Counted from the stretch's first letter, positions 1-64,000 are shown. The stretch: 64,000 bases of DNA from Prochlorococcus marinus str. MIT 9211 (GCF_000018585.1 NC_009976.1:615982-679981), one strand, 5' to 3'. Made by a program: numbers and translations. The notes: generated from the sequence alone by a model not told the origin.

Positions 1-211
1 CACTTTTTTCTATGAATCCAAATAAGTTAGATCCATCTTCTTTTAGAACTTGATGAATCCATATTGATAAAACATTGTAGTTATTAAGAGCAATGAGATT
101 TCTTCTAGATAGCTGAATTTCGTATCCAACTCCATTGCATGACAATACAAAACCTGCTCTATTGCCATTATTCCAGTGATCTATTTTTTCCCCTTTAAGC
201 CAGCCAATCAT
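1..211 (-). CDS. ruvA: Holliday junction branch migration protein RuvA (partial, N-terminal part)
   Basis: RuvA binds the four-way Holliday junction and recruits the RuvB motor during recombinational repair. The gene runs off the left edge, so only about 70 N-terminal residues are present. They start MIGWLKGEKIDHW and continue with GVGYEIQLS, the typical RuvA domain I (OB-fold) opening with its conserved CNGVGYE-type strand. The start is the ATG at 209-211 on the minus strand. It is too short to have appeared as a full ORF. Identification rests on the strong N-terminal match from memory of the family; the rest of the protein is not visible. Confidence 0.9.
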   Translation of the reverse strand, partial: MIGWLKGEKIDHWNNGNRAGFVLSCNGVGYEIQLSRRNLIALNNYNVLSIWIHQVLKEDGSNLFGFIEKS

Positions 212-242
212 TAGGACAATCAAGAATTAATTAGTGTAGAGA

Positions 243-635
243 TCAACCTCCATCTATTTGGCAGCCAATCATTGCACCTGCTGCCCCTCCTGCTGGGACG
301 GCCCACCATCTATCTTTCCCTCTGGTCCCAGACATTGTCAGCCCAGCTCCAAGCAAACCACCTATAAGAGAACCCTCTTTACAGTCATTGTTATCGACTT
401 TTTGTGGAACTGCTTGTCTGACTGAAGTGGCTCCTCTCGAGTTGCATGGGACTTCAACTGTTTCTGTCCAGCTCTCTATATATCCAGGTTTCTCAAGAGA
501 AGTTCCAGGGAAATACTCTTCTCTATATTCTTGTTTGGTGCAGGTTCTTGACCTTGCATAGCCACGTTGAGATTCGTTTCCTAAGGCGGTTGAACAAAAG
601 CTCAAAGAAAAGATTAAGGCAAATAAAATTCTCAT
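243..635 (-). CDS. Exported glycine-zipper hypothetical protein
   Basis: No specific function is recognised. Residues 1-19 form a typical signal peptide (hydrophobic LFALIFSLSF, then ALG before the likely cleavage site). The middle (about 20-80) carries several cysteines (for example RSRTCTKQEY, VEVPCNSRG, NNDCKEG). The last 40 residues are a glycine-zipper segment (GSLIGGLLGAGL and AGGAAGAMIGCQ) like that of small outer-membrane or periplasmic 17-kDa-antigen-type proteins. It therefore probably sits in the envelope. It lies just downstream of the DMT transporter gene (20-bp gap, same strand) and upstream of ruvA, so co-transcription is possible. Confidence 0.7.
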   Translation of the reverse strand: MRILFALIFSLSFCSTALGNESQRGYARSRTCTKQEYREEYFPGTSLEKPGYIESWTETVEVPCNSRGATSVRQAVPQKVDNNDCKEGSLIGGLLGAGLTMSGTRGKDRWWAVPAGGAAGAMIGCQIDGG

Positions 636-655
636 AACTTTTGGAGAGATGATTT

Positions 656-1543
656 TTATTTTATTACCAATTCTAAATCTGGCCTAGCAGATAGGCTAAT
701 TAATGTTGCTCCAAATACACATATCGCACCTGTGACAACGTAAATGTTGAGAAACTCTGAGAAAAACAGCATTCCCCAGATGGTTGCAAAAATCACCTGG
801 GTGTAATTTATTGAACTTGCCTGAGCCGCAGGGAGAAGACTTAATCCTTTGGTGATCCATACTTGGCCTAGTTGAGTAAATAGACCAATACCTAAAAGCC
901 ATAACCATTCCATTCCCAATGGGATAACCCCTTCGCTGAATAAAAAAGGTAGGCAGATTGGTGCTGATACCAAAGGGAAATAATGCACAATTACTAAAGG
1001 ATGCTCTTTTTTAGAGAGCTTGCGAACACTTACATAAGCCAATGCTGTCAGGACTGCACCCATCAAAGCTATACCTATTGCGAATAGATTTTGGCCGCCT
1101 CCTATGCTTTCTCCCCTAAGAGGATGTACTACGAGAGTTATTCCAACCCATCCCATCATTATTGCGACAAGAATTCTTTTTCTTATCTTTTCTCCTAGGA
1201 AGAGTTTGGCTGAAATTGCTGTAAAAGTTGGATAGCTGTATTGAATAACTGTTGCTGTAGAAAGGGGTAATAACATTAGGGCTTTAAAAATACAAAACAA
1301 GGCGCCTGTTCCCATTACCCCCCTTATCAATAGTAATTTTTTGTTTGTACCCCAGGGATTTACCTTGAGTTGTTTCATTAAGAACCTTGTTATTAAAAGG
1401 CTTATTGCAGATCTAATGAAAATTAGTTCTGCAACAGGTATTCTCCCTTCAAGTTTCTTCACGCAGACTGTCATCAGGCTAAATGCTAAAGCACTTGCAA
1501 TTAATGACTGAAATCCAAGGATTTCCTTTTCTTTTATACTCAT
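656..1543 (-). CDS. EamA/DMT-superfamily transporter (RhaT-like permease)
   Basis: A 295-residue inner-membrane protein with about ten predicted transmembrane helices in two EamA halves (roughly residues 10-140 and 150-285). This is the usual size and duplicated topology of the drug/metabolite transporter family. Visible features are the conserved charged residue pattern after helix 1 (KKLEGRIPVAELIFIRSAIS) and the helix 4 motif in PLSTATVIQYSYPTFTAI. Family members export amino acids, nucleotides or metabolites, and the substrate cannot be read from sequence. The start is an ATG at 1541-1543. It is divergently oriented from dnaG across a 136-bp gap. Confidence 0.85.
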   Translation of the reverse strand: MSIKEKEILGFQSLIASALAFSLMTVCVKKLEGRIPVAELIFIRSAISLLITRFLMKQLKVNPWGTNKKLLLIRGVMGTGALFCIFKALMLLPLSTATVIQYSYPTFTAISAKLFLGEKIRKRILVAIMMGWVGITLVVHPLRGESIGGGQNLFAIGIALMGAVLTALAYVSVRKLSKKEHPLVIVHYFPLVSAPICLPFLFSEGVIPLGMEWLWLLGIGLFTQLGQVWITKGLSLLPAAQASSINYTQVIFATIWGMLFFSEFLNIYVVTGAICVFGATLISLSARPDLELVIK

Positions 1544-1679
1544 CTCTTAATTGCTAGTTCACATTGAATTTGATTTCCAAGGTTGCAATTGCTTAGTGGT
1601 TGCATCGATAAAATCACTGTTCTTTAGAAATTAGAACTATTAAGTAGACCAAATTCTTGATGACCTTCAAAATAATCTA

Positions 1680-3719
1680 ATGGGCAACCCTCGCATACAT
1701 CCACATACCATTGAGGCAGTTAAAGAAAGGGCTGATATCGTTGATGTTGTTGGAGAGCATGTTGTCTTAAAGAAAAAGGGGAAGGAGTTTGTTGGAATTT
1801 GCCCTTTTCATGATGACAGTAAGCCTTCTATGACTGTCTCTCCAGCGAAGCAATTTTATTATTGCTTTTCTTGTGGGGCAGGAGGCAATTCCATTAAATT
1901 CCTAATGGAATTTCAGCGAGAAAGTTTTATAGATGTTGTTTTAGGTCTTGCTAGAAAATATCAATTACCGATTGAGACTTTAGAAGGACCTCAGCAAGAA
2001 CGTCTACGACAAAAACTTTCACGAAGAGATAACCTCTATAAGATTCTTGATCTAGCAAAAGGCTGGTTTCAAGATAGATTGAGATCTTCTGAGGGCGCTT
2101 TAGCTTTTAATTATCTCCTTGAAAAACGTCGCTTAGACCGTGGAATAATCGATCAATTTGAACTTGGTTTTGCCCCTAATGCTTGGGATGGCTTGCTTAG
2201 ACACCTTAACCATGTTGAGAATATTTCTCAAGAGTTGTTGGAAGCGGCTGGGCTAATTATTCCTAGGAAATCAGGAGATGGCTTTTATGACCGTTTTCGG
2301 AACCGATTAATGATTCCTATAAAAGATCGACAAGGTAGGGTAATAGGCTTCGGAGGTAGAAGTCTTGATGGAACGGATCCTAAATATTTAAACTCTCCTG
2401 AAACTGAAGTTTTCGAAAAAGGTAAGCATCTCTTTGCTTTAGATAAAGCCACAAATTTAATTAGAAAGAATGATAAAGCTGTTGTCGCAGAAGGATACTT
2501 TGATGTGATAGCACTTCATGCAGCAGGTGTAACAAATGCGGTGGCGTCCTTAGGCACTGCGTTAAGTAGTCATCAGGTCACACAATTATGTAGGTGTACT
2601 GATAGTAAAAGAATAGTTCTAAACTTTGATGCTGATAATGCAGGAATTCGTGCTGCTAATCGGGCTATAAATGAAGTTGAGCACCTTGCGATGCAAGGCC
2701 AGCTAGAGCTTCGTGTTTTGCACTTGCCTTCAGGAAAAGACCCTGATGAATATCTCCAAGAAAACTCTGTTGCTGACTATAAGGCCCTTCTTGATAAAGC
2801 TCCCCTCTGGATTGATTGGCAAATCGACCAAGTCTTCAAAGATCTTGATTTAACTAAAGCAGACCATTTCCAATTGGTTGTTAGTGGTTTGGTTCAATTG
2901 TTAGGTAAATTACCACCATCAGCTTTACGAACTTATTATCTCCAAAAAGTATCTGAGCGTTTAAGTGGTGGACAGGCTCGTGTTGCCCTACAGCTTGAAG
3001 ATGATCTCCGAAAACAAGTCAAAGGTCAACGTTGGCATGGACAGTCTACGCGTCTTGAAAAACCTGGCGAAGCAAGTCTAAGAGAACGCAATGAAGCTGA
3101 AATCCTTAGACTGTATCTTCATTGCCCCAGTCAAAGAGCCAATATTAGGCGTGAGTTAAGACAACGGGAACTTGAGGATTTTGCGCTTCATCATCATCGT
3201 CTACTTTGGTCTTCAATTAGTGATATTGAGGAAAGCAACCTTGGTATGACACTTTTAGAGTCAATCTGTAGAGGTGACGCCCCTGGTGATGAGTTGTCTT
3301 TAATAGAACTTCCTCGATTGCTTCTAGATCAATTCACAGCTGATAATAATGACCTTCTTTCCTCTCGTTTCACACCACTTTTAGAACTTGGCGAAGTACA
3401 GATGGCGGCAATGAAAACTCCTATTCCTTATTTACGTGGAACTCTTGCCGTGTTGGAACGTCATAAATCTCTCAGACGTTGTCGACACCTTATTGAGGCT
3501 TGGAGTGGGCAGCGCCTTGAAACTCTTGAGACTTGTATTGCTGCGCTTCTTGAACAAGAACAAAACCAACCTGATTTGTCGTTTGAGATGGAGGCCCGTA
3601 TAGATGAGATGTTTAATGAACTCAATACTGATGCTTTAAATTTCCAGCAATTGTATTATAGGGAGCGAAAACATCTCCTTCATTTAGATAAAGAGCGCTG
3701 CGCGATTTCAAATGATTAA
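1680..3719 (+). CDS. dnaG: DNA primase DnaG
   Basis: Synthesises RNA primers for leading-start and lagging-strand replication, working with the DnaB helicase. The 679-residue length is usual for cyanobacteria. An N-terminal CHC2 zinc finger is visible (Cys41, His44, Cys62, Cys65 in CPFH and CFSC). The RNAP-basic domain (about 120-250) contains the RFRNRLMIPI segment. The Toprim domain begins with VAEGYFDVIALHAAG near residue 269 and continues with NFDADNAG (acidic metal ligands). The C-terminal quarter is the helical DnaB-interacting region. The start is the ATG directly preceding GNPRIHPHTIEAV. It is monocistronic, divergent from the DMT transporter. Confidence 0.97.
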   Translation: MGNPRIHPHTIEAVKERADIVDVVGEHVVLKKKGKEFVGICPFHDDSKPSMTVSPAKQFYYCFSCGAGGNSIKFLMEFQRESFIDVVLGLARKYQLPIETLEGPQQERLRQKLSRRDNLYKILDLAKGWFQDRLRSSEGALAFNYLLEKRRLDRGIIDQFELGFAPNAWDGLLRHLNHVENISQELLEAAGLIIPRKSGDGFYDRFRNRLMIPIKDRQGRVIGFGGRSLDGTDPKYLNSPETEVFEKGKHLFALDKATNLIRKNDKAVVAEGYFDVIALHAAGVTNAVASLGTALSSHQVTQLCRCTDSKRIVLNFDADNAGIRAANRAINEVEHLAMQGQLELRVLHLPSGKDPDEYLQENSVADYKALLDKAPLWIDWQIDQVFKDLDLTKADHFQLVVSGLVQLLGKLPPSALRTYYLQKVSERLSGGQARVALQLEDDLRKQVKGQRWHGQSTRLEKPGEASLRERNEAEILRLYLHCPSQRANIRRELRQRELEDFALHHHRLLWSSISDIEESNLGMTLLESICRGDAPGDELSLIELPRLLLDQFTADNNDLLSSRFTPLLELGEVQMAAMKTPIPYLRGTLAVLERHKSLRRCRHLIEAWSGQRLETLETCIAALLEQEQNQPDLSFEMEARIDEMFNELNTDALNFQQLYYRERKHLLHLDKERCAISND

Positions 3720-3765
3720 TAGAAATTATCTAATTAATACTCACATCACTCATCCTAATAGACTT

Positions 3766-4230
3766 TTAAAAACAATATTTTTTTAAAGCAGCTATTACTT
3801 TTCTGGGCTGGTCTTCAATTAAGTAGGCTTCGTATTCTTTCTCTAGGTTTCCTGTTAGCTTAACCGAACCTTTTAATGCCCCTAGCTTTTGTTCACTGAT
3901 TTTTGCGTTCTTCTTGTTTTTAAGATTAAGCAAATTGCCATTATTACACTCTTGAGCTACATGGACAGATTCGTGCCTTATGGCTCTCCTTATCATTAGC
4001 CCTGTCTTGTAGTCGTCCTGATAGCCTATGCTTCTTGATAAATTATATCCACCATGACTTTTCGCGTTCTCTGTACAAATAACTATTCTTTTTTGATCTT
4101 TCTTTAGGAAGCCAAAGTACTTTTCTCCTAAAAGACATAAAGGAGTATTTTCTTCTACTGAATAGTTGGCTTTATATACTAACTCTAGAATTTCTTTTTC
4201 TTGAGAACCTAGAAATAGAAGAAATTCCAT
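3766..4230 (-). CDS. Hypothetical protein with HExxH motif
   Basis: Not recognised as a named family. The 154-residue protein is soluble, lysine-rich and has no signal peptide. The notable element is HESVH near residue 89 (in AIRHESVHVAQECNNG), matching the HExxH zinc-binding motif of metallopeptidases (zincins). It is followed by VAQECNNG and, about 40 residues later, by YEAYLIED, which could supply a third ligand. This suggests a small zincin-like protein, but the motif is short and can occur by chance. It lies between dnaG (convergent) and umuC (same strand, 71-bp gap). Confidence 0.6.
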   Translation of the reverse strand: MEFLLFLGSQEKEILELVYKANYSVEENTPLCLLGEKYFGFLKKDQKRIVICTENAKSHGGYNLSRSIGYQDDYKTGLMIRRAIRHESVHVAQECNNGNLLNLKNKKNAKISEQKLGALKGSVKLTGNLEKEYEAYLIEDQPRKVIAALKKYCF

Positions 4231-4301
4231 TACTTTCTTGTGATACTAACTAGTAGTTAAGAAGAATTATTTGCAAATTATACGTCTTCGTCTTCCAGAG
4301 C

Positions 4302-5570
4302 TTATACTTTTACAGTGGGAATGTCTGTTAGGCGTGTTGTTGCAGCCGGACTTAGATGATTACGATGCATTCTCCAAGTTTGGTTTGTTCCACATACAGC
4401 CCATTTTATTGTGTCATTGCCGTAGCGTTTGTTGAGATTATCGATTGTTTGCATTAGTCGTTCGCGTTGGTGTGTCTTTTCTGGATTAAATGTTTCAAGG
4501 AGATTTAGTTGTAGATGTTCGCTGTCTACGAGGTCTTGCATTATAACCCCTGCCTTTACTAGTAGACGATGAGGGCGGAATATACGCTTTGTTAAATCAA
4601 GTGAGTTTGCGAGCAGTATGGATGTATCATTGCTATGTACACTAAGGCGTTTAGTTGCTGCTTGGCTATAAAAATATGGTGTATAGGCACTTGTACGCGT
4701 GAAAACAGTGATAGCGCCAGCCCGTTGTTGTTGCATTCTTAGCTTCTCGCTTGCTTTCACAACGTATGTTGATATTGCCTGACGTAATTCTTCGATAGTA
4801 CTTATCGGCCTTTTAAAGCTTCTACTAATACAAGTCTCTTGTTTCGCTGCTGGTTTAGTTGATAGAGGTAAACAAGTAATCCCTTGCAATTCGTTCTGTA
4901 GACGTATGCCTGTAACCCCAAATTTTGATCTCACTTCATTACTTGGCATGTTAAGAAATTGTTTGGCATTTGTGATGCCTCGTATACGGCACCAGCGGGC
5001 TAATTTTCGGCCAATACCCCAAACATTTTCTATGGCAATGTTTTCAAGACATGCTTCTGGACTTTTAGCCTTCTCTAGGTCAAAGATACCCGCATGGTGG
5101 GAGGCTGTTTTGGCTAAGTAATTGGCGAGTTTGGCTTGGCTTTTGCTTGCACCGATGCCAATTGCAATTGGTAGGCCAAGACTTTTGTAAATAGATGCTC
5201 GTAATTGACGTGCCCAAGGATGAAGACTTTGGTCAGGAGGACGGTTGATTTTGGCAAATGCTTCGTCAATTGAATAGATTTCCAAATCCTCGCAATGCAT
5301 TGTAAGTAGGCTCATTAGGCGATGACTCATGTCGCCGTATAGTGCGTAGTTCGAACTGCGCACTTCGACATCAAGCCTATTTAGTTCATGACGTATTTTG
5401 AAATAGGGTGCCCCCATTAAGACCCCAAGACGACGAGCTTTGGCATTTCTTGCTATGACGCACCCATCATTGTTGGATAGGACCACCAAGGGGCGACCAG
5501 TCAGTTTAGGGTCAATAGCTTCCTCGCAGGCTGCGTAAAAGTTATTGCCATCAATCAATGCTATGGACAT
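4302..5570 (-). CDS. umuC: Y-family DNA polymerase V catalytic subunit UmuC
   Basis: Translesion DNA polymerase that copies damaged template with UmuD' as partner. The 422-residue length is as in other UmuC proteins. Catalytic acidic motifs are visible: LIDGNNFYAACE at residues 5-16 and YSIDEAF near residue 100. The helix-hairpin-helix region is ENVWGIGRKLARW near residue 185. The palm, thumb and little-finger region (PISTIEELRQAI, ITVFTRTSAY) follow in order. The start ATG lies 3 bp after the umuD stop, so the two form an operon, umuD first. Control is expected through the palindrome ahead of umuD. Confidence 0.96.
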   Translation of the reverse strand: MSIALIDGNNFYAACEEAIDPKLTGRPLVVLSNNDGCVIARNAKARRLGVLMGAPYFKIRHELNRLDVEVRSSNYALYGDMSHRLMSLLTMHCEDLEIYSIDEAFAKINRPPDQSLHPWARQLRASIYKSLGLPIAIGIGASKSQAKLANYLAKTASHHAGIFDLEKAKSPEACLENIAIENVWGIGRKLARWCRIRGITNAKQFLNMPSNEVRSKFGVTGIRLQNELQGITCLPLSTKPAAKQETCISRSFKRPISTIEELRQAISTYVVKASEKLRMQQQRAGAITVFTRTSAYTPYFYSQAATKRLSVHSNDTSILLANSLDLTKRIFRPHRLLVKAGVIMQDLVDSEHLQLNLLETFNPEKTHQRERLMQTIDNLNKRYGNDTIKWAVCGTNQTWRMHRNHLSPAATTRLTDIPTVKV

Positions 5571-5573
5571 GAA

Positions 5574-6035
5574 TTATAACGACTGAGTAGTACGTGTGAG
5601 CTTGTGAATGGAATATATGGCGACCCCCCAAATTTGAACATTGTCATAATGACGCATGTCAATTGCTGGGTAGTTAGGGTGCTCTGCTTCTAGGTAAAGT
5701 GTTTCTTTATGACGAGTCAGCCTTTTTAGCGTAAAGCACCCATCTAGTATTGCCACTACTATGCATCCCGGCTGAGCATCTAGGCTGCGATCTACTATTA
5801 AAAGGTCTCCGTTCTGAATGCCTGCATTAGTCATGGAGAAACCCTTTACTTTCAGGAAAAAGGTGCTTGCTGGGTGGAGAATTAGATGTTCATTCAGATC
5901 AATCCCCGCATCAATGTAGTCATCAGCAGGAGAGGGAAAACCTGCTGCCACGCATTCATTTGCTAAAGGAAGAAATAGTTGTATAGGTTTGACATGAGGA
6001 GGTACTGGTACTTGAGGGAAATTCACAAGAAACAT
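5574..6035 (-). CDS. umuD: UmuD, S24-family self-cleaving mutagenesis protein
   Basis: UmuD is cut on RecA filaments to UmuD', which joins UmuC to form polymerase V. The 153-residue protein shows the cleavage site Ala31-Gly32 followed by FPSPADDY, the catalytic serine (Ser67 in GFSMTNAG) and the catalytic lysine (Lys104 in FTLKRL). GDLLIVDR lies between them, as expected in LexA/UmuD-type peptidases. It is the first gene of the umuDC operon. Its start codon (6033-6035) lies inside one arm of a perfect 27-bp inverted repeat, so repressor binding would also cover the translation start. Confidence 0.96.
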   Translation of the reverse strand: MFLVNFPQVPVPPHVKPIQLFLPLANECVAAGFPSPADDYIDAGIDLNEHLILHPASTFFLKVKGFSMTNAGIQNGDLLIVDRSLDAQPGCIVVAILDGCFTLKRLTRHKETLYLEAEHPNYPAIDMRHYDNVQIWGVAIYSIHKLTRTTQSL

Positions 6036-6090
6036 TTACTTAGTACTAATAGTAGTATATCAGTACTACTATTAGTACTAAGTAAATGTT
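6031..6090. promoter_or_regulatory. Perfect 27-bp inverted repeat, probable LexA-type operator of umuDC
   Basis: Arms 6031-6057 and 6064-6090 are exact reverse complements separated by TATCAG. Each arm contains TAGTACTAAT, which agrees with the left part of the cyanobacterial LexA box as I remember it (TAGTACTAATGTTCTA), followed by AGTAGTA instead of GTTCTA. The location ahead of umuD, an SOS gene, supports an SOS operator. The arm length far exceeds a 16-bp LexA box, so the repeat could also form a hairpin or cruciform. The LexA assignment is inference. Confidence 0.65.
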
Positions 6091-6208
6091 GAGTATGGCT
6101 CCTTATGGACCTTTAGAAGATAGCGGCAATTTTTTATTTAGAGCTTTAATTGCGATGATAGGAGCCGCCTTCGCAAATATTCTTTGCGCGATAGAGTTGC
6201 TCTATTAG
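6086..6208 (+). CDS. Possible 40-residue hydrophobic small protein divergent from umuD
   Basis: A short ORF beginning MLSMAPYGPLEDSG and continuing with a hydrophobic stretch (FLFRALIAMIGAAFANILCA) that could span a membrane. Its ATG (6086-6088) is the mirror image of the umuD ATG in the 27-bp inverted repeat, so both would share the same upstream sequence. The last 63 bp overlap the 3' end of rlmH in antisense, which weakens the case. An internal ATG at codon 4 gives MAPYGPLEDSG. There is no recognised family and no clear Shine-Dalgarno sequence. It could be a chance ORF. Confidence 0.3.
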   Translation: MLSMAPYGPLEDSGNFLFRALIAMIGAAFANILCAIELLY

Positions 6209-6583
6209 TAAAAGGCGGGCTATCTCATGCGGAAAAGTGAGAGGTGAGAGGCTTATGCTCCAATTGGCCATGGCTTTGATTTCTGAATCAAGGCCATTGG
6301 CGCTACCAATTACAAAAAGGAGCCGGCTAGAACCTAGGCTTTTCAGGCGATTGGCAAAACCAAGAGAAGTTAGGCTTTCGCCTTCTTCTGTAAGAATGAT
6401 TAGTAATTCGTTAGTTTTAATTGAAGAGCGGATTGATTGAGCTTCTTTCTTAAGGTCGCTATCCTTTAGCTCTGTAATTGTTAATCCAGGGAGCCTTTTG
6501 ATGTAAAGATTCAGCCCATTTTGAATCCAGGCCTTCCTGGTTTTCCCTATGGCAAGTATTCGATATCGAGAGGGATTTAGCAA
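6146..6583 (-). CDS. rlmH: 23S rRNA (pseudouridine1915-N3)-methyltransferase RlmH
   Basis: A SPOUT-class methyltransferase that modifies pseudouridine 1915 in helix 69 of 23S rRNA on the 70S ribosome. The length is 145 residues. The SAM-binding trefoil knot is visible in LLFVIGSANGLD (about 87-98), followed by SISLSPLTFPHEIARLLLIEQLYRA, the strongly conserved RlmH C-terminal segment. The protein ends in the usual short basic/histidine tail (GGSYHRN). The N-terminal part is RYRILAIGKTRKAW. It is followed upstream on the same strand by the 118-residue hypothetical gene (29-bp gap). Confidence 0.95.
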   Translation of the reverse strand: MLNPSRYRILAIGKTRKAWIQNGLNLYIKRLPGLTITELKDSDLKKEAQSIRSSIKTNELLIILTEEGESLTSLGFANRLKSLGSSRLLFVIGSANGLDSEIKAMANWSISLSPLTFPHEIARLLLIEQLYRAKNICEGGSYHRN

Positions 6584-6612
6584 AATTAATTAGTTAAAAT
6601 TTTTTCGTTTAT

Positions 6613-6969
6613 CTACTCTTCTTCTAGAAGCAGTTGTTTGAAGGAAACATAGAGACTGTCGATTTGATCACTTTTATTGTTAATAGCTTCTTCTCTTTCT
6701 ATGGGGGTGTGCTTATTTTCATTACCTATAGATTTGCCTTCAATATTTTTTAAGCGAGTTATTAAATGCTTAGGTATTTTGCCATCAGGACTTGCCTTAA
6801 TAAGTTGCTTAAATAGTTCTTTGGGGTCTTCTTCCGTTTCAATGGGGTGCTGGGGTGAGTTGGAAGATTGTTTTGTGTTTAGCAGGGGTCTGTTGGGAGT
6901 TGGTATCTCTTTAGGAAGTTGGCGGCTTAATTCCCGGAGTCGTTCAAGGCTATTTGGGTCAAAACTCAT
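6613..6969 (-). CDS. Small acidic/polar hypothetical protein
   Basis: No named family is recognised. The 118-residue protein is soluble, rich in Glu, Lys, Pro and Asn, and probably partly disordered in the middle (PTPNRPLLNTKQSSNSPQHP). Short helical pieces occur at both ends (SLERLRELSRQLPKEI and SLYVSFKQLLLEEE). It shares a strand with rlmH and likely a transcript. The opposite-strand ORF covering the same bases (6677-7105) has a less natural composition and is treated as a shadow. It resembles the small conserved proteins often annotated as hypothetical in picocyanobacteria, but this is from general impression. Confidence 0.6.
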   Translation of the reverse strand: MSFDPNSLERLRELSRQLPKEIPTPNRPLLNTKQSSNSPQHPIETEEDPKELFKQLIKASPDGKIPKHLITRLKNIEGKSIGNENKHTPIEREEAINNKSDQIDSLYVSFKQLLLEEE

Positions 6970-7101
6970 AGGATTAAAAAATTATCAAGTTAGAGGAAGT
7001 GTGAGAGAGTCTTCTATTGACTTCATGCTACAGGGTTCTTTTTTAGTATTGGCTCTATGTTTGTTAACTTGTGAAGGATTTGTAAAAGGAGGAGGAAGAA
7101 T

Positions 7102-7950
7102 ATGAGCTTCTCAGGGCATAGTGCTCGTAAACGCTTTGGCCAGCATTGGTTAAAAGATGTAGCTATCTTAGAAAAGATTGTTGAAGCGGCAGAGCTTTGT
7201 GAAAATGATCGTGTTTTAGAAATAGGCCCTGGTAGGGGAGCCCTTACTCACAAGTTGCTTAATTCAAAGGTTTCATTGGTTCATGCGATTGAATTAGATA
7301 CGGATTTGGTTGTAGGACTGAGAGAACGTTTTTTTCATGAGACGCGTTTTTCATTAAAAGGAGGAGATGCTTTGAAAATTTCATTGTTACCCCCTGATGG
7401 AATAGAAGTTAATAAAGTGGTAGCCAATATCCCCTATAACATTACTTCTCCGTTGCTTGAACGCTTGATTGGAAAATTAGGATTTTTTCCAGAGACGAGA
7501 TATGAACGCTTGGTGTTACTTTTGCAAAAAGAAGTTGCAGATAGAATTCTTGCTATGCCTGGTCAAAGCAGTTTTAGTGCAATGAGTGTAAGAGTTCAAT
7601 TATTGTGTAAGAGTAGAAGTGTTTGTGACGTATCGCCTAAGTGTTTTAAACCTTCACCTAAAGTGCACTCAAAAGTTGTCGTCATTGAACCATTTGCTTT
7701 TTCAGAAAGGTTGAATGTTGATATTGAAAAACGAGTTGAATCTTTACTTAGGACTGCTTTCTTGGGCAGGCGTAAAAAGCTGAGAAACACTTTAGCTAGT
7801 ATTAGGCCTCTTAACCAGTTGGAATCTCTTGCAGATCAGCTGGGAATAAGTTTGAACCAGAGGCCTCAAGAGATATCTCCAATGATGTGGGTGTCTCTAG
7901 CAAAGAGGATTCATGATATGGATAAACTTGTGGGAGAGATACAATCATGA
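7102..7950 (+). CDS. rsmA: 16S rRNA dimethyladenosine transferase RsmA (KsgA)
   Basis: Dimethylates the two adjacent adenines (A1518/A1519) in the 3' hairpin of 16S rRNA late in 30S assembly. The length is 282 residues. The SAM motif I is VLEIGPGRGALT (about 40-51), and HAIELDTDLV gives motif II. NIPYNITSPLLERL near 110 is the conserved catalytic NIPY motif (motif IV). The C-terminal domain has FLGRRKKLRNTL. The start ATG is preceded by AAAGGAGGAGG, an excellent ribosome-binding site. The stop overlaps the ispE start in ATGA, so translation of the two is probably coupled. Confidence 0.97.
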   Translation: MSFSGHSARKRFGQHWLKDVAILEKIVEAAELCENDRVLEIGPGRGALTHKLLNSKVSLVHAIELDTDLVVGLRERFFHETRFSLKGGDALKISLLPPDGIEVNKVVANIPYNITSPLLERLIGKLGFFPETRYERLVLLLQKEVADRILAMPGQSSFSAMSVRVQLLCKSRSVCDVSPKCFKPSPKVHSKVVVIEPFAFSERLNVDIEKRVESLLRTAFLGRRKKLRNTLASIRPLNQLESLADQLGISLNQRPQEISPMMWVSLAKRIHDMDKLVGEIQS

Positions 7951-8900
7951 ATAAGGTCTCTTCCTCTATAGCAGAGTCTTTGAAAGTTTATGCATCAGCA
8001 AAGATAAATTTGCATTTAGAAGTTTTGGGATTACGTAAAGATGGCTTTCATGAGTTAGCTATGGTTATGCAAAGCATTGATTTAGTTGATGAGATTGAGA
8101 TAACTAAGACAAATGATGAACTGATTAGCCTTAATTCAGATAATCCAGAGTTAGACAATGGAGATGGAAATTTGATTATTAAGGCTGCAAAGCTAATTCG
8201 AAGTCGATCAGGATTAAGGGATTTAGGGGCCTTAATTTATTTAAGAAAAAAAATTCCTATTGGCGCAGGCTTGGCTGGAGGTTCGAGTGACGGAGCAGCA
8301 ACTTTGGTAGGTCTTAACTCTCTTTGGGGACTAAATTTCTCTAATAATCAGTTGGAAGATATGGCGGCTGAGCTTGGTTCAGATGTTCCATTTTGCATCT
8401 CAGGGGGAGCTCAATTGTGCTTTGGTCGAGGTGAATGCCTGGAACCTTTAGATAAATCAGATCCAACTTTGGCAATAGTTCTTGTAAAAGATCCATCTGT
8501 ATCTGTGTCCACTCCATGGGCCTATTCAAGGTACAAGCAATTAAATGAGAGTACTTACTTAAGCAAAGAAATTGATTTCCAAGAGAAGCGAATGGCTCTT
8601 AGGAAAGCCTCTTGGTTAAGACCACTTAATGCATCAAACCCTCCTCCTTTGATTAATGACCTTCAAGAGGTTGTTGCACCAGCCACTCCAGCGGTTGAGA
8701 AAGCTTTGCAATTCCTTCGCTCATTAAAAGGTGTTCTTTCGGTAGCAATGAGTGGATCAGGCCCAAGCTGCTTTGCAATTTTCTCTGATTTGGATCAGGC
8801 TAGAATTGCTCTTGAGGAGAATCAAGAGGAGCTTCGAAAACAATGCTTAGAAGGCTGGTGTTGTGCTCTTAATTCGAAAGGAGTGAGGTTCGCGAAGTGA
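7947..8900 (+). CDS. ispE: 4-diphosphocytidyl-2-C-methyl-D-erythritol kinase IspE
   Basis: ATP-dependent kinase of the MEP pathway to isoprenoids, which feeds chlorophyll phytol, carotenoids and quinones. The 317-residue GHMP kinase has the N-terminal YASAKINLHLEVLGLRKDGFHEL and the glycine-rich ATP loop PIGAGLAGGSSDGAATL near residue 103. The C-terminal LSVAMSGSGPSCFAIF is the GHMP motif 3. It overlaps rsmA by 4 bp at the start (ATGA), and its stop overlaps the GTG start of the next gene, so three genes are tightly packed in an operon. Confidence 0.97.
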   Translation: MNKVSSSIAESLKVYASAKINLHLEVLGLRKDGFHELAMVMQSIDLVDEIEITKTNDELISLNSDNPELDNGDGNLIIKAAKLIRSRSGLRDLGALIYLRKKIPIGAGLAGGSSDGAATLVGLNSLWGLNFSNNQLEDMAAELGSDVPFCISGGAQLCFGRGECLEPLDKSDPTLAIVLVKDPSVSVSTPWAYSRYKQLNESTYLSKEIDFQEKRMALRKASWLRPLNASNPPPLINDLQEVVAPATPAVEKALQFLRSLKGVLSVAMSGSGPSCFAIFSDLDQARIALEENQEELRKQCLEGWCCALNSKGVRFAK

Positions 8901-9274
8901 GCAATACAAAAGACAAGCCTTTGCCTGTAAATCATTCGGGCTCTCCTACCGAACAAAATAATTCTTTGGGAAACGATGAGAGTGGTAAGAGTGAGCCTGT
9001 TCGTAAAGGACCACTCAGTTTCTTGTCCGGAGCTCTTACAAGTCTTCTGTTTGCATGGGTTGCTTTGTTGTTGAGTGAGAAGCTGGTTGTTTATTTCACA
9101 ATTCATTCTCCCAATTACTCTTCTCCTATTGCTCAGAGCATTCGTTCTGGGTTTAAAACATTAGTTATTGGGATGTCGTTTTTGGCTACTTTTACTTTCG
9201 CTTTTATTGGTCTAGGGCTAACAATTGTATTTATTCGAAGTTTGTTTGATGCCAGTCGAGTTGAGGGTGATTAG
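8897..9274 (+). CDS. DUF3082 family membrane protein
   Basis: A 125-residue protein with a polar N-terminal 40 residues followed by two hydrophobic helices (about 48-68 SFLSGALTSLLFAWVALLL and 92-117 TLVIGMSFLATFTFAFIGLG). I assign it to DUF3082, a cyanobacterial and plastid family of unknown role, from this topology and its usual place after ispE. The start is a GTG that overlaps the ispE stop (GTGA), so translational coupling is likely. It is probably in the thylakoid or plasma membrane. Function is unknown. Confidence 0.75.
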   Translation: MSNTKDKPLPVNHSGSPTEQNNSLGNDESGKSEPVRKGPLSFLSGALTSLLFAWVALLLSEKLVVYFTIHSPNYSSPIAQSIRSGFKTLVIGMSFLATFTFAFIGLGLTIVFIRSLFDASRVEGD

Positions 9275-9320
9275 TTTTCAAGTAAGAAATAATTTCATTG
9301 CTTCTAAAGGGGGGATCTTT

Positions 9321-9416
9321 ATGACACTTCATGACCTTGGCCTTTTGGTTCTTTTGCTAAGCCCTGGCATGTTGCTTTCCGTATTGATTCTTTCTACATT
9401 TGCTGCAGGCGGTTAA
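9321..9416 (+). CDS. 31-residue single-helix membrane peptide
   Basis: A very short ORF, MTLHDLGLLVLLLSPG then MLLSVLILSTFAAGG, that is almost entirely one hydrophobic helix. The ATG at 9321 is preceded by AAAGGGGGG with suitable spacing, a strong ribosome-binding site, which supports translation. Its size resembles small photosystem or cytochrome b6f subunits, but I cannot match it to PsaM, PsbX, PetM, PetL, PetN or PetG. It sits between the DUF3082 gene and pdhB in a tightly packed + strand operon. A longer in-frame version from 9225 would overlap DUF3082 and is less likely. Confidence 0.5.
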   Translation: MTLHDLGLLVLLLSPGMLLSVLILSTFAAGG

Positions 9417-9481
9417 TTGGGCACGGTTTGATATAGCTTGGCTAAACCAGCGGGCTTAGCCTGAATTCTCCCCGAAAAATT

Positions 9482-10465
9482 GTGGCAGGTACACTTCTTT
9501 TTAATGCTCTTCGAGAAGCCATTGATGAGGAGATGGCAAAAGATCCTCATGTGTGTGTTATGGGAGAGGATGTAGGGGAATATGGGGGTTCTTATAAGGT
9601 TACGAAGGATTTATATGAGAAATATGGCGAGTTAAGAGTTTTAGATACTCCTATTGCAGAGAATAGTTTTACTGGGATGGCTGTAGGAGCAGCCATGACT
9701 GGGCTTCGCCCAATTGTGGAGGGAATGAATATGGGATTTCTTCTTCTTGCCTTTAATCAAATATCAAACAATATGGGGATGTTGAGGTATACCAGTGGAG
9801 GTAATTTCACTATCCCGACTGTTGTTCGTGGTCCTGGGGGAGTTGGCCGTCAGCTTGGTGCAGAGCATAGCCAAAGACTTGAGGCGTATTTCCATGCAGT
9901 CCCTGGGATAAAGATAGTTGCTTGCAGTACACCTACTAATGCGAAAGGTTTAATGAAAGCCGCAATTAGAGATAATAACCCGGTCTTATTTTTTGAACAT
10001 GTTCTTCTTTATAACTTGAGCGAAGAATTGCCTGATGGAGACTATGTCTGCGCTTTAGATCAAGCAGATGTCGTCAAGGAAGGTAAGGATTTGACATTGC
10101 TTACATACTCCCGAATGAGACATCATTGCCTGAAAGCACTCCCTCAACTGGAGGAGAAAGGAATTGATGCAGAATTGATTGATTTAATCAGCCTGAAACC
10201 TTTTGATATGGAAACAATTTGCAAGTCGATAAAGAAGACTCACAGAGTAATAATTGTTGAAGAATGCATGAAAACAGGAGGGATAGGTGCTGAATTGATT
10301 GCTTTGATTAATGAAAACTGTTTTGATGATCTTGACTCTCGACCTATCAGGCTTTCTAGTCAGGACATACCTACTCCTTACAATGGTCAACTTGAGAACC
10401 TAACGATTATTCAACCCCACCAAATTGTTGAATCGGCAGAAGAGATTATTAAAAAGGGACTTTAA
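9482..10465 (+). CDS. pdhB: Pyruvate dehydrogenase E1 component, beta subunit
   Basis: Forms with PdhA the thiamine-diphosphate enzyme that decarboxylates pyruvate and feeds acetyl-CoA. At 327 residues it is the full family length. It shows the N-terminal [24 protein letters not shown] (E of the ThDP-activating glutamate loop), [26 protein letters not shown], and the C-terminal transketolase domain with [13 protein letters not shown] and [14 protein letters not shown]. The start is GTG (9482); no better in-frame codon fits. It is followed after 3 bp by secD. Confidence 0.96.
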
Positions 10466-10468
10466 ATT

Positions 10469-11938
10469 ATGGCTCGTCAGCAAGGTTGGTTTGCACTTCT
10501 TCTTGCATTGGTAATTGCTTCATGTTCGGTTTGCTTTAGTCAACCATTTCAGTTAGGTCTGGACCTTCGTGGTGGAAGTCAGCTCACTTTAGAAGTTCAA
10601 CCGACAAAAGATTTTCCCCAGATCAAAGATGAACAAGTTGAAGCAGTAAAAGCAGTCTTAGATCGCAGAGTTAACAGCCTGGGAGTATCAGAATCAACTC
10701 TTCAGACTATTGGGACCAATCAACTAATCTTAGAACTTCCAGGAGAGCAAGAGCCTTCAAGGGCGGCAAGGGTTTTAGGGAAAACAGCACTTCTTGAGTT
10801 TAGGGCTCAGAAGGAAGGGACTAAGACAGAGATGAAGCGACTTCAATCTCTTAGGTCTGTTTTAAGGAATATTGCTATCTCTAAGGGCGTAATAAATGAC
10901 GAGAATGGAGTTTTTCCTGACAATGAAAAGCAACAACTTAAGAATGTGAATAAATCTTTAGGGCTAAAGGAAACTACTGGCAATGATTTTGAGCAGCTTG
11001 AAAATCTAACCAAAGTTATTAATACAAGAATAGTTAACCTTTTTGAGCCTTCTGATTTGACAGGTAGGGATCTGGTAAGTGCAGGGCGCCGTCAAGAACA
11101 AAACCTCTCTAGTTGGGAGGTAACTTTAACCTTTAATCAAAGCGGTGGAGATAAATTCTCTCAGTTAACCAAGTCAATTGCAGGATCAGAGCGCCTTTTA
11201 GGAATAGTTTTAGATGGCGAATCGATTAGTGAGGCAAGCGTTGGAGAACAATTCAAAGTTGCAGGGATTACTGGTGGTGCGGCTACTATTAGTGGAGGGT
11301 TTACAGCAGACTCTGCTCGGGAATTAGAAGTTCAATTGAGGGGAGGTTCATTGCCATCGCCTGTAAAAATAATCCAGGTAAGGACAATTGGCCCAACGCT
11401 TGGTAGTGAGAATATTCGTAGAAGTTTGATTGCATCATTAAGTGGTTTATCTTTAGTGGCAGTTTTTATGGTTTTGTTTTACCGGGTTCCTGGATTAGTG
11501 GCTGTAATCGCGCTTAGTTTTTATGCGCTTTTTAATATTGCTGTTTATACATTAATCCCAGTCACCCTTACTCTCCCTGGTATTGCAGGCTTTATCTTAA
11601 GCATTGGAATGGCTGTTGATGCAAACGTACTTATTTTCGAAAGAGTTAAAGATGAGCTTCGAAGAGGTAATACATTGATTCGCTCTATTGATAGTGGATT
11701 TTCTCAAGCATTCTCTTCCATTATTGATGGGCATATAACCACCTTGATTAGCTGTACAGCACTTTTTTACCTGGGAACTGGTTTCGTAAAAGGTTTTTCA
11801 GCAACACTTGGAATTGGAGTCGTTATTAGTTTATTTACGGCACTTTCTTGTACTCGGATACTTCTAAGATTCCTTATGAGCTATAAATCATTAAGGAGAC
11901 CAACTAACTTTTTGTCGGCCAGTCAACTTCCTTCCTGA
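10469..11938 (+). CDS. secD: Protein translocase subunit SecD
   Basis: Membrane partner of SecYEG that uses proton motive force to help release exported proteins. It has 489 residues. There is an N-terminal transmembrane helix (6-25), then GLDLRGGSQLTLEV, the conserved SecD D1 motif, a large periplasmic/lumenal P1 domain, and a C-terminal block of five helices from about 320. That block contains AGFILSIGMAVDANVLIFERVKDELRRG, the family signature. It lies between pdhB and secF, and secF follows 18 bp downstream, so the two probably form one transcript. Confidence 0.97.
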   Translation: MARQQGWFALLLALVIASCSVCFSQPFQLGLDLRGGSQLTLEVQPTKDFPQIKDEQVEAVKAVLDRRVNSLGVSESTLQTIGTNQLILELPGEQEPSRAARVLGKTALLEFRAQKEGTKTEMKRLQSLRSVLRNIAISKGVINDENGVFPDNEKQQLKNVNKSLGLKETTGNDFEQLENLTKVINTRIVNLFEPSDLTGRDLVSAGRRQEQNLSSWEVTLTFNQSGGDKFSQLTKSIAGSERLLGIVLDGESISEASVGEQFKVAGITGGAATISGGFTADSARELEVQLRGGSLPSPVKIIQVRTIGPTLGSENIRRSLIASLSGLSLVAVFMVLFYRVPGLVAVIALSFYALFNIAVYTLIPVTLTLPGIAGFILSIGMAVDANVLIFERVKDELRRGNTLIRSIDSGFSQAFSSIIDGHITTLISCTALFYLGTGFVKGFSATLGIGVVISLFTALSCTRILLRFLMSYKSLRRPTNFLSASQLPS

Positions 11939-11956
11939 TTCCTTAACTTAAAACAA

Positions 11957-12925
11957 GTGTCTTCTTCTCCAGTTCATAAAACAAAATTGATTTTCCCTGT
12001 TACTCGTCATAGATATAAGATTTGGCTAGTTTCTGGCTTGGCAGTAATTATTAGTATCGCAGGCTTGATTTCATGCTGGTTAAACCCATTAATAGGTTAT
12101 CCGCTTCGCCCTGGACTTGATTTTACAGGGGGTACACAAATAAAACTTGAACGTCAATGTAATGATGAATGCAATCCAATAAGGACTTCAAATGTTACGG
12201 AGCTATTACGAGAAATCCCCTTGAATACTTCTGGAAACGAATCATCTCCAAATTTATCAATAGCGAGAGTTCAGTTCCTAGACGGATATAAATCAATCTT
12301 AGTAAGATTGCCTTTCTTAACTGCTTCTCAAGCAGAAAAAGTGGCACAAGCATTGGATCCAATCGCAGGCCCTTTTCAGCCTGGAGGACAATCTATAGAT
12401 ACGATTGGCCCTACTTTAGGCGCTCAGTTACTTAAAAGTAGTTTGATATCTTTGTTGGTGGCATTTAGTGGGATAGCAGTTTATATAAGCTATAGATTTG
12501 ACAAGACCTTTGCCTTGTTAGCGCTTGTAGCTTTATCTCATGATGTATTGATTGTATGTGGTGTATTTGCTTGGCTTGGGATATTTTTAAACTTGGAGGT
12601 TAATAGTCTTTTCGCAGTTGCATTGTTAACAATTTCAGGATATTCAGTAAATGATACTGTAGTTGTATTTGATAGGATTCGTGAGATTAATTCCTCAGCT
12701 AATTCATTAGGTTTTAACCAAAAGATAGATTTTGCAGTATCTGCGACATTATCAAGAACTTTATATACAAGCTTAACTACTTTATTGCCTTTAGGAGCAT
12801 TGATATTTTTTGGAGGGGACACCTTGTTTTGGTTCTCAGTTGCTTTGGCATTAGGTGTAACTGTGGGCAGTTGGTCAAGTATTGCTTTAGCACCTTCATT
12901 GTTAAGCTTGAGATCTGAAGTATGA
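11957..12925 (+). CDS. secF: Protein translocase subunit SecF
   Basis: Partner of SecD in post-translocational release of exported proteins. It has 322 residues and six predicted helices. The N-terminal helix is followed by PGLDFTGGTQIKLE (SecF D1 motif). The C-terminal block has SVNDTVVVFDRIREI and SRTLYTSLTTLLPLGALIFFGG, both characteristic of SecF. The start is GTG at 11957; an upstream ATG is not in frame. Together with secD it closes the + strand operon before a small membrane ORF. Confidence 0.97.
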   Translation: MSSSPVHKTKLIFPVTRHRYKIWLVSGLAVIISIAGLISCWLNPLIGYPLRPGLDFTGGTQIKLERQCNDECNPIRTSNVTELLREIPLNTSGNESSPNLSIARVQFLDGYKSILVRLPFLTASQAEKVAQALDPIAGPFQPGGQSIDTIGPTLGAQLLKSSLISLLVAFSGIAVYISYRFDKTFALLALVALSHDVLIVCGVFAWLGIFLNLEVNSLFAVALLTISGYSVNDTVVVFDRIREINSSANSLGFNQKIDFAVSATLSRTLYTSLTTLLPLGALIFFGGDTLFWFSVALALGVTVGSWSSIALAPSLLSLRSEV

Positions 12926-12931
12926 CTTGAC

Positions 12932-13168
12932 TTGAAAAATAATAATAGAGATAGAATTTTGAAGAAGCTCCGTCTTGAATCATTAATAGAGAATATTTGG
13001 ATACCATATATTCTAATTTTATTATCACTTTGGGACCTAAGAGTTGAGTTACGTCTTTTGGTTGATCATTTCACTATTACGTCCTTTCTATTTGCAATAA
13101 GATCTCATCCTTTGGCTGTAATAGTTTTATTGTTTAGCCCATCATTAATTAAAAGATACACTACTTAA
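12932..13168 (+). CDS. Small membrane hypothetical protein after secF
   Basis: A 78-residue ORF with a basic N-terminus (KNNNRDRILKKLRLESL) and two hydrophobic segments (about 24-36 and 58-70). It begins with TTG 6 bp after the secF stop, on the same strand, which suggests it is read with secD-secF. No family is recognised, and the start has no clear Shine-Dalgarno sequence. It could be a genuine small membrane protein of the operon. Confidence 0.5.
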   Translation: MKNNNRDRILKKLRLESLIENIWIPYILILLSLWDLRVELRLLVDHFTITSFLFAIRSHPLAVIVLLFSPSLIKRYTT

Positions 13169-13200
13169 ATAATCTGTAAATTCATAGAAGATTTAAAATT

Positions 13201-14280
13201 TTAATTATATTTACAGAGAGCTTTTCTCTTGTCTAAAATATCAGTAATTAAAACTTCCTTTACTAGGATCTGTATTATTACTGCTAAAGGAAGAGATAAT
13301 AGCAGTCCAATTGGTCCGAAGATTATGGTAAATATAAACTGAGCTGTTAAGGTGAAACCAGGTAGTAACTTGACTTGATGCTGCATAACTGATGGAGTTA
13401 TTACATAGCTTTCGAGATTTTGGATGATTATATAGATTCCAAGTACTGCAAGTGATTTCCATGGATTATCAAGTAAAGCTACCGACATTGGGAAGATAGT
13501 ACTTAATGTCGGACCAATGTTGGGGATAATATTTAATATCCCTGCTAGTAATGCATTGGCTACAACAAGCTTCACTCCAAGTATATAAAGGCTAACCCCT
13601 GCAAGTATGGCAACAAAAGATGAACTTATGATTACAGCTAGCATCCAGTTACTTAAGGAATTCCCACACTTTACGAGGATTGTTCTTGCTCTACGACGAT
13701 AGAAAGATGGTATCAATAAAATAAAGACTTCTTTGTATGCCTCTGGCTGTATAGCTATCATTAGACTTATTGATATAACAAAAATAAACTGAACTATTCC
13801 TAGCCCTAAATTACCAGCGAGATTTAGAATTCTTTTTAAACTATCTGTAATTCCATTAGCGAGCGATGCACCATCTGGTAAAGCGGTAAAGTCTTTTGAT
13901 AAGAAACTATCTTTTAAAATATCTTTTGCATTTTCTCCGTATACAAACTCCGATACTTTACCTATAGAGTCAACGCTTATTTGCCATAATTCCTTTGCTG
14001 CTGATGGAAGTTGTATTATTAATTGTTGGAATTCTTCGGTAAATTGAGGTATTACGATTACCATCGACAATGCAAATATTAATAAGCCACTAGTTACTAC
14101 TAGCAGAAATGAGATCGCACGAGGTAATTGTAATGTTAACTGAACTTTCCCTATCAGAGTACATAAAGCTATAGAAAGTACTATTCCAGCAAAAATAATT
14201 ATTAGGACACTTCGAAGATTCCACAGAAGTAATGTCGAAGTAATTAATGCTGCAAGTGTTAACCAACCAGAGAGTTTCAA
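13201..14280 (-). CDS. AI-2E family transporter (PerM/DUF20)
   Basis: A 359-residue inner-membrane protein of the TqsA/PerM (AI-2E transporter) family. Hydrophobic helices are clustered at the N-terminus (residues 5-80) and the C-terminus (150-345). A soluble amphipathic stretch lies between them (about 85-145), the usual arrangement. Conserved features include the ANALLAGILNIIPNIGPTLSTIFP segment and PLAVIIQILVKEVL at the end. The actual substrate is unknown; some relatives act as Na+/H+ antiporters. The start is TTG at 14278-14280, 4 bp after the psb28 stop on the same strand, indicating an operon. Confidence 0.87.
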   Translation of the reverse strand: MKLSGWLTLAALITSTLLLWNLRSVLIIIFAGIVLSIALCTLIGKVQLTLQLPRAISFLLVVTSGLLIFALSMVIVIPQFTEEFQQLIIQLPSAAKELWQISVDSIGKVSEFVYGENAKDILKDSFLSKDFTALPDGASLANGITDSLKRILNLAGNLGLGIVQFIFVISISLMIAIQPEAYKEVFILLIPSFYRRRARTILVKCGNSLSNWMLAVIISSSFVAILAGVSLYILGVKLVVANALLAGILNIIPNIGPTLSTIFPMSVALLDNPWKSLAVLGIYIIIQNLESYVITPSVMQHQVKLLPGFTLTAQFIFTIIFGPIGLLLSLPLAVIIQILVKEVLITDILDKRKALCKYN

Positions 14281-14284
14281 GTTC

Positions 14285-14638
14285 TTATTTTGAGGAATAC
14301 CCTAAACCATTCTTTTTTGCATAACGTTCCGCAAATCTCATGAACCTTTCAAAATCCGATTCTGTTTTCCATGTGTAGGTAGCTTCTATAGCGCTAGGTT
14401 CTCCATTAAGAAATCGGGCTTTTACTTCTCTCGTTTTAAGAGCTCCCTCATCGTCAATCAATGTCATGCCAGTTATATCTCCAGTCGTTGCCTCGGAAAG
14501 TGCATCTGGCTTTTGAAAAACAAAAATTGCTTGACCAGTTTTACCATCCTTACTTCTCGTTAGACGTATCTCTGGAATTGCTGTCTCATCAACACCTTCA
14601 TAGAATTGAATCGCAGGATTTATTTTGGAGCTACTCAT
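14285..14638 (-). CDS. psb28: Photosystem II assembly protein Psb28
   Basis: Psb28 binds the cytosolic face of the PSII assembly intermediate (RC47) near CP47 and cytochrome b559 and protects it during biogenesis. The 117-residue length is exact for the family. [10 protein letters not shown] opens the protein and [20 protein letters not shown] follows, then [11 protein letters not shown] and [28 protein letters not shown], all typical. No membrane helix is present, as expected for an extrinsic factor. A TTAACATGTTAA palindrome lies 18 bp upstream of the start. The next gene downstream is the AI-2E family transporter. Confidence 0.96.
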
Positions 14639-14655
14639 TGATCTCTACGACTTAA

Positions 14656-14667
14656 TTAACATGTTAA
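14656..14667. promoter_or_regulatory. 12-bp palindrome upstream of psb28
   Basis: TTAACATGTTAA is a perfect palindrome positioned 18 bp before the psb28 ATG, in the short gap between psb28 and selU. It could be a regulator binding site. In AT-rich DNA a 12-bp palindrome can occur by chance, and no regulator is assigned. Confidence 0.25.
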
Positions 14668-14699
14668 TGAAAAAGTCTTTTATATGCGAAAAGTTTGTA

Positions 14700-15743
14700 T
14701 TAATAGACATGACCATTCTTGATAAGCTTTTCAGCAGCTAATTGATAATTTAGTCCTGAGATGTCGATTGTCTCAACCTTTTCTGACTTGTTTAAGTCAT
14801 AGATATAGCATTTATCGTAATAATCAAGCATTGCGAGGCAAGCTTCTTCCCAATCTTCTTTCTCTATTGCTTCTAATGCCCATGAAGTTCTTTGGGGGCC
14901 TAACCTTTTACTAATTCTGATTGTGGCTAGTTTAAGGTCTTCTTTTTGTTGAATACTGTATTCGCTTACTAAAGTCTCAACACGTTCAGCTTTTGTTCTA
15001 TTTAGCTCAATTAAACCTGCCTTTTTCATTTGCTTAAAGAGTCCGTTGGGAATTCTGCACCTCCCTAAATTTGCACTCTCTGCTTCTAGCCATATTCCCT
15101 TGACAAATTCCTTTGAGAAACTACAAAGCTTCTCTGCTAGCAGATTTTCAAATTGCTCTGAACTAGGTTGTGGCGGAAGACCTAATCCGCCAAAACTACT
15201 TCCTCTATGGTTCGCAAGACCTTCAAGATCAATTGTTGATATTCCTCTTTCTTTTAAAGCAAAAAGTATTGATGTCTTCCCTACACCAGTTTTGCCACCA
15301 ATTAATTTGAGAGGCCACTCTTTCTCAAATTGCTCTAAGACCCATTTCCTATAACTTTTATACCCTCCATTAAGAAGAATTACCTTTAGGCCAATTAAAT
15401 TTGCTAGCCAGCCAAGACTTTTGGAACGAAGTCCCCCTCTCCAGCAGTAAATCCTTAGAAAAGAACCAATGGATTCATTGCTTTTGTTTTCTAAAGATGC
15501 CTTAAAGCTAGAAAGTTTTGGCTTTGTTATTTCTAGGCCTAAAATTATCGCTTGATTACGACCCTTTTTTTTGTAAGCTGTACCTATTAAAGCCCTTTCA
15601 TCATCAGTAAATAAGGGTAGATTGGCTGCTCCTGGCCAGTGCCCTTGATTAAATTCTTTTGGACTTCGTATATCTATTAATGGACCTTCTTTGTCTCGGA
15701 AGATCTTGAGAGAATATGAAGGAGGGGTTCCAATGCCTGACAT
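14700..15743 (-). CDS. mnmH: tRNA 2-selenouridine/geranyl-2-thiouridine synthase (SelU/MnmH)
   Basis: Modifies the wobble 2-thiouridine of tRNA (Lys, Glu, Gln) to selenouridine through a geranylated intermediate. It has 347 residues. The N-terminal rhodanese domain contains LIDIRSPKEFNQGHWPGAANLP and the catalytic cysteine in YCWRGGLRSKSLGWL near residue 98. The C-terminal P-loop domain has LIGGKTGVGKTSIL near 150, then DLEGLANHRGSSFGGLG, a family signature. The start ATG at 15741-15743 is divergent from gun4. Whether selenium is actually used by this organism is not visible here. Confidence 0.93.
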   Translation of the reverse strand: MSGIGTPPSYSLKIFRDKEGPLIDIRSPKEFNQGHWPGAANLPLFTDDERALIGTAYKKKGRNQAIILGLEITKPKLSSFKASLENKSNESIGSFLRIYCWRGGLRSKSLGWLANLIGLKVILLNGGYKSYRKWVLEQFEKEWPLKLIGGKTGVGKTSILFALKERGISTIDLEGLANHRGSSFGGLGLPPQPSSEQFENLLAEKLCSFSKEFVKGIWLEAESANLGRCRIPNGLFKQMKKAGLIELNRTKAERVETLVSEYSIQQKEDLKLATIRISKRLGPQRTSWALEAIEKEDWEEACLAMLDYYDKCYIYDLNKSEKVETIDISGLNYQLAAEKLIKNGHVY

Positions 15744-15783
15744 AGTAGGTCAAAGCAGACTTATAGAGGCCGGTTGCAAAGTT

Positions 15784-16512
15784 ATGCCTTCTGACAAATC
15801 TGATTCAACCAATCTAACTATTCATGAACTTCTTGAGAAATTCTCAAGTGGTTCTTTACGGCAAAAACGCCGGTTTGTGAAGTTAGTCGAGGAACGCTCT
15901 AGTGATTTTAAAGAACTAGGAGAAGACTTATTAAAGAATTTTGATCCCGAAAGTGATAATTGGTGTGCAGGTTGGCTATTGCAAGTTTGCCAAAGACATC
16001 AACCTCAATTGATATCCAAATTAATTGATCCAGACTCTTCAGGTTGGTTTAGGACTCATTCTGGAAGCGGTGTTAATTATGCAGCTTTACAACAAGCTCT
16101 TCTGGAAGAACGTTTTGAAGATGCCGATAGAATGACTAGTTCTACCTTGCGTGAACTGGCTGGGCCCTCGGCTGTTGAACGAGGTTACGTTTATTTCAGC
16201 GAGGTTACGTCAATTACCGAAGTTGATTTGATTACTTTGGACCGATTGTGGATAGCTTATTCACAGGGTAAATTCGGATTCTCTGTACAAGCCAGGCTTC
16301 TGGAAGCGCTTAAGGGTCGCTATGAGATGCTTTGGCCCAAAATAGGCTGGAAAGAAAATGGTGTTTGGACTAGATATCCCAACGCATTTACTTGGTCTAT
16401 TTCTGCTCCAGAAGGACATATGCCACTTATTAATCAATTAAGAGGTGTTCGTCTTATGGATGCATTGATAAATCATTCTGCATTTAACCCTCGCAGGTCG
16501 ATCAAGACGTAA
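15784..16512 (+). CDS. gun4: Gun4, magnesium-chelatase regulator
   Basis: Gun4 binds protoporphyrin IX and Mg-protoporphyrin IX and stimulates the ChlH subunit of Mg-chelatase at the branch to chlorophyll. I start at the ATG at 15784, giving 242 residues, close to cyanobacterial Gun4 proteins of about 233. An upstream in-frame start at 15733 or 15691 would run into the mnmH coding region. A helical N-terminal domain (about 1-85) precedes the Gun4 core. The core shows YAALQQALLEERFEDADRMT, LWIAYSQGKFGFSVQ and GWKENGVWTRYPNAFTWSI. It is divergent from mnmH with about 40 bp between starts. Confidence 0.92.
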   Translation: MPSDKSDSTNLTIHELLEKFSSGSLRQKRRFVKLVEERSSDFKELGEDLLKNFDPESDNWCAGWLLQVCQRHQPQLISKLIDPDSSGWFRTHSGSGVNYAALQQALLEERFEDADRMTSSTLRELAGPSAVERGYVYFSEVTSITEVDLITLDRLWIAYSQGKFGFSVQARLLEALKGRYEMLWPKIGWKENGVWTRYPNAFTWSISAPEGHMPLINQLRGVRLMDALINHSAFNPRRSIKT

Positions 16513-16625
16513 TTCGCAATTAAAGTTAAATTGTTTAAGGGTACTTTTTTTAAGCTTCTTTTAGTTCTATTGCCTGGGCTCTAAATAATTGCTTCTAGGC
16601 TATCTAAAACATTATTATTTTTATT

Positions 16626-17021
16626 GTGCGCTCATTTAGGTGGGCAGATTTTATTCTCCCTTCTACACTCCAACTTGCTCCGTTTATAAAGCTTCTTTTG
16701 GAACCGGTAGGTTGCAAGAGAACTATTGATCGTATTGAGTTGGGACTTCATGAGGCTTTGGTTAATGCCGTTCTTCATGGAAATGAAGGAGATCCAGAAA
16801 AGTCCTTGAGAGTTCGTAGGATAATGACTCCTAATTGGCTGATTTGGCAGATTCAAGATCAAGGAAAAGGAATTCCAGCTTCTTCAAGGATCTCAACCTT
16901 GCCAATTGAATTAGATGCAGAAAATGGTCGTGGACTTTTTTTAATTCACCAATGCTTTGATGATGTTCGTTGGAGTAGAACAGGCAATAGATTGCAGTTA
17001 GCAGCCAAACGTCCCGCTTAA
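16626..17021 (+). CDS. Anti-sigma regulatory factor-like HATPase (RsbW type)
   Basis: A 131-residue single-domain GHKL ATPase resembling RsbW/SpoIIAB serine kinases that hold anti-anti-sigma partners. The N box is HEALVNAVLHGNEGDPEK near residues 43-60, and the G1 box is QDQGKGIPASS near 78. The G2 region is ENGRGLFLIHQCFDDV. The kinase catalytic residues look intact by eye. No partner sigma or anti-anti-sigma gene lies nearby, so its target is unknown. The start is GTG at 16626. It sits 114 bp downstream of gun4 on the same strand and converges with the 82-residue gene. Confidence 0.85.
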   Translation: MRSFRWADFILPSTLQLAPFIKLLLEPVGCKRTIDRIELGLHEALVNAVLHGNEGDPEKSLRVRRIMTPNWLIWQIQDQGKGIPASSRISTLPIELDAENGRGLFLIHQCFDDVRWSRTGNRLQLAAKRPA

Positions 17022-17022
17022 A

Positions 17023-17271
17023 TCAATGAGAAGGACAGCCTGGATCTTTAATTTCTTTGTTTAACCAAAGTAAAGCTTGATGTATGAGTGATTGGATATC
17101 TGAGGTTTCTCCTCCATTGATAATTTGAGCAATTGCTGAGATTAGTAACTCTGCAGCTCTCCTTTCAGAATTATTCTTTAATTGATGCCAATTTTTATTG
17201 CTTAGTGTTAGCTCAGAATGAAGTTCTTTTACTAATTTATGAGTAGCGGATGACCATTTGGATTTTCCCAT
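17023..17271 (-). CDS. Small conserved protein (DUF6439-like)
   Basis: An 82-residue soluble helical protein with a basic N-terminus (MGKSKWSSATHKLVKEL), a core NKNWHQLKNNSERRAAELLISAIAQI and the C-terminal QALLWLNKEIKDPGCPSH. The pattern, with the closing CPSH, recalls the cyanobacterial DUF6439 family; I hold this assignment only moderately. Function is unknown. It lies 10 bp downstream of the DUF1350 gene on the same strand, indicating a two-gene transcript. Confidence 0.65.
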   Translation of the reverse strand: MGKSKWSSATHKLVKELHSELTLSNKNWHQLKNNSERRAAELLISAIAQIINGGETSDIQSLIHQALLWLNKEIKDPGCPSH

Positions 17272-17281
17272 CTCAATTTTT

Positions 17282-18010
17282 CTAATTCAATAAATACTTA
17301 TAGATTGTATCTATAAGTATTTCAAGCCTTTGTGATTTTCTTTGGTCATAAGCCCATGATCCAAGAACATTTTTTCTTAATCCTGCACTGGCAGGTGTTA
17401 GATGGTTCCCCTCAAGTTCAATAGCTTGAGATTGATCATTAATTCTGTTTTGAAGAGATTCAAGTAATAAATCTGTTTGGTCTAAATTATCTTGAGTGAA
17501 TTTGATTAATAAATTTCTCGGTTGTGAATATTTCTTTGTAATTAACTTCAAAGTCTCTTGAGGACTTGGACTAAATTCCGTTCTTATATTTAGTCTTTTA
17601 CTTACCTTCTCTACGAGAGGAATTGACTGGTCTGCTGTGAAATTGTTAAAACATAAACCAATAAATGCTTTGCTATTTCTTCCTAAGTCAGGAGCAAGTA
17701 GGTGCAATTTGCACCCTAAACTATGCCCAATTCTAAGTGAACTTGGCATTACTCCTACTCTTAAGTCGAGTTTTGTTTTGCATAACCGAAAATTCCGCCA
17801 GGCTTCATTAGCCTGAGATTGATGATCTAGCCCTGGAATATACCTCCATGCATGAACTGCGATGTTTCTTCTTGTGAGACCTTCCAAGAGAAGCTTGTAA
17901 CTAATATGAGGTGTAGTTGCTAGATAGCTTCCACCTATCATCTCAATTAGACCAATAGGCTTGGGAGGCCAGGAGCACCAAGTTCTTTCTATTAGTCTCC
18001 AGGTATACAT
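17282..18010 (-). CDS. DUF1350 family protein (alpha/beta-hydrolase-like)
   Basis: A 242-residue protein of the cyanobacterial and plastid DUF1350 family, related in fold to alpha/beta hydrolases. Typical features are the CSWPPKPIGLIEMIGGSYLATTPHISYKLLLEGL opening (read in pieces), the conserved IGHSLGCKLHLL segment near residue 112 (an elbow-like GHSLG with serine), and GNHLTPASAGL towards the C-terminus. Enzymatic activity has not been assigned to the family to my knowledge. It is followed by the DUF6439-like gene. Confidence 0.8.
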   Translation of the reverse strand: MYTWRLIERTWCSWPPKPIGLIEMIGGSYLATTPHISYKLLLEGLTRRNIAVHAWRYIPGLDHQSQANEAWRNFRLCKTKLDLRVGVMPSSLRIGHSLGCKLHLLAPDLGRNSKAFIGLCFNNFTADQSIPLVEKVSKRLNIRTEFSPSPQETLKLITKKYSQPRNLLIKFTQDNLDQTDLLLESLQNRINDQSQAIELEGNHLTPASAGLRKNVLGSWAYDQRKSQRLEILIDTIYKYLLN

Positions 18011-18167
18011 TTAATTCCTACTTCTTCTTGAATCATGAATAATTATTGATTAAAAAGCTTGCAAAATTTGCAATTAACATCAAAATATTTCATGAAAGTT
18101 GGACTTCTGTAAATATACTGGTTTTCTTCTTAGGAAGAAGCAGTTTTACACTTGAAAAGTTTTTAGG

Positions 18168-18905
18168 ATGCAAAAGGAATTTGATTTCGTTAGTAATTCA
18201 ACTAAAGGCAGCATTGGGGAGTTTCCTAAGACATTGCTTATCCTAGATACGGAAACTACTGGTCTTGATTCAGATAAAGATCAGTGTTTAGAAATAGGAG
18301 CAATACTTTTTCATGTCAAAACGAGATCTGTTCTTGCCCAAAACTCTTTCTTGTTACCTGTTGACGAAAACTCAGCCGAATCAATTAACCGTATTCCTGC
18401 TGAGATAACAAGAATCTTTCAACCTTGGGAAATGGGAATGAAATATTTTGAGGAATTAGTGGATTGTGCAGAAGCTGTTGTGGCACATAATGTTGCTTTT
18501 GATAAGCAATGGTTTGGCAGCCCTCCTCTTCCTAAATTAATAAAACCATGGATTTGTTCCATGGAAGACATCTCATGGCCTTCACATCTTCAATTAAGAA
18601 GCAGACCATCTGTTAGGGACTTGGCCTTGGCTTATGAGATACCAGTCTGGAGTGCTCACAGAGCTTTGACTGATTGTATTTATTTGGCTGAGGTCTTTAG
18701 ACGTTGTGATCAATTGGAAACTCTTTTGGTTCATGGATTAGAGCCAAGAATGCTTATGCGGGCTCAGGTCTCTTATGAGCAGAGGCACTTGGCGAAGAAT
18801 GCGGGCTTTCGTTGGAATGACCCAGTTCATGGAGCTTGGACGCGACGTTTGAGCGCTAGAGAGGCTTCTCAGCTCGACTTTCCTGTGGATTTTGTTGATA
18901 GTTAA
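18168..18905 (+). CDS. DEDDh 3'-5' exonuclease (DnaQ-like)
   Basis: A 245-residue exonuclease resembling the proofreading epsilon subunit family. The ExoI motif is LILDTETTGLDSDKDQCLEIG near 25-45. ExoII is HNVAFDKQWFG near 107, and ExoIII is HRALTDCIYLAEVF near 165, with the His and Asp of the DEDDh class. The C-terminal 60 residues (YEQRHLAKNAGFRWNDPVHGAWTRRLS, read in pieces) form the small extension common in cyanobacterial homologues. It may act in repair or RNA/DNA turnover. The start is ATG at 18168. Confidence 0.85.
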   Translation: MQKEFDFVSNSTKGSIGEFPKTLLILDTETTGLDSDKDQCLEIGAILFHVKTRSVLAQNSFLLPVDENSAESINRIPAEITRIFQPWEMGMKYFEELVDCAEAVVAHNVAFDKQWFGSPPLPKLIKPWICSMEDISWPSHLQLRSRPSVRDLALAYEIPVWSAHRALTDCIYLAEVFRRCDQLETLLVHGLEPRMLMRAQVSYEQRHLAKNAGFRWNDPVHGAWTRRLSAREASQLDFPVDFVDS

Positions 18906-19005
18906 AGCTACTGGTCAACTTATTGGCTAGATAGATTTCCTTTAGATATCTGAAGCCAGTCGGTTATTTCGTGCAAATAGTGAATTGTCTTGCCAATCTA
19001 TTTAT

Positions 19006-19278
19006 ATGAATGGATTAGATTTGAACAAAAATCCCCTTCGTAGGAGGGGCATAGAGCGTCAAAAACTAAAAAGACGCTTAAGACAATGGCAACAAGCCAG
19101 AAGCTGGGCCCGTTTAATTCGTGAGGCAGAGCATCTTTGGAAAGTTGATTCTAGAGAGTTGAAACGCCTTGGTGCATTGGAATTGACACAGTTGCTTCAA
19201 GAGGTACCTCAGTCATATAGAAGAAGGGTGAATCTCTGGTTGATTAAGTATTCAGTTGCTACGAGATTCGGAAACTAA
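19006..19278 (+). CDS. Small arginine-rich hypothetical protein
   Basis: I take the ATG at 19006 (90 residues); a TTG at 18985 would add seven. The protein is strongly basic and helical (RRRGIERQKLKRRLRQW, AEHLWKVDSRELKRLGAL), without hydrophobic helices. It could bind nucleic acid, but no domain is recognised. It follows the exonuclease gene by about 100 bp on the same strand. Confidence 0.55.
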   Translation: MNGLDLNKNPLRRRGIERQKLKRRLRQWQQARSWARLIREAEHLWKVDSRELKRLGALELTQLLQEVPQSYRRRVNLWLIKYSVATRFGN

Positions 19279-19880
19279 TTTTAACTGTGAGGAAATTGCT
19301 TTTGGGTAGTTTTAATGGATTTTATTTAAACTGCCTCTTACTTAGGAACGAAATACCACTCAATTCGAAAGCGCAAATAAGCTTTATTCTCAAAAAAATA
19401 TTTTGATTGTTGAAAAGAAAAGTAATCTAGAAATATAATTAAAATCTATTTATTAGTTGCCTTTTCACTTTGATCAAGACCTCTATAATTATAACTTGAA
19501 TATTGCTATTACAATAAAATGATTAACTTAAGAAGCAAATTAAATTCCACCTAGGCTTTCTCTCTAACTAACAGACTATTTATTTTGTAATAGGTTTTAA
19601 GCTTGATTTATTTGTAGAGAGCTTATGGATAATTCATATTTTCATTATTGTTGAAACTCGAATAGAGAGCATTCCAATAACATTAAATGAGTTCTTTATA
19701 ACCTAGATGGTTACACGTGCTATAGAAATAGCCACAACTCTCGTGTTTTTAATTCTCTATGCTCTTTCACAAAAAACCTTATCGATTTAAGCTTAGCTAG
19801 GGAATTTCAAGGACAATATTTCTTGGCTTGGCTCCGTAATGGACAGGTGTATTCTAAGTTTTAAGTGAAAAAATCTCGTT
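19279..19880. other. 602-bp non-coding stretch before hisS
   Basis: The longest gene-free interval. It is AT-rich with no credible ORF on either strand, no tRNA-like T-loop and no strong terminator hairpin. The final 80 bp probably hold the hisS promoter. An unannotated small RNA could be present, but I see no known motif. Confidence 0.4.
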
Positions 19881-21152
19881 TTGACTGAGTTTCAAACTTT
19901 GCGAGGGATGGTAGACCTCTTGCCAATGCAAACTCAGCGTTGGCAAATAGTTGAGAATTTAGCTAGGCATCACTTTCATAGAGCAGGTCTAAAAGAAATT
20001 CGGACACCACTTCTGGAAATCACAGAATTATTTGCAAGAGGTATAGGTGAGGCTACTGATGTAGTGGGAAAGGAGATGTATACATTCTTGGACCGAGGTG
20101 ATCGATCGTGCACGCTCAGACCAGAAGGAACGGCTTCAGTGGTTAGATCTGTTGTTCAGCATGGTCTCTTGAATCAAGGGCCTCAAAGGCTTTGGTATGG
20201 AGGGCCAATGTTTCGTTATGAACGCCCACAGGCTGGGAGACAAAGACAGTTTCATCAAATGGGAGTTGAGTTTTTTGGTTTACCGTCAATACATGCCGAT
20301 GCTGAATTGATTTCTATTGCTTGGGATTTATTGCAGGATTTAGGTTTAAAAGATTTAAAACTAGAATTAAATAGTCTTGGTACATTTGAGGATAGACAAA
20401 ACTATCATGCTCGATTAAATGAATGGTTAGAATGTAATTTTAAATTGCTTGATAAGGATTCCCAAGATCGAATTCATAAGAATCCTCTGCGAATATTAGA
20501 TACTAAAAATCAATCAACACAAGAACTTTTAAAAGATGCACCATTACTAACAGATTATTTAAGTGATCTAAGCAAAGAAAGATTTTTGTGTTTACAAGAA
20601 GCCCTACATAAACTGAAGATACCATTTGATCTTAATCACAATCTTGTAAGAGGACTTGATTATTATTGCCATACAGCATTTGAAATTACTAGTAGTCAAT
20701 TGGGTGCCCAAGCAACTGTTTGTGGAGGCGGTCGTTACGATAGATTAGTTAAACAACTTGGCGGTCCAGATACTCCCTCTATTGGATGGGCTATTGGAAT
20801 GGAGAGATTGATTATCCTGCTAGAAGATTCTATTCATAAAGAACAATTTGTTGATGTTTATTTTATAAATAGAGGGGAATTGCCAGCAATTGAGGCTCTT
20901 TCTTTGACAAGGAAGTTAAGAGCATTCAATATTATTGTCGAATTAGATCACTCCCAAGCAAATTTTTCTAAGCAGTTTAAAAGGGCTAACAGGTCTAATG
21001 CTAAATGGGCTATTATTATGGGAGAAGATGAAATAGCTAAAGGAGAAATACGTCTGAAAAGACTAACTTCTAGTATTAATGGAGATGGTTTTGATGAAAT
21101 TTGCTTTAGGAATTCTGAATTTAATGAATTGGTTCACACATTAAAGAACTAA
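19881..21152 (+). CDS. hisS: Histidyl-tRNA synthetase
   Basis: Charges tRNA-His. The 423-residue class II synthetase has motif 2 in [21 protein letters not shown] (about 110-130), the histidine-binding peptide [15 protein letters not shown] (HisA, near 258), and [30 protein letters not shown] (motif 3 region, read in pieces). The C-terminal anticodon-binding domain follows ([17 protein letters not shown]). The start is TTG at 19881; an earlier GTG at 19866 hits a stop at once, which decides the start. A small membrane ORF follows. Confidence 0.97.
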
Positions 21153-21192
21153 TGAACTAAATTGCCAACCTATAAACTATGACTTTTAAACA

Positions 21193-21435
21193 ATGAATTT
21201 GATCCTTTTTTTAGTTGGTGCAATTCTACTTACCCTTTATTTTTATAAGAATCTATTGAACAGACAAAAAACAAAAGTACCTTTCAAAGGTCTAAGTATG
21301 AGGGATTGGATGTCAATGAATCGGGAGGAACGCAATGAAATCAATCGAAATCATAATCTAAATACAATGAAGAGGAAAAGAGAATTACTAGATAAAATAA
21401 GAAAAGAATATATTTCTTACACTAAAGATAAATAA
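21193..21435 (+). CDS. Small membrane-anchored hypothetical protein
   Basis: An 80-residue ORF with an N-terminal transmembrane helix (about 3-19, LILFLVGAILLTLYFYK) and a charged C-terminal part rich in Lys, Arg, Glu and Asn (RDWMSMNREERNEINRNH). No family is recognised. It follows hisS by 40 bp on the same strand and may be co-transcribed with it. Codon and amino-acid usage are similar to neighbours. Confidence 0.5.
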   Translation: MNLILFLVGAILLTLYFYKNLLNRQKTKVPFKGLSMRDWMSMNREERNEINRNHNLNTMKRKRELLDKIRKEYISYTKDK

Positions 21436-21449
21436 ATATAGGTTCAATT

Positions 21450-21794
21450 ATGAATTGGCCGCCAAATCTAGCTTGGACTAGTACATCTCCAATTTATGGA
21501 ATGCATTCCTTTGTCGCCATTAATTATGGCATTCATAAAAATACTCGTTGGGTAAGCATGGTATCCGTACTTGATGGCGATATCAGATTCAGAATTGACT
21601 TTGAGGAGCTTATAAGTTCATCCAACTGGTCACCTGGCTGGATTGAACATGAAGACGACTTTATAGGGATGCTTTCTAACGATTCTCATAAGACTTCTGT
21701 TCCTATGGTCCCGAAAAACTTATCTTGTTTGCACCCCTCGGAAGACTCTGGGCTTACCATTCCCTTAGATAACGACAATTCTAGAAGTTGGTGA
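21450..21794 (+). CDS. Hypothetical protein
   Basis: A 114-residue soluble ORF, WPPNLAWTSTSPIYGMHSFV to PLDNDNSRSW, with many Trp, Asp, Ser and Pro. No recognised domain, signal peptide or membrane helix. The start ATG at 21450 is 14 bp after the preceding ORF, so both could share a transcript. The segment KNTRWVSMVSVLDGDIRFRIDFEEL looks like a beta-strand pair, supporting a folded protein. It is most likely a picocyanobacterial orphan. Confidence 0.5.
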   Translation: MNWPPNLAWTSTSPIYGMHSFVAINYGIHKNTRWVSMVSVLDGDIRFRIDFEELISSSNWSPGWIEHEDDFIGMLSNDSHKTSVPMVPKNLSCLHPSEDSGLTIPLDNDNSRSW

Positions 21795-21886
21795 TTTCAA
21801 CCAATTTGTAGACATGAATTTTAATTCACGTATTTTTACCTAATTTTATTTTATGGGCTTACCTTCCTAAAAAATTCACGTTAAGA

Positions 21887-22147
21887 ATGGATAACTTCTA
21901 TTTATTGATGAAGGAAACTCAGTGGCTAGATGAAAAAGTAGCAAGTAAAGAGCTTGGTGTTAGTCCAGCGACTTTGAAATTATGGAGAGAGGTTGGATAC
22001 CTAAAGCCTGGAACTCATTGGAGAAGCGCTCCCCACGACGACTCGCTTCCTTGGACTCCGAATGTGATTTACCATTTAAGTTGGTGCAAGGAAGTTATTG
22101 AATATTGGAAAGATAAAGATGCTCCTATAACTACTATTGCTGCCTAA
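21887..22147 (+). CDS. Small helix-turn-helix protein (MerR/excisionase-like fold)
   Basis: An 86-residue protein whose middle carries WLDEKVASKELGVSPATLKLWREVGYLKPG (read in pieces). This looks like a winged helix-turn-helix of the MerR/Xis type: a leading strand, a helix with LGVSPATLKLW as the recognition region, then a G-x-L-x-P-G wing. The C-terminal part (TPNVIYHLSWCKEVIEYWK) adds a helix. No integrase or phage gene is adjacent, so a role as excisionase is not supported. It may be a small DNA-binding regulator. Confidence 0.55.
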   Translation: MDNFYLLMKETQWLDEKVASKELGVSPATLKLWREVGYLKPGTHWRSAPHDDSLPWTPNVIYHLSWCKEVIEYWKDKDAPITTIAA

Positions 22148-22181
22148 TACTCTATGGAGATATTTTTTGACATTTTTAAGA

Positions 22182-22406
22182 TTAGGTTATTAGCGTTTCG
22201 TTTTTGCAGTCATTAATTGATGATTGCAAAATAGGGTATAAATCCTTCATTCGAAGATAGGCATCAGAATTCCTGTAGAAATCAGCTTGTTCTCTGTAAT
22301 AGTCTTCTGTCGCCATCTTTAGACTGTTTCTTTCTAACGAATTCCCTATCAGTTCCATAGCTAGAATTAATTTCCCATACCCTCTATTAGTTGCAATACA
22401 TAGCAA
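22182..22406 (-). CDS. Hypothetical protein
   Basis: A 74-residue ORF. The N-terminal part (about 1-30) is less convincing, while MATEDYYREQADFYRNSDAY onward reads as a natural charged helical protein. The true start may therefore be the internal ATG at codon 31. No domain is recognised. It lies in an area of small orphan ORFs. Confidence 0.35.
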   Translation of the reverse strand: MLCIATNRGYGKLILAMELIGNSLERNSLKMATEDYYREQADFYRNSDAYLRMKDLYPILQSSINDCKNETLIT

Positions 22407-22510
22407 CTACAAGCTTCTTTATATTTATTCAAGAATTAAGAAGCATTTGTCTTAATACCTTGACCTGATTAATGATTTTTATATTGATCTATAAATCTAA
22501 GAAAGTATGA

Positions 22511-22639
22511 TCAAGCAGATAACTTCGAGTGAATTTTCTCTGCTTTACGAATAAGTTTCTTGGCTGCCTTCCTATCTATGCATTTTTGGGCTTTGACTGA
22601 AAGTTTAAGAAGTTTTTGATGTTGCTTGGACATCTGCAT
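22511..22639 (-). CDS. 42-residue basic small protein
   Basis: A short ORF reading MQMSKQHQKLLKLSVKAQ then CIDRKAAKKLIRKAEKIHSK, ending LSA. It is a lysine-rich amphipathic helix with natural composition. It is below the size normally scanned. A second ATG at codon 3 is possible. No family is recognised. Confidence 0.4.
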   Translation of the reverse strand: MQMSKQHQKLLKLSVKAQKCIDRKAAKKLIRKAEKIHSKLSA

Positions 22640-22821
22640 GCTGATCTAAGCCTATTAATCACTTTATGAAATTTCATTTTAACAGAAGTTAAGTAAATGA
22701 CAAAAAAATAGCTCTCTTCAAGGTGCTTGCCCTCATAAGAAATACTGCTATAACTGCTTTTTCGCTGGAAGACAAAAATTTTAAAATATGAATTCTAAAT
22801 TTTTTTCTTATATTCATCCGT

Positions 22822-22977
22822 CTAGCCGATGAAATTATCTGGTAAATCAGGAAGGAACTTTTTGAAATAAGTGATGAAAAACCACAGAATAATAATATTC
22901 CCAAGCATTGCCATTGCAAACCTTACTCTCATGTCCTTAACAAGAGGAAGGATGAACTCCCATAGTTTCAAAAACAT
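22822..22977 (-). CDS. 51-residue membrane small protein
   Basis: Reads MFLKLWEFILPLVKDMRVRF followed by a hydrophobic helix (AMAMLGNIIILWFFITYF) and KKFLPDLPDNFIG. One transmembrane helix flanked by charged residues and a normal composition favour it over the overlapping 76-residue frame (22689-22919), whose sequence is serine/arginine-heavy and unnatural. No family is recognised. It lies upstream of, and divergent from, pcb. Confidence 0.45.
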   Translation of the reverse strand: MFLKLWEFILPLVKDMRVRFAMAMLGNIIILWFFITYFKKFLPDLPDNFIG

Positions 22978-23282
22978 TTCTTTTATTTTTGGGAAATAGT
23001 AATCCTATGGTACTTAATTATCTTCTTGAAAAACGAAATTGGATTCTCCATAAAGTTCTGCAGTAGCAATTATTAAATAGCTCTTACCCTCTCTTGAACT
23101 TATTGCAAATCATCAATGTTCTATCTGAGGAATTCACCCTTTCAAGATTGGCATGGTTAGCCAAGTCATTAGCTTATTTTGTGGACTGATAGCTTTACAC
23201 AATGTAAAAGGTCTTGGTTTTATTCGTATTTGGCTCGCCTTTTTAGTTAACCTCTGGCAGCTTAGCCACCTTGCACAATTTA
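22978..23282. other. 305-bp upstream region of pcb
   Basis: A gene-free stretch between the divergent 51-residue ORF and pcb, presumably holding the pcb promoter and leader. An overlapping 59-codon frame (23153-23332) runs into pcb but is probably not a gene. No hairpin terminator or recognised regulator box was found. Confidence 0.4.
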
Positions 23283-24338
23283 ATGCAGACATATGGAAAT
23301 CCAGACGTCACCTACGGGTGGTGGGCTGGTAATTCTGGGGTTACTAATCGCTCAGGCAAATTCATCGCTGCTCATGCCTCACATACTGGCTTGATAGCTT
23401 TCTGGGCTGGTGCCTTCACTTTATTTGAATTAGCGCGTTTCGACCCATCAGTACCTATGGGTCACCAACCTTTGATCGCTCTTCCTCATTTAGCGACATT
23501 AGGAATTGGTTTTGATGAGACAGGTACTTTTGTAGGTGGAAGCACTGTTATTGCAGTTGCTGTTGTTCACCTTGTAGCTTCTATGGTTTATGGGGCTGGC
23601 GGACTTCTTCATTCACTTCTCTTTGCAGGTGATATGCAGGACTCTCAAGTAGCTCAGGCCAGAAAATTCAAATTGGAATGGGATAACCCAGATAATCAAA
23701 CTTTTATCTTGGGTCATCATCTTATTTTCTTGGGTATAGCTAATATCCAGTTTGTTGAGTGGGCCAGAGTTCACGGTATCTGGGATTCAGCAGCAGGTGC
23801 TGTCCGTCAGGTTGAATACAATCTCAACTTGTCCGCAATTTGGAATCACCAGTTCGACTTCCTTTCTATAAGTAATCTTGAGGACGTCATGGGAGGGCAC
23901 GCTTTCTTGGCATTCCTAATGATTTCTGGCGGTGCTTTCCATATTGCTACTAAGCAAGTTGGAGAATACAGCAAGTTCAAAGGTTCAGGATTACTTTCTG
24001 CAGAAGCAGTACTTTCTTGGTCACTAGCTGGTATTGGTTGGATGGCTATTGTTGCAGCCTTCTGGTGTGCAACAAACACCACCGTTTACCCAGTTGAGTA
24101 TTTTGGTGAGGTTCTAGAGCTTAAGTTTGGAGTTTCGCCTTATTGGGTGGATACTGTAGCTCTCGCTGAAGGTGCCCATACATCTAGAGCTTGGTTGACG
24201 AATGTCCATTACTATCTTGGATTCTTCTATATTCAAGGACATTTATGGCATGCGTTGCGTGCAATGGGCTTTGATTTCAAACGAGTAGCATCTGCTGTAA
24301 GTAATATTGGTTCTGCAGATATTACCTTGAATGATTGA
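23283..24338 (+). CDS. pcb: Divinyl-chlorophyll a/b light-harvesting protein Pcb
   Basis: Prochlorococcus antenna protein that binds divinyl chlorophylls a and b and delivers energy to photosystem I or II, in the thylakoid membrane. I start at ATG 23283 (351 residues, MQTYGNPDVTYGWWAGN), the usual Pcb start and length; a TTG 12 bp earlier is unneeded. Six transmembrane helices are predicted, as in IsiA/CP43. Conserved His residues lie in AAHASHTGLIAFWAGAF, GHHLIFLGIANIQF and YYLGFFYIQGHLWHALRAMGFDF. The large lumenal loop of CP43 is absent, as is normal for Pcb. A strong terminator follows, indicating a monocistronic message. Which paralogue (A-H) cannot be told. Confidence 0.95.
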   Translation: MQTYGNPDVTYGWWAGNSGVTNRSGKFIAAHASHTGLIAFWAGAFTLFELARFDPSVPMGHQPLIALPHLATLGIGFDETGTFVGGSTVIAVAVVHLVASMVYGAGGLLHSLLFAGDMQDSQVAQARKFKLEWDNPDNQTFILGHHLIFLGIANIQFVEWARVHGIWDSAAGAVRQVEYNLNLSAIWNHQFDFLSISNLEDVMGGHAFLAFLMISGGAFHIATKQVGEYSKFKGSGLLSAEAVLSWSLAGIGWMAIVAAFWCATNTTVYPVEYFGEVLELKFGVSPYWVDTVALAEGAHTSRAWLTNVHYYLGFFYIQGHLWHALRAMGFDFKRVASAVSNIGSADITLND

Positions 24339-24375
24339 TTTCACTATAAGCTCAAACTTTTGAACTTATAGATGT

Positions 24376-24407
24376 AAAAAAGCCTCACTTTTAGGTGAGG
24401 CTTTTTT
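24376..24407 (+). terminator. Rho-independent terminator after pcb
   Basis: AAAAAAGCCTCAC (24376-24388), a TTTTAG loop, then GTGAGGCTTTTTT (24395-24407): a perfect 13-bp stem with a closing T run. It lies 38 bp after the pcb stop. The A-run on the other side makes it usable in both directions. Confidence 0.9.
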
Positions 24408-24483
24408 AATGGTTTATCTTTCCCATTCTTATTTAGACTTTGACTGGTTACTTCTTTACTTTTAAGGATATTGTTTCTTGTAA

Positions 24484-25854
24484 ATGAACTCAGTATTGAA
24501 TGATTTAAATATTGAACTTTACTTCACAAGCATTCCTTATTTGTGGCTTGCTTTGTCTGTATTTGTCATCTTTGCGATCTTGTTGTTCATAAGTAGGCAA
24601 TTTGAATCTGCACTCAGATTTGAAAGATTAGGCATACCAATAGCTTTACTTATTGGAATTATCACTTTATTAATTGGACCTTTTGGAATTATTCCACTAT
24701 TACCCCAAGCTGTAACTGATATATGGGACGACTTTCCAACACCCTTGCTTACTTTGGTCTTTGCAACATTAATGCTTGGTCGACCCATTCCAGCTAGGCA
24801 AGGTTTGTTTGAACCTGTTGCAAAACAAGCTTTGCTTGGTTTTTTGCTTGGTTTTGGTCAGTATTTGGTAGGAGGTGTTGTCGTTTTATTGGTGTTAATT
24901 CCCTATATGGGAGTAGATCCTTTAATGGGATGTCTTATAGAAGTTGGTTTTGAAGGTGGGCACGGAGCTGCAGCAGTAATGGGAGAAAGTTTTAGACATA
25001 TTGGCTTTTCTAAAGGATTAGACCTTGGATTAGCAATGGCAACTATTGGATTGCTTTCGTCAACTATATTTGGCAGTGCCTTGATAATTATTGGGCGTTT
25101 CTTGGGGTGGATTATTCCTTCAGAGCATAGTCATGATCCTAAAAATGACTCTGAAAAAATCCTTTCTATAGATCAACAATTTAGATTGATATTAATTAAT
25201 TTTGCCTTTATAGGCTTAGCAGTTTTGATAGGTCTAACTCTATTGAACTTGTTCAGACTAATTGGTGAATATTTAGGAGGTACAATTCAATCAGTTTCTT
25301 CAACTTTTCCTGTTTTTCCTTTGGCTTTATTTGGATCACTTTTAATACGATTTTTACTAGAAAAGACCAACAATACAGAACTAGTTTCTTCAATACTGCA
25401 GAGAGAAATTGGGATTTTATCAACAGATCTTCTTATAATTACTGCGATGGCTGGTCTCAATTTACCTTTAATATCAAATAATTGGATGTCACTTACATTA
25501 CTTTCAATAGCTGGGTTAACATGGAATTTATTCGCAATGTTTCTATTCGCAAGAATATCATTTGGCGAAAGATGGTTTGAGAGATCAATAATTGAATTTG
25601 GAAATGCAACTGGTGTTGCTGCAAGTGGCATATTACTTCTTCGTTTGGCAGATCCAGAAGATAAAACCAATACTTTACCTATCTTTTCTATAAAACAGTT
25701 ATTTTTGCAGCCACTTCTATCTGGAGGCTTAATAACAGTAATAGCACCAATAGCAATTATGTCTATCGGTTTAGCGCAATGGACTGAACTATGTGGCTTA
25801 ATGACAGTTTTATTTATTCTTTTTGGGTTCTTATTACAAAATAGAGATTTTTAA
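24484..25854 (+). CDS. gltS: Sodium/glutamate symporter family protein (GltS)
   Basis: Inner-membrane protein of about ten to twelve helices resembling GltS Na+-coupled glutamate carriers. The length is 456 residues, longer than the roughly 400 of E. coli GltS. The two conserved pore-loop signatures are present: GFEGGHGAAAVMGESF near residue 155, and, in the second repeat, FGNATGVAASGILLLRLADP near residue 377. The region between the repeats (about 215-235, SEHSHDPKNDSEK) is a polar loop. In a picocyanobacterium it would take up amino acids, but the substrate is not proven by sequence. It is preceded by the pcb terminator. Confidence 0.88.
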   Translation: MNSVLNDLNIELYFTSIPYLWLALSVFVIFAILLFISRQFESALRFERLGIPIALLIGIITLLIGPFGIIPLLPQAVTDIWDDFPTPLLTLVFATLMLGRPIPARQGLFEPVAKQALLGFLLGFGQYLVGGVVVLLVLIPYMGVDPLMGCLIEVGFEGGHGAAAVMGESFRHIGFSKGLDLGLAMATIGLLSSTIFGSALIIIGRFLGWIIPSEHSHDPKNDSEKILSIDQQFRLILINFAFIGLAVLIGLTLLNLFRLIGEYLGGTIQSVSSTFPVFPLALFGSLLIRFLLEKTNNTELVSSILQREIGILSTDLLIITAMAGLNLPLISNNWMSLTLLSIAGLTWNLFAMFLFARISFGERWFERSIIEFGNATGVAASGILLLRLADPEDKTNTLPIFSIKQLFLQPLLSGGLITVIAPIAIMSIGLAQWTELCGLMTVLFILFGFLLQNRDF

Positions 25855-25933
25855 GAGCAAATTGAAACTTGATAAGGAACCTATTGATTTAATCTAATGT
25901 AGTGTAATAACTTTACTGTATAGCTGGATTAAA

Positions 25934-26191
25934 ATGCAATTGGGAAACTATCAAGAAGTGCCTCATCAAGAGTCTAGGGAAAAATGGTTCAGAAGCCATC
26001 TTCTTGATCGCGAGGTAGAATTAAAGGAGCTTTACGAGATGCCTCAACAAGATTTGGATTTGTTAATGGCAGAAACAGCAGAATTAAGAAGTGATATTGG
26101 TAATAGGGAGAGAAACTTAGGCAAATTTTGTACAGCAGGTTATTTCTTGGAGCTGGCTAGAATTATAGATAAAAGAAGAGTGGAGAGTTAA
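25934..26191 (+). CDS. Small acidic hypothetical protein
   Basis: An 85-residue soluble, Glu/Arg-rich protein. Heptad-like hydrophobics in REVELKELYEMPQQDLDLLMAETAEL (read in pieces) suggest a coiled coil or helical hairpin. No family is recognised. It is on the + strand, 80 bp after gltS, and converges with the GST-like gene 2 bp away. Confidence 0.5.
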   Translation: MQLGNYQEVPHQESREKWFRSHLLDREVELKELYEMPQQDLDLLMAETAELRSDIGNRERNLGKFCTAGYFLELARIIDKRRVES

Positions 26192-26193
26192 GA

Positions 26194-26874
26194 TCAACTT
26201 TCAATATTAGGGAAATATAATGGCTCTTGATTTGCCTCCCATTTCTTACTCTTTTCCATTAAAATTTCATAGAATTTATCTTTTAGATAATAATTTAGCC
26301 AAGAGCTTAAATACGTTAAATTAGGATCTTGATCAAAGCTATGAGGATCTATATTTCTATATTGCCTAACAAAAGGCCATACGCACCAATCAGCAATACT
26401 TTCATTGTTATTTAATAACCATCCTTTACGACTTGACTTTGAAGAATGTTTTATTTTTTCGTTCCAACCATATAAAATCTCCAAAGCTTTGTTCTTGTGA
26501 ATATTTTGATTGGAGTAGGGATACCTGTTTGGGTATTTATAACGGTCAAGATGATATTTGAAAGAGTTGTCATTCTCATAGACAATGAGCTTTATTCCTT
26601 CCATATTTGCGATTAATGTTTCTCGAAGAAGTTTATCTGAGCAATTCATGGAAATCGCCCATAATATTATTCCAAAGCTTTCATCAATAACTTTAGAATC
26701 CCTTGTAATTAATACTGGAACAGTCCCTTTTTTAGAAGTGCTAATTAACTCAACTGGCTTGTCTTTAAGTGAAACCTCTCTTAACTCTACTTTTAGATTG
26801 CATCTCATAATTGCCCATCGCGCTCTCATTGCGTAAGGACATCTCCTGAATGAATATAATATACCCAGGTCCAT
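26194..26874 (-). CDS. Glutathione S-transferase-like protein
   Basis: From the ATG at 26872-26874 it has 226 residues (an upstream frame start at 26901 adds nine). The N-terminal thioredoxin-fold domain begins MDLGILYSFRRCPYAMRARWA with a CPYA motif at the glutathione site. KGTVPVLIT has the cis-proline, and KVIDESFGIILW gives the SxxI-type motif. The C-terminal helical domain follows (SIADWCVWPFVRQYRNID). It probably acts in thiol or oxidative-stress metabolism; the substrate is unknown. The protein resembles the cyanobacterial GST-like group with CPYAMRAR. Confidence 0.8.
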   Translation of the reverse strand: MDLGILYSFRRCPYAMRARWAIMRCNLKVELREVSLKDKPVELISTSKKGTVPVLITRDSKVIDESFGIILWAISMNCSDKLLRETLIANMEGIKLIVYENDNSFKYHLDRYKYPNRYPYSNQNIHKNKALEILYGWNEKIKHSSKSSRKGWLLNNNESIADWCVWPFVRQYRNIDPHSFDQDPNLTYLSSWLNYYLKDKFYEILMEKSKKWEANQEPLYFPNIES

Positions 26875-27031
26875 TCTGTTATTATAATATATGGCTATCA
26901 ATAGGTTTTGTTAGTTCCTATTGCCTTGGCAAATTCTGGATGTATAATTTATAATAAAAATATTAGCAGCTTAGAATCTCTATCATGTTTATACAAAACA
27001 CTGAACATTTCAGACTAAATTCTCTTCTTTA

Positions 27032-27589
27032 ATGAAAGGCTTTGTTTACTTAATAAAGAAGGGAGATCTATATGGCATAGGTCGTGTAAAAGATATTGAC
27101 ACACTTAAAAGAGACCTTAAACCAGACCAGATTATTAAGAGTCTTGCTTTAGAGCATCCAGAATCTTTAGAAGTTCGATTATATAGAAGGTATAAAAAAA
27201 CAAGGTTGCCTGGATCTGGTTATTTTAAGTTATCAGCCAGGCAGCTTCGAGACTGCAAAAAACAATTGAGTAATAAAGGCAATATTCCAAGGTCTTTGGC
27301 TGCAGAGTTTTCAATTAGCTTTACTGGAGCAACAGCTATTTTCTTTCTATGCTTCTTTTTATTGAATTACCTTAATGTTGAGTTCCTAAGCAGAACTGCG
27401 TTTGCTTTAGTTATTTCGTCAATACCTTTTTGGCTATTGTTATTCTCAGGTAATTTTGGTGGATATGAAACTAATGATTTGCCTTTATTCTCTTCCTGGG
27501 CAAATAGAACAAAAGCTCTGATTGCAGCCGCTTTGATAACATTGCTTTCATATCTTATCTTTGATTGGTCTCTTCGCTTATCTCTTTAG
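27032..27589 (+). CDS. Membrane protein with GIY-YIG-like N-terminal domain
   Basis: A 185-residue protein. The first 85 residues (GFVYLIKKGDLYGIGRVKDIDTLKRDLKPDQI, then LALEHPESLEVRLYRRYKKTRLPGSGYFKL) have the layout of the T5orf172/MUG113 GIY-YIG superfamily: Y-L-I, Y-G-I-G, a following helix, the conserved Arg/Glu pair in EVRLYRRYK and the final GYF strand. This match is by eye. Residues about 97-180 contain three hydrophobic helices, so a nuclease-like domain would be tethered to a membrane. Catalytic activity is uncertain since the canonical metal Glu is not clear. Confidence 0.6.
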   Translation: MKGFVYLIKKGDLYGIGRVKDIDTLKRDLKPDQIIKSLALEHPESLEVRLYRRYKKTRLPGSGYFKLSARQLRDCKKQLSNKGNIPRSLAAEFSISFTGATAIFFLCFFLLNYLNVEFLSRTAFALVISSIPFWLLLFSGNFGGYETNDLPLFSSWANRTKALIAAALITLLSYLIFDWSLRLSL

Positions 27590-27702
27590 TCTCACACACA
27601 GAGTGATTTTGTGTTCTTCCAACAAAATCATAAGAAGAATTTCTTCCCTACTTGAAAAGTCTATAGATATAGATATAAAAAGAAGGATTACTTACAAAAT
27701 TT

Positions 27703-27957
27703 ATGGATATTCCAACATATCTCCGCTTTATTGATCCAATACAAGATCAACTTTCTGGAGTATATTCAACTACTACATTATTAATATCCCTTTTCCTAGT
27801 ACTCTGGTTCCTAAACTTTATTTTTAGCCTTATCTTTAGGATATTTACTATTGGTAAAACTGTAGGTGGATTTTACAGAAATTATATTCACAGGTATATT
27901 AGATTAATTCTATTTAGTCTGATCAATCTATTGCCTAAAAGAAGATCAATACAGTAA
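27703..27957 (+). CDS. Small membrane hypothetical protein
   Basis: An 84-residue protein with one or two hydrophobic helices (about 24-50, TLLISLFLVLWFLNFIFSLIF) and a basic C-terminal tail (NLLPKRRSIQ). The start ATG (27703) is preceded by AT-rich sequence without a clear Shine-Dalgarno site. No family is recognised. It is convergent with the SDR gene 6 bp away. Confidence 0.5.
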   Translation: MDIPTYLRFIDPIQDQLSGVYSTTTLLISLFLVLWFLNFIFSLIFRIFTIGKTVGGFYRNYIHRYIRLILFSLINLLPKRRSIQ

Positions 27958-27963
27958 GTCCTT

Positions 27964-28677
27964 TTAAACCATCCTTTCTAGATTGCAGTTAACTGAAATT
28001 TCAAAAGGTACACAAGAATTAGGCATAGAAAGTATTGTTGATATTATTTCTGCAAGATCTTCGGGTTGAGTCATATCACTTTTATTAATCGTTTTAACTT
28101 CTTTCGCCATGTCGGTGTTTACCCACCCTGGGCAGATAGCTGTCACTCTAATTCCTTTCTCCCAGCCTTCATTTTTTATGGTTTGGCTAAGACCCATTAG
28201 TGCAAACTTTGTGGTTGTATAGGCAGCTAATGATCCTTTTGACCTTTTCCCGCTCATAGAAACTAGGTTTATAACTCTAGAATCGTTTTGCTCTAACAGA
28301 TGTTCCCAAGCTGCTCTGGTTAGATACCACGGCCCCATTACATTTGTTTTCCAGAGTTCTTCAATTTCGCTAACCTCATTATCCTGAAACATTAATTTTG
28401 TTTTAGAGAATTTACCAGCACAATTAATCAAAGTATCTATTTTACCAAAATAGTTTTTTGTACACCTTACCCAATTCTCAGCACTTTGCTTGCTCTTTGA
28501 TTCATACTTGCATATTAAAATCTTTTTATTTCTACTAAAGTTTGGATCTAGATTTGTTCCTATTAACTGATCTGAATCTCTTACTCCTAAACTTACTTGG
28601 TCCCCATCTTTAACAGCTCTTTCTGCTATTTTTCTACCAATCCCTCTATTGGCACCACTAATAAGTATTGTTCTCAA
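27964..28677 (-). CDS. Short-chain dehydrogenase/reductase
   Basis: A 237-residue classical SDR. The NAD(P)-binding ISGANRGIGRKIAER is at residues 5-19, NCAGKFS near 91, the catalytic Ser in NLVSMSGKRSKG near 137, and the YTTTKFALMGL active-site Tyr-x-x-x-Lys near 150. PGWVNTDMA follows. The substrate is unknown. The start is TTG at 28675-28677, 4 bp after the crtL stop, so the gene is the second of a crtL operon. A carotenoid or quinone role is possible but not shown. Confidence 0.85.
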   Translation of the reverse strand: MRTILISGANRGIGRKIAERAVKDGDQVSLGVRDSDQLIGTNLDPNFSRNKKILICKYESKSKQSAENWVRCTKNYFGKIDTLINCAGKFSKTKLMFQDNEVSEIEELWKTNVMGPWYLTRAAWEHLLEQNDSRVINLVSMSGKRSKGSLAAYTTTKFALMGLSQTIKNEGWEKGIRVTAICPGWVNTDMAKEVKTINKSDMTQPEDLAEIISTILSMPNSCVPFEISVNCNLERMV

Positions 28678-28681
28678 TTAT

Positions 28682-29965
28682 TTAAACTTCAGGGCTTAGG
28701 AACTTCAGTAATAACTTCATTTCTCTTCCTTTCATTTCAAACAATCCCCATTTTACATTTAAAGGAGCTTTGGTAAACATTTTCCACATTGCGTTTATAA
28801 GTTCACCTAGAGTAAGAGAGTTTGTCAGAAAACCATACCACTGGCTTTCTGAGAGACTAAAAAAGCCAGTAAAGAAGTCTCTTAATTGAGACTCTTTAAA
28901 CCGCATTAACTTTTCAAGTCCAAATTGATATAAGGCTTGCTTCCTTCTTAAATCTTTTGGCCATAATGCTTCCCATCCTTTTTGTGCTATCACTGCAGGG
29001 CTTTCTTGCTCGTTTTCCATTGCTTTTGCAATTGCCTTTGCTACAGAAGGTGCTCGTCTTAGCAAAGTTCCAACTAAATATCCAGAAGCTGGGTGAACCA
29101 TGCCAGCCGCGCCACCAAAACCAAGGATTGGTTGATCTAAGTAAGGAATGGGAATATTCATTGGAAGAAACAAACCGTGCTCTTCATGCTCAATTTCAGT
29201 AATCTGTATCCCTTTATGTTGCAGACGTTTTTCCAGCCTTGTTTTGAGAGTATCTAGTGAGACTGGTGGAGCTAGGCCTAGCGAGGTTTCTTCTAAAAAA
29301 AAAGTTCCATTCCCCATATCCATGGCATATAGAAATGTAGGAGGCTCATCTTTTTCGGCCTCAGTCAGATGATTATTTCTGTAATCCATTAAAACGAATT
29401 GCTCTTTTTCTATTGGTGGAGATGTAAATTTGCCTACTATCCCGAAACAGGTTTGAACAGCAACCTCTCCATTATTAGGAACTTTTAGGAAGACAGGTTT
29501 GTATCCAGTGGCATCTATTATGAGTCGAGCGGTCACTTCTTCCCCCTCAGATGTCGTAACAGTACTAATAGATTGATTTACTTTGAGATTAGTAGCTGTT
29601 CCAAGGTGCCATTCAACAAGAGCTTCATCACATTGCTTTAACCAATAGGCTTGTAATTTGTTTTTGTCAAACAACCCATAATCGTGATTGTGCCTAGTTT
29701 CCTTGTTCTTAGGAGAATTCTCTTCTTTTGAACCGCTACCAAAGAAACTGACAGTATTAGTCCAACGATGTTTTAGAAGGTCTCCTATTCCCAGGTCATC
29801 TACTTCCTCTCCCCATATCCCATATGTATATGGCCATGTGTGCCTGCGGTCTAGAGGAGAAAGGACATGAACAGAGAGTCTCTCATTGGCAAGCGCAGAT
29901 GCAATTGCCAATGCAGCTGGTCCAGAACCCAGAACTAATGCATCTATATTTGCATTAGTGGCCAT
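28682..29965 (-). CDS. crtL-b: Lycopene cyclase, CrtL type (probably beta)
   Basis: Cyclises lycopene ends to form the rings of beta-carotene and zeaxanthin in the membrane. It has 427 residues. The FAD-binding LVLGSGPAALAIASALA is at residues 11-27, and GIWGEEVDDLG near 49. The cyclase signature FLYAMDMGNGTFFLEETSL is at about 219-237, and GFGGAAGMVHPASGYLVGTLLRRAP near 277 is strongly conserved. LEETSL is the beta-cyclase version, whereas plant epsilon cyclases have FEETCL. Prochlorococcus carries both kinds, so beta versus epsilon is my judgement from this motif. The start is ATG at 29963-29965. Confidence 0.88.
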   Translation of the reverse strand: MATNANIDALVLGSGPAALAIASALANERLSVHVLSPLDRRHTWPYTYGIWGEEVDDLGIGDLLKHRWTNTVSFFGSGSKEENSPKNKETRHNHDYGLFDKNKLQAYWLKQCDEALVEWHLGTATNLKVNQSISTVTTSEGEEVTARLIIDATGYKPVFLKVPNNGEVAVQTCFGIVGKFTSPPIEKEQFVLMDYRNNHLTEAEKDEPPTFLYAMDMGNGTFFLEETSLGLAPPVSLDTLKTRLEKRLQHKGIQITEIEHEEHGLFLPMNIPIPYLDQPILGFGGAAGMVHPASGYLVGTLLRRAPSVAKAIAKAMENEQESPAVIAQKGWEALWPKDLRRKQALYQFGLEKLMRFKESQLRDFFTGFFSLSESQWYGFLTNSLTLGELINAMWKMFTKAPLNVKWGLFEMKGREMKLLLKFLSPEV

Positions 29966-30283
29966 AGGAATACCTGGTTATTGTTGTCATGCCATCGCAA
30001 AGACTTCTCAAATCCAATATATTGATTCCTTTCACTCTAAGGCCTCCAACTTCATTAAAAGAGAATAGCCTGACTAGCTATTTCCATTGCACATCAAATA
30101 ACTTTTAGTTACCAGATGTATTTATGGGATTTGGATTGAAAAAAATAAGAATTGAGCTTCGGTTAACTTCGTTTCAACACTTTATAAGAACCAGATAATA
30201 AGGAATAACTTATTTGTTAAAACAGATGTATATTTAATAAAAGCATTACATGCTTATAATTAATAAGTTTGATATAAATACAC
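29966..30283. other. 318-bp divergent promoter region
   Basis: A gap between the divergent crtL-b and POR-like SDR genes, AT-rich (especially 30180-30280). It has no credible ORF or RNA gene and is expected to hold promoters for both directions. No specific site was recognised. Confidence 0.4.
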
Positions 30284-31291
30284 ATGAATAAAACAATTCT
30301 TATAACAGGAGGGACTTCTGGAATTGGTTTTCAGGCTGCAAAGTTGTTGCTAAAAGCTGGTTGCAGACTTATCATTATTTGCCGTAATCAAGAGAGGTCT
30401 AAGGAGTTACTCTTAAGATTTAAAAATGATAACTCTATAGGAAAAGAATCAATTTTGAAAAATCTTGATTTGAGAATAGCTGATTTGGCTGATCTTAATA
30501 GTCTTGAAAAATTGACTAATAAGTTGATCAGAGAAGATATTTTGATAGATATAATTATACTGAATGCAGGGTTGCAATATACTGGCTCTAAGGATATTAG
30601 GCTGTCTAAGCAGAGTATCGAACTTACTTTCGCAGTTAACCATTTAAGTCACCAATATTTAATTCAGAGGCTAATGAAATTAGTCATTAAGTCAGAATTT
30701 CCCAGAATAATTGTTACGGCTTCGGAAGTTCATAATCCTTTGTTGGCTGGAGGAAAAGTAGGTAGACCTGCTGGGCTTGGGAATTTACTTGGCCTTAGCT
30801 CTTTAAAAAAAGTTTGTATGATTGATGGAACTTCAATCTTTAATGCTGATAAGGCTTACAAAGATAGTAAGCTATGTAATGTTATTTTCTCGAGAGAATT
30901 ATATAGAAGATTGAAACTGAGAGGTTTAAATATACCTATTATTTGTTGGGCTCCAGGACTTGTTATTCCAAGGAGTAAAGGTGGCTTTTTTCGCTATAGT
31001 AGGAAATACAATGAACTTGGTCAGATAGTCTTTTCTTTTATAGCAAGAGATTTGTTGCGGATAACTGAATCGGTTGAAAAAGCAGGTCAGATTCTTTTTA
31101 ATCTTGCAATAAACTCTGAATATGCTAACCCAGGCTTTTCTTACTACAGTAATAGGCTAAAACTTTTTGCAAGCTCCTCATTGGAAGAAAGTGAGATTAG
31201 TGAAGAGGCTAAAGATGATAAAAAAGCATTTGAATTATGGAACTTAAGCAATCAACTATTAATCAAATATTGCACTCTTGAGACTATGTAG
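30284..31291 (+). CDS. Protochlorophyllide reductase-like SDR
   Basis: A 335-residue SDR whose layout matches light-dependent protochlorophyllide oxidoreductase rather than ordinary SDRs. It has ILITGGTSGIGFQAAKLLL at 5-23, LDLRIADLADL near 64, LNAGLQ near 96, FAVNHLSHQYL, and the active-site AYKDSKLCNVIFSREL near 197. The YKDSK-x-CN form is a hallmark of the POR group. The C-terminal segment (ELWNLSNQLL) also resembles the POR ending. A true POR is normally also present in the genome, so this may be a paralogue with another substrate. Confidence 0.8.
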   Translation: MNKTILITGGTSGIGFQAAKLLLKAGCRLIIICRNQERSKELLLRFKNDNSIGKESILKNLDLRIADLADLNSLEKLTNKLIREDILIDIIILNAGLQYTGSKDIRLSKQSIELTFAVNHLSHQYLIQRLMKLVIKSEFPRIIVTASEVHNPLLAGGKVGRPAGLGNLLGLSSLKKVCMIDGTSIFNADKAYKDSKLCNVIFSRELYRRLKLRGLNIPIICWAPGLVIPRSKGGFFRYSRKYNELGQIVFSFIARDLLRITESVEKAGQILFNLAINSEYANPGFSYYSNRLKLFASSSLEESEISEEAKDDKKAFELWNLSNQLLIKYCTLETM

Positions 31292-31296
31292 TAATT

Positions 31297-32328
31297 TTAA
31301 ATTGATTTTGTTGACTTAGTTAGATTAATAGTTTGTGTTGGGAAAGCAAAACTGATTGACTCTGCTTCAAAAGACTTCATTATATCTAGATTTATCTCTT
31401 CTTGTGCCTTCATTGCTAATAAATAATCATTGGTTGGTATATAATATACTAATTCAAAATCTAGAGAGCTATTCCCAAATTCTATAAAATGACATCTATC
31501 AAAAATTGCATTATCAGTTTGATCAACAATTGATTTTATAATCCCTGGTATCTTTTTCATCTTGGAATGAGAAGTATTATACTCAACACCTAGTCTGTGT
31601 ACTAGCCTTCTATTCTCCATCTCTGCATAGTTTGAGATAATGCCATTAGTTAAATTGCTATTACTCATTACAATTATTTCTCCATTAATACTTCTGAGTC
31701 GAGTTGAACGTACTCCTACTCTTTCAACTTTTGCCCATATTCCATTTATATGAATAAACTGGCCATTTTGAAAGGGCTTGTCTAAGAGTATTGTTATGTA
31801 TTCGAAAAATTCTTGAACAGGCTCTTTAAGCGCAAGTCCAGCACCTATTCCACCTGCGCTAAGTATTGCCCATAGTGCTGCCATTTGGACGCCCATATTT
31901 TGCAGATAGAAAACTACGCCTACACTCCAAATAACAGCTCTAATCATTGGACTTAATGATTTGAGCATAGTTGCAACAGCTGGGTCATTGATCTTTGTAC
32001 CCCAACTCAGAAGCAACTTTAAGAAGACTCGATTTGCAAGCCGAACTATAAGGATAATGCAGGCTAACTTTGTTAGAGCTAAAAAAGATTGATTGAAATC
32101 ACCTTCTAAATCTAGAGCCCTCCATGAAAACGAAGCACTTATAATTATCCCTAATGGCCGAATTGTATCTACTAAAGTCTTCAGGATATAGTCATCAGTT
32201 TTATTCTTGGTTTTAGATGTAAGCCTGCTAAGTGATTTCTTTGTTATTCGTGCAATTAGAATAGTAATTATTGAACCAATTAATAAGCTGGAACCAGCGA
32301 TTGCAAGTTTGCTATAGAACTCATTCAT
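31297..32328 (-). CDS. MscS-family mechanosensitive channel
   Basis: A 343-residue small-conductance channel or relative that opens under membrane tension and protects against hypo-osmotic shock. Membrane helices lie at about 7-27, 50-68, 84-105 and 127-147. The pore-lining helix region has LWAILSAGGIGAGLALKEPVQEFFEYI near 152-178. The beta domain follows (FQNGQFIHINGIWAKVERVGVRSTRLRS, then NGEIIVMSNSNLTNGIISNYA). The order matches the family. It converges with the POR-like gene, 5 bp between stops. Confidence 0.9.
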   Translation of the reverse strand: MNEFYSKLAIAGSSLLIGSIITILIARITKKSLSRLTSKTKNKTDDYILKTLVDTIRPLGIIISASFSWRALDLEGDFNQSFLALTKLACIILIVRLANRVFLKLLLSWGTKINDPAVATMLKSLSPMIRAVIWSVGVVFYLQNMGVQMAALWAILSAGGIGAGLALKEPVQEFFEYITILLDKPFQNGQFIHINGIWAKVERVGVRSTRLRSINGEIIVMSNSNLTNGIISNYAEMENRRLVHRLGVEYNTSHSKMKKIPGIIKSIVDQTDNAIFDRCHFIEFGNSSLDFELVYYIPTNDYLLAMKAQEEINLDIMKSFEAESISFAFPTQTINLTKSTKSI

Positions 32329-32427
32329 GCATATTAAGTATACCTAGAACTACTTTTACGCTATATCTTATTTAATGCTATGTTTTTTGACCGAACTTTA
32401 TAAAGTTTTCTCTTTTAGAGTCTAACT

Positions 32428-33048
32428 TCAAGAATTGGATCTTTCCCTTTTAATAAGAGCGCTAATATCTTTGAATTCTTTAGCTAAAGCTGTTCTGCAA
32501 AGCTCAAAAATAGCTGCTTCACTTGTAGATATAGTTGCGCCAGCACCTTCTAATCGCTTAATTGCAGTGTCATGATCAATCTTATTCCTGCTACCTGTAC
32601 AGTCAGCAGCAATAAATACTTTATGGCCTTTATTAATAAAGTCCATGGCACTCTGGAGAATACAGATATGTGTTTCAATACCACAAAATAGTATATTTTT
32701 GATGTTATTTCTTTTGAACTCCTTACTTAGCCCTATACAGTTTGAGCAACTGAAATCCATTTTTTCGAATTTTGGATACGCGTCTATATTGTTAATTATT
32801 TCTGTTGATTCCCCTAGCTTGTCTGGATTTTGTTCAGTTATATAGACTCCCATATTAAGTATTTTAAAACCATCTATTAATTTCTTTGTATTCCAAGTGA
32901 GTTCATTTCGATTAGGAATTGCTTTAATCAGCTTTTCTTGTATATCCATAACTATTAGAGCTGTATTATCTCTGCTCATTAATAAACTATTCTTAGGATC
33001 TATTTCTTTTCTTCTAACTCCTCTTAACTTAATAAAATTGTTCACCAT
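32428..33048 (-). CDS. Isochorismatase-fold cysteine hydrolase
   Basis: A 206-residue isochorismatase-superfamily hydrolase (nicotinamidase, YcaC and similar). The catalytic Asp is in ALIVMDIQEKLI near 30-41. A Lys region follows (FEKMDFSCS near 93), and the nucleophilic Cys is in FCGIETHICILQSAMD near 128 (GIETHIC). The N-terminal 23 residues before MSRDNTAL are an extension; translation could start at 32979 instead. The substrate is not determined. It resembles the small YcaC-type group. Confidence 0.85.
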   Translation of the reverse strand: MVNNFIKLRGVRRKEIDPKNSLLMSRDNTALIVMDIQEKLIKAIPNRNELTWNTKKLIDGFKILNMGVYITEQNPDKLGESTEIINNIDAYPKFEKMDFSCSNCIGLSKEFKRNNIKNILFCGIETHICILQSAMDFINKGHKVFIAADCTGSRNKIDHDTAIKRLEGAGATISTSEAAIFELCRTALAKEFKDISALIKRERSNS

Positions 33049-33216
33049 TGTTCAATAGAAGCCTTTAACCTTTTAATTATATTCTGCTTGGCTGTTTTTT
33101 TTAATAATATATTGGCGATCATCTTGAAGATTAATAGGGAGATTTACCTATTAATCTTATATTGTCTCCTCTCTCATTAGAGACTATTATTGAGAATGCA
33201 CTATGAGAGCTTGTAG

Positions 33217-33663
33217 TTGAAAGCATCATTTGCAAAAGTCCCAACGCCCCTAGAGCTTGAGTTGCATCAAGAAGGGAGAAGGCTTACACCCCAAAGGAAA
33301 AAAGTCTTAGACTTATTCCAAAGGATTGGGGGAGGTAAACACTTAAGTGCAGAGGATATTCATGGCAAATTAATTCAGTCCAAGTCTCGAGTTTCGTTAG
33401 CAACTGTTTATAGGACATTAAGGTTGCTCGTAAAAATGGGCTTTCTCCACGAATTAGAGTTAAGTGAAGGTGGTCATAGATTTGAACTTTTAAGCCAGGA
33501 TCACCCAGACCATCATCACCTGGTTTGCGTGAATTGCGGAAGAACTGAAGAGTTCGAAAGTGACCAGGTTGTCCTGGCTGGGAAAGAGGCTGCTGACAAG
33601 CAAGGCTTTAAATTGCTTGAATCGACTTTAAATGTACGAGGGCTTTGTCCAGATTGTATTTAA
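33217..33663 (+). CDS. Fur-family metal or peroxide-responsive repressor
   Basis: A 148-residue Fur/Zur/PerR protein. The winged-helix DNA-binding domain covers RRLTPQRKKVLDLFQRI through SRVSLATVYRTLRLLVKMG (residues about 20-73). The dimerisation domain has HPDHHHLVCVNCGRTEEFESD near 98-118 with metal-binding His and Cys, and a second CxxC at the end (GLCPDC). This two-CxxC layout fits the structural zinc site. Which metal it senses is not decidable here. The start is TTG at 33217. No operator was identified. Confidence 0.9.
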   Translation: MKASFAKVPTPLELELHQEGRRLTPQRKKVLDLFQRIGGGKHLSAEDIHGKLIQSKSRVSLATVYRTLRLLVKMGFLHELELSEGGHRFELLSQDHPDHHHLVCVNCGRTEEFESDQVVLAGKEAADKQGFKLLESTLNVRGLCPDCI

Positions 33664-33695
33664 TAGATTTAATCGTTGAGTTGATTAGTTATTAA

Positions 33696-34631
33696 TTAGG
33701 TAAGCTCTCCTCCGCAGCTTGATCCGCTACCCGCTGTGCATCCAAAGCAATGGTCGTCTACTGTTATTAGATCTCCTTCTAAGGTTTTCTTGTTACTTAA
33801 AAGCTTCTTTAGAGACTTGATTTCATGCGTGTCATTAATACCAATCTGCTGGTTAAAGTCACAGTCATAGATATTTCCCTCCCAATCAACACTAATTGTT
33901 TCCAAGCACATTATAGAATCTAAAGTCTTTGGATTAAAACTCTTTTTCAAAAGCTCCTTGTAGTCGCTCAACTCATTTTTTACCCTTAATTGATTTGCAA
34001 ATCTTTTAATGGGCATATTTGTTATTACAAATAGGTTGTTAAATCTTATTCCATATCTTTCTAGAAGCTCTTTTCGATACTTTTGTTCTAATAGTTTTTG
34101 TGATGGAGGTAATTGTGCACCTAAAGGATTGTAAACTAGATCTAATATTAAATCACTTTGCTCTTGCCCATAACCTAATTTATTTAGCTCAACTAGACTA
34201 GCAATACTTCTTTGAAATACCCCTATTCCCCTTTGACTATCGACGTTTTCTTCTTCATAGCATGGCAGTGAAGCAACAATCTTGACTTTGTACAATGCTA
34301 AGAATTTAGAAAGGTCTTCATAGCCAGTTTCTTGTAAAATGGTTAAGTTACATCTGTCTATAATATCTACACCAAGCTTTCTAGATTTTCTTATTAAATA
34401 CTTGAAATCAGGATGTAATTCAGGAGCCCCCCCAGTTATATCTAAGCAGCTTATATTGAGAGATTCGAGAGCCTTGGGTATTAATTCTATATTGTCTTTA
34501 CTCATCATCTCAGTTCTGCTTGGACTTGCATCAACATGGCAATGATTGCAGGCTTGATTACATTTGTATCCAAGGTTTACCTGTAAGATAGAAGGTCTCT
34601 TTTTAAAGACTCTTGGAAATGAACTTGCCAA
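33696..34631 (-). CDS. arsS: Radical SAM protein of the ArsS (arsenosugar biosynthesis) family
   Basis: A 311-residue radical SAM enzyme. The [4Fe-4S] CxxxCxxC motif is in NLGYKCNQACNHCHVDASP near 19-37. A cysteine-rich C-terminal segment is present (IMCLETISVDWEGNIYDCDFNQQ, then CFGCTAGSGSSCGGE). This layout fits ArsS (DUF3641 at the C-terminus), which adds an adenosyl group to dimethylarsinate in arsenosugar formation. The start is TTG at 34629-34631. No ArsM methyltransferase is adjacent, so the arsenic role is inferred from family only. It shares a strand with stpA (90-bp gap). Confidence 0.85.
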   Translation of the reverse strand: MASSFPRVFKKRPSILQVNLGYKCNQACNHCHVDASPSRTEMMSKDNIELIPKALESLNISCLDITGGAPELHPDFKYLIRKSRKLGVDIIDRCNLTILQETGYEDLSKFLALYKVKIVASLPCYEEENVDSQRGIGVFQRSIASLVELNKLGYGQEQSDLILDLVYNPLGAQLPPSQKLLEQKYRKELLERYGIRFNNLFVITNMPIKRFANQLRVKNELSDYKELLKKSFNPKTLDSIMCLETISVDWEGNIYDCDFNQQIGINDTHEIKSLKKLLSNKKTLEGDLITVDDHCFGCTAGSGSSCGGELT

Positions 34632-34720
34632 AGGATATTGAACATTCTATTTATTATCTTAACTGTAAAGACTAACTTTATTTTTATTTATGTGCATAAA
34701 TTGTTATAAAAATAGTACTT

Positions 34721-35932
34721 TTAAAACTTATTCCTTATTTTTGATAGTTTTATAATCCACTCTATATATTGCATTGGACCACCTTCCATGACTAGATCAA
34801 ATTTTAATAGATCATCTGGGTCACTTATACCATTAAGACTTCCTCCCTTCGTTGATGGTCTATAAACTTCTCCATGACTACTATCAACAAAAATAACTCT
34901 ATTCTCTTTATTAAATTTCTTACCTAGCTCTTTTATAAGAGTAAGAAACCCTCTATCACTTCCTCCTCTAAGCCATGCTTTATTCTTAGGATTCATAATA
35001 GAGGTTACGGTATCGCCTACGCCAACTATGGTAGGCATTTCTTTCGCAGGTATATTCTCAAATACTTTCTCAACCAGCTTTGATGCTGAGCGAGGAGCTT
35101 CTCTTACATTGAAATCTTTGCCGAGAGGGGACTCTCCCGTTTTTTGCTTAATGTATTGATTGATTAAAAAAAGAAGACCGGCTTCTTTTAATGCGCCATT
35201 TATTATCAGTTGTATATCGGTGGTTCCTATATCATCCTTAGTTGCGTATTTGCTTATTTCCTTCCCATTCTTTAGACCTAAATTTGGAGAGATGTGAAGA
35301 TGGAATACGCCTTCTAAACCTTTTGATTCAGCAAAAAATATAACCTTATTCATAACTTTCTCCATCATTATTTGCAGATTTTGTTGTATCTCTATTTTAT
35401 TTGGAACTAGGCTAAATAATTCGTTAAGATTAATGGCGGGTGAAAATCTTGTATCGCAAATAGCACGATTAGCTTGCTTTGATATCTCTGAAGTAGTTAA
35501 CCATGGCATTACACTAGGCAACTCTTCGATTAAGAGCTCCTCCATTTTGTGAGGTATTTTATTCAAAAAATCTATTTCACCTTTCTCTAATCCAGGAAGG
35601 CTGATGTTCCCATATCTATCTTGATATTCAACTCCACATGCAGCCAAGCCTGGTAAGTAAAGCCCCTCTTTTCTCACAGCTTCTATAGAGCCAATAGACC
35701 TTTCTATGATTCTGTTAACACCTCTTGGACCTTCATGCTCTCCACATGTAAGTACGGCAAATTCATTTGAAAAGCTAGAAATGGCTTTAACATATTTGCT
35801 CTCGATTACTCTTTTCATTGGGTCTTTAACTAAAGGTATACAGACCCCATCTATATCTTGTACTATCAAAATGTCTTCCTGTGAAGTTAACTCTTTTATT
35901 AAATCTAATGAATTGAGTATTCTTTTAAGCAT
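34721..35932 (-). CDS. stpA: Glucosylglycerol-phosphate phosphatase StpA
   Basis: Dephosphorylates glucosylglycerol phosphate to the osmolyte glucosylglycerol in salt-stressed cyanobacteria. The length is 403 residues. The N-terminal ILIVQDIDGVCIPLVKDP (residues about 21-38) is the HAD-like active-site region of StpA. The family-specific GLYLPGLAACGVEYQDRYG, IGVGDTVTSIMN, RGGSDRGFLTLI and FVDSSHGEV are all present, in order. The partner synthase GgpS is not in this window. It is divergent from the 502-residue dehydrogenase-like gene across a 217-bp promoter region. Confidence 0.94.
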   Translation of the reverse strand: MLKRILNSLDLIKELTSQEDILIVQDIDGVCIPLVKDPMKRVIESKYVKAISSFSNEFAVLTCGEHEGPRGVNRIIERSIGSIEAVRKEGLYLPGLAACGVEYQDRYGNISLPGLEKGEIDFLNKIPHKMEELLIEELPSVMPWLTTSEISKQANRAICDTRFSPAINLNELFSLVPNKIEIQQNLQIMMEKVMNKVIFFAESKGLEGVFHLHISPNLGLKNGKEISKYATKDDIGTTDIQLIINGALKEAGLLFLINQYIKQKTGESPLGKDFNVREAPRSASKLVEKVFENIPAKEMPTIVGVGDTVTSIMNPKNKAWLRGGSDRGFLTLIKELGKKFNKENRVIFVDSSHGEVYRPSTKGGSLNGISDPDDLLKFDLVMEGGPMQYIEWIIKLSKIRNKF

Positions 35933-36149
35933 TACCGTGCCCAGGGTTAATTTCTAGTATCTATATATTAGCCATTTTTAATTGTAACTACCAAAAAATA
36001 GAATTTCCTGATAAGTTTTTTCTAAATAATCTAAAAAGTTAAATAAATAGTCTGTTAACAAGTGTTCCCCATTTTAGGCTATAGTTTATTTGTAGATTCT
36101 ACAGATCTAGCAAGATTTTATAGATCTATTTATTTTGTACAGAGAATGA

Positions 36150-37658
36150 ATGAAAAACAGCTTTTTTCTTAAATCAACTGATGAAAAATCAATAGCCCTA
36201 AGAGTAAAGCAGCTAGAGATAGGGAACGTAGGTTTTTACAGTGTGGGCCTTTACCCAGCTTCACTTGCTTATAACTGTGCAATGTTGTCTGAAGAGAGTC
36301 GGCTATTGCTTGCTCCAAGAGAAGGTAGGGAGCTTTTAGGAGCATTTAGTTCAGAAAGTTTACAAGATATGGAAGATATCTATATAAGAAGGATGAAAAA
36401 TATGGCAACTCATTTAGTAGATGGTTCCCTTTGTGTTAATACGCTATCTTATCTATTGCTTAATTGTGAATTGGTAGTTTTAAGCGCTAATAGCAATTAT
36501 ATCGAAGATGATCTGAAGGAAGCCTGTAGACTAAGGGATGAACTAAATAGAGAGGAAGTTGTAATTGCATGTCTTGTTGGTTCATTTTGTCATGATGAAT
36601 TAACATCTAGGTCCTATTTACTTTGTCAAGAGCAGCCTAACCTTGCTTTCTTTTCTGGCTTTCATAGACATGGAGCCTTAAGGAATCCTTGTGATAGCTT
36701 CACTGCTAACTTTTGTCATCCAGAAGCTATTACAGCTTTATTTGGATCGAGGCTTCTAGATAAACTCTCGCCAAATATTCAAGTAACACCCGGTATTCAT
36801 AATATTGAGGGGCAATATATTAAGGCTGCTAAGAATATTTCTTCTATTTTTGCTGGTTTTGCCCATACTTACCATAAAGATAACCCAGGTTTATTGCCAA
36901 CATTACTTACATTGCTGTTGGATCAATGCTTAGATCAAGCAGCAAAAGTATCTATGAAAAGAATAGACAGAAAAGCATTATATGAACAACAACTTTTCCC
37001 TATTACTGAGCTCGGTTATGGAGTGCAATTAATTGAAGCAGCTATTTTAAGAGATGGAGGTATGGCTACAGTTCGAGATCATACATTCTCTCAATTAACA
37101 GCTATGGTTGCTGATGTAAAAGGCAGCATGATGCAGCCCCAAACTGGTAAACCTACAAGAAACTTTCAAGTTGGCCAGATTTTAGCAACTAAGATGCTTG
37201 CATTAAATCGATGTCCTTCTGGCTTAGAAGAGTTGATTGATTGGTGTCAATCACTTGGTCTTAGGAGGGGTGGCTTAGAGGGAATAACTTCTTTGCAATA
37301 TTGGCCAATGATTCTAGAAAGTTATTCCATACAATTAGAAGATGCTTCAATGATCAACCTTTTATATATAAGCATTTTTGGTACAAACGAAGCCAGAAAA
37401 ATTGCTTATGAAGTTTTGAGCAATAGTAGAGAGCTTACCACTTACTGTAAGGAATCAGTAAAGCCAATAGAAGGGGAAAAATTTACAAAGCTTTTGGATA
37501 GATTAAGAGATAAAAATGCTGAACAAATAATTGTCAAATCAATAGCATCAAATTTTATAGATAACAATGAGATTGCCAATTATTTAGATGATTATACTGC
37601 CATTCAAGAAAAGCCAAGCTATTCTACCCAGTTGATTAGATTAATCCAGGATTTATAA
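36150..37658 (+). CDS. Dehydrogenase-like protein recalling GpsA (function uncertain)
   Basis: A 502-residue soluble protein that I do not recognise outright. Its layout vaguely recalls glycerol-3-phosphate dehydrogenase (GpsA): a possible Rossmann start VGFYSVGLYPASLAYNCAM near residue 28 without a canonical GxGxxG, then CELVVLSANSNYIE near 110, and a GNIEGQYIKAAKNISSIFAGFAHTY-like helical core near 225-250 (here HNIEGQYIKAAKN), followed by GVQLIEAAILRDGG. The position opposite stpA would fit supply of glycerol-3-phosphate for glucosylglycerol, but this is inference. The C-terminal 150 residues match nothing I know. Confidence 0.6.
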   Translation: MKNSFFLKSTDEKSIALRVKQLEIGNVGFYSVGLYPASLAYNCAMLSEESRLLLAPREGRELLGAFSSESLQDMEDIYIRRMKNMATHLVDGSLCVNTLSYLLLNCELVVLSANSNYIEDDLKEACRLRDELNREEVVIACLVGSFCHDELTSRSYLLCQEQPNLAFFSGFHRHGALRNPCDSFTANFCHPEAITALFGSRLLDKLSPNIQVTPGIHNIEGQYIKAAKNISSIFAGFAHTYHKDNPGLLPTLLTLLLDQCLDQAAKVSMKRIDRKALYEQQLFPITELGYGVQLIEAAILRDGGMATVRDHTFSQLTAMVADVKGSMMQPQTGKPTRNFQVGQILATKMLALNRCPSGLEELIDWCQSLGLRRGGLEGITSLQYWPMILESYSIQLEDASMINLLYISIFGTNEARKIAYEVLSNSRELTTYCKESVKPIEGEKFTKLLDRLRDKNAEQIIVKSIASNFIDNNEIANYLDDYTAIQEKPSYSTQLIRLIQDL

Positions 37659-37855
37659 CTTTATTTCAATATGATTGTTGCTTGTATGATTGATCTATGT
37701 AAACCATTCGCTGAATAAATAATTGATATTAACTTGCCTCATCCTCAAAACCTTATTGTAATAAGAAAAATAATTTGGTTATAGTGAAAGTTAATCATGA
37801 CTTCCCTTCCCTTCTATTTCATTTATAATTAATATGCTGTCTAAATTCAAGTGTC

Positions 37856-39010
37856 TTGATCGGAAAATCTGATACCTCAAAAAAAGACTTATATCAAATT
37901 GCTCTTTATTTTAGCTCTAAAGGCATTGTCAAAGATATTCAATTAATTTCATCAGGAAATATTAACAACACATACTTGGTTCGATGTTCTGAAGACTCAT
38001 GCTTTGAAATCTTTATTTTACAAACTATTAACACCAGAGTTTTCTCGAGCCCAATAGCATTGATAAATAACCACTTAATTTTCTTGGATTATATACAAGA
38101 AATAGAAAATAATAGATCAGATTTAGAACACATTCATTTAACTTTCCCCAGACTACTTTTGAACTCGTATTCAAATGACTACTTACTAAAATATAAAGAA
38201 AAATCTTGGAGAGCATTCGAATTTGTTCCTCAATCTAAGACAATCTTGTGTTTAAGTTCAAGTAAACAAGCATATGAAGTAGGAAAAGCTCTTGGTGCTT
38301 TCCATTCTCTTAGCCATTCATTTCCATTACATAAACTTTCTAAAAGCATTGATAGCCTACATTCTTTTGGTAATCATCTCTCTAATTTTTATAATACAAT
38401 CCAAAATAAAACTTGTAAGCAAAATAGTCAGGAAGAACTAAAAAATAGAGTTGATACCATTATCTCATTTATTAAAAATAATAAAGATAAAGTAATAAAT
38501 ATTGATTCTTTGTTTATATCACCTCCCCTTTCATTTGGATTGATTCATGGCGATACAAAGTCTGCTAATTTTCTTTTTGATGAGCTATCAGATCAAATTT
38601 TGTCAATTATAGATATGGATACTATTCAGTCTGGTTACCTTATATACGACATAGCAGATTGCTGTAGATCCTGTTGCAATCAAAGTGGAGAAGAGCCTAA
38701 AGATACAGATTTAATTAACTTTGATTTAATTATATTTGGATCTATTCTAAAAGGCTATCTTTTGTATTCTGATAAGCTTTTGAATAAAAATGATCTCAAA
38801 TATTTACCTGCCACAATATATTCTATCACCTTTGAATTAGCTATAAGGTTTTTCACAGATTACTTGTCGGGAGATACTTATTTTGAAACTACCTATCCAA
38901 AACAGAATTTGTTTAGAGCAGAAGTTCAGCTCGCGCTATTACAAGATATACAGCAGAAATGGGAAGATATAAAAGAGATTGTAACTAGTCTCGCCAGCGA
39001 TTTGAATTAG
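37856..39010 (+). CDS. Phosphotransferase-family kinase (APH/hexosamine kinase-like)
   Basis: A 384-residue small-molecule kinase of the aminoglycoside phosphotransferase superfamily. The N-terminal lobe has QLISSGNINNTYLV near 27-40 (nucleotide loop). The catalytic loop GLIHGDTKSANFLF is near 229, and SIIDMDTIQSGYLIYDIADCC (metal-binding DxD-like Asp) near 254. The whole resembles NahK-type hexosamine 1-kinases and related unassigned kinases. The substrate is unknown; the proximity of stpA suggests sugar or polyol chemistry. The start is TTG at 37856; the nearby GTG at 37851 is out of frame and meets a stop at once. Confidence 0.75.
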   Translation: MIGKSDTSKKDLYQIALYFSSKGIVKDIQLISSGNINNTYLVRCSEDSCFEIFILQTINTRVFSSPIALINNHLIFLDYIQEIENNRSDLEHIHLTFPRLLLNSYSNDYLLKYKEKSWRAFEFVPQSKTILCLSSSKQAYEVGKALGAFHSLSHSFPLHKLSKSIDSLHSFGNHLSNFYNTIQNKTCKQNSQEELKNRVDTIISFIKNNKDKVINIDSLFISPPLSFGLIHGDTKSANFLFDELSDQILSIIDMDTIQSGYLIYDIADCCRSCCNQSGEEPKDTDLINFDLIIFGSILKGYLLYSDKLLNKNDLKYLPATIYSITFELAIRFFTDYLSGDTYFETTYPKQNLFRAEVQLALLQDIQQKWEDIKEIVTSLASDLN

Positions 39011-39104
39011 CCTATAGGGAGTTTTAGTTACTAATATTACTAATTCCCATACAATCTTTTTAGTTTTATATTAACCTTTAAAGTTAAGCTTTGCATTCTC
39101 TCTG

Positions 39105-39809
39105 GTGTCTAAGGAATTAACTCATCGTGGAAATGAACTAAAGGAGCTTGGATGGTCTGAACAGGATGTTTTGCGATATGTCGAACTATGGGATTATAGG
39201 CAACGTTGGGGAGCTATAAATCTTGAGAGGGATGATCGATTATTTTTGCGCAAGGCTGAATCCGCATTGCCTAATATTTCCTCATCAAAACCTTCAGTCA
39301 AAAAACCTATTAATGAAAAGTCTTATTATAGGAGGATATCCTTTTTCTTGGATGAGATGAATAAAGCTGAAGGTAAACTTTCATTGGATAAAGATGCAAG
39401 AGGTATTTGGCCTATTCTTCTTGAGGAAGAATTACGGGCACTTAATTATTTTCAACCAGTCTTAGGTTTGCCAGATACGTTAAAAGCCAAAGCCCTTACT
39501 CCTTTTAGAGAAGAATTAATTGAAACTGCAGTCTCGCAATACGATAAGCACTTGCGGTTACTTGAATTTAATTTTTCTGACTTGGCATCCTCCCTAGATT
39601 CTTTAGGGAAAAAGAATTGGGTACCCCTTAGAGAAGGTATTAATAATAATAAAAACAGCTACCCCGTTCTTGATTCAAGTCAATTAACACTCTTTAGGAC
39701 CGAAGTAAGAAATAAACTGATTCCTTTAATTCGAAACACTTTCCCTTCATTAGCAGATTCGGATAAACCAAATCCCCCTGAAAATTGGATCCCAGAATCT
39801 GATTCTTGA
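39105..39809 (+). CDS. Conserved hypothetical protein upstream of metY
   Basis: A 234-residue soluble helical protein with no recognised domain. The N-terminus SKELTHRGNELKELGWSEQDVLRYVELWDYRQRWGAINLERDDRLF (read in pieces) looks like a compact helical motif. The rest contains many charged residues (RREELIETAVSQYDKHLRLL-like helix, here EELIETAVSQYDKHLRLL) and ends in a Pro/Asn-rich tail. It starts with GTG at 39105 and lies 33 bp before metY on the same strand, so it may be read with the methionine genes. Confidence 0.6.
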   Translation: MSKELTHRGNELKELGWSEQDVLRYVELWDYRQRWGAINLERDDRLFLRKAESALPNISSSKPSVKKPINEKSYYRRISFFLDEMNKAEGKLSLDKDARGIWPILLEEELRALNYFQPVLGLPDTLKAKALTPFREELIETAVSQYDKHLRLLEFNFSDLASSLDSLGKKNWVPLREGINNNKNSYPVLDSSQLTLFRTEVRNKLIPLIRNTFPSLADSDKPNPPENWIPESDS

Positions 39810-39826
39810 GCTAGAAAGGAATATAG

Positions 39827-41170
<1,344 letters not shown>

Positions 41171-41184
41171 TTTAAGCTAATTAT

Positions 41185-42072
41185 ATGGCTCTAATTCTTC
41201 CAGGTAGTTATCACAAGATTTCTTCTGTGGAGAAGAACCATATTTCATGGATAGAGCCTGAACTTGCAGAAAGACAAGATATTCGACCATTAAGAATTGG
41301 GATTTTAAATATTATGCCATTAGGTAAACAATATGAATTTAATCTTTTACATCCTCTTGGTTTGTCTCCACTTCAAATTGAGCCAATTTGGATACGTTTG
41401 AATTCTCATAGTTATAAGACTTGGGATCTTTCTCATCTTGAAAATCTATATGTAGATTGGGAGGAAGCCAATACCCCACTACCATTGGATGGCCTAATTA
41501 TTACAGGAGCCCCTGTAGAACATCTGCCTTTTGAAGATGTTAATTATTGGCCTGAATTAGTAAATTTGATTAACAAAGCTCGCGAGAACTGTGCAAGTAC
41601 TCTAGGCCTTTGCTGGGCTGGATTTGCTCTGGCTTACTTGGCAGGTGTTGAGAAGAAAGTATTTTCACAAAAACTTTTTGGTGTCTACCCTATGAAAAGC
41701 CTTGTTCCTGGTCATTCCATCATGGGCACACAGGATGATACTTTTATTTGCCCTCAGAGTAGACATGCCGGCCTACCAGACAAACAAATGGAAGAAGCAC
41801 AAAGACAAGGAAGACTTAGACTTCTTGCTCATGGTGAAAAAGTAGGATATACAATTTTTGAAACACCTGATCAAAAGCAATTAATGCATCTTGGACATCC
41901 TGAATACAATGTTTCCAGGTTGATATCTGAGATGGAAAGAGATCTTCAGCGGGGAGATGTACCACCACCTGAGAACTTTGATGCTAGGAATCCAAATACT
42001 TCTTGGAGATCACATAGAAATCTATTATTCCAACAGTGGCTTTGGTTCTGTTATCAAAGGGTAAGTTTATAA
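41185..42072 (+). CDS. metA: Homoserine O-acetyltransferase (MetA family, acetyl-type)
   Basis: Activates homoserine for methionine synthesis. The 295-residue protein has ILNIMPLGKQYEFNLLHPLG at 40-59, the catalytic Cys143 in TLGLCWAGFALAYL, and His and Glu of the triad towards the C-terminus (LGHPEY). At the residue that decides acyl specificity in this family (111 in Bacillus cereus numbering) it has Glu112 in ITGAPVEHLPFED, not Gly. This predicts acetyl-CoA use, in line with the O-acetylhomoserine enzyme MetY next door. The name homoserine O-succinyltransferase, often given by annotation, would be misleading. Confidence 0.92.
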   Translation: MALILPGSYHKISSVEKNHISWIEPELAERQDIRPLRIGILNIMPLGKQYEFNLLHPLGLSPLQIEPIWIRLNSHSYKTWDLSHLENLYVDWEEANTPLPLDGLIITGAPVEHLPFEDVNYWPELVNLINKARENCASTLGLCWAGFALAYLAGVEKKVFSQKLFGVYPMKSLVPGHSIMGTQDDTFICPQSRHAGLPDKQMEEAQRQGRLRLLAHGEKVGYTIFETPDQKQLMHLGHPEYNVSRLISEMERDLQRGDVPPPENFDARNPNTSWRSHRNLLFQQWLWFCYQRVSL

Positions 42073-42151
42073 GTTATTACATGGATTTATATTAACTATA
42101 TTATAAGTCTAACTAATATCAAATCCTAGGTATCATTTAATCCATTTTACT

Positions 42152-42721
42152 ATGAAGTCTTTAAGTAATACCGAATGGTCCTATTTCCCAGCTTTAATTA
42201 GCCATAATCAGACTGGTTACTGGAAAAATATTATTCTAGAGAATCTTGAATGGACTCAACCTGTCGTTAAGGTTTACTCAAAAAGATATTCTGTTCCTCG
42301 TTTAACAGCATTTTTAGGAAGTAAAGGTATCTCATATAAATATAGTGGTGCTATTCATTATGCGGAAGATTGGCCTAAATGGTTTTTTCCGTTGCTCGAT
42401 TATATCCGAGACTTTTCTCGAACAAATTATAACGGCTGCCTAATAAACCTTTATAGAGATGGTAATGATTGCATGGGATGGCATTCAGATAATGAGAAAG
42501 AGCTTGACCCTAAGAAATCAATAGCTTCCTTATCATTAGGTGCTACTAGAGATTTTTTCTTTAGGAGCCTAATAGATTCCTCAAGTAATAATATTGAACT
42601 TAGAGACGGTGATTTATTGTTAATGCACCCTGAATGCCAATTTAATTGGAAACATTGCTTGCCCAAAAGAAAGAAGGTTAGCGAAGTGAGAATAAATCTA
42701 ACCTTTCGTTGTTATAGGTAA
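42152..42721 (+). CDS. AlkB-like 2-oxoglutarate/Fe(II) dioxygenase
   Basis: A 189-residue AlkB-family dioxygenase that could remove alkyl lesions from DNA or RNA bases. The iron ligands are in GWHSDNEKEL (His-x-Asp, near 110) and FNWKHCLPKRKKVSEVRINLTFR (His and the 2-oxoglutarate-binding Arg near 170-187). YNGCLINLYRDGNDCMGWHSD precedes these and is typical of the ALKBH2/ALKBH3-type group, as are PRLTAFLGSKG and LSLGATRDFFFRS. It follows metA by 80 bp on the same strand; a possible terminator lies at its 3' end. Confidence 0.88.
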   Translation: MKSLSNTEWSYFPALISHNQTGYWKNIILENLEWTQPVVKVYSKRYSVPRLTAFLGSKGISYKYSGAIHYAEDWPKWFFPLLDYIRDFSRTNYNGCLINLYRDGNDCMGWHSDNEKELDPKKSIASLSLGATRDFFFRSLIDSSSNNIELRDGDLLLMHPECQFNWKHCLPKRKKVSEVRINLTFRCYR

Positions 42722-42738
42722 TAACCAGTAGAAATTTG

Positions 42739-42768
42739 GCCGACAGATCTGACTTTTAGGTTGGCTTT

Positions 42769-42770
<2 letters not shown>
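42739..42770 (+). terminator. Possible terminator after the AlkB-like gene
   Basis: GCCGAC (42739-42744) can pair with GTTGGC (42760-42765) using G-U pairs, followed by TTTTT. It lies just past the AlkB-like stop and overlaps the stop codon of the opposing gene. Confidence 0.5.
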
Positions 42771-43056
<286 letters not shown>

Positions 43057-43165
43057 GAGTTCACAAGTAAGTAACTAGAATTCTACATATAAATAAGTAG
43101 TGAGAATACTAGTAGTTATAAAATGTTTTGTTGCTTACATATCTTTTTTAATTAATTGCGAATGT

Positions 43166-44743
43166 TTATCCATGGGATGGCTCTTGACCACCCAGTCGAT
43201 CAAATAGATCAAGACTTTCTTTGTTGAGACCGATAACATTAACATTTGATCCGCCCAAAGTAAGTTTCCTTATTATTTGATCAAGAGCAGCCACTCCACT
43301 CTGATCCCATATGTGAGCATTCGTCATGTCAATGGTTATTTTCTTCACGTGATCATGTGTATCAAAACCCTGTGCAAAATATATTTTACTTACAAAAAAT
43401 AGTTGTCCAGATACTTTATAAATAATCTCTTCTTCATTTACTTTGCTTGAAGTAACTTTAATTACTTTTGCAACTTTACGACTAAATAATATTCCGGCTA
43501 GAGCAACTCCAGCAATTACACCTAGAGCAAGATTATGTGGTGTTGTTAGCATCGTTACTGAGAAAGTCATTAACATTACTGCGGTATCACTTCTAGGTAT
43601 TCTGGAGATGTTTTTTAGTCCATTTGTATCAGCAGTACTAATAGCAATAGTTATCATTACTGATACAAGTGCCGCCATAGGTATCTCTTTTAGCCATGGT
43701 TTGCAAAGTAATATCAATATAAGAAGGCTAATACCAGATGAGAAGGTTGAAAGTCTTGACCTACCTCCATTCTCTACATTCATAACTGATTGTCCAACTA
43801 GTGCGCAGCCAGCCATTCCTCCAAACAGAGATGAAACTATGTTTGCTATTCCTTGACCTCTAGCTTCAACATTTTTGTTTGAGTTTGAATCTGTTATCTC
43901 ATCAAGTATGTCCTGAGTAAGAAATGTTTCCATTAACCCTACAAGTGAAATAGCAAGTGCAGTAGGAAGAATAATTCCGAATGTCTCCATGTTGAAAGGT
44001 ATTTTCCCATTATCGATCGATCCAAAAGGCAAAGAAATACTTGGTAAACCAACGGGAAGTTGACCAAGATCTTGGACAGTAGGTATTTGAAGATCTAAAC
44101 CTATAGATATTAGTGTTAAAACTAAAATTGCGATAAGTTGCGAGGGGATTGCTTTGGTTATTTTTGGAAGACCATAAATAATAATCAGGCCTAGTATTAC
44201 TAATCCCCATACAATAGGTATTTGGATTCCAGTAGGAAGCATTTGGCTCATTTGTTCGTTATGTATATGCTCGCCATATTGCAAATTCAATCCTAATTGT
44301 GGAAGTTGGGCTTGGAAAATTAATAATGCAAGGGCATTTACAAAACCGCTTAATACACCAGTTGGCACAAATCTCATTTGATATGCCAAGCGTAAATATC
44401 CCCAAAGAATTTGGAAAACTCCTGTTAATAATCCTGCTGCTATTAGATAAGAGAGCCCAAGCCCTTCTCCTTGTGCATTACCAGTAGCAACTACGCCAGT
44501 CATCAATAGCGCCGTTGATCCAGTGGCTGAAGTGATCATCCCCAGCCGGCCTCCGACTAGAGCAATTGTTATGGATAGGCAAAATGCCCCAAATAGTCCT
44601 ACTTGTGGATCAACTCCTGCTATCCCAGAAAAAGCAATAGCCTCTGGAATCATTGCAAAGGCAACTACTAAACCAGAAAGTAGATCTTCTTTAGGGCTGC
44701 TAAACCACTGATTAAAAAAAGTCGCGTTGTTTTTTGTCGGCAT
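43166..44743 (-). CDS. SulP-family anion transporter with STAS domain
   Basis: An inner-membrane protein of the SulP (SLC26) family that carries sulfate, bicarbonate or other anions. From the ATG at 44741-44743 it has 525 residues (an upstream TTG at 44776 adds 11 and would overlap the preceding gene). The conserved [34 protein letters not shown] is near the N-terminus. About ten to twelve helices follow and a cytoplasmic STAS domain at the end ([25 protein letters not shown]). It may be BicA-like bicarbonate uptake, but substrate is not resolvable from sequence. Confidence 0.9.
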
Positions 44744-44772
44744 CGAGATGTTTTTTCTTTTGAGACCGTATC

Positions 44773-46059
44773 TCAAAGAGGAGGCAAAATACCTTTTGGA
44801 TCACAAGTTGATTTTAATTGCTGCAGCCCTGGGAGCCATTCTTTAAATGCTGCATTAACTTCTTTTGTATGCCAAGGAAGGTGATCGTGTAATTGGGCTA
44901 AGTGAACTCCAGGGCAATAAGGTTCAATTTTAGACCAGGCCTCTACCATCCATGTAAGACTTTTGTCTTTCTCGTCGTTACTTTTGGGATCCCAAGAACC
45001 TGTAATCCAGGGCTTCCACATTGCGTCCCGATGAACAAAAGAAGTAGATCCTTCGCTTGCTCGCATTGTGTTTCCACCCAACTGTTGCGCTGCTAAATAG
45101 CATTGTTTATTGGGTCGTAAATTCATAATTTCTTCTATAGATTTTACAAACTCATAGGACCTACTTAGCAATGGGGAGCCAAGTAATCCAAGAACTTCTG
45201 AATACCTTTTATTGCTTTCTTTATTTTCTATTACAGGTACTTTCATCTCTTTTAATTTATTTAAACTGCTTATTCTAAATAACTTTGAATCAATAGTTTT
45301 AGGCAATTGATTTAAAATTCCCTCTACATCTTTCATTTTTCCTAAAGAATCAATTTCTACTATTGCAAAAGCTTTTATATAATCCCCCCAAATCCAATGA
45401 AGGCTTGCATAATCAGGCCAACTTTCTGCAATTTGAATTGTTTTTGAAAGTTGAACAGGTGATAGAGAAGATTCCCATAAGTAAAGTGGCTTTAAAAGGT
45501 TTGTTTTAAGCCTCAACTTTGTAATGATTCCTAAAAAAGGGGCGGCTCCGCAAAGCCCTCTCCATTCATTAATATCTTGTTCAAGAGTTAATAAACCTGG
45601 CTTGAACTTTCTAAACTTATTCCCATTCCCCCAAACTCCTTCAATCTCAAGAATCTGATCGATTGCCAATCCATATTTTCTGCTTAAAGGGCTAATTCCA
45701 CCAGTTAATATGTACCCAATCCCAGTGATACCAGATAGACCAACAGGAAAAATCCTGTTTTCTTTGACAAGATGACTTAATAGTTCATTCATATTGACTC
45801 CTGCTTGAATAACCACGTCTTTTTCTAGTGCATTGAAATTAATGGTTTTGTAATTTCTTCTTAGGTCAAGTGTCCAATGACCATTTGCAGAGCATCTGCT
45901 GGAAGTCCCTCCGCTACAAAGCATTAATGGCTTTGGATGAAGTTGATCCTCTTGAATAAGTTTGATTAAATTAGTGTCAACTTTTTCAAAAAAGCCAGTG
46001 ATATTTGCGTCTTGGGCTTGTGCATTGTGAATTTGAAAAGGGACTTGGGGGGGTATCAT
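44773..46059 (-). CDS. FAD-linked oxidase (PCMH/GlcD type)
   Basis: A 428-residue flavin-dependent oxidoreductase. The N-terminal PCMH FAD-binding domain has PKPLMLCSGGTSSRCSANGHW near 42 and VVIQAGVNMNELLSHL near 81. FPVGLSGITGIGYILTGGISPLSRKYGL near 105-132 is the FAD-binding signature. The C-terminal part includes HRDAMWKPWITGSW and LPWHTKEVNAAFKEWLPGLQ, similar to the berberine-bridge enzyme-like group. The substrate is unknown. It lies 29 bp upstream of the SulP start on the same strand, so they may be one transcript. Confidence 0.8.
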   Translation of the reverse strand: MIPPQVPFQIHNAQAQDANITGFFEKVDTNLIKLIQEDQLHPKPLMLCSGGTSSRCSANGHWTLDLRRNYKTINFNALEKDVVIQAGVNMNELLSHLVKENRIFPVGLSGITGIGYILTGGISPLSRKYGLAIDQILEIEGVWGNGNKFRKFKPGLLTLEQDINEWRGLCGAAPFLGIITKLRLKTNLLKPLYLWESSLSPVQLSKTIQIAESWPDYASLHWIWGDYIKAFAIVEIDSLGKMKDVEGILNQLPKTIDSKLFRISSLNKLKEMKVPVIENKESNKRYSEVLGLLGSPLLSRSYEFVKSIEEIMNLRPNKQCYLAAQQLGGNTMRASEGSTSFVHRDAMWKPWITGSWDPKSNDEKDKSLTWMVEAWSKIEPYCPGVHLAQLHDHLPWHTKEVNAAFKEWLPGLQQLKSTCDPKGILPPL

Positions 46060-46143
46060 TATTTTTTTATAGGGCTAATGATTATTAGAGATTAGGTTTT
46101 GACCTGTAATCACGATATGTTCTTTAGTAAGTGATTTTAGATT

Positions 46144-47193
46144 TTGACTTCTACAGATTTAAGGAGCCTTGATTCTGATATAGGTATTTTGATTGTTGGT
46201 CATGGCAGTCGAAATGCTTTGGCTGTTAAGGAATTTGCGTCCTTTATAACTTCCTTAAAGCAATTTTTGCCAGATGTTCCTATTGGATACGGTTACCTTG
46301 AATTCGCTCGACCAATTATTTCAGAGGCCTTGGATTCTCTGAGAGAACAAGGTGTCAAAAAAGTAATTGCTATCCCTTTAATGTTATTTGCGGCAGGACA
46401 TGCAAAAAATGATATTCCTGCTGTCCTTAATGCGTATTCTCTTGAAAGCGGGCTAGAAATTAATTATGGACGTGAGCTTGGAATAACTAATAATATGGTT
46501 GGTGCCTCTGGCGAGAGAGTTTTAGATGCTATCAACTCTTCTAAAGCACATCCCTTGTCAGACACTCTTTTAGTTGTCGTTGGCAGAGGGTCTTCAGACC
46601 CTGATGCAAATTCAAATGTTTCCAAAATCACAAGGCTTTTGCTAGAAGGTATTGGATTTGGTTGGGGAGAGACAGTTTTCTCTGGAGTGTCATTTCCTTT
46701 AGTTGAACCAGGCTTAAGGCATTTAATCAAACTTGGATTTGGTCGAATCGTTGTGTTTCCATATTTCCTCTTTTCCGGGGTACTAGTAAGTCGAATAAGA
46801 AAGCAGACTTCTAGAGTGGCTTTGGATCATCCTGAGATCGAGTTTTTGAATGCAAAATATTTGGGCAACCATAATTTGGTTTTAGAAACCGTAATTGAGC
46901 GGATAAGAGAAGTGGTAGATGGAGATAACTCCATGAACTGCTCACTTTGTAAATATAGAGCTAATCTTTTGGGTTTCGAGCATGAAGTTGGCTCCCCTCA
47001 GAAGAGTCACCATCATCATGTAGAAGGAGTTTCGGAAGGTTGTACTCTCTGTGAGGATGAATGTACAAGCGAATGTGAGCTAATAGACCATGACCATGAC
47101 CATGACCATGACCATGACCATGACCATGACCATGACCGCATCCCTTACCCACGGTCTGATCATCCGCTTGGCCCTGTCACGCTTCGCTTTTAA
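46144..47193 (+). CDS. cbiX: CbiX-type sirohydrochlorin chelatase with metal-binding tail
   Basis: Inserts cobalt (or iron) into sirohydrochlorin, feeding pseudocobalamin or siroheme. It has 349 residues. The N-terminal ILIVGHGSRNALAVKEFA is at about 11-28, and IPLMLFAAGHAKNDIPAVL near 76-94 carries the active-site His. The second chelatase half has VVVGRGSSDPDAN near 142 and VFPYFLFSGVLVSRI near 202. The tail from about 260 has Cys pairs (CSLCKY, CTLCEDECTSEC), a HHHH run and eight Asp-His repeats. The start is TTG at 46144. Cobalt use is inferred; a B12-dependent RNR elsewhere in this window makes cobalamin need likely. Confidence 0.88.
   Translation: MTSTDLRSLDSDIGILIVGHGSRNALAVKEFASFITSLKQFLPDVPIGYGYLEFARPIISEALDSLREQGVKKVIAIPLMLFAAGHAKNDIPAVLNAYSLESGLEINYGRELGITNNMVGASGERVLDAINSSKAHPLSDTLLVVVGRGSSDPDANSNVSKITRLLLEGIGFGWGETVFSGVSFPLVEPGLRHLIKLGFGRIVVFPYFLFSGVLVSRIRKQTSRVALDHPEIEFLNAKYLGNHNLVLETVIERIREVVDGDNSMNCSLCKYRANLLGFEHEVGSPQKSHHHHVEGVSEGCTLCEDECTSECELIDHDHDHDHDHDHDHDHDRIPYPRSDHPLGPVTLRF
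47086..47133 (+). repeat. 8 x GACCAT tandem repeat
   Basis: Eight copies of the hexamer GACCAT encode (Asp-His)8 in the C-terminal tail of the CbiX-type chelatase. Perfect hexamer repeats preserve the frame if they expand or contract. Confidence 0.95.
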
Positions 47194-47637
47194 AGTAGGC
47201 CAGAATATGAAATAAATAGGTATTTATACATGGCTCAGCTGTCTCTGTCTTGGTTGCGTCGCAATGGACTCGCAGGGTATAAGCATGACTTATCTTTTTG
47301 CTTTAAAAGATTTTCCCCAGAGTATTTCCACAGTTAAATAGACTTTTTCCACTATTTTTTGCTGAAGATGCCTGGAAAGCTGTAGAACTGTGGTTTTTTG
47401 AATTAGTAATCAATTTATCTTGACAAGATTGTCAAAAGTTTTCCGAGTAAGGACTTTTGCAATTTATGGAAAGCCGAATTACTGGAAGGGAATGAGTCTC
47501 ATGATGTCTCGTTAATCTATCGCATAATTTCTTTAGCTTTGACTCTAAGGAGAACTTTATGGATCCTTGTTAGGTGAATTTAATTAGAGCTCTCAGGCTC
47601 AAGTGAACTTCTTCAACTAGAAACCCTCAATTAATCA
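47194..47637. other. 444-bp intergenic region with DnaA-box-like motifs
   Basis: A gene-free region between cbiX and the DUF2811 gene. It contains four near matches to the bacterial DnaA box TTATCCACA or TTTTCCACA (47311-47319, 47324-47332, 47345-47353 and, on the minus strand, 47389-47397), each with at least one mismatch. A small TTGACA-AGAT-TGTCAA hairpin (47420-47435) lies beyond them. No credible ORF of more than 36 residues was found. Confidence 0.35.
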
Positions 47638-47904
47638 ATGGACCTTCCTCAACTTGAAAGCATCAGCCAAGTTTCAAATGCGTCTGAAATTAGCCCTGAG
47701 AAAACAGAATCAATAAGCATCGAAACCGAGATTCCAGAGGCTTTATATCAAGGAATGAATGAATTTATAAGTACCAACCCTAAGTGGGACCAATATCGTG
47801 TAATGAGTTCTGCTTTGGCTAATTTTCTTTTTCAAAGCGGCTGTGATGATAGGGCTGTTACAGAGAGATATTTGAATGACTTGTTTAAGCTCTCTGATTC
47901 TTAA
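47638..47904 (+). CDS. DUF2811 family protein
   Basis: An 88-residue protein. The first 28 residues are Glu/Ser-rich and variable. The remainder, IEAETEIP-like start (IETEIPEALYQGMNEFISTNPKWDQYRVMSSALANFLFQSGCDDRAVTERYLNDLF, read in pieces), is the DUF2811 core: EIPEALYQGM, NPKWDQYRVMSSAL and GCDDRAVTERYL. It is a small helical cyanobacterial family of unknown function. Its 3' end overlaps the GMC oxidoreductase gene by 20 bp in convergent orientation. Confidence 0.85.
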   Translation: MDLPQLESISQVSNASEISPEKTESISIETEIPEALYQGMNEFISTNPKWDQYRVMSSALANFLFQSGCDDRAVTERYLNDLFKLSDS

Positions 47905-49534
47905 TAGCTCCTAAGCAAGCTCTTCTTGATATAGCCATCATTGTCAAAGTTGGACTTTGCCAAGAAGAGGTTGGCCAACAAGATCCATCTACTACTAATA
48001 CATTTGGACAGGCCCATAATCTATTTAATGGGTCTAAAACGCTAGATTCTGGACAATACCCCATAGGAGCTCCACCTACTTCATGTATGTAATACCCAGG
48101 CGGAGGAGCTTTGTCTTGTATTGCCATTGCACTGTTAATAATAGGTTCTACAAAAGGCATTTTTATTAGTTCTTTTAGCGGGAGTATTTCACCTCCAGCT
48201 GCGGAAATACATTTTTGAATTGTTTTATTCATATGAGCAACCATCTTTATCTCGTTAGTCTTCCATTCGCATTCAATACTTGGTATTGGAACACCCCACT
48301 TATCTAGTTGAGTAGAAAGAGTGACCTTGTTCTCTTTATAGGGAAGTACTTCACCATGTCCTATTAAAAAACCTATTTTTGAATTTGGTTTTCTTTTTAG
48401 TATTCCAGGAGGCTCAAATCGATCTATTGCTCCCCAAATACCATAGCCTCTTCGAAAATCAACATCATCTGTTGAATCTAACTTATTGCCAAATGGAATA
48501 AAGAAGCTACCTGCACCTGATAACTTTTGGGCTGTTAAAAATTTAGAGTCTTTAGACTCAGTTTTTGTTGGCATTGCAAAAAATCTACAGGTGGAAATAT
48601 GATCCATTAAATTACATCCTAGACTTTCTGAAAGATCTATTAATCTTTTATTATTATACTTTTCTTGTGAATTTAGTAGAAGTCTAAGGCTTTGTATTGT
48701 AGAGCCACATAGTACGATTAATTTACTCTTAAGTTCTTTACGAGCCCCTGTTTCTTTGTCAATAACTATTATTCCTTCGGCAATTGAATTCGATTTATTT
48801 ATTATTAATGTTTCTGCTATATGCTCAGGAAGCAAATTAACTTTTCCTGTGGCCAAAGCAACTTTAAGCGTACTCCCAGGGCTACTTGATCTGGGCCATT
48901 CTTCATCATTGACATGAGCATGGGGACCAAAACCTCTTGAATGGATTATTGGATAACCGAGCTTTCTTTTTACTTCGCTAGCAAATAGAGACTCAGAATT
49001 AGTAAAAGGTAGGTTTTTAATAAAATATCCGTCAGGTAATTGTGTTAGTCCATCATTACAACCATGCACTTTGAAAAATCTTTCTAAAATATTGTAATGA
49101 GGTTCAAGATCTGAATAGCTTATAGGCCATTCGGGACCATATCCATCTTTAGTTGCTGCTTTTAGATCACTATTTGAAAGTCTTAATGTTATCCCCCCCC
49201 AAGTAAGACTTCTACCTCCAACTTGTCTTCCTTGTGTCCAAATAAATGGCTTTTCTTTTGGATATATATATGGGTTCTCTTTCTCATTTATATATAAAGA
49301 AGGATTTGCCTTCCAATAACCAGGATGTTGAATTTGTTTTCTATGATTTCCATTAAATATTGATAATAATCTTTTGAATGTATTTAAAGGCTCTGTTCCT
49401 AGTGCTTGTTTCGCAGTTAAAAGAGGCCCAGCCTCTACTAAAAGAACTCTTACTCCTGCTTTCGCAAGGGTAAGAGAAGCTACCCCCCCAGTGGCACCTG
49501 ATCCAATTACAATTGCTTCGTAAGTATTTGTCAC
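47885..49534 (-). CDS. GMC-family FAD oxidoreductase
   Basis: A 549-residue glucose-methanol-choline family flavoenzyme. The N-terminal FAD motif is AIVIGSGATGGVASLTLAKAG near 7-27, and RQVGGRSLTWGG near 105 is typical. The C-terminal PNVLVVDGSCWPTSSWQSPTLTMMAISRRACLG region (read in pieces) is the conserved GMC C-terminal signature, including the DGSCWPT loop before the final FAD-contact segment. The substrate is unknown; some cyanobacterial relatives carry sugar or choline-like substrates. The start is GTG at 49532-49534. Confidence 0.9.
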   Translation of the reverse strand: MTNTYEAIVIGSGATGGVASLTLAKAGVRVLLVEAGPLLTAKQALGTEPLNTFKRLLSIFNGNHRKQIQHPGYWKANPSLYINEKENPYIYPKEKPFIWTQGRQVGGRSLTWGGITLRLSNSDLKAATKDGYGPEWPISYSDLEPHYNILERFFKVHGCNDGLTQLPDGYFIKNLPFTNSESLFASEVKRKLGYPIIHSRGFGPHAHVNDEEWPRSSSPGSTLKVALATGKVNLLPEHIAETLIINKSNSIAEGIIVIDKETGARKELKSKLIVLCGSTIQSLRLLLNSQEKYNNKRLIDLSESLGCNLMDHISTCRFFAMPTKTESKDSKFLTAQKLSGAGSFFIPFGNKLDSTDDVDFRRGYGIWGAIDRFEPPGILKRKPNSKIGFLIGHGEVLPYKENKVTLSTQLDKWGVPIPSIECEWKTNEIKMVAHMNKTIQKCISAAGGEILPLKELIKMPFVEPIINSAMAIQDKAPPPGYYIHEVGGAPMGYCPESSVLDPLNRLWACPNVLVVDGSCWPTSSWQSPTLTMMAISRRACLGAIKNQRA

Positions 49535-49608
49535 AACTAATGGATCTTTAAGTAGTTTACCTGTAAATAAATTTAGCTTCTACCATGTCATGATGGTGAA
49601 ACAATAAA

Positions 49609-49791
49609 CTATTCCACAATATCTTCGATATAAGGATTGAAATAGGACTTTTGCTTAGAAGAACCTATATCAAAGCCCTTCATAAAATCATCTACCCACT
49701 TGATGAATGCATAATGCTCCTTTACTAATTTGTCTTTGTTTAGTAATGAAGCAACGGATTGACCATCATTAGCAAAATTTTGAATAATCAA
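49609..49791 (-). CDS. 60-residue hypothetical protein
   Basis: A short soluble ORF, MIIQNFANDGQSVASLLNKD through SYFNPYIEDIVE. Composition is natural (acidic and basic residues mixed, no odd runs). No family is recognised. It sits upstream of the GMC gene on the same strand with a 74-bp gap. Weakly supported. Confidence 0.35.
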   Translation of the reverse strand: MIIQNFANDGQSVASLLNKDKLVKEHYAFIKWVDDFMKGFDIGSSKQKSYFNPYIEDIVE

Positions 49792-50040
49792 TTTTTTCTG
49801 AAGATTAAAAAACTCTTAGGCGACAATTCTCAGAAGTATTGCTATCACTGAAACTTTTTTTGATGCAGATGGCATACTTAAAAAATATTTTTTCCTTAGC
49901 ATAACTGAAGGCCTAACTTAACTTTGCTACAAAAGCCAAGACGTTCTGTAAATTTTCTTCTTAACTTGATTAAGTCTTAACAACACAAATTAGAACAATT
50001 AGTGCTAGATATGGTTGTCGAGCTATCAGGACGTAAATTT

Positions 50041-50517
50041 ATGCGATCTCATTTGATTGGATTTCTGCTGTTAGTATTTCTTTTTTCACCTGCTTACCCT
50101 TCATGGGCACTTGAACATGATTATGGTAAGCAATATTTAGTAGGAGCTGACTTTTCAGACACTGATCTTCGAGGTGCCACTTTCTACCTAACCAACCTCC
50201 AGAATGCAAATTTATCGGGCAGTAACTTGGAAGGGGCAAGTTTGTTTGGAGCTAAACTACTTAAAACCGACTTAAGTAATACAAACCTTAAGAACGCTAC
50301 TCTTGATTCTTCTATTCTGGATGGAGCTGACTTAACTAATGCTTATTTAGAGGATGCCTTTGCATTTAATACCCAATTTAAAGATGTAAAAATCTCTGGA
50401 AGTGACTTTACAAATGTTTTAATTACAAATGATCAACGTAATTATTTATGCTCTATAGCATCTGGAACTAATTCAGTAAGTACTAGAAATACCAGAGATT
50501 CTCTAGAATGTAAGTAA
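50041..50517 (+). CDS. Exported pentapeptide-repeat protein (thylakoid lumen type)
   Basis: I choose the ATG at 50041 (158 residues) because it begins the signal peptide, MRSHLIGFLLLVFLFSPAYPSWA; a GTG at 50002 adds 13 residues of no apparent use. After the signal peptide come pentapeptide repeats of the A(D/N)LXX kind (ADFSDTDLRGATFYLTNLQNANLSGSNLEGASLFGAKLLKTDLSNTNLKNATL, read in pieces), building a right-handed quadrilateral beta-helix. The position suggests the lumen or periplasm. The C-terminal ending has two cysteines (YLCSIASG, SLECK) that may pair. Function unknown. Confidence 0.85.
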   Translation: MRSHLIGFLLLVFLFSPAYPSWALEHDYGKQYLVGADFSDTDLRGATFYLTNLQNANLSGSNLEGASLFGAKLLKTDLSNTNLKNATLDSSILDGADLTNAYLEDAFAFNTQFKDVKISGSDFTNVLITNDQRNYLCSIASGTNSVSTRNTRDSLECK

Positions 50518-50560
50518 TTAATTTAAACTTAATCATATTGAACAGGTATTATTTAGAGTG

Positions 50561-50956
50561 TTAAATGGATAACTTCTTCTTATAAGGGTTAAGATTTGAT
50601 TCTATAGGCCAACCAAGCATTTTAAGTAATCTAATCATCTTAGGTGAAGACTTGTATATACATTGATTAGCTTCACAAGCAAAGCCAACTTCTTTAAGAG
50701 TGATTTTTATTAAGTCTAATTCTCTTTTTGATCCAAATTTTTTACCTAGCAATCTAAGTCCTTCAATTTTAGTGAATGATGTAAATACTCTAGCCTCCTT
50801 TGTATAACCGATTATCAAATTGCTTTTATCTGATTCACATAATGTATAAAGGATACCTGTCTCAGCTGGGCCTTTCCTTTGCCTAACTAAAGCAAGATTG
50901 GCAATGCTTTGCATTACGGGCTTGATTAGGGCTGATTCGTGAAGTGTAAAATTCAT
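50561..50956 (-). CDS. GIY-YIG-like small protein (uncertain)
   Basis: A 131-residue protein. ILYTLCESDKSNLIIGYTKEARVFTSFTKIEGLRLLGKKFGSKRELDLIKITLKEVGF (read in pieces) has the strand-turn-strand-helix order of the T5orf172 type of GIY-YIG fold (L-Y-T, I-I-G-Y-T, then a helix with ELDLIK). Canonical catalytic residues are not all visible, so it may be a non-enzymatic relative. It is 5 bp downstream of the 169-residue gene (same strand), a clear two-gene unit. Compare 27032-27589. Confidence 0.55.
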   Translation of the reverse strand: MNFTLHESALIKPVMQSIANLALVRQRKGPAETGILYTLCESDKSNLIIGYTKEARVFTSFTKIEGLRLLGKKFGSKRELDLIKITLKEVGFACEANQCIYKSSPKMIRLLKMLGWPIESNLNPYKKKLSI

Positions 50957-50961
50957 TCCAT

Positions 50962-51471
50962 TTAGGTATTTGTTGCTTCAGAAGAAAAGCATTCATGCTT
51001 TTCCAATAAATTATTTACTTCGGCAAGGGCAATTCTCTTTTCGCATGCGATGTCATATCGCTCTATAGCAATAGAAGGAATAGATCCTTTACTTTTCATT
51101 TCTCTTAATCCGAGTTCGAGACATTGCAAAGCAACACTTGAAAGATCTCTGCCTTCGGCAGCTGCCCAAGCTTTCATTAAATAGTTCAAACTTGAGGGGA
51201 CTGAGACTTGGAGCTTGTAAGAGCTAGGAGCATTTAAAGAAAGCTCATCAAGATAACTGTCTTTTTTTGCAATTTCATATTTAATTTCTCTTCTAAGAGC
51301 CTTTTGCTTTTGGGCTGCTTTATCAGGCTTTTCATTCTTTAAGGAACCTTCCAGCTCATACACGTCTCTTTCTTTTTTTGAGATTGAATCTAGGGCCCAT
51401 AAAGAAACTTCTTCCGATAGTGAAGTCCTCCTAAGCCATTCATCTCTTGAATTGCTCCAGCTACTTTCCAT
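50962..51471 (-). CDS. Hypothetical protein with possible ribbon-helix-helix segment
   Basis: A 169-residue protein. The first 85 residues are highly charged helix (SKKERDVYELEGSLKNEKPDK, then QKALRREIKYEIAKKD). Residues about 100-130 (YKLQVSVPSSLNYLMKAWAAAEGRDLSSVALQCLELGLREM, read in pieces) have the strand-helix-helix pattern of CopG/Arc-type DNA-binding proteins (VSVPSSLNYLMKAWA then LSSVALQCLELGL). The rest is helical. It is upstream of, and 5 bp from, the GIY-YIG-like gene, so both are co-transcribed. Confidence 0.55.
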   Translation of the reverse strand: MESSWSNSRDEWLRRTSLSEEVSLWALDSISKKERDVYELEGSLKNEKPDKAAQKQKALRREIKYEIAKKDSYLDELSLNAPSSYKLQVSVPSSLNYLMKAWAAAEGRDLSSVALQCLELGLREMKSKGSIPSIAIERYDIACEKRIALAEVNNLLEKHECFSSEATNT

Positions 51472-51735
51472 AACTTCTTAGAGTTAGCACTATAGTAACT
51501 AATTCTATATGGAGTGTCTATAGGGTCTATATGAAATGTATATGGATTCCTGCCCTAATGAGATGGCTGTCTCTTTTTTTTGTCAGGTGTAATTGCATGG
51601 ATTTGGCGCAGGCATTTATTGCTCGCGAAAAGAAATGAAATCTCTTATATTTTTAAAACTTATTTTTTGTTCCTTAGCGTGAGTATTGTATCGGCAAAAA
51701 TGAAGCCTATAAATGAAAGAAAGGTGGATCTTGAT

Positions 51736-52686
51736 ATGCCCATTGTTGTTGTAACAATGTCTACAGGCCTTCAAGGGAACGCGTTAATACACCATTTATC
51801 TAAGACAAATAAATTCAAAATTCGTGCTTTAACAAGGGATGTATCTTCTAAGAGTGCATTAAAGCTTCTAAATTACCCTAATGTTCAATTAGTTAAGGCA
51901 GATTTTCTTAATAAAGATAGTTTAGAAAACTCATTTATGGATGCTTATGCAATTTTTGGGAATACGACTCCTACAAAAGGATGGCGTTTATTTAGAGGTA
52001 GCATGGTTAGAGATTATGAAATGAAGCAAGGAGAAAATTTAATTAAAGCTGTACGCTCAGTAATGAAAAAAGGAAGGCTTAAGCATTTTATTTTTAGCTC
52101 AGTTTGCCATGGTTTAAAACAAGGACTTGATAATACAATTAAGGTACCGAGTCATTTCTCTAGTAAGTGGGAGATAGAAGCAATGATAAACCAAGCAGGA
52201 CTAGACAATCTAACTACAATTATTCGACCTTGCAGTTATTTTGAAAATTTCTATAGTGATTTGCCTGGAATACAGATCTCACCTTATATTTTCCCTGGGG
52301 TAGTTAAGCCAGAAAGTCTTTGGCAGACGATCGCAGTAGAAGATATTGGTGCTTGGGCGACTGCTATTCTAATGAATCCAGATAGATTCCTTGGTGAAAA
52401 ATTAAATCTTGCAGGAGAGAGTTTGACAGGTAATCAAATGACGAAAATTTTAAATGGATTGTTAGCAAGGGAAGGTAAGAAAGCTAATTATTTTATGCTC
52501 CCACGACCCTTATTGAATCTTCTCGAGCATGATATAGCTGTAATGGCAGATTGGATAGAAAATTCAGGTTACGCAGCCAATATTCCAGAACTTAGGAAAT
52601 TATCAAATGATTTGGGTCTTGAAATCACTTCTCTATATAGCTGGCTTAAATCTAAATTGTATATGTCACCTGTATTTAGCAATTAA
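51736..52686 (+). CDS. NmrA-like NAD(P)-binding protein
   Basis: A Rossmann-fold atypical SDR (NmrA/HSCARG type). I start at ATG 51736 (316 residues) because it is preceded by AAAGGTGG at a good distance and directly begins the nucleotide domain PIVVVTMSTGLQGNALIHHL; the frame extends upstream to 51580 without support. The segment FKIRALTRDVSSKSALKL and LVKADFLNKDSLENSF is the next part of the fold, and HFIFSSVCHGLK continues it. The NAD(P) motif is TMSTGLQGN rather than GxTGxxG, a variant. Function is unknown; relatives are redox sensors. Confidence 0.75.
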   Translation: MPIVVVTMSTGLQGNALIHHLSKTNKFKIRALTRDVSSKSALKLLNYPNVQLVKADFLNKDSLENSFMDAYAIFGNTTPTKGWRLFRGSMVRDYEMKQGENLIKAVRSVMKKGRLKHFIFSSVCHGLKQGLDNTIKVPSHFSSKWEIEAMINQAGLDNLTTIIRPCSYFENFYSDLPGIQISPYIFPGVVKPESLWQTIAVEDIGAWATAILMNPDRFLGEKLNLAGESLTGNQMTKILNGLLAREGKKANYFMLPRPLLNLLEHDIAVMADWIENSGYAANIPELRKLSNDLGLEITSLYSWLKSKLYMSPVFSN

Positions 52687-52843
52687 AGCAGATAGCTACC
52701 TTTTTTTCAATTAAAAGTCGTGAAGAAATATTAGATCTAGAATTTTTTTTATTATTTTTGGAGTATTAATTGTATTGGAGATAAGGTTTATTTGTCTCTA
52801 TAACCTCAAGCGCTAAGGCTGTAGTCCTTTACTACTATTTTCT

Positions 52844-53071
52844 ATGGATAGTAAGATTAAAATTATTATTTACCTTTCTTCATGGACAGTTGCTTGGTAT
52901 ATTCTTTCATCAATAATAAATGCTGGACTATTGCAGGTAAAACTTTATGAAGCTCATAGCAAATTAGAATTTCTTGTTTTTTTTATCATTGCAATATTTT
53001 CTTTAGCTTCCAGCCTATTGTTCTCATCTGAATTTTTTAGCGACTCTCGTGAAACAGGTGGGAATAATTAA
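52844..53071 (+). CDS. Small membrane hypothetical protein
   Basis: A 75-residue protein with two hydrophobic helices (about 6-28 and 43-63) and a polar tail (DSRETGGNN). No family is recognised. It sits between the NmrA-like gene and the glycosyltransferase gene on the + strand, 150 bp or more from each, so it is probably separate. Confidence 0.5.
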   Translation: MDSKIKIIIYLSSWTVAWYILSSIINAGLLQVKLYEAHSKLEFLVFFIIAIFSLASSLLFSSEFFSDSRETGGNN

Positions 53072-53241
53072 TAAGTACTAATATTTAAATATTATAGGCT
53101 TGTAAATTTAGTAGGTTTAATCAAATTATAGTATCAGCACTATGATTATATTTGAAGAGTTTAGTTCTAAAGAGATCGAACCTAGAGGTTAAATTAGTCT
53201 ATAAATGTGCCATAATATTTTTAATCACTCTCTCAGCTCAT

Positions 53242-54339
53242 ATGGCAAGAAGAGTATTAATGATTACTTCCAGTTCCTCGGGAGGGGGGCCTAAGCAACT
53301 ATCTACTTTAACTGAACGTCTAAGCTCTGATTTTGTTATAAACGTTGCTTGTCCCAATAACAGTATATATTTAAATGATATTGAAGCAAGTATTTCTGGC
53401 AAGCTTCTTTTTATAAAAGAGAGAAAGATATCTTTTCTCGATATTTACAATATTATCAAATTTATCAAGCAAAATTCTATAGAACTGGTTCATTCGCATG
53501 GGAAGGCTGCTGGTCTCCTGGCAAGAATGGCTTTCTTTTTTACTAGGATCAAGTTGATTCACACTTATCATGGAGTACATCTAAGCAGATATAAGGTTAT
53601 ATTGAAAATATTATATGTAACATATGAAAGAATTTTCTCTATGATAAATACATACAATATCTTTGTTTCAATTTCAGAAATGAAGATGGCTAAAGACTCT
53701 AACATATTATTAAAAGATAAATCTGTTGTAATACCAAATGGAGTCCTAGATCAAGAATTAAAAGAGACTAAAACCAATTATATTAATAGGCTTCGTCAAT
53801 CTTTATCTATACCTACTAATATTACTGTAGCTATAACTTCTTGTAGGTTAGAACAGATAAAAAATTTATTTGAGCTCATAGATATAGCCCAAGCAAATAG
53901 TGATATCTTTTTTTATGTTATGGGAGAAGGACCATTGCGATCTGAACTTAATAGATATATTCGACTTCAGAAATTATCCAATATTATCTTATTAGGTCAT
54001 ATCACAAATGTTTTTGATTACCTCAACGCTTCAGATATTTATATCTCAACTTCACTTAGAGAGGGGCATCCTCTTTCTGTATTAGAGGCAATGTCAGTAG
54101 GCTTGCCTGTATTGGCCACAGCTGTTCCAGGGAATCTAGACACAATAATCCATGGAGATTCAGGCTTTTTCTATGAATTGGGAAATATAGAACAGGCTTC
54201 TTACTTTCTAAATAAACTATCAAGTAATAACAAATTAAGAAAGCAAATTGGAGCAAATGCTCAATGTATTCAGAAATTAAAATTTTCGGTTTCTGCTATG
54301 ACTAAAGCGTATGGTGATTTATATAAGTCAGTACAGTAA
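53242..54339 (+). CDS. Group 1 (GT4) glycosyltransferase
   Basis: I use the ATG at 53242 (365 residues); an upstream TTG frame from 53152 is an extension of doubtful use. The N-terminal part has ITSSSSGGGPKQLSTL, HSHGKAAGLLARMA and IHTYHGVHLSRYK as in GT-B retaining enzymes. The C-terminal Rossmann half has AITSCRLEQIKNLFELIDIAQ near 225, and STSLREGHPLSVLEAMSVGLPVLAT near 298 (EX7E motif). It transfers a sugar from a nucleotide donor to a lipid- or polymer-linked acceptor. It is likely a cell-surface polysaccharide gene, which the genes to the right support. Confidence 0.88.
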   Translation: MARRVLMITSSSSGGGPKQLSTLTERLSSDFVINVACPNNSIYLNDIEASISGKLLFIKERKISFLDIYNIIKFIKQNSIELVHSHGKAAGLLARMAFFFTRIKLIHTYHGVHLSRYKVILKILYVTYERIFSMINTYNIFVSISEMKMAKDSNILLKDKSVVIPNGVLDQELKETKTNYINRLRQSLSIPTNITVAITSCRLEQIKNLFELIDIAQANSDIFFYVMGEGPLRSELNRYIRLQKLSNIILLGHITNVFDYLNASDIYISTSLREGHPLSVLEAMSVGLPVLATAVPGNLDTIIHGDSGFFYELGNIEQASYFLNKLSSNNKLRKQIGANAQCIQKLKFSVSAMTKAYGDLYKSVQ

Positions 54340-54570
54340 AAATGTTTATGTGATATCTATCAATATGCATTTAGTTATGAGCAAAATAGAGACTCTTGAG
54401 AAAATATTGTATACAAGCTCATAATAGTCTTTTCGCAAACTTTCTTCTATTGCTTATTTTATTTTATTGGTAAATAACCTTATAGGATAGTTTTTCAGAC
54501 CAACTATAGCTTTGAGCTAGTGCGATTATAAATTAATGAGTTGAGTAGGGTGAGATCCTAATTATTTAAA

Positions 54571-54655
54571 CGGAGGGGGTGGGATTCGAACCCACGGATG
54601 CTCTCACATCGCTGGTTTTCAAGACCAGAGCCATCAACCACTCGACCACCCCTCC
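54571..54655 (-). tRNA. trnS-TGA: tRNA-Ser (anticodon TGA)
   Basis: On the minus strand the 85-base sequence has acceptor GGAGGGG paired to CCCCTCC plus discriminator G, a D arm, the anticodon stem-loop CTGGT-CTTGAAA-ACCAG with anticodon TGA, a long variable arm as in serine tRNAs (GATGTGAGAGCATC), and the T arm GTGGG-TTCGAAT-CCCAC. CCA is not encoded. It lies between the glycosyltransferase and the DUF4956-CotH-VTC block, a typical integration target. Confidence 0.95.
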
Positions 54656-54814
54656 AAATTTAGACAGATTGCTCTGCAACTTACATACTAGCAACCCGTA
54701 GCCAAACCAATGAATTGATTTGAAGAAGGTTTTTGGACTTATTTCCAGATTTCATAAACAAAGAAGTTATAATTGGATTAATTGGGGTCTCACGGTAGAC
54801 TCAAAGAGATTCAC

Positions 54815-55504
54815 ATGAACAAAGACCTTCCTTTTCAAGAGTTTTTAGCTAATTCACCACAACAACAAAGCATAGAGATTTTTGCTATTAATATTTTGAT
54901 AGCGTTTATTTTATCAAGTTTACTAGGTTACATCTATACAAAGTATGGAAATAGTCTTTCTAATAGAAGGTCCTTTGCGCAGAATTTTAATATGATATCA
55001 ATGACTACAATGCTAATAATTTCAATAGTCAAGTCATCTTTGGCTTTATCTTTAGGATTGGTTGGTGCATTATCAATAGTAAGATTTAGGACAGCATTGA
55101 AGGAGCCAGAAGAATTAGCCTTTACATTCTTGTGTATAGCAATTGGTTTAGGCCTAGGAGCAAATCAAAGGTTAATTTCAATAGTAGGATTTCTAATTAT
55201 CACTGGTCTGTATATAGTTAAAAGTAAAGCTATAAAGTCAAGAGACCAACAAAGTGTAAATCTTATAATTACATCACAGGAGCCAAGCTCAACAGATTCA
55301 GAACAAATAATTGATTTGCTAAGGACAAACTCTGACTCCTTAGATCTAAAAAGATTAACAGAAGATAACTCAATACTTGAGATCGCACTTTGTATTGAAA
55401 TTGATAACTATAAGAAATTAATATATATAAAGGATAAATTAAGGCTCAAATTCCCTTCTTTGTCGATCAATTTCATTGAGAATGGAACTCTATATGAAAA
55501 TTAA
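54815..55504 (+). CDS. DUF4956 membrane protein
   Basis: I use the ATG at 54815 (229 residues, MNKDLPFQEFL), with an upstream AAAGAG-like site; an in-frame TTG at 54782 would add 11. Hydrophobic helices lie at about 20-40, 70-88 and 95-135. The family signature is SLGLVGALSIVRFRTALKEPEELAFTFLCIAIGLGLGAN near 88-126. The C-terminal 80 residues are soluble and alpha/beta. DUF4956 is a partner family of the VTC/CotH group, of unknown role. It is the first gene of the set. Confidence 0.88.
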   Translation: MNKDLPFQEFLANSPQQQSIEIFAINILIAFILSSLLGYIYTKYGNSLSNRRSFAQNFNMISMTTMLIISIVKSSLALSLGLVGALSIVRFRTALKEPEELAFTFLCIAIGLGLGANQRLISIVGFLIITGLYIVKSKAIKSRDQQSVNLIITSQEPSSTDSEQIIDLLRTNSDSLDLKRLTEDNSILEIALCIEIDNYKKLIYIKDKLRLKFPSLSINFIENGTLYEN

Positions 55505-55515
55505 GGTGAATTGAT

Positions 55516-58134
55516 ATGAAAGTAAAGTATCTGAGCAGTAAGAATATCCTGGCAAAATATAGCCTTTACCTTAAGAGTAAATTGAACAGGAATAGAAAGC
55601 TTTTATATTTTTTAAGTATCCCATTACTTTCTCCTATCTTTATATTTGGAACTACAAATATTTCTACGTCTTGTAAGGAGTTGGAATTTAGCCCGTTGGC
55701 CTGTTTAAAATCTATATATACTTATAGGAAAGCAGAAGTACTTGAACTTGACATTAAGTTTCTAGATTATAAGAAATTAGAGTTCAAACGCAATAATGCA
55801 TTAGAAAAGGGAGTACTTCAAACAGAAGAAGGGGACTACGTAGATGCAATAATTAAATATGATGATAAAGACTATAATGTTAGGATCAGACTAAAAGGTG
55901 ATAGGGTAGACCATTTTGATGGAAAGAAATGGTCATTTAGAGTGAAAGTAAGAGATGGTAAAAGATTATTTGGAATGAAGAAATTTTCACTGCAAACACC
56001 TAATACTAGAAGGTATATCAATGAATGGACTTATCATAAATTGCTTAAAGATGAAGGTGTTCCATCGCTTAGATATAAATTTGTCTCATTAAGGTTAAAT
56101 GGAGAGGACTATGGAGTTTATTCAATTGAAGAACACTTTGACAAAATATTAATTGAAAACAACAGATTTAAGGAGGGACCTATCATAAGTATGTCAGAAG
56201 CAATTTTTTGGGAGAATAAACTAAGATATAAAGATCTAGAATCGAAATACCCACTTTATAAAGGAGAAGGTGCTTCAGCGTATTCAGCCTACGATGATAG
56301 CCAGTATAGAAGTGAGCCAATAGCGTTTCAAGAGAACTATATCTTAAAAGACCAGCTCTTAAGCAATCAATTTAAAAAGGGATCTCAATTGTTAGAAGGA
56401 TTTCTCAAGGGCTATTTAACGACATCAGAAGCTTTTGATATCGAAACCTTGGCTGCATATTTAGCCTTAAGTGATCTTGCGAATGGACATCATGGAGACC
56501 ATTGGATTAATTTAAGATTCTATTACAACCCTATTTCAAGCAAACTATTACCTGTAGGTTTTGACTCTATACCAGATAATAAATCAATTTCCAAACTATT
56601 AATAGAAAGAAATCAGACTTTAGATTTCTTTATGGATCCAGAACTAGTAAAAAAATATATATATTATTTAGATAAAGTATCAAGCCCTGATTATTTATAT
56701 GATTTCCTTCTTAAAAATAATAATGAATATCAATTTAACCTTAAGCTTTTACGCTATTCATTCCCCTTTGATAGAAGAGTTAAAGACTTCACTGAATTAT
56801 TAAAACTAAATAGTGAGATTATTCGTAAGAAGCTTAACCCTACTACTCCATTAAATTCTTATTTACAAAGAATAGATGAAAAAGAAGTTGTTATTTCAAT
56901 TGGTAATAAACAAAGACTTCCATTAGAGATTTTGGGGATTGATTACTTAGGTTCCAATCCTTATGTCTTAAGCAATCCATATTTAATAGCAGGAAAAGAG
57001 TATGAATCCTATGTAAAATATAACCAACTTACTATTCCTTCAATAGAGAAAATACCTGATTTTAAGAATTTGGATTATAACAAACTAAGAGTTAAGTATA
57101 GACTTTTAGGAGCTAATCAATCTAATTTCATTAAATTAAAACCATATAATAGGTTTGAGGATGACAAGTCCCTAACAGATATTATGCGTCGGTCAAGTAA
57201 TATAGAAGACTTCAATTTCCTAAGTATAGATAACTCAGCTAAAAGGATTACTATCAAGCCAGGAAGTTGGGTTTTATCAAAACCAATGATAATACCAAAA
57301 GGTTTTACCTTTGCAGCAAAACCTGGAGTAAACCTCATATTAAAAGATAAAGCTACTATTATTTCGCGAAGCCCAATACTTTTTCTTGGCAATTCAACTA
57401 ATCCTATAAATATAAGCGCAGAGTCAGAGGGACAAGGTATTTTTATTTTAGAAGCTAATCAAATGTCGAAGGTTCAATTCGTCAACTTCACTCGACTCTC
57501 AAGTCCCCAAGACGAACATTGGGGATTAACAGGCGCAATAACATTCTATAAATCTCCTGTTAGCATTAAATCTTGTCTTTTATCTGACTTTCAAGCAGAG
57601 GATGCTTTGAATATAGTTAAGTCGCAATTTACTATTGAAGATACACAGTTTATCAACTCAAAATCAGATTCGCTAGATGTTGATTTTTCAAATGGCATCA
57701 TAGAAAATACATATGTTCTTACCTCTGGCAATGACGGACTGGATTTTTCTGGAAGTACCGTAACTTTAAAATCTATCTTCATTGATAGAGCAGGAGACAA
57801 AGCAATCAGTATTGGAGAGGAGAGTAATATTACTGGTAATAATGTATTGATTAAAAATTCCGCAATAGGCTTTGCAAGTAAAGATAAATCTATTGCTAAA
57901 CTAGAGTCAGTAGATATTAGTAATAGTGATCTTGGGTTCGCTGTTTTTCAGAAAAAACCGGAGTATGGTCCTGGCTCTATATCTATCTCTAAAGCATCCT
58001 TTATTGATGTAGATAAGCTTTTCTTGTTAGAGCCTAAATCTATTCTAGTGATTAATGGGACTAATTATGAATATAATGCTAACAATGTAGAGTCACTTTT
58101 ATATGGAGAGCAATATGGAAAGAAAAGTCAATAA
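55516..58134 (+). CDS. CotH-kinase-family protein with C-terminal beta-helix domain
   Basis: An 872-residue protein. An N-terminal membrane anchor (about 29-45) precedes a soluble part. The CotH-like kinase core lies at about 90-400, with RIRLKGDRVDHFDGKKWSFRVK near 116 and LQTPNTRRYINEWTYHKLLKDEGVPS near 154, and NGEDYGVYSIEEHFDKILIE near 195. ANGHHGDHWINLRFYYNPISSKLLPVGFDS near 319 resembles the metal and catalytic region. From about 590 to 840 there are repeated short turns (for example SLDVDFSNGIIENTYVLTSGNDGLDFSGSTVTLKS, read in pieces) typical of a right-handed parallel beta-helix. CotH proteins can phosphorylate secreted or cell-surface proteins. The 20-bp overlap with the next gene suggests coupling. 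Confidence 0.85.
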   Translation: MKVKYLSSKNILAKYSLYLKSKLNRNRKLLYFLSIPLLSPIFIFGTTNISTSCKELEFSPLACLKSIYTYRKAEVLELDIKFLDYKKLEFKRNNALEKGVLQTEEGDYVDAIIKYDDKDYNVRIRLKGDRVDHFDGKKWSFRVKVRDGKRLFGMKKFSLQTPNTRRYINEWTYHKLLKDEGVPSLRYKFVSLRLNGEDYGVYSIEEHFDKILIENNRFKEGPIISMSEAIFWENKLRYKDLESKYPLYKGEGASAYSAYDDSQYRSEPIAFQENYILKDQLLSNQFKKGSQLLEGFLKGYLTTSEAFDIETLAAYLALSDLANGHHGDHWINLRFYYNPISSKLLPVGFDSIPDNKSISKLLIERNQTLDFFMDPELVKKYIYYLDKVSSPDYLYDFLLKNNNEYQFNLKLLRYSFPFDRRVKDFTELLKLNSEIIRKKLNPTTPLNSYLQRIDEKEVVISIGNKQRLPLEILGIDYLGSNPYVLSNPYLIAGKEYESYVKYNQLTIPSIEKIPDFKNLDYNKLRVKYRLLGANQSNFIKLKPYNRFEDDKSLTDIMRRSSNIEDFNFLSIDNSAKRITIKPGSWVLSKPMIIPKGFTFAAKPGVNLILKDKATIISRSPILFLGNSTNPINISAESEGQGIFILEANQMSKVQFVNFTRLSSPQDEHWGLTGAITFYKSPVSIKSCLLSDFQAEDALNIVKSQFTIEDTQFINSKSDSLDVDFSNGIIENTYVLTSGNDGLDFSGSTVTLKSIFIDRAGDKAISIGEESNITGNNVLIKNSAIGFASKDKSIAKLESVDISNSDLGFAVFQKKPEYGPGSISISKASFIDVDKLFLLEPKSILVINGTNYEYNANNVESLLYGEQYGKKSQ

Positions 58135-58831
58135 GGAAACTGTTTGGAGATATGAGAGAAAGTTTATAGTACCGAATATCATTTCATATAATATATCCAA
58201 TTTAATTAAGTCAACTCCACTATGCTTTTCTGAGATATATGCAAAGAGAGTTGTAAATAATATTTATTTAGACACACCGAATTACCAATTTTTTAAAGAG
58301 AATATTAATGGATTGTCCGAACGTAAGAAAGTTAGAATTAGATGGTACGGAGAAACCTTTGGTGATATCAACCCTAAATTAGAGATTAAATACAAATCAG
58401 GTAATGTAGGGACTAAGAAGACACTTCAAATATCTCCCTTTAATTTTCCAGATAGATCTTTGTCAGTTAATCCCTTTAGTCTTTCTGATAGTATCAGAAA
58501 TCTACCTTTAAATTACCATTGGATTAAGAGCTTAAGGGTATCCTTGTTGAATTCTTATGAAAGAAGCTATTATCTATCTTTCGATAAGATGTTTAGGATA
58601 ACAGTTGATAAGAACTTACTCTATTTCCCAACTTCTAATTCTATAAAGAATGATTTTAATTACTATCTTAAAGAAGATTCTACTATACTAGAGTTAAAAT
58701 ATTTGAAACAATCAGATCTAGACGCTGATTTGATTACAAACTATTTTCCATTTCGTATGACTAGGAATTCTAAATATGTCAACGGCATAAGACTGATACA
58801 CTCTCTCCACTCAAGAAAACAACGCTATTAA
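58115..58831 (+). CDS. VTC domain protein (polyphosphate polymerase-like)
   Basis: I use the ATG at 58115 (238 residues), preceded by GGAG six bases before; a second ATG at 58103 is possible. The protein matches the VTC catalytic domain (triphosphate tunnel metalloenzyme type). It has WRYERKFIVPN near residue 12, VVNNIYLDTPNYQFF near 47, the basic RKKVRIRWYGE near 70, and LEIKYKSGNVGTKK near 88. LELKYLKQSDLDADLI near the end carries the acidic metal ligands. In yeast Vtc4 this fold makes polyphosphate from ATP. The combination with CotH and DUF4956 suggests phosphate-rich surface modification. Confidence 0.87.
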   Translation: MERKVNKETVWRYERKFIVPNIISYNISNLIKSTPLCFSEIYAKRVVNNIYLDTPNYQFFKENINGLSERKKVRIRWYGETFGDINPKLEIKYKSGNVGTKKTLQISPFNFPDRSLSVNPFSLSDSIRNLPLNYHWIKSLRVSLLNSYERSYYLSFDKMFRITVDKNLLYFPTSNSIKNDFNYYLKEDSTILELKYLKQSDLDADLITNYFPFRMTRNSKYVNGIRLIHSLHSRKQRY

Positions 58832-59075
58832 TTTATATATAGGGAAATGGGCTATTTTCGATTCTCTTTTCTTAGTCTTGTTCCCTTTGCCTGGGGGGTG
58901 GGTAAGTAGGTCATATCTTCCTTAGAAGGAACAATTAATGATCCTCCACAAATTTAATATGCATTTCTTTATCTAGTTATAGGGTTTTTTAATAAAAAGA
59001 TTTCAGCGAACCCGGAAAATGGGTAGAACCGTTTGTTTTGTGCCATAATCCGCTTCAACGACTCGTGTTTTTTTC

Positions 59076-59270
59076 ATGGCAAGTTCCAAGAGTGATCAGT
59101 CTCGTTTCTTAGGCGATTTACCAATGGGAGGTGAAATATCTGAGAAGGAGAAAATTCGTTATATCTCTCACCTCATGTTCTTTATAGGCTGTGCTCTATT
59201 TTCCTTCGGGATATGGGCCTTAACAGGCTTTACTTCCTCTACTGGAGCCTCTGGACCTTTCCCTTTCTAA
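59076..59270 (+). CDS. Small membrane hypothetical protein
   Basis: A 64-residue protein with a polar first 30 residues (SSKSDQSRFLGDLPMGGEIS) and one hydrophobic helix (about 31-50, HLMFFIGCALFSFGIWALTG), ending FPF. The start is ATG at 59076 after a T-run and no clear Shine-Dalgarno site. No family is recognised. It is on the + strand just beyond the VTC set, 244 bp downstream. Confidence 0.5.
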   Translation: MASSKSDQSRFLGDLPMGGEISEKEKIRYISHLMFFIGCALFSFGIWALTGFTSSTGASGPFPF

Positions 59271-59304
59271 ATTAGGAATAGCTCTTTATAGAAGCTGATA
59301 TTGC

Positions 59305-59571
59305 TTATCCAATACTTAAGTGTTCTATCTTATCGTCTCGGTGTTTAATTAGTGCTTCGAACCATTTAGAAGCAGTAGCTCTTGATATAGATCTATTCCT
59401 AAGGAGTTCTGCAATAACCGAATAAAGTCGAAATTCTTTTACAGTTGAATTGAACCAACGTTCAAATTCAACGATCTCTTCGGTTGTATGGCAAGCTCTT
59501 AATTGATCAATGATGGCGTCGTGGGTACCTTTATCCATAATCTCAAATGTCTTTTGAGCAGTTGTAGTCAT
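59305..59571 (-). CDS. Small soluble hypothetical protein
   Basis: An 88-residue soluble helical protein (MDKGTHDAIIDQLRACHTTEEIVEFERWFN, then ELLRNRSISRATASKWFEALIKHRDDKI, read in pieces). The SISRATASKWFEAL part has a helix-turn-helix flavour but no family is recognised. Composition is normal. It is on the minus strand 34 bp from the previous gene and lies downstream of nrdJ (177-bp gap). Confidence 0.5.
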   Translation of the reverse strand: MTTTAQKTFEIMDKGTHDAIIDQLRACHTTEEIVEFERWFNSTVKEFRLYSVIAELLRNRSISRATASKWFEALIKHRDDKIEHLSIG

Positions 59572-59663
59572 TGTTTTAGCTTAAAAAAAAAACCTCCTAA
59601 CTAAGCTTTAGCTCTTTAAAACAGTTCTGCCAAGAATTTTTTTAATTTAAAGACTAAATCTTG

Positions 59664-59693
59664 TTATGCCCCCCCCCCCTCTAGAAGGCATAA
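59664..59693. repeat. TTATGCC/GGCATAA hairpin with 11-C run
   Basis: TTATGCC (59664-59670) and GGCATAA (59687-59693) form an inverted repeat; between them is a run of 11 C (59669-59679, overlapping the left arm) followed by TCTAGAA. It lies 55 bp beyond the nrdJ stop and could be its terminator or a phase-variable homopolymer tract. Confidence 0.5.
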
Positions 59694-59747
59694 AATAGTT
59701 TCTACTTCTTGCTTAAAAGGGCTTTTAAGAATCTCAAACCACAAAAT

Positions 59748-62087
59748 TTATTTTTTAGGACTTGTTAGTGGCAACAGGCATTTATCTGAATCGCATCCTG
59801 CTGGCCCTGCTTCAGTTAATTCGCCAAGATCATATCGGCCTAGAGCTTCGAAGAAGTTAGTACTTACTCGTCTTTCAAGAACATCCTTGAGAAGTTGATC
59901 ATAAGTTTTGGAATCTATTGGCTCAAAAGGTAGTCTTGGGAAGGTGGCATTGGCATCAAATCTTGCAAGTAAAGCTGCTGATATATACCCTTTGTTTTGA
60001 TCGATTGAATCATATATAGCTTTTGACAATGGTTTAATTTCTTCTTCACGGAATTCGATCGTGGCAGAGGTGTTGTGATCTGTGTAATTACTTTGGACTT
60101 GCATATAAAAATCAAACTGTGCCAATGCTGAGAAATTATTGATTTCAATTTCATCTGCTCCAGGGATATTTGCCCAACTAACTTCTGTTGGTATTTCAAC
60201 TAACCACTCTGTGCATCTTGGATCAAATGGATCATTTAATAGAAGCCCGTTTTCATCTTTATCCGACTGTGAGGGCACAATTGTATAGCCATAGTCCATG
60301 CATGCCATCGCAACTGGATCGCTTTTCCTAAAAGTGATTCTTCTAATAAATCTTTGAGCTTTTGGCGGATGCCATCCAGGAGCAGCTCCAGTTAAAAGAC
60401 TCTTAGTACCTGCAGGTTGAACAGTTGTACATCTATTTGGTCTACGTAAACTATGTTTGTCGCAGTAATCCCATACTGTTTGGTTGACAATATTTTTCCA
60501 ACGAGATAGGTACTCCGATTCTTTGCGTTTGAATTCTTTGCCTTCGTCTGTATCTGGCCTACCTTCTTCCCACCATTTAAGCCATGGAGTACCAAAGGCA
60601 TGAACAAAGAAGTCAAAAAGGCCTGTAAAACTTACTCCAACAATAGGATCTAAGGCACGACTCTTGCGATAACGTTCAACCTCAAATTTATGGTTAAGTA
60701 AGCACGCTACAGAGAGTCCTGCTGCTTTGAATGCATCTTCTTGTCCTAATTCATCTAAAGGGTTGATTTGATTAAGGTGAACTTCTGCCAGATTGCAGTG
60801 AAAATCTGCCCCGAGGATTTCTCCGCAAGGGTTAAGTCCGTATCTACCAAGGCGATGTTCTAATTCCTCAGGATCGATTGGGCCATAGTTTAGTTGAAGC
60901 CATCTCCCAGCTTCTTCTTTACCTTGAGAACAATAGATTTCAATAAATTCTTCTTTTAATTCAGAAGTTGAAAGTAGATCTGCGTTGGAACGTGCTATGG
61001 CCTCAGGTGCAAATTGGATGGCACCTTCGCCAGAATGAAATTGTTTAGTTACTGCTTCTGTTATTACATCTAATGTTGGCTTTGAATGATAGACACGAGT
61101 ATGGTTAGCCATCCTCAAAGCATCTCTTTCAGGGTCAATACGCCAGTTCCCCTCCTGATCTTGTTGCCAGAGATTTTCTTTTGCGCTTGCTGCTTCTATA
61201 TCATTCTCTAGGAATTGTCTCATCCCTGCACTGCGACGAATATTTCCTGCAACTATTGTCACAGCAGCTTCATCAATCAGTAGACAGCATTCGACGGAGG
61301 TAAGTTGTCTACCTAGACTTTTGGTAAGGATTCCTGCAACACGTTGGTATAAGTCTTTTAATTTAACTGGATTAGCCATTCCACCAAAGCCTTTCAGAGG
61401 CTCGCCTGCTGACCTAATATCTGTCAAATCAATAGTAACTAGAACGGATTGGCGATTGAACCTCTTATCACTACTTAACTCAAGTAGCATTTGGTAACTA
61501 TCTACCCAACCTCGCCTACTGTCTCCAACTTTTATTAATACTTCGTTCCCATCAATTTTTAAAGAGGTATTTTCTTGACGTTTTGAAGGATCTGTAATTC
61601 CGATTTCTGAGACACTTTTTATTTCTATAGGATTCTCAATTACTGGAAGCTGGCTTATTAAGTGAGGTTCAATTATTGCTCCTGTGCCACAGCCCATCAT
61701 TGCAAGATCCATCATTAATCCAAAAGCTTCCCAGTCAATCAGGTTGGTAGAAGTGCAGTTATAAGCGCCTGAAAAGTTTTTTTCTTTTTGAATCCATTCC
61801 GTACCACCAATCCATAGCCATCTCCCAGATGGCAATGCTTTTTTCTCTGCTTGCATCCTGGCCATTAATTCAAGCTCAGAGTCATTTAGAGCTCCTAATT
61901 GATTTAAGCCTTCTAGATTTCTTTGACTTACTTCGGTCCAACTTTCTCTTCCGATAGGTGTCTTGCGACTATATGTTCTATAAAAAACAGGGTTTGCTGC
62001 GGGAGCAGTTGATGGGAAATCGTGTTGATTGTTGCCTGGATTAATAGAACAATCGTTGGTCTCGGGGCGGTTAGTAGCAAGAGTCAA
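59748..62087 (-). CDS. nrdJ: Class II (B12-dependent) ribonucleoside-triphosphate reductase
   Basis: Makes deoxyribonucleotides from NTPs with adenosylcobalamin as radical source. The length is 779 residues. One active cysteine is in AYNCTSTNLIDWEAFGLMMDLAMMGCGTGA (near 110). The conserved active-site loop NPCGEILGADFHCNLAEV near 419 carries the radical cysteine and glutamate, and RRPNRCTTVQPAGTKSLLTGAAPG near 555 the substrate-phosphate loop. The C-terminus ends in a C-x4-C-like pair (AGCDSDKCLLPL) that can shuttle electrons. The start is TTG at 62085-62087. Being oxygen-independent, it suits any oxygen level; it needs cobalamin. Confidence 0.96.
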   Translation of the reverse strand: MTLATNRPETNDCSINPGNNQHDFPSTAPAANPVFYRTYSRKTPIGRESWTEVSQRNLEGLNQLGALNDSELELMARMQAEKKALPSGRWLWIGGTEWIQKEKNFSGAYNCTSTNLIDWEAFGLMMDLAMMGCGTGAIIEPHLISQLPVIENPIEIKSVSEIGITDPSKRQENTSLKIDGNEVLIKVGDSRRGWVDSYQMLLELSSDKRFNRQSVLVTIDLTDIRSAGEPLKGFGGMANPVKLKDLYQRVAGILTKSLGRQLTSVECCLLIDEAAVTIVAGNIRRSAGMRQFLENDIEAASAKENLWQQDQEGNWRIDPERDALRMANHTRVYHSKPTLDVITEAVTKQFHSGEGAIQFAPEAIARSNADLLSTSELKEEFIEIYCSQGKEEAGRWLQLNYGPIDPEELEHRLGRYGLNPCGEILGADFHCNLAEVHLNQINPLDELGQEDAFKAAGLSVACLLNHKFEVERYRKSRALDPIVGVSFTGLFDFFVHAFGTPWLKWWEEGRPDTDEGKEFKRKESEYLSRWKNIVNQTVWDYCDKHSLRRPNRCTTVQPAGTKSLLTGAAPGWHPPKAQRFIRRITFRKSDPVAMACMDYGYTIVPSQSDKDENGLLLNDPFDPRCTEWLVEIPTEVSWANIPGADEIEINNFSALAQFDFYMQVQSNYTDHNTSATIEFREEEIKPLSKAIYDSIDQNKGYISAALLARFDANATFPRLPFEPIDSKTYDQLLKDVLERRVSTNFFEALGRYDLGELTEAGPAGCDSDKCLLPLTSPKK

Positions 62088-62201
62088 GATCTTTTGATTC
62101 AGTTAGTAAGAGCACGCTAACGCCACAAGTAGCGTCGGCAAGTTTTTTTAACACCATTAACAGTGTATAAATGAGAACCCATACAGTGCGGCTTTTTATT
62201 A

Positions 62202-62897
62202 GTGCAACGTGTTACAGAACCAGAGCTTATGCTTAAAGCTTCTCAAGTTAATGCATATTCAGAGGCTGACTTTTCATCGAGTGATAACCAGCTTTTAGAA
62301 GACTTCGAAAAATTTTTAATGGATTCAGGTAGGGAATTAGGACTAAAAAATTTAATTATTGATCTTGGATGTGGTCCAGGAAATATTACAGAGTTGCTAG
62401 CCATGAAATGGCCACTAGCAAAAGTGGTTGGGATTGATGGCTCAGAGGAAATGTTGTCTGTGGCTAGAAGGAGGAGAAAGGACTTAATTCAAAAATACAA
62501 TCTAAAAGGGCTTGTGTATTTTCAAAAAAATATCTCGTCAATTTACAGAGATCAAACAACCTTGGATGAATCTGCTCATGCAGTCGTTAGTAATAGCCTT
62601 CTTCACCATATTCATAACCCATCAATTTTTTGGGAGGCTGTTAAGAAAATTTCTTTACCTAACTCTTGCCAATTTCATAGAGATTTACGTCGCCCCTATT
62701 CAACTAAAGAAGCTTTAGTCTTACAGGAAAAATATCTTCCAGATGCCCCTAAAGTTTTAAAAGATGATTATCTAGCTTCTTTACATGCTTCGTTTACTGT
62801 TATAGAAGTAAGAGATCAACTTCTCATGGCAGGGTTGGACAGCTTAAAAGTTTACGAAGTAGATGATCGCTATCTTGAAATTAAAGGATTCTTCTAA
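62202..62897 (+). CDS. Class I SAM-dependent methyltransferase
   Basis: A 231-residue methyltransferase. SAM motif I is [17 protein letters not shown] near 47-63, and [14 protein letters not shown] gives the acidic residue after strand 2. [20 protein letters not shown] near 126-145 is the motif IV-type region (LLHH). It resembles ubiquinone/menaquinone-type or small-molecule methyltransferases; the substrate is unknown. The start is GTG at 62202. It is divergent from nrdJ and 39 bp upstream of prfC on the same strand. Confidence 0.85.
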
Positions 62898-62936
62898 TTC
62901 CTTACTGGATTAATAAGTAATACTCTAAACCTATTG

Positions 62937-64000
62937 ATGAACTCCTTTTCCTCTACCAACGATCCCTCGAAATCAAATTCAGAAGACATATCTGGGATAG
63001 ACCTGCTTAATGCAGTTGATAAAAGGAGAAACTTTGCAATTATTTCTCATCCAGATGCCGGCAAGACAACTCTTACTGAAAAATTACTGCTATATGGTGG
63101 GGCTATTCAGCAAGCTGGTGCAGTAAAAGCTAGAGGCGAACAAAGAAAAGTTACTTCGGATTGGATGGAACTTGAAAAGCAAAGAGGGATATCTATTACT
63201 TCAACAGTTTTGCAATTTGCGTACAAGGGGATAACTATTAATTTATTAGATACTCCTGGCCACCAAGACTTCTCTGAAGACACTTATCGAACTCTGGCTG
63301 CTGCAGACAATGCAGTAATGCTTGAAGATGCTGCGAAAGGTCTGGAGCCGCAAACAAGGAAGTTGTTTGAAGTGTGCAGGCTTAGGAAAATACCTATTTT
63401 TACTTTTATAAATAAAATGGATAGGCCCGGACAAGAGCCTCTTTCATTATTGGATGAGATTGAGGCTGAATTAGGGCTTTCAACCTGGGCAGTTAATTGG
63501 CCTATTGGCAGTGGGGATCTTTTTCGAGGTCTTATTGATCGAAGCACTAGAGATGTCTTGATCTATACAAAAACAGAACGAGGCAAGCAGTCTATTGAGC
63601 AGCGTTATAAATTTGATGCTCCTGAGGTTAAAGAGTTAGTTGAAGATGATCTTTTACAAAAGGCTTTAGAAGAGATCAATTTATTAGATGAGGTTTCTGC
63701 ACAAAGGGATATAGGGCTAATTCATGCAGGCGAATTAACACCTGTTTTTTTTGGCTCTGCAATGACAAATTTTGGTGTAAAGCCATTCCTTGATACTTTC
63801 TTAGAACTTGCACAAGGACCAGTTGCAAGAAATAGTGCTAGTGGTCCTATTGATCCCACAACAGATTCTTTTAGTGGATTTGTTTTTAAACTTCAGGCAA
63901 ATATGGACCCTCGTCATAGAGATAGGATTGCTTTTGTTCGAGTTTGTAGTGGCCGTTTTAAAAAAGATATGACTGTTCGTCATGCTAGAACTGGAAAAAA
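62937..64000 (+). CDS. prfC: Peptide chain release factor 3, PrfC (partial, cut at the window edge)
   Basis: GTPase that removes RF1/RF2 from the ribosome after termination. The ATG is at 62937 and about 354 codons are present before the window ends. The opening [17 protein letters not shown] is variable and is followed by [22 protein letters not shown], the P-loop G1 motif. [16 protein letters not shown] is the G2/switch I region. [18 protein letters not shown] is G3 and FINKMDR the G4 motif. The order and the sequence after G4 match RF3 rather than EF-G or LepA. It is cut off in domain 2. Confidence 0.95.

Follow-up and report, generated by a model that had tools for sequence, protein, structure and literature searches.

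The window analysed here, a stretch of 64,000 nucleotides from the single-contig genome of Prochlorococcus marinus MIT 9211 (1,688,963 bases), contains three genes lying head to tail, which encode a DUF4956 membrane protein, a CotH-family protein and a VTC-type polyphosphate polymerase domain (Table 1). A first-pass annotation of the same DNA had placed the three genes at these positions, separated by a gap of 11 bases and joined by an overlap of 20 bases, respectively, and adjoining a gene for tRNA-Ser(TGA). All of this was borne out, as the three proteins score above their Pfam cut-offs and the tRNA is recognized by both ARAGORN and Rfam. The VTC gene is preceded by a GGAG ribosome-binding site 5' of its ATG. 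A search against NCBIfam assigned no names, and scans for promoters and terminators returned no more signals than in shuffled sequence.

Table 1. Features of the locus, with positions counted from the first base of the window.
Feature	Position	Strand	Basis or remark
GT4 gene	53152-54339		start best placed at ~53245
tRNA-Ser(TGA)	54570..54656	-	ARAGORN; Rfam tRNA 55.2 bits
Inserted stretch, approximate ends	54664..59035	.	missing from congeneric L042, L043
DUF4956 protein	54815..55504	+	PF16316 59.7 bits, cut-off 30.6
CotH-family protein	55516..58134	+	PF08757 36.7 bits, cut-off 23.8
Predicted CotH membrane anchor, residues 29-47	55600..55656	+	hydropathy; basic stretch precedes
CotH kinase-like domain, residues 124-320	55885..56475	+	Pfam match
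D350 (CotH Asp251 equivalent)	56563-56565	+	downstream of Pfam-matched kinase-like domain
Predicted right-handed beta-helix of CotH protein, residues about 560-863	57193..58104	+	AlphaFold2
VTC-type polyphosphate polymerase domain	58115..58831	+	PF09359 95.3 bits, cut-off 23

The three genes form a set that recurs in related genomes. Among 300 genomes of the family, VTC was found in 16, the CotH beta-helix in 15 and DUF4956 in 16, and the complete trio, with its genes linked, in 14. As for the mismatches, a contig end cuts off one gene in each of G128 and G041, and the DUF4956 of G026 is a fragment. Since the genes fall in the same genomes and are linked, in the 14 complete cases and in two more cut by contig ends, their co-occurrence exceeds chance. 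The set is thus carried by about one in twenty related genomes, and also by a few Bacteroidota. The genomes of the VTC carriers all measure 1.3-1.9 Mb. The order of the genes varies, CotH being convergent in G031 and VTC coming first in G108. Two genomes hold two different trios each, G040 (L027 and L029) and G065 (L032 and L033), and those of G065 belong to distant parts of the VTC tree. A single-sequence search of genome contigs gave two relatives.

Beyond the family, VTC matches were obtained in 12 of the 386 genomes of a sample of the phylum and in 48 of the 296 genomes of a Bacteroidota sample. At the Bacteroidota loci that were read, the same two families, VTC and DUF4956, stand together in 20 out of 20, nearly always side by side and otherwise one to two genes from each other (two in L105). 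Unlike the cyanobacterial trio, many of these pairs lack CotH, and some are accompanied by canonical CotH-LTD proteins and by an HlyD-like adaptor protein. The adaptor lies next to VTC-DUF4956 at L101:9358-10449 and L102:7128-8192, hinting at envelope transport. When 58 VTC sequences were placed in a careful maximum-likelihood tree, 18 of the 19 rows of the Prochlorococcus family formed one clade with three Bacteroidota rows (support 100/99), separate from other Bacteroidota and other cyanobacteria, while the nineteenth, from G108, sits on a long branch of unsure placement. The MIT 9211 protein groups with those of G121, G010, Prochlorococcus AG-402-I23 and the three Bacteroidota (support 99/96). 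These Bacteroidota rows come from three separate genomes that agree, two from the Bacteroidota sample and one a Bacteroidales MAG.

The genomic context of the trio indicates that it was acquired. The insertion, of about 4.3 kb, lies between tRNA-Ser(TGA) and nrdJ and abuts the 5' end of the tRNA. In two genomes of the same genus (L042 and L043), the site is empty: they share with MIT 9211 the order pentapeptide protein, two hypothetical proteins, NmrA, a small ORF, GT4 and tRNA-Ser, followed by a 64-residue ORF, the gene at 59305 and nrdJ, and the trio is missing. The distance from the tRNA to the 64-residue ORF is about 140 bp in both, versus about 4.4 kb in MIT 9211. Because two congeners keep the gene order without the trio, the transfer that had been suggested as possible is supported, together with the presence of the set in 16 of 300 genomes and the grouping of its VTC with Bacteroidota; the trio was found not to occupy the same place in nearly all picocyanobacteria. 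The 64-residue ORF (59076-59270, MASSKSDQSRFLGDLP...), which is unlisted and conserved in relatives, delimits the insert on its right side, and a conserved stretch, GTGCCATAATC, lies upstream of it. The insert has a GC content of 31.6%, compared with 36.9% for the rest of the window, and is poorer in GC than each of 102 equally long samples from other parts of the window (z -2.5). By itself this proves little, given that the ancestral GT4 gene is similarly low (31.9%). The GT4 gene does flank the tRNA on its other side, as described before, but it does not belong to the block: congeners without the trio have it at the same place, so that it was rejected as a fourth member and is regarded as an ancestral flank.

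The association with the tRNA gene is supported, as tRNA-Ser lies at the edge of the insert, but neither a recombinase nor a flanking tRNA repeat was found beside the trio, including by a DNA search with the tRNA, and a mobile element at this place was rejected. Judged by the criteria for tycheposons, the tRNA-linked cargo elements of Prochlorococcus (PMC10872708), the insert has a tRNA gene at its edge and carries no tyrosine recombinase; the PF00589 matches fall at 38, 361 and 493 kb, versus 671-675 kb for the insert. Carriage by phages or plasmids was likewise rejected, as collections of neither gave a match. Of the 18 trio loci, 4 have a tRNA no more than 1 kb away versus an expected ~5%, a chance of about 0.01 by a rough estimate with an assumed number of tRNAs. 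In some relatives the tRNA-Ser-nrdJ junction holds 0.8-0.9 kb; in G003 it spans about 12.8 kb, and in G031 and G121 41-43 kb, which identifies it as a hotspot. In the last three genomes (L049-L055), other genes fill the ~13 to 43 kb of the junction. Near the intact gene in L056 (G210, ~4163-6747), tRNA-Ser recurs as several partial copies, likely traces of past integrations. The low GC content and the lack of adjoining mobility genes would also suit a decaying remnant, functionless in MIT 9211; with all three reading frames open and the invariant residues intact, this is very improbable.

The CotH-family protein combines an N-terminal membrane anchor, a divergent kinase domain and a C-terminal beta-helix, the latter matching PF12708 with 25.2 bits in the context of the whole protein and with 27.4 bits, against a cut-off of 27, as a domain alone. 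As the predicted anchor follows a basic stretch, the remainder of the protein should lie outside the cytoplasm. Two homologues (L040 and L038) bear lipoprotein-like N-terminal signals ending in cysteine. The kinase-like domain is matched by PF08757 in 15 of the 18 family members, and its only convincing sequence relatives in the PDB are the Bacillus CotH kinase structures 5jd9 and 5jda (profile match to 5jd9, the B. cereus protein, E 1.2e-15). CotH from B. subtilis is inactive as D228Q or D251A (PMC7821199). Both residues were located in 5jd9 by the 23-residue spacing of two aspartates. The equivalent of Asp251 (D350) is kept in 18 of 18 sequences, as in Bacillus. The column of Asp228, in contrast, never holds Asp in the 18 and is mostly His, even though 5jd9 and four canonical CotH proteins from Bacteroidota have Asp. 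The protein from MIT 9211 has an Asp two residues past this column, which the alignment places elsewhere through a short shift, and a displaced Asp228 is possible in this one sequence. Unlike the Bacillus enzyme, the protein has Asp228 replaced, and a membrane anchor and a beta-helix added. The earlier proposal of an enzymatic system holds for VTC, whose active-site residues are kept, but fails in part for CotH, in which only one of the two known catalytic aspartates is left; kinase activity is doubtful for this reason. The AlphaFold2 model of the domain, built on an alignment of three sequences, is too poor to judge the active site.

These data bear on a possible extracytoplasmic protein kinase module, in which CotH would phosphorylate surface proteins like the spore CotH, while VTC and DUF4956 would regulate the reaction or provide its phosphate. 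The CotH fold detected by profile and the invariant Asp251 equivalent agree with such a module, whereas the loss of Asp228 and the distribution of invariant residues, 7 of 374 in the kinase part versus 19 of 306 in the beta-helix, make it unlikely.

By this count, the beta-helix is the most conserved part of the CotH protein, under more constraint than the kinase part. Its AlphaFold2 model (pLDDT mostly 80-97) finds its best structural match in AlgG, an alginate epimerase of the periplasm (Z 26.6 over 269 residues, rmsd 2.5), and also superposes well on polygalacturonases, with Z values of 22-27 across AlgG/AlgE and GH28. The 19 invariant residues recur at steps of 22 residues, on the same strand of successive turns, a pattern that, in the predicted fold, would correspond to a binding or active-site strip. 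The likeness to the mannuronan C5-epimerases AlgG/AlgE and the GH28 polygalacturonases is one of predicted fold, at 10-16% identity. No PDB match to the beta-helix was found by sequence, and its likening to GH28 motifs, which no sequence alignment supports, is taken as a lead. The fold occurs in non-enzymatic proteins too, and the model resembles phage tailspikes as well as epimerases. Such resemblance, together with the sporadic presence of the trio, its islands beside tRNAs, the high divergence between copies and the transfer across phyla, would be compatible with a surface-altering cassette kept mainly for changed recognition by phages or grazers, whichever its chemistry; with no match among phage or plasmid collections, this is rather improbable.

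The VTC protein has no membrane segment by hydropathy and keeps 20 invariant residues. It matches yeast Vtc4 (3g3q) by profile (1.2e-10), and its R74 and R76, shared by all 20 sequences compared, align with R264 and R266 of Vtc4, two residues that synthesis in yeast requires (PMC8749416). This active-site conservation suggests a polyphosphate polymerase using ATP. In contrast to the yeast VTC complex, the MIT 9211 protein lacks SPX and a membrane domain of its own, and its membrane partner would be DUF4956. The latter consists of hydrophobic helices followed by a beta-alpha-beta-beta-alpha-beta domain of the ACT/PII-like type, according to hydropathy and an AlphaFold2 model of middling confidence (pLDDT 66). 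In this model, the C-terminal domain is matched by Foldseek to the ACT domain 3ibw and to ACT and PII-like structures; searched by sequence, DUF4956 gave only chance-level matches in the PDB. MIT 9211 already has an ordinary polyphosphate kinase (PPK1), separate from the trio, which the trio would supplement if VTC, with its intact active site, simply raised the polyphosphate capacity in phosphate-poor water and CotH were a passenger. Such a phosphate store is quite unlikely, considering that CotH with its beta-helix is linked as tightly as VTC and that the beta-helix is under strong constraint, unlike a passenger.

The genes near other trios include a UDP-sugar dehydrogenase, sugar epimerases, glycosyltransferases, a polysaccharide export protein, and MBOAT and AT3/SGNH acyltransferases. 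Genes of this type generally abound in the genomic islands of these bacteria, so that these neighbours are only suggestive of a surface-polymer role. In MIT 9211, no polysaccharide gene belongs to the insert. A calcineurin-like phosphoesterase adjoins the trio on the same strand at four loci (L023:9976-10854, L026:13537-14625, L029:3967-5905 and L037:8225-9139), those of L023, L029 and L037 being homologous to one another, and could possibly be a fourth member.

The closest known counterpart of the trio is the set of CotH, polyphosphate polymerase and DUF4956 genes found beside Gram-positive pel operons (PMC7112168). In Streptococcus intermedius, the equivalent set at the Pel locus is SIR_1592-1594, where SIR_1592 has four membrane segments and an ACT domain and SIR_1594 is a secreted CotH protein (PMC12345266). 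More Pel was formed when the DUF4956-type gene was deleted and less when the CotH gene was, and in one medium aggregation dropped by over half in either mutant. No phenotype was reported for deletion of the VTC-type gene (PMC12345266). These phenotypes fit the tuning or modifying of a polymer, not its making. The same study, from 2025, did not find the three-gene synteny outside the Pel locus (PMC12345266); the loci described here are counterexamples to such a limit. The same three families are contiguous in both settings, but the trio of the MIT 9211 type carries a C-terminal beta-helix instead of FN3, has a changed kinase site and lacks PelG. A search for PelG in 16 trio genomes found it in none (0/16); on this ground a Pel context was rejected and the trio is considered an independent module. 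No description of the set in cyanobacteria was found in the open-access literature.

The best reading of the trio is that of an accessory building or modifying a phosphate-linked surface polymer. Specifically, it may be a module of the envelope, gained by transfer, in which polyphosphate synthesis on the cytoplasmic side is coupled to changes made to a surface polymer on the outside, a proposal for which our confidence is evenly balanced. VTC, predicted to be soluble and cytoplasmic, would polymerise phosphate from ATP. DUF4956, with its predicted cytoplasmic ACT-like domain, would dock VTC and either pass on its product or regulate it, a role suggested by the constant pairing of the two. The anchored CotH protein would act outside on a polysaccharide through its beta-helix, and its divergent kinase domain might bind or transfer phosphate. 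In favour of this module are the observed linkage, the VTC arginines, the predicted CotH anchor, the AlgG-like helix of the model, the VTC-DUF4956 pairs of Bacteroidota, the genes near other trios, including the phosphoesterase, and the S. intermedius deletions. Against it stand the silent VTC-type deletion, the loss of Asp228, the existing PPK, the lack of a polysaccharide gene in the insert and the occurrence of the beta-helix fold in non-enzymatic proteins. The surface product put forward in the first-pass annotation, still putative, gains backing from the predicted topology, the beta-helix fold and the neighbours elsewhere. A more daring and improbable version has the polyphosphate made by VTC crossing the membrane via DUF4956, and the CotH-like domain, its metal site altered, drawing on polyphosphate rather than ATP for the phosphorylation of a polysaccharide that the beta-helix holds. 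If true, this would allow polymers to be phosphorylated in the extracellular space, which contains no ATP.

Regardless of its chemistry, the set extends beyond Gram-positive pel loci, standing on its own in Bacteroidota and in streamlined bacteria that live by photosynthesis, which separates its core role from Pel. The filled and empty sites constitute a clean natural pair for a cassette at a tRNA hotspot. Unlike the sets of pel loci, the trio has a beta-helix fused to a CotH domain with a lost catalytic residue, and it points to a surface chemistry amenable to tests on purified proteins.
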